DNA from: Deltaproteobacteria bacterium RBG_13_61_14
Lineage (GTDB): Bacteria; RBG-13-61-14
Assembly (NCBI GenBank): GCA_001797815.1
Contig: MGQK01000129.1
Location: 9,580 to 29,914, forward strand
Direction of reading: 5' to 3'
Length of the DNA: 20,335 bases
The position numbers and the translations under genes were made by a program. Under the pieces are notes generated by a model. It worked only from the letters and a program-made list of their open reading frames with translations, ran no database searches and was not told where the DNA came from. Positions within the stretch are counted from its first letter, which is position 1. Every line of letters starts with the position of its first letter. This document shows, one piece after another, positions 1-20,335 of this stretch.

Positions 1-910
<910 letters not shown>

Positions 911-941
911 TTAAGCTCACGACGATCAAGCCCTTGGGCCT

Positions 942-969
942 TGAACCGTGAACCGTTAACCGTGAACTG
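942..969. repeat. Four tandem heptads in the groES-groEL gap
   Basis: Four consecutive 7-bp units read TGAACCG, TGAACCG, TTAACCG and TGAACTG. They end three bases before the groES stop codon and lie outside both genes. The array could be a slippage product or part of a dispersed short repeat; no function is evident. Confidence 0.6.
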
Positions 970-972
970 ACT

Positions 973-1266
973 TTAGTGAATGATCGCCAGCACTTCCTCT
1001 TCCCGCATGATCATGTAATCTTCGCCCTCGATCTTCACCGTGGCGCCCGAGTATTTTTCGAACAGCACCCGGTCTCCCACTTTCACGTCCAGCTTCCGGA
1101 TCTTGCCGTCCTCCATGACCTTGCCATTGCCCACGGCCATCACTTTGCCCTGCTGAGGCTTTTCCTTGGCCGTGTCCGGGATGATGATCCCGCCCGCGCT
1201 CTTGCCTTCCTCTTCCAACTGCTTCACGATAATCCGATCTTGCAGCGGACGAATATTCAGTCCCAT
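973..1266 (-). CDS. groES: GroES co-chaperonin (Hsp10)
   Basis: This is the 10-kDa co-chaperonin that caps the GroEL ring. Its 97 residues match the usual family length. Recognisable segments are the N-terminal [16 protein letters not shown] strand, the mobile loop with [18 protein letters not shown] that contacts Gro[13 protein letters not shown], and the C-terminal [15 protein letters not shown]. The ATG is preceded by AAAGGAGGAACTGGAGAA, giving a clear Shine-Dalgarno site. It is the first gene of the groESL operon. A near-consensus promoter and a CIRCE element lie 80-155 bp upstream, so control by the heat-shock repressor HrcA is expected; hrcA itself is not in the window. Confidence 0.98.
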
Positions 1267-1347
1267 TTCTCCAGTTCCTCCTTTTATTTAATTTTTTCCA
1301 ATAGTTAGAAAGTCGAGACAATTTTCTCCCTCATCCCGAGGCAATAT

Positions 1348-1375
1348 AATATAGTCATTTTTTGATAATTGTCAA
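1348..1375 (-). promoter_or_regulatory. Predicted sigma-70 promoter of groESL
   Basis: On the minus strand there is a perfect TTGACA (1375-1370), a 16-bp spacer and TATATT (1353-1348). An alternative -10, TATTAT, sits at an 18-bp spacer. The predicted transcript would start near 1341, about 75 bases before the groES ATG. Confidence 0.7.
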
Positions 1376-1392
1376 TAGGTTGGACAAAAATT

Positions 1393-1419
1393 TTAGCACT
1401 CTTTTTTGGAAAGTGCTAA
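1393..1419. promoter_or_regulatory. CIRCE operator (HrcA binding site)
   Basis: The plus strand reads TTAGCACTC, nine bases, then AAGTGCTAA. The CIRCE consensus is TTAGCACTC-N9-GAGTGCTAA, so 17 of 18 arm positions match and the spacer has the canonical length. It lies 127 bp upstream of groES and marks the operon as HrcA-controlled. It sits upstream of the best -35 box rather than over it, which is unusual. Confidence 0.93.
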
Positions 1420-1528
1420 ATAAGGGGCAGGGATAGTTCATTTTTCGTTAACTATTTGATATTATTGTTCTTTTTAATTTAGATGGGTTAACCTCAGGGA
1501 GAAGGGTTGATTGGGATTTCACAAGATG

Positions 1529-2290
1529 TCAGCTCACTTGCACGATAATCAAGGCCACGTTGTCTTTGCCTCCTTTGGCATTGGCCAATTGGATCAATTT
1601 TTTGCAGGCTAATTCCGGGTCTTTGCCGGCCACTGTCTCCACGATCTCAAACTCGCGCATTTGGCTATAAAGCCCGTCGGTGCAAAGGAGGAAGATATCG
1701 CCGGATTGGGGCGTGCCGCCGGACAATTGCACCTGGATATCCGGTGTGATCCCCAGCGCCCGGCTCAGTTCATGCTCCGAGGCCGGGCTGATATCTTCAT
1801 AAAGCTCGATGTCTTCCGCGGTATTGGGCTGGGCTTCGGCCATGGTGGTGTGATCGCGGGTCAGTTGCTGGGCGCGGTTTTTACGGATCAGGTAAATCCG
1901 GCTGTCCCCGACGTGCCCGATATAGATTCGGTCGTCCTTGATCCAGAGGGCGCTTAAGGTGCTGGCCATACCCATGAACTTGCCCTCCTTACCGGCCTTT
2001 TCCAGGATGCGCCGGTTGGTCTCCCGCAGGGCATACTTGACCGCCCGGGCCGGCAGGGGCATGCCTTTCATCTCGCCCTCCGGCGGGGTGGCATCCGCGG
2101 ACACGTCCAGGTCTTTGAGGATTTTTTCCAACTCCGCCACCGCCATCCGGCTGGCCACCTCGCCGTAGGGCCGGCCCTCCACTCCATCGGCCACCGCAAA
2201 CAACTGCAGGGTCCGATTCAGAAGGTAACAGTCCTGGTTAAAGGCGCGGACTTTGCCTTGATGCGTGTCCCCGTAGGCCTGAAACAACAT
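1529..2290 (-). CDS. PP2C-family serine/threonine phosphatase (PrpC/Stp type)
   Basis: This is a metal-dependent protein phosphatase that would reverse Hanks-type Ser/Thr kinase signalling in the cytoplasm. The 253 residues carry the PP2C motifs in order: AFNQD (acidic metal ligand D20), FAVADGVEG (D35-G36), GMASTLSAL (107-115), GHVGDSRIYL (125-134), QLTRDHT (142-148), LSRALG (175-180), LLCTDGL with metal ligand D205, and KDNVALIIV with D243-N244. All metal-binding aspartates appear intact, so it should be active. There is no membrane segment. It starts one base after the stop of the FHA gene, so the two are almost certainly translated from one mRNA. No Ser/Thr kinase gene is visible in the window, so its counterpart must be elsewhere. 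Confidence 0.94.
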   Translation of the reverse strand: MLFQAYGDTHQGKVRAFNQDCYLLNRTLQLFAVADGVEGRPYGEVASRMAVAELEKILKDLDVSADATPPEGEMKGMPLPARAVKYALRETNRRILEKAGKEGKFMGMASTLSALWIKDDRIYIGHVGDSRIYLIRKNRAQQLTRDHTTMAEAQPNTAEDIELYEDISPASEHELSRALGITPDIQVQLSGGTPQSGDIFLLCTDGLYSQMREFEIVETVAGKDPELACKKLIQLANAKGGKDNVALIIVQVS

Positions 2291-2291
2291 C

Positions 2292-2681
2292 TCAGTTCCC
2301 TTTGCCGGCCGCGGGATGGCTGAGGATGAATTCCAAAACGGTATTGCCCAGGCGCACCTGATCGCCGTTGCAGAGCGCCGCCTCTTTCACCCGCTTGTCA
2401 TTGACAAAGGTGCCGTTGGTGCTGCCCAGGTCCTTGAGCACAAACTCCGAGCCTTGCAGGGCCAGGGCCGCGTGCTGGCGGGACATCTTGGGGTCGGGCA
2501 GGGAGATCCCGCTCAGGGCGTCCCGGCCCAGGGTCACCGGCACCGAGGTGACCTGGTAGCCCCGACCCGGCTCGGCGCCCTCAACCACCCGCAACATCAC
2601 CAGGATGCCTTCCGGCAACTCCCGGGTCTGGGCATCCGCGCCCAAGGTGGTGATTTCCTGGTCGTCTTTCGGTTCCGGCAT
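2292..2681 (-). CDS. FHA-domain phosphothreonine-binding protein
   Basis: This is a small protein of 129 residues made of one forkhead-associated domain, which binds phosphothreonine peptides. Typical FHA motifs are visible: LGRD (51-54), SRQHA (67-71), the phosphopeptide-binding loop DLGSTNGTFVN (84-94) and NGDQVRLG (105-112). The N-terminal extension of about 25 residues is acidic and contains QEITTLG, a Thr-Thr pair (T11-T12). In the actinobacterial FHA regulators GarA and OdhI a similar N-terminal TT motif is phosphorylated by Ser/Thr kinases; the parallel here is inference. The start has GGAGG upstream. It is directly coupled to the downstream PP2C phosphatase gene. Confidence 0.93.
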   Translation of the reverse strand: MPEPKDDQEITTLGADAQTRELPEGILVMLRVVEGAEPGRGYQVTSVPVTLGRDALSGISLPDPKMSRQHAALALQGSEFVLKDLGSTNGTFVNDKRVKEAALCNGDQVRLGNTVLEFILSHPAAGKGN

Positions 2682-2705
2682 TCGCTTCTCAATTCCTCCT
2701 TCGGG

Positions 2706-2727
2706 GCGCGCTTGACCTCAAGCGCGC
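2706..2727. repeat. Perfect hairpin between the GTPase and FHA genes
   Basis: A 9-bp perfect inverted repeat GCGCGCTTG / CAAGCGCGC encloses a 4-base loop. There is no T-run on either strand, so it is not a classical intrinsic terminator. It lies just before the FHA ribosome-binding site on the minus-strand mRNA and may influence mRNA stability or translation. Confidence 0.6.
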
Positions 2728-2744
2728 AACCTCAAGATCTCAAT

Positions 2745-3731
2745 TTACAAGTGCATCTCGATCACGTCTTCATCTTCCAGCCGGTGATCGCGGGGAATGC
2801 GTTGGCCTTCGTATTTATCTTTAGCCCAGATCCGCGCGAATTTCAAGTTTTCCGCGAAATCCTTGTGGATGGCGCGGGCGAAATCCAGGAGGATGCTGCC
2901 CCGGGGCAAGATCACCGGGTTCGACCGATCCGCCGGCTTGCCCGGCGCTTTGGTATAAACCCGGATGATCCGGAGCTCCTGGAAAACTTTTCCCCGAAAT
3001 TCTTCCACCCCGGCTCCGCTTTCCACCGACAAGAAGTGCATGGGAAACCGATCCGCGTAAAGCTCCGAGAGCGCGTCGCGGTTTGCCCCCGCCTCCGGCC
3101 GGTCCAGATGGGTCCCCACGATCATGGCGCGCACCCGCGCCCCGCCTTCCGGCAAGAGCTTGCTTTCCGCCTCCTGGACCAAATCCACCTTGCCTTCCTG
3201 CAGCCGCTGGATCACCGTCTCCAGCTCTTCGAGCACATTCGGGCCGGCCAGGTTGGCCACCGCCAGGGCATAGTCCGCGTTCCGCACCACCCCGGGCAGC
3301 CAGGACTCCATGAACTCCCCGGAAATGGCCGGGGTGTCCACCAACTGGATCTGGATGTTCTCGAACGGCATCATCCCCTGCTGCAGCGAGCGGGTGGTAA
3401 AAGGGTAGGGCGCTACTTGGAGTTCGGCCCGGGTCAGCCGGACGATCAGCGCCGACTTGCCCGCGTTCGGCGCTCCCACCAGGATCACCTGGGCCGCGCC
3501 CTCGTGAGGCACGTGGAAGACCCCGCCCCGCCGCGCCGTCGCCGTCTTTCCTTCTCCGGCCCGGAGCTTGGCCATCCGCCGCTTCAAGTCCGCCTGGAGC
3601 TTTTCGGTGCCCTTGTGCTTGGGCATGATCGCCATCATCTTCTCTAAGGCGGCAAGCTTGTCCTCCGGCGTCTTCGCCTTCCGGTATTCGTCCTCGGCCT
3701 TCAAATAATCCGGCGGCACATTGGTGGGCAT
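2745..3731 (-). CDS. DRG/OBG-like GTPase with C-terminal TGS domain
   Basis: This is a TRAFAC-class GTPase of the Obg/DRG group; members bind GTP and often associate with ribosomes. The 328 residues comprise a helical N-terminal region (about 10-60, including the charged KHKGTEKLQADLKRRMAKL segment), a G domain with Walker A GAPNAGKS (86-93), DTPA (132-135), a THLD (207-210) in place of the usual NKxD, and SVESG (235-239). A TGS domain follows at about 256-328 (IRVYTKAPGK, IHKDFAENLKFARIW, LEDEDVIEMH), closely like archaeal and eukaryotic DRG proteins. The G4 change keeps the aspartate needed for guanine recognition. It lies 27 bp after the methyltransferase gene on the same strand. The start lacks a strong ribosome-binding site, so the exact ATG is less certain. 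Cellular role unknown. Confidence 0.9.
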   Translation of the reverse strand: MPTNVPPDYLKAEDEYRKAKTPEDKLAALEKMMAIMPKHKGTEKLQADLKRRMAKLRAGEGKTATARRGGVFHVPHEGAAQVILVGAPNAGKSALIVRLTRAELQVAPYPFTTRSLQQGMMPFENIQIQLVDTPAISGEFMESWLPGVVRNADYALAVANLAGPNVLEELETVIQRLQEGKVDLVQEAESKLLPEGGARVRAMIVGTHLDRPEAGANRDALSELYADRFPMHFLSVESGAGVEEFRGKVFQELRIIRVYTKAPGKPADRSNPVILPRGSILLDFARAIHKDFAENLKFARIWAKDKYEGQRIPRDHRLEDEDVIEMHL

Positions 3732-3758
3732 GGCGGAACTACTCCGAAAAGATCGGCC

Positions 3759-4532
3759 TCATCTTCGCGGCGCGGCCACGGCCACCAGGACATCGGCCCA
3801 GGCCGGGACCCGGCGCGCGGTCCAATCGAGGCGGGTGAGGATGAATTCGGCGGTGGCGGGAGCGAGTTTCTGAAGCGCCTGGCCCCAGTGGGGGAATCCC
3901 CAGAGCAGGCTGACGCCGAGGAGCGAGTTGATTTGGCAGTGCGGCTCCAGGCAATGGCGGAGGAAGCGGGGCTCGAACCGGAAATTGTGATCTTCCGGCA
4001 TCTCCCAGAAGGCGCGTCCGGCTCTGGGCTTTCCGGACAGGCCCTGCCGCAAACGGTCCAGGGCCCGGCCCAGCCGGCAGCTTAAGCTCTCGAAATTGGC
4101 CACCGAGACGATCACCCGGCCATCGCGTTTGCAGACCCGGCTCATCTCCGCCACGGTTTGCTCCGCGTCAACAAAATGGTCAATCGCGCCCTTGCACACC
4201 ACCTTGTCAAAGGTCTGGTCGGCAAAGGGCAGCGCCTCGGCCAGGCCCCGCACCGCCCGCAGAAACGGCTCCGGGCCGAGAAGCCACTCGCCGCCCTTTG
4301 CGATCATGCCGGCCGAAGGCTCGAGGCCGAAAAGCAGGCCGCCTTGCCGGGCCATTTGCACCGCGTCAGTGCCCCGGCCGCAGGCCACGTCCAGGACCCG
4401 CTCGCCCGGCGCGGGCGCGACCGCGGCCAGGGTGGCTTGGGTCATGCGGTCGAAGAGGAACCGGGTATCGGGCGACATGTGGGTGAGGACGATCTCTTCG
4501 TCGTCCCACTGGGTGTCGGCAACCATCGCCAT
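3759..4532 (-). CDS. Class I SAM-dependent methyltransferase
   Basis: This 257-residue protein has a Rossmann-fold methyltransferase domain of the UbiE/Methyltransf_11 type. Motif I is RVLDVACGRGTD (about 45-56), followed by LFGLEPSAGMI, ALPFADQTFDKVVCKGAIDHF (motif II region) and MSRVCKRDGRVIVSVANF (motif III). The C-terminal third contains RPRF-like and WGFPHWG segments that may shape the substrate pocket. Substrate cannot be read from sequence. The start is uncertain: ATG at 4532 and ATG at 4526 are both possible and neither has a clear ribosome-binding site. It is the first minus-strand gene of this block, divergent from the lyase gene at 4642, and lies 27 bp upstream of the GTPase gene. 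Confidence 0.87.
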   Translation of the reverse strand: MAMVADTQWDDEEIVLTHMSPDTRFLFDRMTQATLAAVAPAPGERVLDVACGRGTDAVQMARQGGLLFGLEPSAGMIAKGGEWLLGPEPFLRAVRGLAEALPFADQTFDKVVCKGAIDHFVDAEQTVAEMSRVCKRDGRVIVSVANFESLSCRLGRALDRLRQGLSGKPRAGRAFWEMPEDHNFRFEPRFLRHCLEPHCQINSLLGVSLLWGFPHWGQALQKLAPATAEFILTRLDWTARRVPAWADVLVAVAAPRR

Positions 4533-4641
4533 GTTGATTTTTTGTAGCCCAGTCCGAGGGATTAGTCAACCGGATCAGCGAATGAGGCCAAAGAATTTCC
4601 GGCTTGAATTGCTCGAGGCGGTTGGGTTAGGATAAGGCGTT

Positions 4642-5628
4642 ATGAAATGGAATTTGCCGAAACGGGTGGAGTTGCGCGAGCTTGCTTGCCGCGATGGTTT
4701 CCAGCACGAACCGACTTTCCTGCCCACCGACACCAAGCTCTACTTCCTGGAGGCGCTGGCCGAGACCGGCTTCCGGTGGCTCGAGGTCACGAGCTTCGCG
4801 CCCCCCAAATACCTGCCCCAGTTCCGCGACGCGGAGGAAGTGCTCAAACGCCTCAAGAAAAAGCCGGGCGTGACTTACAACGTCATCACCCTGAACGAGC
4901 GGGCGCTGGACCGGTGCTTGCAAACGAAGGAGCAGGGGTTCGGGCCGGACATGATCCTCTACATGATCTCCACCAGCGAGAGCCACAACCGCCGCAACGC
5001 CGGCCGGCCCCGGGAGGAGATGTGGAAGGAAGCGGCGACCATGGTCAAGCGCGCGCACGCGGCCGGGCTCAAGGTGATCGGCACCACCGGCACCACCTTC
5101 GGCTGTCCGATCGAGGGACCGGTGCCGGCCGCCGCCTCGCTCGAGTTCGCCGACCGCTTCCATGAGCTCGGGGTGGACGAGCTTAATTTCGGCGACACCA
5201 CCGGCGAGGGCACGCCGGAGCGGGTCTTTGATTTCTATTCGCAAATCCTGGAGAAGCACCGGGACCTCCGGATCGTGGCCCACTTCCATGAGTCGCGCGG
5301 CTGGGGCCTGGCCAATTGTTTGGCCGCGCTCCAGGCCGGAGTTTTTTGTTTCGACGTTTCCATGGGCGGCCTGGGCGGCCAGCCGGCCAACATGGTTGAC
5401 CGGGTCCCGATCAAGGGCACCGGCGAGCTTTACACACCCTCGGACCTGACCGGCAACGTGCGGGGCGAAGACCTGGCGGTGATGCTGGATGAGATGAAGA
5501 TCGAGACCGGGCTGAACCTGGATCAATACCTGGCCCTGGGCCGCTTGCTGGAACGGGTCCTGGGCCGGGAGCTCCGCAGTTGGACCACCAAGACCGGCCG
5601 CATCCCCAAGGGGCCAACCGGAAAATAG
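4642..5628 (+). CDS. HMG-CoA lyase-like DRE-TIM metallolyase lacking the catalytic Cys
   Basis: This is a TIM-barrel enzyme of the HMG-CoA lyase group, 328 residues. Family motifs are clear: RDGFQHE (17-23; usual form RDGLQNE), EVTSFAPPKYLPQ (48-60), STSESHNRRN, FGCPIEGPV (153-161), FGDTTGEGTP (183-192), HFHESRGWGLANCLAAL (214-230; metal ligands H214 and H216), and GNVRGEDLAVML (271-282) with the metal-binding asparagine N272. The loop that normally reads GLGGCP reads GLGGQP (Q247), and about 16 extra residues separate it from N272. The catalytic cysteine of true HMG-CoA lyases is therefore absent, and the substrate may be another 3-hydroxy-acyl-CoA or related acid. AGGATAAGG precedes the ATG. 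It appears monocistronic and divergent from the methyltransferase gene. Confidence 0.88.
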   Translation: MKWNLPKRVELRELACRDGFQHEPTFLPTDTKLYFLEALAETGFRWLEVTSFAPPKYLPQFRDAEEVLKRLKKKPGVTYNVITLNERALDRCLQTKEQGFGPDMILYMISTSESHNRRNAGRPREEMWKEAATMVKRAHAAGLKVIGTTGTTFGCPIEGPVPAAASLEFADRFHELGVDELNFGDTTGEGTPERVFDFYSQILEKHRDLRIVAHFHESRGWGLANCLAALQAGVFCFDVSMGGLGGQPANMVDRVPIKGTGELYTPSDLTGNVRGEDLAVMLDEMKIETGLNLDQYLALGRLLERVLGRELRSWTTKTGRIPKGPTGK

Positions 5629-5687
5629 AGGAACCGAATAGACTGCCGAGCCCCTGGCCGGTAATTTTACCCCCCTGACTTTTTCTC

Positions 5688-5715
5688 TTGACAACCTTCA
5701 ATCGGTCATTATCTT
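5688..5715 (+). promoter_or_regulatory. Predicted sigma-70 promoter for the DUF1059 gene pair
   Basis: A perfect TTGACA (5688-5693), 16-bp spacer and TATCTT (5710-5715) lie in the 135-bp gap after the lyase gene, about 50 bp upstream of the first small gene. Confidence 0.6.
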
Positions 5716-5763
5716 AAAAAGTAGAGGGAACAAGATTTTTCACTCTCCGAAAGGAGGGGGGTC

Positions 5764-5949
5764 ATGAAATATCTAGGCTGCCGGGACATCGGGATCTTCT
5801 GCGATTTTGAGGCGCGGGCGGAACAGCCAGAGGAATTAGTCCCCCAGGTAATGGAACATACCTCTCAATCGCATGGACTGGAGTTTGTCGAAACCGAAAT
5901 GAGTTACGAGATTCACACCTGGGCGCGAAACAAAATGGGTAAAGATTGA
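5764..5949 (+). CDS. DUF1059-type small protein, copy 1
   Basis: This 61-residue protein resembles the DUF1059 family of predicted small metal-binding proteins. It starts MKYLGCRDIG and has the family pattern C6-RD-G, C13-FEA, H32 and H37, four residues spaced as possible zinc ligands. The ribosome-binding site AAGGAGGGGG is very strong, suggesting high expression. It has its own promoter upstream and a paralogue 126 bp downstream, sharing the CRD-G--C-FEA-A---E-LVP pattern and the two histidines. The last codons (KMGKD-stop) lie within a 21-bp tandem duplication. Biological role unknown. Confidence 0.85.
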   Translation: MKYLGCRDIGIFCDFEARAEQPEELVPQVMEHTSQSHGLEFVETEMSYEIHTWARNKMGKD

Positions 5950-5974
5950 ATCTAAATGGGTAAGGATTGAATCC
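5933..5974 (+). repeat. 21-bp tandem duplication at the 3' end of the first DUF1059 gene
   Basis: Two adjacent 21-bp units (5933-5953 and 5954-5974) differ at only two positions. The first unit contains the last codons and TGA stop of the gene; the second repeats them outside the frame's end. It is best read as a recent local duplication. Confidence 0.85.
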
Positions 5975-6075
5975 AAAGAATAGGTCCGATTGAGTTGGGC
6001 TTGGGGGAAGGCGAGGTTTGAGCCGACCACGGCCGCGTCCCCAAGAACCGCAAGCAGCGAAAAGGGGGTGCAGGG

Positions 6076-6273
6076 ATGAAAAAGATCCGATGCCGAGATT
6101 TGGGTTCCTCCTGCCGGTTCGAAGCCAAGGCCAAGAGCCTTGAGCAACTGGTCCCTTTAATGGAAGACCATGCCCGGTTCAAGCACGATCTCAAGTTCCT
6201 GTCGCTGGAAATTGAAGACCTGATCCGCGAGCGCGCGCAAAGCGTAGGGGAGTCGCAGAAGGAAAAGGAATAA
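6076..6273 (+). CDS. DUF1059-type small protein, copy 2
   Basis: This 65-residue paralogue of the preceding small gene starts MKKIRCRDLGSSCRFEAKA. Cysteines 6 and 13 and histidines 32 and 37 sit at exactly the same positions as in copy 1, supporting a shared metal-binding fold. The C-terminus is different and highly charged (RERAQSVGESQKEKE). A purine-rich AGGGGG lies about nine bases before the ATG. It is followed by a GC-rich hairpin that looks like a terminator, so the two small genes form a two-gene unit. Function unknown. Confidence 0.85.
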   Translation: MKKIRCRDLGSSCRFEAKAKSLEQLVPLMEDHARFKHDLKFLSLEIEDLIRERAQSVGESQKEKE

Positions 6274-6299
6274 GCGGGATTTCGCACCAGTTTCAACCA

Positions 6300-6336
6300 A
6301 GCCCGGTTGCTGAACCCGCGACCGGGCTTTAATCTT
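6300..6336 (+). terminator. Probable Rho-independent terminator after the DUF1059 pair
   Basis: An 8-bp perfect stem AGCCCGGT (6300-6307) / ACCGGGCT (6321-6328) with a 13-base loop is followed by the T-rich TTTAATCTTT. The T-tract is interrupted, so efficiency may be moderate. Confidence 0.72.
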
Positions 6337-6714
6337 TAGGCTCCTTTCAAGGTTTAGGGGACTGGCCCCCCGGAGGGTATCACGGTTGCCACGGATGGTT
6401 GTGATGGCTTTCTTCACCAATGCAACACCTTGAAAAGATAGAGAATTATGTCTAGTCAAGGCTTCAACTCACCCACAGAATTCGGCAAGCTCATTCCCAA
6501 GATTCTCAGGACGAGCCCATTAAATAAGCCCGTTTTCTTATTCAGGGGTGTTGCTAAAAATCAACAAAATCCGTTCAATTGTAATAAATATGCAACGTTA
6601 TTAAAAGGCATCATTTATCTATTCGCTTTTTCCATCATCATAAGTAATTGAAATTAAGTGCTTTTTTGATTGATAACTATTTGGCCTGAGTCTTGCTTGC
6701 CTTATATCAGGAAA
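6337..6714 (+). other. AT-rich intergenic region upstream of lpxC
   Basis: No convincing gene lies here. Base composition shifts from GC-rich to strongly AT-rich between about 6530 and 6680, unlike the rest of the window. An 8-bp inverted repeat TTTCAAGG / CCTTGAAA spans about 6344-6435. A 67-codon open frame at 6448-6651 has no ribosome-binding site and no recognisable similarity. A sigma-54-like -24/-12 motif (6681-6697) and weak sigma-70-like boxes lie just before lpxC. The region probably holds the lpxC promoter. Confidence 0.6.
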
Positions 6715-7560
6715 ATGCTTCAAACTACTCTATCTATACCCGTATCTTGCCAGGGAACAGGTCTTCATACCGGGGAATCCGCCAGTTTGAAAATCTGGCC
6801 GGCGCCTCCGGACCACGGTATTGTTTTTGTCCGGACGGACCTGAAACGGCCGGAATTGATCCCGGCCCGGTGCGAGAACATCCGGAGCACCCAGAATGCC
6901 TCGACCCTGGGAGTGAACGGCACCCGCGTGGGCACGGTCGAGCACTTGCTCGCGGCGTTTTACGGGTTGCAGATTGACAATGCGGTGGTCGAGGTGCAGG
7001 GGCCGGAAATCCCGATCATGGACGGCAGCGCCGAGCCGTTTGTGCAAATGCTTTATGCGGCCGGGGCCGAGCGCCAATCGCGGCCGCGGCGCAAGCTGGT
7101 GGTGACCCGGCCGGTGCGGGTGGAAGAAAACGGCAAGTGGGCGGAACTCATGCCCTCCGACCGCTTGCGGATTCGTTTCACCATTTCCTTCGACCATCCG
7201 GCGATCAAAGACCAGACCCTGGAAGTCGAGTTCAGCAACGGCAACTTCCGCGAGGAAATCAGCCGGGCCCGCACCTTCGGTTTCCTGCATGAGGTGGAGA
7301 CCTTGAAAGCCCACGGCCTGGCCAAGGGCGGCTCCCTGGAAAACGCGGTGATCCTGGATGCCCAGGGGGTAATCAATCCCGAAGGGCTGCGCTTCCCCGA
7401 CGAGTTTGTCCGCCACAAGATCCTCGACACCTTGGGCGACCTGATGCTGATCGGGCTTCCCATCCAGGGCGCCTACCGGGGTTATAAATCCGGCCACTCC
7501 CTCAACCTCAAGCTCGTCCAGGCTCTCCTCGCCGACCACGCGGCCTACGATATCCTTTAA
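6715..7560 (+). CDS. lpxC: UDP-3-O-acyl-N-acetylglucosamine deacetylase
   Basis: LpxC is the zinc deacetylase that performs the committed step of lipid A synthesis in the cytoplasm, so this organism makes lipopolysaccharide or a related glycolipid. The 281 residues carry the diagnostic parts: GTGLHTG (14-20), TVEHLLAAFYGL with zinc ligand H77 and catalytic E76, MDGSAEPF (102-109), the RTFGFLHEVE segment, HKILDTLGD with H234 and D238, and SGHSLN with catalytic H261. All key residues are present. I chose the ATG at 6715, preceded by AGGA, over a TTG at 6670 because the family N-terminus begins at the LQTTLSIPVSCQGTGLHTG segment. It seems to stand alone, away from other lpx genes. Confidence 0.96.
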   Translation: MLQTTLSIPVSCQGTGLHTGESASLKIWPAPPDHGIVFVRTDLKRPELIPARCENIRSTQNASTLGVNGTRVGTVEHLLAAFYGLQIDNAVVEVQGPEIPIMDGSAEPFVQMLYAAGAERQSRPRRKLVVTRPVRVEENGKWAELMPSDRLRIRFTISFDHPAIKDQTLEVEFSNGNFREEISRARTFGFLHEVETLKAHGLAKGGSLENAVILDAQGVINPEGLRFPDEFVRHKILDTLGDLMLIGLPIQGAYRGYKSGHSLNLKLVQALLADHAAYDIL

Positions 7561-7606
7561 TTCCTGCTTCCATAACCCGGGCGAGCCGGAACCCAAGAGA
7601 AAAAGA

Positions 7607-7780
7607 GTTTCGCGCCAAGCCGCAAAGGAGCCAAGACGCCAAGCGCCAGGGGGGTAAGCCCCCAAGCTTGGAGACCCCTGCCGGCTTCCTCTCACTCCTC
7701 CTCCCCCGGCCCCGCCGCCAAGTCGAAACCACTCGCCAAGCAGTCACCCCTTGGCGTCTTGAGGTTCTTGGCGTCAAGCT
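7607..7780. repeat. Imperfect inverted repeat built of CGCCAAG modules
   Basis: The left arm (7607-7643) contains GTTTCGCGCCAAG and CAAGACGCCAAG; the right arm (7750-7780) contains CTTGGCGTCTTG, a perfect 12-bp complement of 7632-7643, and a second CTTGGCG at 7767-7773. A smaller GC-rich hairpin CAGGGG / CCCCTG (7648-7680) lies inside. A further CTTGGCGTGAAAC at 7934-7946 is complementary to 7607-7619 at 12 of 13 positions and brackets the neighbouring 123-bp repeat as well. It has the look of a dispersed, non-coding intergenic repeat. No gene is apparent in 7561-8057. Confidence 0.7.
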
Positions 7781-7806
7781 CTTTCCTCTTGTTCTTGAGT
7801 TTAGCG

Positions 7807-7929
7807 ACTTAGTGCTTCGATGCGCAAATACGATGAAATATTATTTCTGCTTGCTTGATGAGTTTGCTCACTCAGCACTAAGTCCTGAGTAAATAAGTTC
7901 GTCATCGAACTTATGAATCGAAGGACTTA
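7807..7929 (-). repeat. 123-bp structured repeat, copy A
   Basis: Read on the minus strand this matches 19846-19968: the first 65 bp agree at 64 positions, the last 24 bp at 23, and the 34-bp segment between is unrelated but of identical length. Internal structure includes a 9-bp perfect hairpin ATAAGTTCG / CGAACTTAT with a 4-base loop, ACTCAG / CTGAGT around a 9-base loop, and terminal complementary arms CTTCGAT / ATCGAAG. The motif GGACTTAGTGCT or its complement recurs at both ends and in the interior. Coding potential is absent. It could be a MITE-like element or a structured RNA or DNA site. Confidence 0.9.
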
Positions 7930-7993
7930 GAGCCTTGGCGTGAAACCGCTTCTTTCTTTTTTCGTCTCGTTTCCTGCCAAAGAAGAATGGCTC

Positions 7994-8022
7994 TTGACCA
8001 ACGCCCCGAGTTCGTCTAAAGT
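7994..8022 (+). promoter_or_regulatory. Predicted sigma-70 promoter for the outer-membrane protein operon
   Basis: TTGACC (7994-7999), a 17-bp spacer and TAAAGT (8017-8022) lie about 36 bp upstream of the GTG start at 8058. Confidence 0.5.
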
Positions 8023-8057
8023 ATGATCCCGATTCCAAAGAGAAGGAGAGATTAAAC

Positions 8058-8693
8058 GTGCAAAGATGGAAGAGAGCGGGATGGTGTTTCCTGTTGCTCG
8101 GTATGGCGTCCCCGGGTTTCAGCCAGGAGACGCCGGCCAACCTGGTCCGCCTGGGCGCCGGCGCCACCTTCCCCGGGAACGGCAGCGGCTGGGTCACCGA
8201 CCACCTGCAAACGACCTGGATGGCGACCGCCGGCTACGACCGTTTTCTTACCCCCCACTGGGCTTTGGAGGCGGGCGGCTCCTGGCAAAGGAACCCGGTG
8301 GATACCAGCGACTCCCCCATCTCCGATCTGGACCTCTTTTCCGACACCTGGGGCCTCCATGCCGGCGTGCGCAACGACCTGCTCACCAAAAAAACTTTTC
8401 ACCTGTATGCCGACCTCGGCATCGGCTTTTACCAGTCCCTGCTTTATGTGAACGGCACGCAGGAGGACAGCGCCGCCGGCTGGGGCGTGCCCCTGGGCCT
8501 GGGCGGAGAATTCTTCCTGCCGGCGCGCCTCAGCCTGGGCCTGCGCCTGGGCTACCTTCCGCTTTTCATGTCCCAGGGCGCCAGCTTCGATTCCCTGCAA
8601 GTGCAGCTTCAGGTCGGGACCTTTTGGGGAAAGACCCAGTTCCAGACCCCGCGCAAACCCAAACCTGAGCCGATCGTCAAGCAGCCCCGCTAG
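8058..8693 (+). CDS. Outer-membrane beta-barrel protein (OmpA/OmpW-like)
   Basis: This 211-residue predicted exported protein has an N-terminal signal peptide (KR-rich start, hydrophobic CFLLLGMASPGF, likely cleavage after FSQ near residue 23). It is followed by alternating hydrophobic/polar beta strands with many Gly and aromatic residues (LGAGATF, WALEAGGSW, FHLYADLGIGFY, LSLGLRLGYLPLF, LQVQLQVGTFWG), typical of small eight-stranded barrels. The tail is Lys/Pro-rich (PRKPKPEPIVKQPR) and may be periplasmic. The start is GTG with AAGGAGAG nine bases upstream. It is the first gene of a plus-strand run with the radical SAM gene 12 bp downstream. The specific function is not recognisable. Confidence 0.8.
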   Translation: MQRWKRAGWCFLLLGMASPGFSQETPANLVRLGAGATFPGNGSGWVTDHLQTTWMATAGYDRFLTPHWALEAGGSWQRNPVDTSDSPISDLDLFSDTWGLHAGVRNDLLTKKTFHLYADLGIGFYQSLLYVNGTQEDSAAGWGVPLGLGGEFFLPARLSLGLRLGYLPLFMSQGASFDSLQVQLQVGTFWGKTQFQTPRKPKPEPIVKQPR

Positions 8694-8705
8694 AGGTTTT
8701 GAAAT

Positions 8706-10040
8706 TTGAACATCCTGCTCATTTATCCTCGTTTAAAATACCCGGCGTTCGGCGAACTCCAGGAGCCGCTGGGAATCCTTTCCGTCGCCGCCTCCTTGCG
8801 CGCCGCCGGCTTCTTGGTCGAGCTTTGCGACCTGACCCTGGCCGGAAGCCTGGAAGCGCTCGACGCCCCGCTCTCTCGGGCCGAGGCCGTGGGCTTAAGC
8901 TCGTCCACCGCGCTCTTCGGCCGGGCCCTCATGGTGCTGGAACGCATCCGGACCCTGCGGCCGGGAATTCCCGTGGTCCTGGGCGGGCCGCACGCCACGG
9001 CTTGTCCCGAGGAAAGCCTGGCCAAGGGTTTTGACGCCCTGAGCATCGGCGAGGGCGAAGTCACCGCGAAGGAGCTTTTCGCCCGCCTGGCGGAAAAGGG
9101 AGACCCGGCCGGAATCCCGGGCGTGGCCGTGTTGCGCGAGGGCAACGTGCGGTGCGGACCCCCGCGGCCTTTTATCGCCGACCTGGATTCCCTGCCGTTC
9201 CCGGCCCGCGACCTGATTGACTACGAGGGATACAAACGCAACAACCTCATCCACATCGGGATGTTCGTCTCCCGCGGCTGCCCCTTCCGCTGCTCCTTTT
9301 GCAAGCCCATGCAGGACGTCCTCTTCGGGAAAAAAGTCCGATCCCGCAGCCCGGAAAGCGTGGTCCGGGAAATGGCCGAGGCCCAGGCCCGGATCGGCCC
9401 CCGGCCCTTCCTCTTCCGCGATGACACCCTGACCATGCTCGGGATTCCATGGTTTGAAGAGCTGGGCAGCGCCATGGCCCGAGCCGGTCTGGCCGGCTGC
9501 CACTGGTCCTGCCAATCCCGGGTGGATTTGATCACCTCCGAGCTTTTGACCGTGATGAAACAGGCCGGGTGCCAGGGCATTGCCTTTGGGGTGGAGAGCG
9601 GCTCGCAGCGGGTGCTCGACTTTTACCAGAAGAAGATCAAGGTGGACGACACCATTCGGGCGTTCGAGTTGTGCCACGAGTTCGGGATCGGGACCCATGC
9701 CTTCATGATGCTGGGCGCGCCCATCGAGACCCGGGAAGATGTGGAGGCGACCCTGGCCCTGGTCCGCCGGATTAAGCCCAACTCCATCTCCACCTCCTTC
9801 ACCACCCCGGCGCCCGGCTCCCAGCTTTACCTGGACTTGACCGCCGGCGGGCCAAGTCCCTATGCCAGCTACGAGGACGTGGATTACCTGCTGAACTCTG
9901 TGCCGCTGGCGCACCCGCACCTCTCCCGCGAAGAACTGGTGGCGGCCCAGCAGGCTTTGGTGGACCTGGTGCCCACCACTTTTCACCCGGAGGCCTTGCG
10001 CGCCCAGCGCCAGCGCTGGCAGAAGCCGCTCCGGACTTGA
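8706..10040 (+). CDS. B12-binding-type radical SAM protein
   Basis: This 444-residue protein has an N-terminal cobalamin-binding-like Rossmann domain (residues 1 to about 140: MNILLIYPRL, PLGILSVAASLRAAGF, IPVVLGGPHAT) followed by a radical SAM core. The core starts with FVSRGCPFRCSFC, in which C192, C196 and C199 form the CxxxCxxC [4Fe-4S] site, and includes SRVDLITSELL and GCQGIAFGVESGSQRVLD. The classical B12-binding DxHxxG histidine motif is not visible, so the N-terminal domain may not bind cobalamin through histidine. Such proteins modify lipids, hopanoids or cofactors; the substrate here is unknown. Translation starts at TTG (8706) with GAGG nine bases upstream. It sits between the outer-membrane protein and pentapeptide-repeat genes. 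Confidence 0.9.
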   Translation: MNILLIYPRLKYPAFGELQEPLGILSVAASLRAAGFLVELCDLTLAGSLEALDAPLSRAEAVGLSSSTALFGRALMVLERIRTLRPGIPVVLGGPHATACPEESLAKGFDALSIGEGEVTAKELFARLAEKGDPAGIPGVAVLREGNVRCGPPRPFIADLDSLPFPARDLIDYEGYKRNNLIHIGMFVSRGCPFRCSFCKPMQDVLFGKKVRSRSPESVVREMAEAQARIGPRPFLFRDDTLTMLGIPWFEELGSAMARAGLAGCHWSCQSRVDLITSELLTVMKQAGCQGIAFGVESGSQRVLDFYQKKIKVDDTIRAFELCHEFGIGTHAFMMLGAPIETREDVEATLALVRRIKPNSISTSFTTPAPGSQLYLDLTAGGPSPYASYEDVDYLLNSVPLAHPHLSREELVAAQQALVDLVPTTFHPEALRAQRQRWQKPLRT

Positions 10041-10055
10041 TCCGAGGAGTGTTTC

Positions 10056-11078
10056 ATGGCCGAGAACGGATCCGGTGATCGCTCCTTGCTTGAGCGCATC
10101 CGCGCGAGGGAGGACTTGACCGGCGCCGACCTCACCAACCTCGACCTGTCCGAGCAGGAGCTGGTCGGCGCCCGCCTCGCCCGCTGCCAGGGACACAAGA
10201 CCAACTTCATGAAAGCCAAGCTCCGTTACGCCGACTTCCACGACGCCGCGCTGCGCGAGGCCTATTTCATCGGCGCCAACCTGCTGGAGGCCAACTTCGA
10301 GAACGCCGACCTGCGGGGCGCCGACTTTTACCTGGCCGACTTGACCAAGGCCAAGCTCAAGGGCGCCAACTTCGAAGGCGCTAACCTCGAAGGCGCCAAC
10401 CTGCAAGGGGCGGACCTCACCCGCACCAACCTCCGCACCGCCAACCTCAACAAGGCCAACTTGCTGGACGCCATCACTTTTGAAACCGAGTTCCGCGGCG
10501 CTTCCATGCTCGACACCAAGACCCTGCGGGAAACTCCGAAAAGGAAGAGTGCGTTTGGTTCCCAGCTCACCAGCGCGCTGGAGTTGGTGCCCAACCTTTA
10601 CATCATTATCATCGCTGCTCTTTGGGGGGCTTTCTTCGGCGCCCTGATCACCGCGGTTTACGGCAAGTGGTGGATGGTGCCGGCCAGCATGCTGATGGGG
10701 GTCGTGATCGGCGCCGGGGTGAGTTACCTGATCGAGCTCATCTCCACCAAAGCCCCGGATGCCCTCTACGGCCGCAAGCGCGAAGAGGGTTACAGCGAGG
10801 TCCTTTACCGGGGCGACCTGGCTCATGCGATTTTCCTCTACCGCCACGAGCGCTGGCCGGAGGCGCTGGAGGCTTACCTGGAAATCCTGGGCAAAGACCC
10901 GGACAAACTGGAACCGCAATTCCGGATCGCCCGCATCTACCACCAGGGGCTGCGCGACCTGGAAAAGGCGCGGGAGGCCTACCAGCAAATCATTGACCGC
11001 TACGCCAAGCTTCTGGGCGAGGGCCATATGTATATCCTGGAGTCCCGCCGCGGCCTTAAAGAACTCGGCGTCAAGTAG
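10056..11078 (+). CDS. Pentapeptide-repeat / two-TM / TPR-like fusion protein
   Basis: This 340-residue protein has three parts. Residues about 20-155 are pentapeptide repeats of the A(D/N)Lxx type (GADLTNLDL, GANLLEANFENADLRGADF, GANFEGANLEGANLQGADL), expected to form a right-handed four-sided helix. Residues about 178-228 contain two hydrophobic segments (LYIIIIAALWGAFFGALITAV and MVPASMLMGVVIGAGVSYLI) that would cross the inner membrane as a hairpin. Residues about 250-335 are TPR-like (LAHAIFLYRHERWPEALEAYLEILG, FRIARIYHQGLRDLEKAREAYQQII). Both soluble parts should lie on the same, probably cytoplasmic, side. GAGGAG precedes the ATG. It lies 15 bp after the radical SAM gene and 12 bp before a QueG-like gene. 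Likely a membrane-anchored scaffold; function unknown. Confidence 0.87.
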   Translation: MAENGSGDRSLLERIRAREDLTGADLTNLDLSEQELVGARLARCQGHKTNFMKAKLRYADFHDAALREAYFIGANLLEANFENADLRGADFYLADLTKAKLKGANFEGANLEGANLQGADLTRTNLRTANLNKANLLDAITFETEFRGASMLDTKTLRETPKRKSAFGSQLTSALELVPNLYIIIIAALWGAFFGALITAVYGKWWMVPASMLMGVVIGAGVSYLIELISTKAPDALYGRKREEGYSEVLYRGDLAHAIFLYRHERWPEALEAYLEILGKDPDKLEPQFRIARIYHQGLRDLEKAREAYQQIIDRYAKLLGEGHMYILESRRGLKELGVK

Positions 11079-11090
11079 CGGGAAATCCAG

Positions 11091-11864
11091 ATGGACCATG
11101 CTTTGCAGCGGCGGCTCCAGGATTGGCTCCGGGACCGGGTGGACGCGGTGGGTTTCGCGCCGGTGGACCGCTGGTCCGCGGCGCCGGAGCGACACCATCC
11201 GTCGGCGATCTGCCGGGACGCGGCCACCGTCATAGTTTTCGGCCGCGCGATGCCGCGGGGCGTGCTCGCCTCGCCCGAGTATAACCTGTATCTCCTGCAC
11301 CGGAGTTATCACAGCATTTATCCAGCATTGGACGATATCGCGCTCCGCCTGTCCAATCGCCTCGAGGCCGAGGGTTTCTTCGCGGTCCCGATCCCCTCTT
11401 ATGCGCCCCTGGTCTTCCACGGCGCCGAACCCTGGGGCATCCTCTCGCTCAAACATGCGGCGGTTAGCGCCGGGCTGGCAGCCTTGGGTCGGAGCGGCCT
11501 GGCTTACCATCCCCGCTTTGGCGCCCTGCTCCGGTTGGCCGCGGTGGTGACCAATGCCCAACTGTCCGGAGATCCGGTCCTGGAAGCGGAACCCTGTCCG
11601 CCGAAGTGCCAAGCCTGCCATCAGGCCTGTCCGGCCGGCGCGTTTGCGGAAGGCGGGTTCCAGAAGATGAAATGCCTGGCCCACACCATCCGCCACGGCA
11701 TTTATCCGCTGGCCCTGAAGGGCGAGGAAGGCCTGAAAAACCTGGAGATGATCATCAACACCGCCGGCTACAACTATTGGCTCAAGTGCGATGAATGCCT
11801 GAAAGTCTGCCCGCTCCACCGCCGACCACGCGGCCCGGCGCCGGCGGCCGAAGCCGCTGACTAA
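11091..11864 (+). CDS. QueG-like double [4Fe-4S] protein (paralogue 1)
   Basis: This 257-residue protein is related to epoxyqueuosine reductase (QueG) and similar Fe-S proteins. The N-terminal domain includes VDAVGFAPVDRW, VIVFGRAMPRGVL and ALGRSGLAYHPRFG. The C-terminal part carries cysteines C169, C173, C176 and C180 (followed by P), then C195, then C233, C236 and C240 (followed by P). This 4+1+3 arrangement is what QueG uses to hold two [4Fe-4S] clusters. It is shorter than QueG (about 380) and lacks the C-terminal HEAT-like repeats, so a tRNA-modification role is doubtful. The ribosome-binding site is weak. It ends 24 bp from the convergent tetR gene and is the smallest of four such paralogues in the window. 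Confidence 0.85.
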   Translation: MDHALQRRLQDWLRDRVDAVGFAPVDRWSAAPERHHPSAICRDAATVIVFGRAMPRGVLASPEYNLYLLHRSYHSIYPALDDIALRLSNRLEAEGFFAVPIPSYAPLVFHGAEPWGILSLKHAAVSAGLAALGRSGLAYHPRFGALLRLAAVVTNAQLSGDPVLEAEPCPPKCQACHQACPAGAFAEGGFQKMKCLAHTIRHGIYPLALKGEEGLKNLEMIINTAGYNYWLKCDECLKVCPLHRRPRGPAPAAEAAD

Positions 11865-11887
11865 ACGGACCGAGTATCCAGTTTTAG

Positions 11888-12565
11888 CTAGCGATTGGAA
11901 TCCGGGAAGATCAGGCGGGCGAGCCAGGGCGCGAAAAGGGTGAGCAGCGCGTCCTTGATCCATTGCCGGTATTCGGGGCCCTCGGGATCGAGGCCCAGGA
12001 CCTGGGCCTGGCAGGATTTGGCGCCCAGGAAGCTGATCATCAGGTTGTTGAAGCAGAGGAAGAACATCTGGATTTCAGAGGGCGGTCCCTGCAAGGGCAC
12101 CTTGTTCTCCAGAATGTGGCGGATTTCCTCCAGGTGCAGGGGAATGTATTGGTATCCGGGAATCTCGTCCAGGTTGCCGATTTGGGCCATGTTGACCAGG
12201 ATGATCCGCATCGGCTCCGGGTGCCGGAGGGTGTAGTCCAGGAGACGATCCAAGTAAAGCGAAAGCCCTTCCCGCGGCGGAAGTCGCTCCACCCCTTGAA
12301 GAAAGGACAGATGCGCCTGGTTGAACTCCTCGAAAAGGTCTCGCGCCACCGCCTCGAACAGCTTCGCCTTGGAGCCGAAGTAATAGTGGATCAAGGGCCG
12401 CTCGATCCCGGCCGCCTCGGCAATCAAGCGGGTGCTGGCCGCCTTGAACGGATACTGGGCAAACACCTGGCGCGCCGCGGCCAAGATCCGCTCCCGGGCC
12501 TTTTCGCCCTTGCCTTCTTCGGGCAAGTCATTTCGACTTGAGTTCTGAACGCGATTGGATCTCAT
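11888..12565 (-). CDS. TetR-family transcriptional regulator
   Basis: This 225-residue DNA-binding repressor has the TetR N-terminal helix-turn-helix at about residues 23-70 (ARERILAAARQVFAQ, STRLIAEAAGIERPLIHYYFGSKAKLFEAV). The variable C-terminal domain, rich in hydrophobic residues, should bind a small ligand, often an acyl-CoA or lipid in regulators next to acyl-CoA dehydrogenase genes. A GGAGGG site precedes the ATG. It is divergent from the SCP2 gene across a 247-bp gap holding promoters for both directions and a direct repeat overlapping the SCP2 -35 box. I infer that it controls the plus-strand lipid module and perhaps itself. The ligand is not known. Confidence 0.92.
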   Translation of the reverse strand: MRSNRVQNSSRNDLPEEGKGEKARERILAAARQVFAQYPFKAASTRLIAEAAGIERPLIHYYFGSKAKLFEAVARDLFEEFNQAHLSFLQGVERLPPREGLSLYLDRLLDYTLRHPEPMRIILVNMAQIGNLDEIPGYQYIPLHLEEIRHILENKVPLQGPPSEIQMFFLCFNNLMISFLGAKSCQAQVLGLDPEGPEYRQWIKDALLTLFAPWLARLIFPDSNR

Positions 12566-12594
12566 GGGAATCGCCCTCCGGTTAAGGCTTTGCT

Positions 12595-12623
12595 ATCCTA
12601 ATTCCCGCATCCCGAGCTGTCAA
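12595..12623 (-). promoter_or_regulatory. Predicted sigma-70 promoter of the tetR gene
   Basis: On the minus strand: perfect TTGACA (12623-12618), 17-bp spacer and TAGGAT (12600-12595), about 30 bp upstream of the tetR start codon. Confidence 0.65.
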
Positions 12624-12695
12624 GCTTGGGCTGGCCGGAATAGTCAAATCAAAGGCTTTGAATTTATCTCTAACTTGTTAATTTAGAATGTTTTT

Positions 12696-12735
12696 ACAGA
12701 TTGGTAAAATTTTTCTTGACAGACTGGTAAATTTT
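12696..12735 (+). promoter_or_regulatory. Direct repeats overlapping the SCP2 promoter, candidate TetR operator
   Basis: Two near-identical copies of ACAGAYTGGTAAA followed by a T-run begin at 12696 and 12719, spaced 23 bp (about two helical turns). The second copy overlaps the TTGACA box. Placement suits repression of the SCP2 gene, but TetR operators are usually palindromic, so the assignment is tentative. Confidence 0.45.
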
Positions 12736-12744
12736 CGGCAGAAT
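12716..12744 (+). promoter_or_regulatory. Predicted sigma-70 promoter of the SCP2 operon
   Basis: Perfect TTGACA (12716-12721), a 17-bp spacer and CAGAAT (12739-12744), about 70 bp upstream of the SCP2 start codon. Confidence 0.65.
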
Positions 12745-12812
12745 GGGCTTGGTTTGGCGGAAAATCTATAAGGGGTTTTCCCGGGAAAAATCTCAAAAGG
12801 GAGGATGGAAAA

Positions 12813-13385
12813 ATGGTAGAGTTTAAAGTGCCGGCAGATGTTTCGGTGGATGACTTTTTCAAAACCCATGTGCCCAACCAATTTAAAGAAAGTCTGGCCA
12901 CCGCGAACGTCTCGGCCATGGCCGGCAAAGAGTTCACGCTCCAGTTCAACATCGAGGGCAAGAAATATGCTCTGCGGATCAAGGACGGCAAAGCTCTCGA
13001 AGTGATCCCGGGCGGCCTTGATAAGGCCATGCTCACCTTGAGTCTGAGCGAGTCATTCTGGCGCGACTCGATCACCGGCAAGGTGCCCGGCGCCATGGAC
13101 CAGTTCACCGACCCCTCCCAGGCGGCGGACGCCAACCGCTACAACGCGCTGCAGAACACCAAGGGCACCCTCAAGGTGGAGTTGAAACTGGAGGACGGGA
13201 AGGTCGTGCCCCTGGCTATGACCTTTAACGGCGAGGTCGCGCCGGAAGTAACCATCAAGCTCGCCATGTCCGATTGGCTGGCCATGCAGCGCAAAGAGAC
13301 CGACGGCCAGAGCCTGTTCATGGCCGGGAAAATGCAGTTCGACGGCGACGTCTCTTTCCTCATGCAACTACAGTCCCTGGTCTAA
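12813..13385 (+). CDS. SCP2 sterol-carrier-domain lipid-binding protein
   Basis: This 190-residue cytoplasmic protein has an SCP2-type domain, a fold with a hydrophobic tunnel that binds sterols, fatty acids or acyl-CoAs. Matching segments include FTLQFNIEGKKYALRIKDGKALEVIPGG, LTLSLSESFWRDSITGKV and the later KLAMSDWLAMQRKETDG... LFMAGKMQFDGDVSFLMQL, which resembles the SCP2 end (gkik.GD..ll..L). There is no signal peptide. The linker between (about residues 95-135) is unusually long. GGGAGG precedes the ATG. It is the first gene of the module opposite tetR and likely carries or presents the lipid substrate to the acyl-CoA dehydrogenases downstream; that role is inferred from position. Confidence 0.87.
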   Translation: MVEFKVPADVSVDDFFKTHVPNQFKESLATANVSAMAGKEFTLQFNIEGKKYALRIKDGKALEVIPGGLDKAMLTLSLSESFWRDSITGKVPGAMDQFTDPSQAADANRYNALQNTKGTLKVELKLEDGKVVPLAMTFNGEVAPEVTIKLAMSDWLAMQRKETDGQSLFMAGKMQFDGDVSFLMQLQSLV

Positions 13386-13390
13386 TTCAG

Positions 13391-13431
13391 TTAATCTAAC
13401 ATCTGGGGGCAGGCCCCAAATGTTAGATTAA
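13391..13431 (+). repeat. Long hairpin between the SCP2 gene and Fe-S gene
   Basis: TTAATCTAACAT (13391-13402) pairs perfectly with ATGTTAGATTAA (13420-13431); after one C-A mismatch TGGGG pairs with CCCCA around a 5-base loop. It begins six bases after the SCP2 stop and ends 14 bases before the next start. There is no T-run, so it is more likely an mRNA-stabilising or translation-controlling structure than a simple terminator. Confidence 0.75.
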
Positions 13432-13445
13432 GTAGATTAAGAGAA

Positions 13446-14480
13446 GTGTCCTGGAATCAAGACATCGAGGAGTTTCTCCGGGAGCGGGGCGTGCTCCAGG
13501 TGGGCTTTGCCACGGTTGAGACCCTGGCCGGCGGGCCGCCGAGCGTGGACCTGAGCTACAAACTCCCCGGCGCGCGCTCGGCCATCAGCTTTGCTCTGCC
13601 TTTTAGGCGCGATGCCATCCGGGCCTTCCTGGCCAAGGAGGACCGGGTACCGCACGAGCATGACAACCTCGAAACCAACCTCCGCGCCAAGGATCTATCC
13701 TGGGAACTGGCCAAGATGCTTGAGCGCGAGGGCTTCCCCTCCAAGGGCACGGCCGCCAACCTGAAATACCGCACCGAGATCCAGGGCTGGCAGCTTACCC
13801 TGCCGCCGGACCTCAGTCACCGTTACCTCGCGGTGCGCTCGGGCGTCGGGTCCTTCGGCTGGTCCGGCAACGTGGGCATCAAGGGCTTTGGCACCGCCGT
13901 CATCCTCGGCACCTGCCTCACCACCCTGGCGCTGGAACCCACCGCGCCGGTCCCGGTCGAAGAGAGCTTTTGCGACCGGTGCAAGCTTTGCCATGCTTCC
14001 TGCCCGGTGGAGATGTTTGACAAGGAGCTGGAGGCCTCGGTTGACATCGGCGGCGTCACCTTTTCGCACGCCCGGCGTAAAAGCATCTTGCTTTGCCAGT
14101 TTTGCTGCGGCGGCTTTACCGGGTTGCATCGGTCCAGGAAATGGTCGAGTTGGTCGCCGGGCCGTTTCCGGGTGCCTGAGGACGAGAAGGAGTTGCTGAA
14201 CGAACTGCTCCGGGCTATAGCGCTTTACGCGAAGCGGCCGGTCATGCCCGGCGGCTATGAGCACAGCGCGCTCAAAGGCGCCAAGCAATACATGACCTGC
14301 GGCAACTGCCAGATCGTGTGCTGGGGCGACAAGAAAGAGACGGCCCATAACGTCAAGCTGCTCAAGACTTCCGGCTGCGTGCTGCAGGAGCCGGACGGGA
14401 GCCTCTATGCGTTGCCGCCGGAGGAAGCGGCCCGGGCTTTCGAGAAAATCGAGCCGGAGCGCAAGCAGCTTTATTGCTGA
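13446..14480 (+). CDS. QueG-like double [4Fe-4S] protein (paralogue 2)
   Basis: This 344-residue protein shares its whole architecture with the gene at 17066. The N-terminal domain has FLRERGVLQVGFA, PSVDLSYKLPGARSAISFALP and GVGSFGWSGNVG. Cluster cysteines are C176, C179, C182 and C186 (CDRCKLCHASCP), a middle CQFCC group (217-221), and C285, C288 and C292 (CGNCQIVC), the 4+1+3 pattern of two [4Fe-4S] clusters. A conserved RKWSSWSPGRF segment follows the middle cysteines and is matched by QKWTTWGRHW in the paralogue. Both lack QueG's C-terminal repeats. The start is GTG with only a weak AAGAGAA upstream. A long hairpin lies just before it. Predicted cytoplasmic redox protein; partner and substrate unknown. 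Confidence 0.85.
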   Translation: MSWNQDIEEFLRERGVLQVGFATVETLAGGPPSVDLSYKLPGARSAISFALPFRRDAIRAFLAKEDRVPHEHDNLETNLRAKDLSWELAKMLEREGFPSKGTAANLKYRTEIQGWQLTLPPDLSHRYLAVRSGVGSFGWSGNVGIKGFGTAVILGTCLTTLALEPTAPVPVEESFCDRCKLCHASCPVEMFDKELEASVDIGGVTFSHARRKSILLCQFCCGGFTGLHRSRKWSSWSPGRFRVPEDEKELLNELLRAIALYAKRPVMPGGYEHSALKGAKQYMTCGNCQIVCWGDKKETAHNVKLLKTSGCVLQEPDGSLYALPPEEAARAFEKIEPERKQLYC

Positions 14481-14540
14481 GATTGCTGAGCGAGCCGGGT
14501 GCGGCCGGCGGCGGGGGCCCCGCTCCGGACTTTTTGGCCA

Positions 14541-14570
14541 TTGGCAGACCCGAGCTGAAAATGCCATAAT
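14541..14570 (+). promoter_or_regulatory. Predicted sigma-70 promoter of the acyl-CoA dehydrogenase operon
   Basis: TTGGCA (14541-14546), an 18-bp spacer and CATAAT (14565-14570), each one base from consensus, lie 57 bp upstream of the first dehydrogenase start codon. Confidence 0.6.
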
Positions 14571-14627
14571 GTCCGCATTGCAGGTTTCTCTTCCAGACAA
14601 GATAGGGATGTAAGAAAGGAGGGTTTG

Positions 14628-15737
14628 ATGTTTTCACTGGAACTTTCAGAAGAACAAAGGATGATCCAGGACACCGCGAAAAGCTTCGCGGCCGAGCAGC
14701 TCCGGCCGCGCGCGCATGAGTGCGATGAAAAGGGCGCGCTCCCGGAGGATCTTCTGGCCTCGGCCTGGGAGCTGGGCCTGGTTTCCGCGGTGGTTCCGGA
14801 GGAGCTGGGCGGCGGGGGCATGAAGCGCTCGGCGGTGACCGGTGCGATCATGCTCGAAGAGCTGGCCTGGGGCGATCTGGCCCTGGCCCTGGCCATGGTA
14901 GCGCCGGCGCTCTTCGCTTACCCGATCCTGACCCAGGGCACGGACCAGCAAAAGAAAAAGTATCTGCCCCTGCTCTTGGAGAGCAAGCCCGCTCCGCTCA
15001 CCGCGGCGGTGATCGAGCCGGTGATCAATTTCGATCTCTCCGAGCTTACCTGCCAGGCCAAGAAGAAAGGCGCGGGTTACCTACTCTCGGGCAAGAAGTG
15101 TCTGGTGCCCATGGGCTCGACTGCGCAAAGCTTTTTGGTCTATGCCGCGGTGGACGGCAAGCCCGGGTATGAGAACGTCGGCGGCTTCATCGTCGAGCGG
15201 GGGCAGAAGGGCCTCAAAATCGGCGAGCGCGAGCGCAACATGGGCCTGGCCGCGCTTGACACCGTGGGGCTGGAGCTTGCGGAGGTGGAGGTCGGCGGCG
15301 ATGCGGTCCTGGCCGGCGGCCCGAGCTGCGACTTTGGCAAGTTGATGAGCTACTCCCGGGTGGCGCTCGGCGCGTTGGCCATCGGCGTGGCCCGGGCGGC
15401 CCAGGAGTACGCGCTCGAATACGCCAAGGTGCGGGTGGCCTTCGGCGAGCCGATCGCGCACCGGCAGGCCATCTCCTTCATGATCGCGGACGATTACATG
15501 GAGATCGAGTCCGGCCGGCTGCTCACCTGGGAGGCGGCCTTTTTGCTGGACGCGGGCAAGGACGCGTTCAAGGAGGCTTACCTGGCCAAGCTCTACACCG
15601 ACCAGGTGGTGATCAAGGTCACCGACGACGCGGTGCAGACGCTCGGCGGCCACGGCTACATCCGCGAGCATCCGGTGGAGTTGTGGCTCCGGAACGGTCG
15701 CGGTTTTACCACCTTTGACGGCTTGGCCACGGTGTAA
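14628..15737 (+). CDS. Acyl-CoA dehydrogenase family subunit without the usual catalytic Glu
   Basis: This 369-residue flavoprotein-family protein has the three acyl-CoA dehydrogenase domains. The N-terminal helices (FSLELSEEQRMIQDTAKSFA) and C-terminal part are typical, including the FAD-contacting VRVAFGEPIAHRQAISFMIAD (268-288) and LGGHGYIREHP (339-349). The middle-domain signature that normally reads AxTEPxAGSD is degenerate (AVIEPVINFD, 127-136). At the C-terminal site of the catalytic Glu the sequence is TTFDGLATV, so Asp364 replaces Glu, and the alternative isovaleryl-type Glu position reads SYSRV. AAGGAGGG precedes the ATG, which I prefer to a TTG three bases earlier. It pairs with the next gene 27 bp downstream, probably as one subunit of a heteromer. 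Confidence 0.93.
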   Translation: MFSLELSEEQRMIQDTAKSFAAEQLRPRAHECDEKGALPEDLLASAWELGLVSAVVPEELGGGGMKRSAVTGAIMLEELAWGDLALALAMVAPALFAYPILTQGTDQQKKKYLPLLLESKPAPLTAAVIEPVINFDLSELTCQAKKKGAGYLLSGKKCLVPMGSTAQSFLVYAAVDGKPGYENVGGFIVERGQKGLKIGERERNMGLAALDTVGLELAEVEVGGDAVLAGGPSCDFGKLMSYSRVALGALAIGVARAAQEYALEYAKVRVAFGEPIAHRQAISFMIADDYMEIESGRLLTWEAAFLLDAGKDAFKEAYLAKLYTDQVVIKVTDDAVQTLGGHGYIREHPVELWLRNGRGFTTFDGLATV

Positions 15738-15764
15738 GGGCCAAGAGGAATCGGAGGGACGCTG

Positions 15765-17024
15765 ATGATTAGTTTTGAAGTTCCGGCAGGAGTTGCCAAC
15801 GTCAGCAAGCTGGTGCACGGGCTGGCGATGGGTGTGATGCGGAAATGGGCCCGCTGGGCCGATGACCACGAGCACGAGCGCTGCGAGGAGTGGGTCAATA
15901 CCATGTGGAGCCTGTCCAAGGGCGGGATGATGGGGAGCATGACCGGCGGGCTGTCGCGCAAGAAAAAAGAGGACAAGCCCAAGGAAGAGGGCGAGAAAAA
16001 GAAAGAAGTCCGCTACCAGAACCTGATCATGGCCGCGGCGGTGGAGGAACTTTCCTGGGGCGACGCCGGGCTATACCTGGCCATGCCCTTCATGGGCCTG
16101 GGCGGCGCCGCGGTCGCGGCGGCCGGCACCGAGGCCCAGCGCGAGAAGTTCCTCAAACGCTTCACCACCGCGGACAAACCGGTGTGGGGAGCCATGGCCA
16201 TCACCGAGCCGGGTGCCGGCTCGGACACCGCGGCGATTTCGGCGACCGCGGAACTCGATCCCAAGACCAAGGAATGGATCTTGAACGGCGAGAAGATCTT
16301 CGTCACCCAGGGCAAGAGCTCGGTGGAAGACTCGGAGGGCTTTGTGGTGGCCTGGGCCAGCCGCGACCGCAAGGCCGGCCGGGCCGGGATCAAGAGCTTT
16401 GTGGTCGAGCACCACACCCCGGGCATGAAAGTGACCAAGGTGGAGCACAAGCTCGGCATCCGCGCCTCGGACACCGCCTCCATCGTCTTCGAGGACTGCC
16501 GGGTGCCGTATGAGAACGTGCTCGGCGACCCGGAGGTGAAGGAAGGCTTCAAGGGCGCCATGGCCACCTTTGACGCGACCCGGCCCATGGTCGCGGCTTC
16601 AGCCATCGGCATCGGCCGGGCCGCGCTCGAGCGCTGTCAGGAGCTGTATGAAAAAAACGGGGGCAAGCTCCGCTATGGAATCAACCCCAACCGGCTCACT
16701 TCGGCCGAGCGGGACCTGATGATGATGGAAAGCCAGGTCCGGGTCTCGCGGCTGCTCACCTGGAAAGCGGCCTGGATGGCGGACGCCGGGATCCATAATA
16801 ACCTGGAGGCCTCGGTCAGCAAGGCCAAGACCGGCAAGGCCATCACCTGGGTCACCAACAAGGCGGTGGAGCTTTTGGGACCGGTCGGCTACTCCAAGCA
16901 AGAGCTGTTGGAGAAGTGGCTGCGCGACGCCAAGATCAACGACATCTTCGAGGGCACCGGCCAGATCAACACCTTGGTGGTGGCGCGCCGCATTTTCGGG
17001 CTGGGGAGCAAGGAACTGAGATAG
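15765..17024 (+). CDS. Acyl-CoA dehydrogenase with catalytic Glu and unusual N-terminus
   Basis: This 419-residue acyl-CoA dehydrogenase oxidises an acyl-CoA to the enoyl-CoA. It has the canonical MAITEPGAGSD signature (144-154), KLGIRASDTASIVFEDCRVP, the LLGPVGY segment, and the catalytic-base motif DIFEGTGQIN with Glu396. In contrast, the region that normally reads RxxFGxPIxxxQ (FAD binding) is KLRYGINPNRLTSAERD and poorly conserved. The first 80 residues do not resemble the usual N-terminal helices and include a Lys/Glu-rich stretch (about 65-82). GGAGGG precedes the ATG. The conserved features missing here are present in the preceding gene product and vice versa, suggesting an obligate heteromer. 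Confidence 0.95.
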   Translation: MISFEVPAGVANVSKLVHGLAMGVMRKWARWADDHEHERCEEWVNTMWSLSKGGMMGSMTGGLSRKKKEDKPKEEGEKKKEVRYQNLIMAAAVEELSWGDAGLYLAMPFMGLGGAAVAAAGTEAQREKFLKRFTTADKPVWGAMAITEPGAGSDTAAISATAELDPKTKEWILNGEKIFVTQGKSSVEDSEGFVVAWASRDRKAGRAGIKSFVVEHHTPGMKVTKVEHKLGIRASDTASIVFEDCRVPYENVLGDPEVKEGFKGAMATFDATRPMVAASAIGIGRAALERCQELYEKNGGKLRYGINPNRLTSAERDLMMMESQVRVSRLLTWKAAWMADAGIHNNLEASVSKAKTGKAITWVTNKAVELLGPVGYSKQELLEKWLRDAKINDIFEGTGQINTLVVARRIFGLGSKELR

Positions 17025-17065
17025 CCTTCGATCTTCCTTCCCATCCCCGAAAAGGAGGGAGAAGC

Positions 17066-18397
17066 ATGCCCAGCCTGGAACAACGCATCAAAGATTTCGC
17101 CCGGGAGCAGGGCGTGGCGGTGGTGGGCGTGGCCGGGCCGGAGCGGCTGGATGGCCCGCCCTCGCTCGACCCCACTTATACCATGAAGGGCGCCCGTTCC
17201 ATCGTCTCCCTGGCCCTGCCCATGGACGTGCTCGCGATCTACGATTTCCTGGGCAAGAAATCGCCGGTGAGCCACAACCTGGACCAGTTGCGCACCAACC
17301 AGCGGGTGCATCGGATTTGCCGCCGCCTGGCCGAATACCTCCGTTCCTTGGGCCATCGCGCGCAGGAAGTGCCGCCGAATAACACCTACCGCCGCTCGCT
17401 GGACATGCTCTCCTTGCACCCGAGTTTTTCCCACCGCTTCGGCGCGATTGCCGCGGGCATCGGGGCCCAAGGGTGGTCCGGGAACATCATGACCGAAGAA
17501 TACGGGGCCGCGGTTTACCTGGGCACCGTGGTCACCGAGGCGGTGCTCGCGAGTGACCCGGCCTTGTCTCCCCGCTATTTCGTGGACAACTATTGCACGA
17601 AGTGCAAGCTCTGCGAGAAGGTGTGCGCCTCCGGGATGTTCGTGGCCGAGGAGGAAGAGCAGGTGCTGCTCAACGGCGAGCTCCACCCCCGGGGCAAGCG
17701 CCGCAACCTCGACCTGTGCAATTTTTCCTGTTTTGGACTGCACGCGCTTTCCCGCGACCAGAAGTGGACCACCTGGGGCCGGCATTGGATCCCGGAATGG
17801 ATCGGCGACCAACAGGACCCCGCCCGGAAAAACAAGGTCCGTGCCGCGGCTCTGCGCGCGGGTTCCCGGACCGGGGACTCGGCGCCGCGTTATGATCTGA
17901 TTCGAAACGCCGGTTCCATCCTTTTTCCCCAGGAGGTGCTGGAATCCCAGGTGCCCCAGGTCAAGGATCTGCCGGAAGATGAACTGGAGCGCAACGCCAT
18001 CTTGAAAAACCTGATCGAGAAAAATGTGGGGATTCGGGGGCTTCGCGACCCCAACGTGCTGACCTGCGGCCAGTGCGCCCTGGTCTGCGGGCCCAACCTG
18101 AAAGAGACCGCGGACCGCTTTCACCTGCTGGCCGAATCCGGGCTGGTCGTGCCCGGTCCGGAGGGAAGGATGGTGCGGGTGGACAGCTACGAAGCGGCCG
18201 TCGCGATCAAGAAAAAATATCCCCAGCGGGTCAGCCGGCAAGAAATGAGGGCCGACGCCAAGGCCTTCGGCAAGCTCTGGACCAAACTCTATTTCGGGAT
18301 CGAGCCGAAATCCATCCTCCAAGGCTGGCTCTATGCCCGCAAGCTGAAAAAAATGGTGCGAGAGCAATCATGCCTGGACCCGAAGCCGGAACGATGA
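17066..18397 (+). CDS. QueG-like double [4Fe-4S] protein (paralogue 3)
   Basis: This 443-residue paralogue of the 13446 gene has an N-terminal domain with FAREQGVAVVGVAGPERL, PSLDPTYTMKGARSIVSLALPM and IGAQGWSGNIMTEE. Cluster cysteines are C177, C180, C183 and C187 (CTKCKLCEKVC), a middle C218/C222 pair, and C334, C337 and C341 (CGQCALVC). The fourth cysteine is followed by Ala, not Pro. About 80 extra residues (250-325) lie between the middle and final cysteines, and the tail is longer and basic (LYARKLKKMVREQS). AAGGAGGGA precedes the ATG. It is 41 bp downstream of the second dehydrogenase and its stop overlaps the sulfatase start (ATGA). It likely passes electrons to or from the dehydrogenase; this is inferred from gene order. 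Confidence 0.86.
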   Translation: MPSLEQRIKDFAREQGVAVVGVAGPERLDGPPSLDPTYTMKGARSIVSLALPMDVLAIYDFLGKKSPVSHNLDQLRTNQRVHRICRRLAEYLRSLGHRAQEVPPNNTYRRSLDMLSLHPSFSHRFGAIAAGIGAQGWSGNIMTEEYGAAVYLGTVVTEAVLASDPALSPRYFVDNYCTKCKLCEKVCASGMFVAEEEEQVLLNGELHPRGKRRNLDLCNFSCFGLHALSRDQKWTTWGRHWIPEWIGDQQDPARKNKVRAAALRAGSRTGDSAPRYDLIRNAGSILFPQEVLESQVPQVKDLPEDELERNAILKNLIEKNVGIRGLRDPNVLTCGQCALVCGPNLKETADRFHLLAESGLVVPGPEGRMVRVDSYEAAVAIKKKYPQRVSRQEMRADAKAFGKLWTKLYFGIEPKSILQGWLYARKLKKMVREQSCLDPKPER

Positions 18398-19848
18398 GAA
18401 GACGCGAATTCATCAAGACTTCGGCCACGGCCTTGGCCGGCGCCGTGTTGGGCGGCAAAATCATTTCCGCGGCGGAAAAGCGGCCCAATATCCTCCTCAT
18501 CCTGGTGGACCAGTTGCGCCAGCCGCGCTGGACCCCGGCGGGGGTCACGCCCAACCTTGACCGCCTGGCCCAGACCGGGGTCTCGTTCACTCAGCACTTC
18601 GTGAGCGCGGTGCCTTGCTCGCCCTCGCGCGCCTGCATGATCACCGGCACTTACACCACCCAAAATCACATGCACAGCAACTGCGACTTCCAGGTGGGCG
18701 AGCGCCAGCCCAGCCTGGACCCCAGGATCCCCACCCTCGGCCACATCTTCCGCGACGCCGGCTTTCGCACTCCCTACCGGGGCAAGTGGCACCTGACCCG
18801 CAAAGCCGACCGCGACCCCCGGGACCCGCTCCGCGCTTACGGCTTCGAAGGCTGGAAGCCGCCCGAGGCGCCTTTCGGCGGCGCTCCTTACAACGGCGCG
18901 GTCATGGATCCGGTCTATGCCCGCGAGGCTAAAGCCTGGCTGAAAGACCCGAACCACCACCGCCAGCCCTGGCTCCTGGTCTGCTCGCTGGTCAATCCCC
19001 ACGACATCTGCGAGTGGCCCCGCTACTACCCGCAGACCCGGCTCCGGCCCGTCCATACCGACACGCTGCCCGACAACTGGCGCGACGACCTCTCGACCAA
19101 GCCCGGGTGCCAGCGCGAGTTCCAGGAACGTTACCAGAAGCTGGCCGGATTTATGGACCCCGGTGACGAGAAAGCCTGGCGCCGCTACCTGGACTATTAC
19201 CTCCATTGCCAGCGGGACGTGGACGAAAACGTGGGCGACGTGCTCCGGGCGCTCGAGCAATCCGGCCAGCGCGAGAACACGATCGTGGTCTTCACCTCCG
19301 ACCACGGCGAAATGGCCGGCTCGCACGGGCTTCGCACCAAGGGCTGTTTCGCCTACGAAGAGGTCATGAACGTGCCCCTGATTTTCTCCTGGCCCGGTCA
19401 TCTCCCGGCCGGCGCCGTGACCGGCGCTTTTGCCTCCAACGTGGACGTGGCGCCCACCCTGGCCGGTCTGGCCGGGATCACCCGCCTGCCTTACCTGGCC
19501 GGCCGCGATCTCTCGCCGGTGCTGCAAGACCCGGCCCGCGGCTCGGTGCAGGATGAGATTCTTTATCACCAGGGCTGGGAGCTGGAGGTGGGACTGAGCA
19601 AGCAGAGTCGCACTTCCGCCTTCTCCCACCCGGCGCACGTCCGCTGCCTGCGCGACCGGGAATGGAAGTATGCCTATTACTTCAGCCCGGACCACGACCA
19701 GGTGGAGCACGAGCTTTACCACCTGAAGGACGATCCCCTGGAGATGACCAACCTGGGGAATGATCCGGGCTACGAGCCCAAGCGGCGGGAGATGTTCGCG
19801 CGGCTGATGGAGCGGGAGCAAAAGCTAATCGAGGAGTTTGAGGCCTAA
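18394..19848 (+). CDS. Tat-exported sulfatase (FGly type)
   Basis: This 484-residue enzyme of the alkaline phosphatase/sulfatase superfamily hydrolyses a sulfate (or phosphate) ester. The N-terminus MRRREFIKTSATALAGAVLGG is a twin-arginine signal, so it should be exported folded to the periplasm. PNILLILVDQLR carries metal ligands D39 and Q40, and PCSPSRACMITGTY contains the C-x-P-S-R motif whose Cys75 is converted to formylglycine. TSDHGEMAGSHGL is the second metal site. The sulfatase core looks complete. I chose the ATG overlapping the preceding TGA; another in-frame ATG lies 24 bases upstream. The natural substrate is unknown. A maturation enzyme (anSME or FGE) is required but not present in the window. 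The stop codon TAA lies within the 123-bp repeat. Confidence 0.93.
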   Translation: MRRREFIKTSATALAGAVLGGKIISAAEKRPNILLILVDQLRQPRWTPAGVTPNLDRLAQTGVSFTQHFVSAVPCSPSRACMITGTYTTQNHMHSNCDFQVGERQPSLDPRIPTLGHIFRDAGFRTPYRGKWHLTRKADRDPRDPLRAYGFEGWKPPEAPFGGAPYNGAVMDPVYAREAKAWLKDPNHHRQPWLLVCSLVNPHDICEWPRYYPQTRLRPVHTDTLPDNWRDDLSTKPGCQREFQERYQKLAGFMDPGDEKAWRRYLDYYLHCQRDVDENVGDVLRALEQSGQRENTIVVFTSDHGEMAGSHGLRTKGCFAYEEVMNVPLIFSWPGHLPAGAVTGAFASNVDVAPTLAGLAGITRLPYLAGRDLSPVLQDPARGSVQDEILYHQGWELEVGLSKQSRTSAFSHPAHVRCLRDREWKYAYYFSPDHDQVEHELYHLKDDPLEMTNLGNDPGYEPKRREMFARLMEREQKLIEEFEA

Positions 19849-19968
19849 GTCCTTCGATTCATAAGTTCGATAACGAACTTATTTACTCAGGACTTAGTGC
19901 TGAGTGAGCAGATAAGCCTTTGCGAGTAAATTAATACGTGATTCTATTTGCGAATCGAAGCACTAAGT
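19846..19968 (+). repeat. 123-bp structured repeat, copy B
   Basis: This is the inverted partner of 7807-7929 (64/65 and 23/24 matches in the two arms, unrelated 34-bp centre). Here it starts with the TAA stop of the sulfatase gene and ends inside the GTG start of the next gene. Possible stems include ATAAGTTCG / CGAACTTAT (9 bp), TAAGTCC / GGACTTA (left end with interior), ACTTAGTGCT / AGCACTAAGT (interior with right end) and ACTCAG / CTGAGT; several exclude each other. Confidence 0.9.
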
Positions 19969-20335
19969 GGAAATCAACGCGGCCGCGATCAAGGACCTGA
20001 TCCTGGCGGAAGGGATTGACCTGGTCGGCATCGCGGAAGCGCGCGAGCTGATCCTGGCCCATCCGCCCCGGCCGGCGACCGCGCTCCTGCCTTCGGCCCA
20101 AAGCGTGATCGTGATGGCCGTGGCCCACAGCCTGGGCGCGACCTTTGCCCCGGACCTCCGGCTCTGGACCCGCAACAAGATGCAGACCTCCCGGCTGCTC
20201 GACCAGGTGGCGGAAAAAGTCGGCCGCTTGCTCGAGCGTCAAGGCTGCCTCTCCCTGCCCGTCTCCGCGGACAAGCCGGTGGAGATCCACAAGCTCGACC
20301 CGGCCACCGGCAAGCCATTTTTTCACACCAAGGTC
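19967..20335 (+). CDS. QueG-like Fe-S protein N-terminus (paralogue 4), cut by window edge
   Basis: An open frame of 123 codons reaches the window end. It begins (V/M)EINAAAIKDLILAEGIDLVGIAEARELI and continues with LLPSAQSVIVMAVAHSLG, which matches the N-terminal domain pattern of QueG-like proteins seen in the three paralogues upstream (GVxxVGxA ... ARSxxSxALP). The iron-sulfur cysteines would lie beyond the window. TAA directly precedes the GTG in frame, so translation cannot start further upstream; no good ribosome-binding site is visible because the 123-bp repeat occupies that position. The assignment rests on the N-terminal similarity only. Confidence 0.7.
   Translation, partial: MEINAAAIKDLILAEGIDLVGIAEARELILAHPPRPATALLPSAQSVIVMAVAHSLGATFAPDLRLWTRNKMQTSRLLDQVAEKVGRLLERQGCLSLPVSADKPVEIHKLDPATGKPFFHTKV

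Follow-up and report, generated by a model that had tools for sequence, protein, structure and literature searches.

A short MITE-like repeat with conserved hairpins, very probably a mobile element of CTWAG sites, in a deltaproteobacterial genome and other bacterial phyla

Introduction

The enterobacterial repeat ERIC (IRU) is 127 bp long, has imperfect inverted repeats, is non-autonomous and occurs in many copies in many genera (PMC2229807, PMC10969869); its termini carry TA (PMC2229807). BOX of Streptococcus pneumoniae is modular, with internal modules that change length and fold independently (PMC3049150), and the GTAG/CGTC REPs are palindromes of 20–40 bp (PMC3733652). Chunjie, a MITE of Geobacter uraniireducens, has a full length of 235 bp and varies in size (PMC10969869).

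The element described here was recognised by two copies in the window, by which we mean the whole analysed stretch of 20,335 nucleotides from Deltaproteobacteria bacterium RBG_13_61_14 (contig MGQK01000129.1). It resembles ERIC in its size, imperfect inverted repeats, non-autonomous character and many copies, but differs in its 5-bp CTWAG duplication, its unrelated sequence and its presence in several phyla. RUP and BOX of S. pneumoniae are likewise small non-autonomous repeats; however, RUP has been linked to IS630-Spn1 and to TA targets, whereas no partner was found here, and boxB is repeated in tandem in BOX, whereas the present element takes up palindromes, often nested, at a few sites. 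Membership in the TA-type MITEs (ERIC or RUP, with TA at the termini or target) was rejected, the target being the 5-bp CTWAG. Hairpins, intergenic repeats and many Y1 genes in the genome recall REP/REPIN with RAYT, and the GC-rich inserts are REP-like; the 5-bp duplication and the absence of a link to a Y1 gene differ. Chunjie is also a MITE of a deltaproteobacterium but is set apart by its length of 235 bp and its size variation. Overall, the element works like ERIC, RUP or BOX but belongs to no family tested. Its near-constant ends across phyla, fixed-length free centre, compensated hairpin, CTWAG target and second class of palindromes are unusual, and a literature search by element sequence and by target motif found no description of it.

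Results

Copies in the window

The copies at 7807–7929 (+) and 19846–19968 (−) were aligned without gaps, and their arms are identical at 87 of 89 positions. The sequence-only reading had reported two oppositely oriented copies with near-invariant arms, and this holds with slightly shifted boundaries. More precisely, a 113-bp body is framed on either side by a 5-bp direct repeat (7808–7930 and 19845–19967), and the parts are as follows:

7808..7812, no strand: target-site duplication CTTAG, left of copy 1 (from the flank statistics of the family and empty sites)
7813..7925, + strand: body of copy 1, 113 bp, centre subfamily A
7813..7823, + strand: left terminal inverted repeat of copy 1 (family consensus TGCTTCGATTC; here TGCTTCGATGC)
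7831..7864, + strand: variable centre of fixed length, about 34 bp, its most variable part about 20 bp (from alignments and identity)
7872..7892, + strand: central hairpin ACTCAG-CACTAAGTC-CTGAGT (from sequence and pair counts)
7893..7914, + strand: subterminal hairpin ATAAGTTCG-NNNN-CGAACTTAT, close to the right end (from compensatory changes)
7915..7925, + strand: right terminal inverted repeat GAATCGAAGGA of copy 1
7926..7930, no strand: target-site duplication CTTAG, right of copy 1
19845..19849, no strand: target-site duplication CTAAG of copy 2 (top strand), holding the TAA stop of the sulfatase ORF
19850..19962, − strand: body of copy 2, in opposite orientation, a diverged member of centre subfamily B
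19963..19967, no strand: second CTAAG target-site duplication of copy 2

The window contains the end motif four times, where 0 were expected (none in shuffles). The consensus terminal inverted repeats TGCTTCGATTC and GAATCGAAGGA match at 10 of 11 bp, as imperfect repeats typical of a MITE. The G+C content of the element is 0.38–0.39 compared to 0.61 for the window, which agrees with the A+T richness of MITEs. The predicted lack of coding capacity was borne out: the ORF listing contained no ORF confined to the 113-bp body, as expected for these short non-coding elements.

Copy 1 is located between lpxC and an outer-membrane beta-barrel gene. The start of copy 2 coincides with the stop codon of a sulfatase gene, whose TAA (19846–19848) belongs to the CTAAG target. 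The sulfatase protein is intact because copy 2 was inserted just after the stop codon, with the target supplying the TAA. A different dispersed repeat (CGCCAAGACGCAAAGGCGC / TTGGCGTGAAACC type) was observed beside several copies (window positions 7600–7800 and the flanks of L001, L008, L012 and L020).

Copy number, length and centre

About 25 copies that have both ends are dispersed in the window genome, a 4.74-Mb assembly in 132 contigs, which also contains partial ones. The sequence-only reading had named two outcomes that would speak against it, only two copies in the genome, or a variable centre length with decaying arms, and neither occurred. Including flanks, the copies in the window genome are 122–124 bp long; added GC-rich palindromes extend others by about 28, 56 or 80 bp. 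Across all genomes, the bodies of 66 uninserted copies measured 111–115 bp, nearly all 113–115 bp, and 41 of them were 114 bp long. Mean pairwise identity among 46 diverse copies was 0.89 for the arms and 0.35 for the centre, compared to 0.26 for the shuffled centre. Constraint thus acts on the arms, while the centre keeps its length but varies almost freely in sequence; the earlier suggestion of constraint on arms and spacing instead of decay is supported.

The 34-bp centres of the window copies had been called unrelated although equal in length. The low similarity stands (12 of 34 positions identical), but neither centre is unique. Two centre subfamilies, A and B, are present in the window genome and match each other at 12–15 of 34 positions; the centre of copy 1 is of type A (31/34 to L002), and that of copy 2 is of type B in a diverged form (29/34 to L012). 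Both centre types are multicopy. The unrelated-looking centres thus represent two drifting subfamilies and not a swap. An exchangeable or replaced centre, which had been proposed, found no support: the centre drifts at fixed length inside the subfamilies, no swapped centres were seen, and the existing inserts, which are GC-rich palindromes, favour four other positions.

Target site and empty sites

Among 121 copies, the flanking 5-mers were CTTAG/CTTAG in 75, CTAAG/CTAAG in 15 and mixed in 3 (Fisher p 2.7e-14). The base next to the 5-mer was G or C in 0.70 of cases on one side and 0.69 on the other, compared to about 0.46 elsewhere. The paired 5-mers and the adjacent G/C indicate that the target is the palindrome S-CTWAG-S, that both orientations are used and that 5 bp are duplicated.

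Empty sites were sought in related genomes with joined-flank queries. Precise empty sites were found at orthologous loci that hold exactly one CTTAG (L229 vs. L275/L276; L231 vs. L283/L277); in more divergent ones, 5 bp were kept at the junction with differing letters. In addition, many empty copies of a dispersed Desulfobacterales repeat read GGATTACTTAGAAACTG, and the copy at L124 carries the element between two CTTAGs. From the flanking 5-mers and the single-CTTAG empty loci, we conclude that this is very probably a non-autonomous MITE-like transposon with a 5-bp duplication; of the options offered by the sequence-only reading, the MITE is the one upheld by the terminal inverted repeats, the duplication and the empty sites.

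Hairpins

Pairing was intact in 97.3% of cells of the 9-bp subterminal hairpin near the right end. Of its 9 pairs, 5 have changed on both sides, and A-T stands in place of its G-C pair in 15 of 46 copies. In the central hairpin (ACTCAG/CTGAGT), 94.6% of cells were paired, and A-T to C-G changes were seen in three copies. Shuffle and sliding controls were clearly lower for the whole structure, although the shuffles leave shared ancestry in. The conservation of two hairpins with compensatory changes indicates that structure matters. The terminal pair 9-119, by contrast, is broken without compensation in 10 of 46 copies, so that the terminal inverted repeat does not behave like a stem and is more likely a protein site. 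On direct reading, the central AGCACTAAGTCCT is an exact inverted copy of the right end, CTTAG and the left end.

At the usual CTTAG site, L083 and L085 contain the right half of the element alone (CTAAGTCC...GGACTTAG or GCACTTAG) and look as if the left half had been lost exactly at the central CTAAG.

Palindromes inserted inside the element

Inserts were detected in 51 of 102 copies of the first set. The units are GC-rich, often 24–28 bp long with GAGCTC at the tip, and further units are nested at that tip. Four main insert sites were recognised: before GCTCACTC, inside CACTCAG, between CCTGAG and TAAATAAG, and near the tip of the right-end hairpin. The terminal 25–30 bp (approximately) of the element never carried an insert. 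Inserts are not the same in the two members of the orthologous pairs L106/L241, L153/L235 and L156/L234. Likewise, L015 and L024, duplicated loci with about 91% identical flanks, differ by three units; the palindromic units are therefore gained or lost in place. With the element as a scaffold, a second process of insertion can be studied in these palindromes, which nest at preferred sites.

Nested GC-rich units such as CATTCGGCCCGAGCTCATGGCCGAGGG were observed at the GAGCTC tip in L018, L024, L025, L088, L135–L148, L156 and L227. A GC-rich unit nesting at this tip is common to the window genome and Deltaproteobacteria MAGs.

Distribution among genomes

A single pattern scan over 84,980 species genomes detected the element in MAGs labelled Deltaproteobacteria/Desulfobacterales, Nitrospirae, NC10 and Pseudomonadota, and 15 of the matching genomes had 1 to 33 matches apiece. 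In the phylum of G064, 26 of 395 sampled genomes were positive; in the window's own phylum, two of three, the window genome included. No copies were found in plasmids, phages or IMG/VR. The spread among phyla probably includes horizontal transfer. The near-identical ends in several phyla point either to a widely shared, unrecognised mobilising enzyme or to a very strong constraint on a structured DNA end.

Search for the mobilising enzyme

A transposase or recombinase with matching termini, which the sequence-only reading had proposed to look for, was not found. No long or autonomous element carrying these ends came up in the window genome, nor in a paired-end search of three complete genomes; the other genomes were covered by sampling. 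In four genomes, the DDE_Tnp_1 and rve loci had no CTWAG-flanked inverted repeats. Solo ends, examined as possible relics of a long parent, were neighboured by ordinary genes (HycI, YceD, CDP-OH_P_transf, GntR/FCD and others). An apparent long element in G295 turned out to be two separate partial copies.

Discussion

We consider it very probable that this repeat of 113–114 bp is a MITE-like, non-autonomous transposable element with an S-CTWAG-S target and a 5-bp duplication, moved in trans by an enzyme. Such an enzyme would recognise the ends, namely the imperfect 11-bp terminal inverted repeats and the adjoining hairpin arms. The element would be inserted as double-stranded DNA, in either orientation, into S-CTWAG-S, and the central 5 bp would be duplicated. 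Judging from the duplication and the symmetric target only, the cut may be staggered, as with a DDE transposase. The ends, hairpins and spacing could be kept because only architecturally intact copies are still mobilised, with the centre serving as a free spacer, while GC-rich palindromes may separately enter the few internal sites that the mobilising enzyme tolerates. With a defined target rule, natural empty and filled sites and covarying hairpins at hand, the missing enzyme can be sought directly.

Three points count against this model. The searches described above yielded no autonomous partner. A plain DDE transposon needs no conserved hairpins. Furthermore, the intact copies of the window genome all occupy CTTAG and never CTAAG, a stronger bias than would be expected from a symmetric target. 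Movement might depend on the folded nucleic acid, the hairpins and the central AGCACTAAGTCCT acting as an internal guide or synapsis device for the ends, the circle junction or the target. We regard this as unlikely; if true, it would be a structure-guided transposon of a type not yet described. The central CTAAG is unchanged in copies on CTAAG targets, which argues against guiding of the target, not against pairing of the ends. The compensated right-end and central hairpins would also suit a single-strand derivative of the HUH, IS200/IS605 or REP/RAYT type, in which a Y1 transposase reads the end hairpins and cleaves CTTAG at both ends with the central CTAAG as a guide. The complementarity of AGCACTAAGTCCT to both ends and their junction and the approximately 20 Y1 transposase genes of the window genome fit this scheme; however, the left and right 5-mers vary together (CTAAG/CTAAG 15, mixed 3) while the central CTAAG is constant in the copies read, the flank preference is symmetric with both target orientations used, and none of the Y1 loci has the element or its ends nearby, so that we hold it to be distinctly unlikely. 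Membership in IS200/IS605 or REP/RAYT, marked by a linked Y1 gene and no target duplication, was rejected in view of the 5-bp duplication and 20 Y1 loci without the element.

Integration of a circular form by a tyrosine recombinase, with CTTAG, located between the 11-bp inverted repeats, as the 5-bp overlap, appears very improbable. The joined ends GAATCGAAGGA-CTTAG-TGCTTCGATTC do resemble a recombinase core site, and the empty and filled sites are compatible with it, but targets have no arm sites beyond S-CTWAG-S. Moreover, copies on CTAAG and CTTAG are interspersed among near-identical elements and do not form lineages, as judged by reading the copies and not from a tree, and no recombinase was noticed in passing beside any copy. 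The least probable account is a structured RNA or transcription element kept primarily by host selection. Compensatory changes in two hairpins, folds stable relative to shuffles and the intergenic position of the window copies would agree with it, and that much of the structured-RNA option raised from the sequence stands; the Rfam covariance models, however, gave nothing credible at gathering or permissive thresholds, and no known RNA family was matched. Orthologous loci of close relatives lack the element, the uncompensated breaks of pair 9-119 are unfavourable for a functional stem, and G-T vs. A-C mismatches had no clear strand bias. A hammerhead-like reading of CTGAGTA...GAA was ruled out by hand (core G8 missing, no stem I).

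Further repeats and genes were observed alongside the element. The approximately 20 Y1 (REP-type) transposase genes of the 4.7-Mb window genome are located at L029–L048. Several of them have motifs in common, in the flank or in the gene, for example GACCTGACCCCA. In G061, G063 and G068 (L083, L085, L124, L169 and L173–L202), dozens of copies of a repeat ending in CTTTCTTGCCATCATGAACCGGCTCTAAAAGGATTACTTAGAAACTGGAAAACTAAAGGG were seen. These are often co-oriented and 0.5–3.3 kb apart with genes between them, an arrangement that looks like a gene-cassette array.

Follow-up and report, generated by a model that had tools for sequence, protein, structure and literature searches.

To our knowledge, the chemistry of the class III B12 enzymes is firmly established in two cases only, namely the reduction of a tRNA epoxide and dehalogenation. 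Members of this cobalamin/[4Fe-4S] superfamily combine a cobalamin-type domain with a double [4Fe-4S] module whose cysteines are arranged 4+1+3, and the curated models for its two described branches have cut-offs of 200 bits (TIGR00276, QueG) and 160.35 bits (TIGR02486, RdhA). The authors of the QueG structure considered that further families might exist, but without a recognisable motif (PMC4646009). The stretch of DNA analysed here (the window, 20,335 nucleotides) comes from a bacterium that belongs to a little-sampled phylum. Within 9.3 kb of its + strand lie four genes of the QueG superfamily, Q1 to Q4, as an earlier sequence-only reading had announced, and their products are best read, from sequence comparison, as a third, uncurated branch of the QueG/RdhA-type reductases. 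No paper describing such a branch was found in the open-licence full text searched, nor is it covered by the curated models searched, which agrees with the earlier suggestion of a poorly described role.

Q1 (11091..11864) encodes 257 aa and Q2 (13446..14480) 344 aa, the latter with a cobalamin-domain-like N half followed by two [4Fe-4S] motifs. Q3 (17066..18397, 443 aa) carries a C-terminal extension, and Q4 (19967..20335) contributes its N-terminal 123 aa before running on beyond the window end; in the genome it is a complete 287-aa frame that contains a masked stretch. Against TIGR00276, Q1, Q2 and Q3 score 40.8, 32 and 34.9 bits, far below the cut-off, and against TIGR02486 they reach 26.8–30 bits, while a Q4 orthologue (70–74% identical) gives 50.9 and 49.6 bits, respectively. 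The 4+1+3 cysteine layout noticed at the outset is found in Q1 (C-x3-C-x2-C-x3-C, then one, then C-x2-C-x3-C) and in Q4; Q2 and Q3 have C-x2-C-x2-C-x3-C, two invariant middle cysteines (217 and 221 in Q2) and C-x2-C-x3-C. The double-[4Fe-4S] cysteines are invariant across the Q2/Q3 clade and, with homology over the cobalamin domain, assign the proteins to the class III superfamily.

The motifs that mark QueG are missing. DYH and VD[ST] occur in 19/19 QueG rows of the alignment and are absent from Q1–Q3, the close Q4 orthologues and all other non-QueG rows, and in their place the proposed third branch has a distinct S-[HL]-[RK] motif. The tyrosine common to QueG and RdhA is kept in the corresponding column of Q1 and is replaced by asparagine in 11 of the 13 Q2/Q3 members, including Q2. 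All four proteins lack the C-terminal repeats of QueG, as had been observed for three of them, but this absence does not discriminate, since two bona fide QueGs used for comparison (306 and 308 aa) are also short. None of the four bears a Tat signal. The host genome encodes QueH and QueA and no QueG above the TIGR00276 cut-off, and completes queuosine via QueH.

In the phylogenetic tree, QueG and RdhA each form a 100/100 clan, and both clans exclude Q1–Q3 and the close orthologues (from genomes G001 and G002) by which the placement of Q4 was judged. Q2 and Q3 with their relatives make up a further 100/100 group outside both. The superfamily match to QueG could be taken to mean that a divergent QueG, reducing epoxyqueuosine in tRNA, is present among the four, a proposal that is hardly credible in view of the tree, the lost DYH and VD[ST] motifs and the presence of QueH; the initial judgement that these are not QueG is upheld. 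An RdhA identity is likewise rejected, by the tree and the scores.

The Q2/Q3 clade profile nevertheless aligns with QueG (hhalign probability 99.83, E 4e-29) and with RdhA (99.74, E 5e-26) over both the cobalamin and the Fe-S regions, which is the basis for proposing a third branch; QueG and RdhA match each other at the same strength (E 2e-27). A predicted model of Q2 resembles QueG (5d0a, Z 15.4) and RdhA (4ras, Z 14.8). It is of moderate quality (pLDDT 59.9, eight alignment rows, one of them QueG and two RdhA-like) and usable for the N-terminal domain only, an earlier five-row prediction (pLDDT 46.9) being too poor for use. Corrinoid binding by Q1–Q4 is a prediction, and since the whole QueG/RdhA cofactor scaffold is retained, Q2 and Q3 are more likely to be catalytic reductases than pure electron carriers; of the acyl-CoA-related roles first suggested for them, that of a reductase is the likelier.

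The Q2 model also matches MMACHC (Z 9.4) and CblD (Z 8.8), and elsewhere QueG-like genes have methyltransferases in their vicinity, one of MTTB type at a distance of two genes (G040) and, near another such gene, a homocysteine methyltransferase (Peptoclostridium). Such observations would suit a corrinoid chaperone or a reductive activator of another corrinoid enzyme, like MMACHC or RACo. This seems improbable, however, because the QueG and RdhA matches are far stronger than those to chaperones, no corrinoid methyltransferase lies beside Q2, Q3 or Q4, and several copies share one cluster with SCP2, ligase and acyl-CoA dehydrogenase (ACAD) genes.

The layout of the locus sets Q1 apart. Its start lies 13 bp past a pentapeptide-repeat gene and upstream of a divergent TetR-family gene (11888..12565, − strand; Pfam PF00440, E 2.4e-16), which puts it outside the ACAD transcription unit. 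The TetR gene diverges from that of an SCP2 sterol/lipid-carrier domain protein (12813..13385, + strand, 190 aa; PF02036, E 1.6e-16). Between them, on the + strand (12693..12731), stand two 16-bp copies of TTKACAGAYTGGTAAA (12693-12708 and 12716-12731), a palindrome of the type TTTAC-N6-GTAAA, the second of which overlaps a TTGACA promoter-like hexamer. As 0.2 matches with up to 3 mismatches are expected by chance, the copies are probably TetR operators, and regulation of the cluster by this protein may be supposed; no such copies were found upstream of SCP2 in G001.

Downstream of Q2 follow, all on the + strand, two ACAD genes, ACAD1 (14625..15737) and ACAD2 (15765..17024), then Q3 and a Tat-exported type I sulfatase (18376..19848; CSPSR formylglycine motif, PF00884, E 3.9e-51). 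The spacings from ACAD1 to the sulfatase are 27, 41 and −22 bp, the last being an overlap with Q3. Co-transcription is uncertain because a hairpin separates SCP2 from Q2, and ACAD1 is preceded by a terminator-like and a promoter-like site. With about 9 QueG-like genes in the 4.74 Mb host genome, the occurrence of four within 9.3 kb excludes clustering by chance. A recent tandem array was also ruled out: Q1, Q2/Q3 and Q4 sit in different clades, Q2 and Q3 are only ~40% identical, and these two lie on separate contigs in two related genomes.

ACAD1 has a complete N-domain and lacks the C-tail; in ACAD2 the first ~60 N-domain residues are unmatched and a Lys/Glu-rich segment stands in their place. 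At the position of MCAD Glu376, ACAD1 has an aspartate (FDGL) and ACAD2 the catalytic glutamate (FEGT), so that only one subunit of an adjacent pair is equipped with the catalytic residue. Heteromeric steroid ACADs show the same architecture, with adjacent genes and complementary defects (PMC8399759), and by this analogy ACAD2 is probably the heteromer partner of ACAD1.

As first described, Q2 and Q3 flank this pair, and they might be dedicated electron partners that replace ETF by means of two [4Fe-4S] clusters only. Such a role would fit the loss of the catalytic tyrosine in Q2/Q3, the presence of an ACAD close to Q3 at three out of four loci (the window, G001 and a Lake Pavin MAG, all related lineages), a Q4-type gene directly beside an ACAD in G026 and, in G002, a GltD-like flavoprotein next to Q3. 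We nonetheless regard it as rather unlikely. The lack of etfAB in the window carries no weight, since three ETF-alpha genes elsewhere in the genome serve 39 ACADs. The entire cobalamin-type domain is retained, and identity among the ACADs found near Q3 in these three lineages is no more than 27–36%, so no fixed partner is seen. Moreover, Q2-type relatives in two other phyla have hrcA-grpE-dnaK, narGH or patatin as neighbours and no ACAD nearby, and relatives in other phyla have no ACAD, SCP2 or ligase neighbours.

Six genomes together hold 48 QueG-like genes, of which 6, grouped in 3 clusters, have an ACAD at a distance of up to 5 kb where 3.6 are expected at random, which is about as common as chance and gives no clear overall enrichment. 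A recurring ACAD neighbourhood is confined to Q3 and, once, to a Q4-type gene, and the ACAD link as a whole is weak. These counts leave a certain, if smallish, chance that the neighbourhood is incidental, i.e., that a broad multi-copy family acts on varied, unrelated substrates and meets ACADs because ACADs are dense. The 5–9 QueG-like matches per genome in several unrelated lineages and the diversity of neighbours, among them hrcA-grpE-dnaK, MTTB, patatin and a tRNA synthetase, speak for it. Viral contigs, which were also searched, yielded no member of the family. Against an incidental neighbourhood stand the tight ACAD1-ACAD2-Q3-sulfatase spacing and the run Q3-SCP2-hydrolase-ACAD in G001, where an SCP2 gene 67% identical to that of the window directly precedes Q3, just as SCP2 lies directly upstream of Q2 here. 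SCP2 adjoins QueG-like genes in two genomes versus about 0.17 expected within 2 kb, and in Priestia and Nostoc the two domains form one fused protein, which makes SCP2 a better-supported partner of these proteins than ACAD. In addition, two related genomes have an acyl-CoA ligase placed between their Q2 and Q4 genes, and in G002 a sulfatase 63% identical to that of the window is found 5 kb from Q3.

We tentatively favour the reading that Q1–Q4 are corrinoid and double-[4Fe-4S] reductases of a third branch, of which Q2–Q4, in the cluster at 12.8–20.8 kb, would reduce a lipid-like, probably CoA-activated substrate carried by SCP2. Low-potential electrons would pass through the outer and then the inner [4Fe-4S] cluster of Q2/Q3 to generate Co(I), which may drive a reductive elimination or the reduction of a double bond or ring. 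The ACAD1/ACAD2 heteromer could desaturate the same or a neighbouring intermediate, handing its electrons to ordinary ETF encoded elsewhere in the genome. Against this reading count the exchange of tyrosine for asparagine in most Q2/Q3 members, the moderate quality of the Q2 model, an ACAD proximity about as frequent as chance, the relatives in other phyla that have none of these neighbours, and the uncertain co-transcription. Superfamily membership, the gene neighbourhood, the separation from QueG/RdhA and the loss of the QueG motifs are observed; the kind of substrate, the route of the electrons and a pathway in common with the ACAD pair are, like corrinoid binding, inferred. With greater reserve, one may envisage a third functional class beside QueG and RdhA, whose substrates would be lipids or compounds of acyl-CoA type delivered by SCP2 and which, in several uncultured lineages, would have multiplied to between five and nine copies in each genome. 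The branch can now be recognised by its S-[HL]-[RK] signature, its separate clades, its fusions to SCP2 and its operon-like setting among enzymes of CoA esters, and members that similarity searches have labelled epoxyqueuosine reductase may not make queuosine.

Compared with described systems, the window proteins share with QueG (TIGR00276; PDB 5d6s, 5d0a) the N-terminal cobalamin-type (nitroreductase-like) domain followed by the double [4Fe-4S] 4+1+3 module, but differ by the absence of DYH, the catalytic VD[ST] and the C-terminal repeats, by scores of 30–51 bits versus 200, and by their separate clan. RdhA (TIGR02486; PDB 4ras, 4ur3, 8q4h) has the same cofactor-binding architecture (Z 13–15 for the Q2 model) and its tyrosine column is kept in Q1; unlike it, the window proteins score 27–50 bits against a cut-off of 160, lie in a separate clan, carry no Tat signal and have exchanged this tyrosine for asparagine in Q2/Q3. 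The SCP2-fused QueG-like proteins encoded in Priestia megaterium (WP_098399765.1) and on Nostoc plasmids (WP_256875308.1) likewise tie a QueG-like domain to SCP2, the Priestia gene even with a TetR gene upstream, but they are single fused proteins of a distinct clade, with no ACAD within the ~6–7 kb read on either side. The ACAD pair, finally, recalls the steroid heteromers ChsE4/5 and Scd1AB (PMC8399759) in its adjacent genes and its catalytic glutamate in only one of them, a likeness of architecture.

The source genome, Deltaproteobacteria bacterium RBG_13_61_14, comprises 4.74 Mb in 132 contigs and is 95 % complete; below domain level, the only relatives found were two genomes of the same order. 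All four QueG-like frames of the sequence-only reading exist where it placed them, on the plus strand: Q1 (11091-11864), Q2 (13446-14480), Q3 (17066-18397) and Q4, which starts at 19967 and whose whole frame of 287 aa is present in the genome. Q1, preceded by a B12-binding radical SAM gene (HpnJ/BchE-like, 8706-10040) and a pentapeptide-repeat gene, lies outside the unit that runs from SCP2 (12813-13385, plus strand) to Q4. Between Q1 and SCP2, a TetR gene is transcribed divergently (11888-12565, minus strand), and two copies of TTKACAGAYTGGTAAA upstream of SCP2 are probable TetR operators. Two acyl-CoA dehydrogenase (ACAD) genes, ACAD1 (14625-15737) and ACAD2 (15765-17024), and a Tat sulfatase gene (18376-19848) share the plus strand, with tight ACAD1-ACAD2-Q3-sulfatase spacing (27, 41 and -22 bp). 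The stretch from SCP2 to Q4 may nevertheless comprise several transcription units, since the 60-bp SCP2-Q2 gap (13386-13445) holds a strong GC-rich hairpin without a T run, AATCTAACAT..TGGGG/CCCCA..ATGTTAGATT, and one terminator-like and one promoter-like site lie upstream of ACAD1.

QueG (epoxyqueuosine reductase), reductive dehalogenase (RdhA) and 4Fe-4S models of NCBIfam/Pfam all match Q1-Q4 under their curated cut-offs, with one marginal exception, Fer4 in a Q4 orthologue (21.2 bits vs 21.1). Across the cobalamin domain and the Fe-S region, a profile of the Q2/Q3 clade matches both QueG (prob 99.83, E 4e-29) and RdhA (prob 99.74, E 5e-26); the QueG-RdhA control gave E 2e-27. A second AlphaFold model of Q2 (pLDDT 59.9, pTM 0.62, N-terminal domain best) resembles QueG (Z 15.4), NpRdhA (14.8) and PceA (13.3), followed by the B12 chaperones MMACHC (9.4) and CblD (8.8) and, lower, nitroreductases, a result that is no independent check on the sequence match because the model's alignment held one QueG and two RdhA-like rows.

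The proteins are neither QueG nor RdhA. In a maximum-likelihood tree of 61 rows, the 19 QueG and the 6 RdhA each form their own group (support 100/100), and Q1, Q2 and Q3 fall outside both. Q2 and Q3 sit next to each other in one 100/100 clade with genes of two other phyla; Q4 orthologues stand apart from it. The DYH and VD[ST] motifs occur in every QueG row and in zero others, the Tyr column holds Asn in 11 of the 13 Q2/Q3 rows, and most members of the uncharacterised groups carry S-[HL]-[RK] at the LE[RK] position of QueG, whose active-site residues have been assigned roles (PMC4646009). Genes for QueA and QueH are present in the genome, and no QueG match there exceeds the cut-off.

Multi-copy QueG-like genes are common in other genomes. 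QueG exceeds the cut-off in 22 of 60 genomes, and eight (G000, the source genome, G001, G002, G008, G026, G034, G049, G059) have 4 to 9 matches each, nearly all under it. These are draft MAGs with short contigs in which several QueG-like stretches read as N, and few members are available for the window's order and for the Q2/Q3 clade. Three genomes encode proteins of 771-799 aa in which the QueG-like module occurs twice in a row (L080:1994-4327, L081:1113-3428, L082:948-3347). G034 has three Q2-type genes in tandem (L029:1-3135), one having lost a cluster cysteine (CDDWGLC). An apparently truncated gene (L023:7812-8294) retains an N-terminal 53-residue piece 72 % identical to Q3, in a MAG that also has DUF1302, DUF1329 and a TetR 40 % identical to that of the window. 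Other QueG-like genes lie close to an MTTB-type methyltransferase (L079:1325-2512) or a homocysteine methyltransferase (L096:4932-5699), hinting at corrinoid links.

The proposal that these proteins are dedicated partners of acyl-CoA metabolism held only in part. Three of four Q3-type loci have an ACAD inside about 4 kb: the window, the related genome G001 (SCP2-Q3-hydrolase-ACAD) and a Lake Pavin MAG (ACAD about 3 kb away). A Q4-type gene directly precedes an ACAD in G026. The Q3 locus of G002, the other relative, has no ACAD; sulfatases, DUF2804 and a GltD-like gene are present instead, and a Tat-signal QueG-like protein lies downstream between two sulfatases (L021:6872-7903). Different members of the ACAD family lie near Q3 from locus to locus (27-36 % identity). 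Over six genomes (165 ACADs, 48 QueG-like genes), 6 of the 48, in 3 clusters, have an ACAD no more than 5 kb away, vs 3.6 expected at random with contig ends ignored; no overall enrichment is therefore seen. That the window lacks etfAB, earlier taken as an argument, is meaningless because the genome has three ETF-alpha genes elsewhere. A role for the proteins as electron carriers of ACADs is a possible reading, though less likely than that of reductases.

SCP2 is a better-supported partner. It lies immediately upstream of Q2 in the window and of Q3 in G001, the two copies being 67 % identical; given 22 SCP2 domains in 24.9 Mb, two QueG-like genes with SCP2 inside 2 kb compare with about 0.17 expected by chance. 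Outside the anaerobe MAG set, Priestia megaterium and Nostoc plasmids encode a QueG-like domain fused to SCP2 (L048:5875-7218, L091:7109-8341), in another clade than the window proteins. In G001 and G002, an acyl-CoA ligase gene lies with Q2 on one side and Q4 on the other. These statistics on gene neighbourhoods rest on small numbers and are in part post hoc, and the clustering may be incidental. We favour corrinoid/double [4Fe-4S] reductases acting on an SCP2-delivered lipid-like substrate, because the scaffold is retained and because of the partners. Low-potential electrons from a presumed donor would pass through the two [4Fe-4S] clusters to a putatively bound corrinoid, which would act on a lipid-like, probably CoA-activated substrate brought to the reductase by SCP2.

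The same pathway would also use a heteromeric ACAD and perhaps the sulfatase. In ACAD1 the catalytic Glu is replaced by Asp and the C-tail is missing; ACAD2 keeps the Glu, and its first ~60 N-domain residues are unrecognisable. These defects are complementary, which fits the heteromeric steroid ACADs (PMC8399759) as a likeness in architecture.
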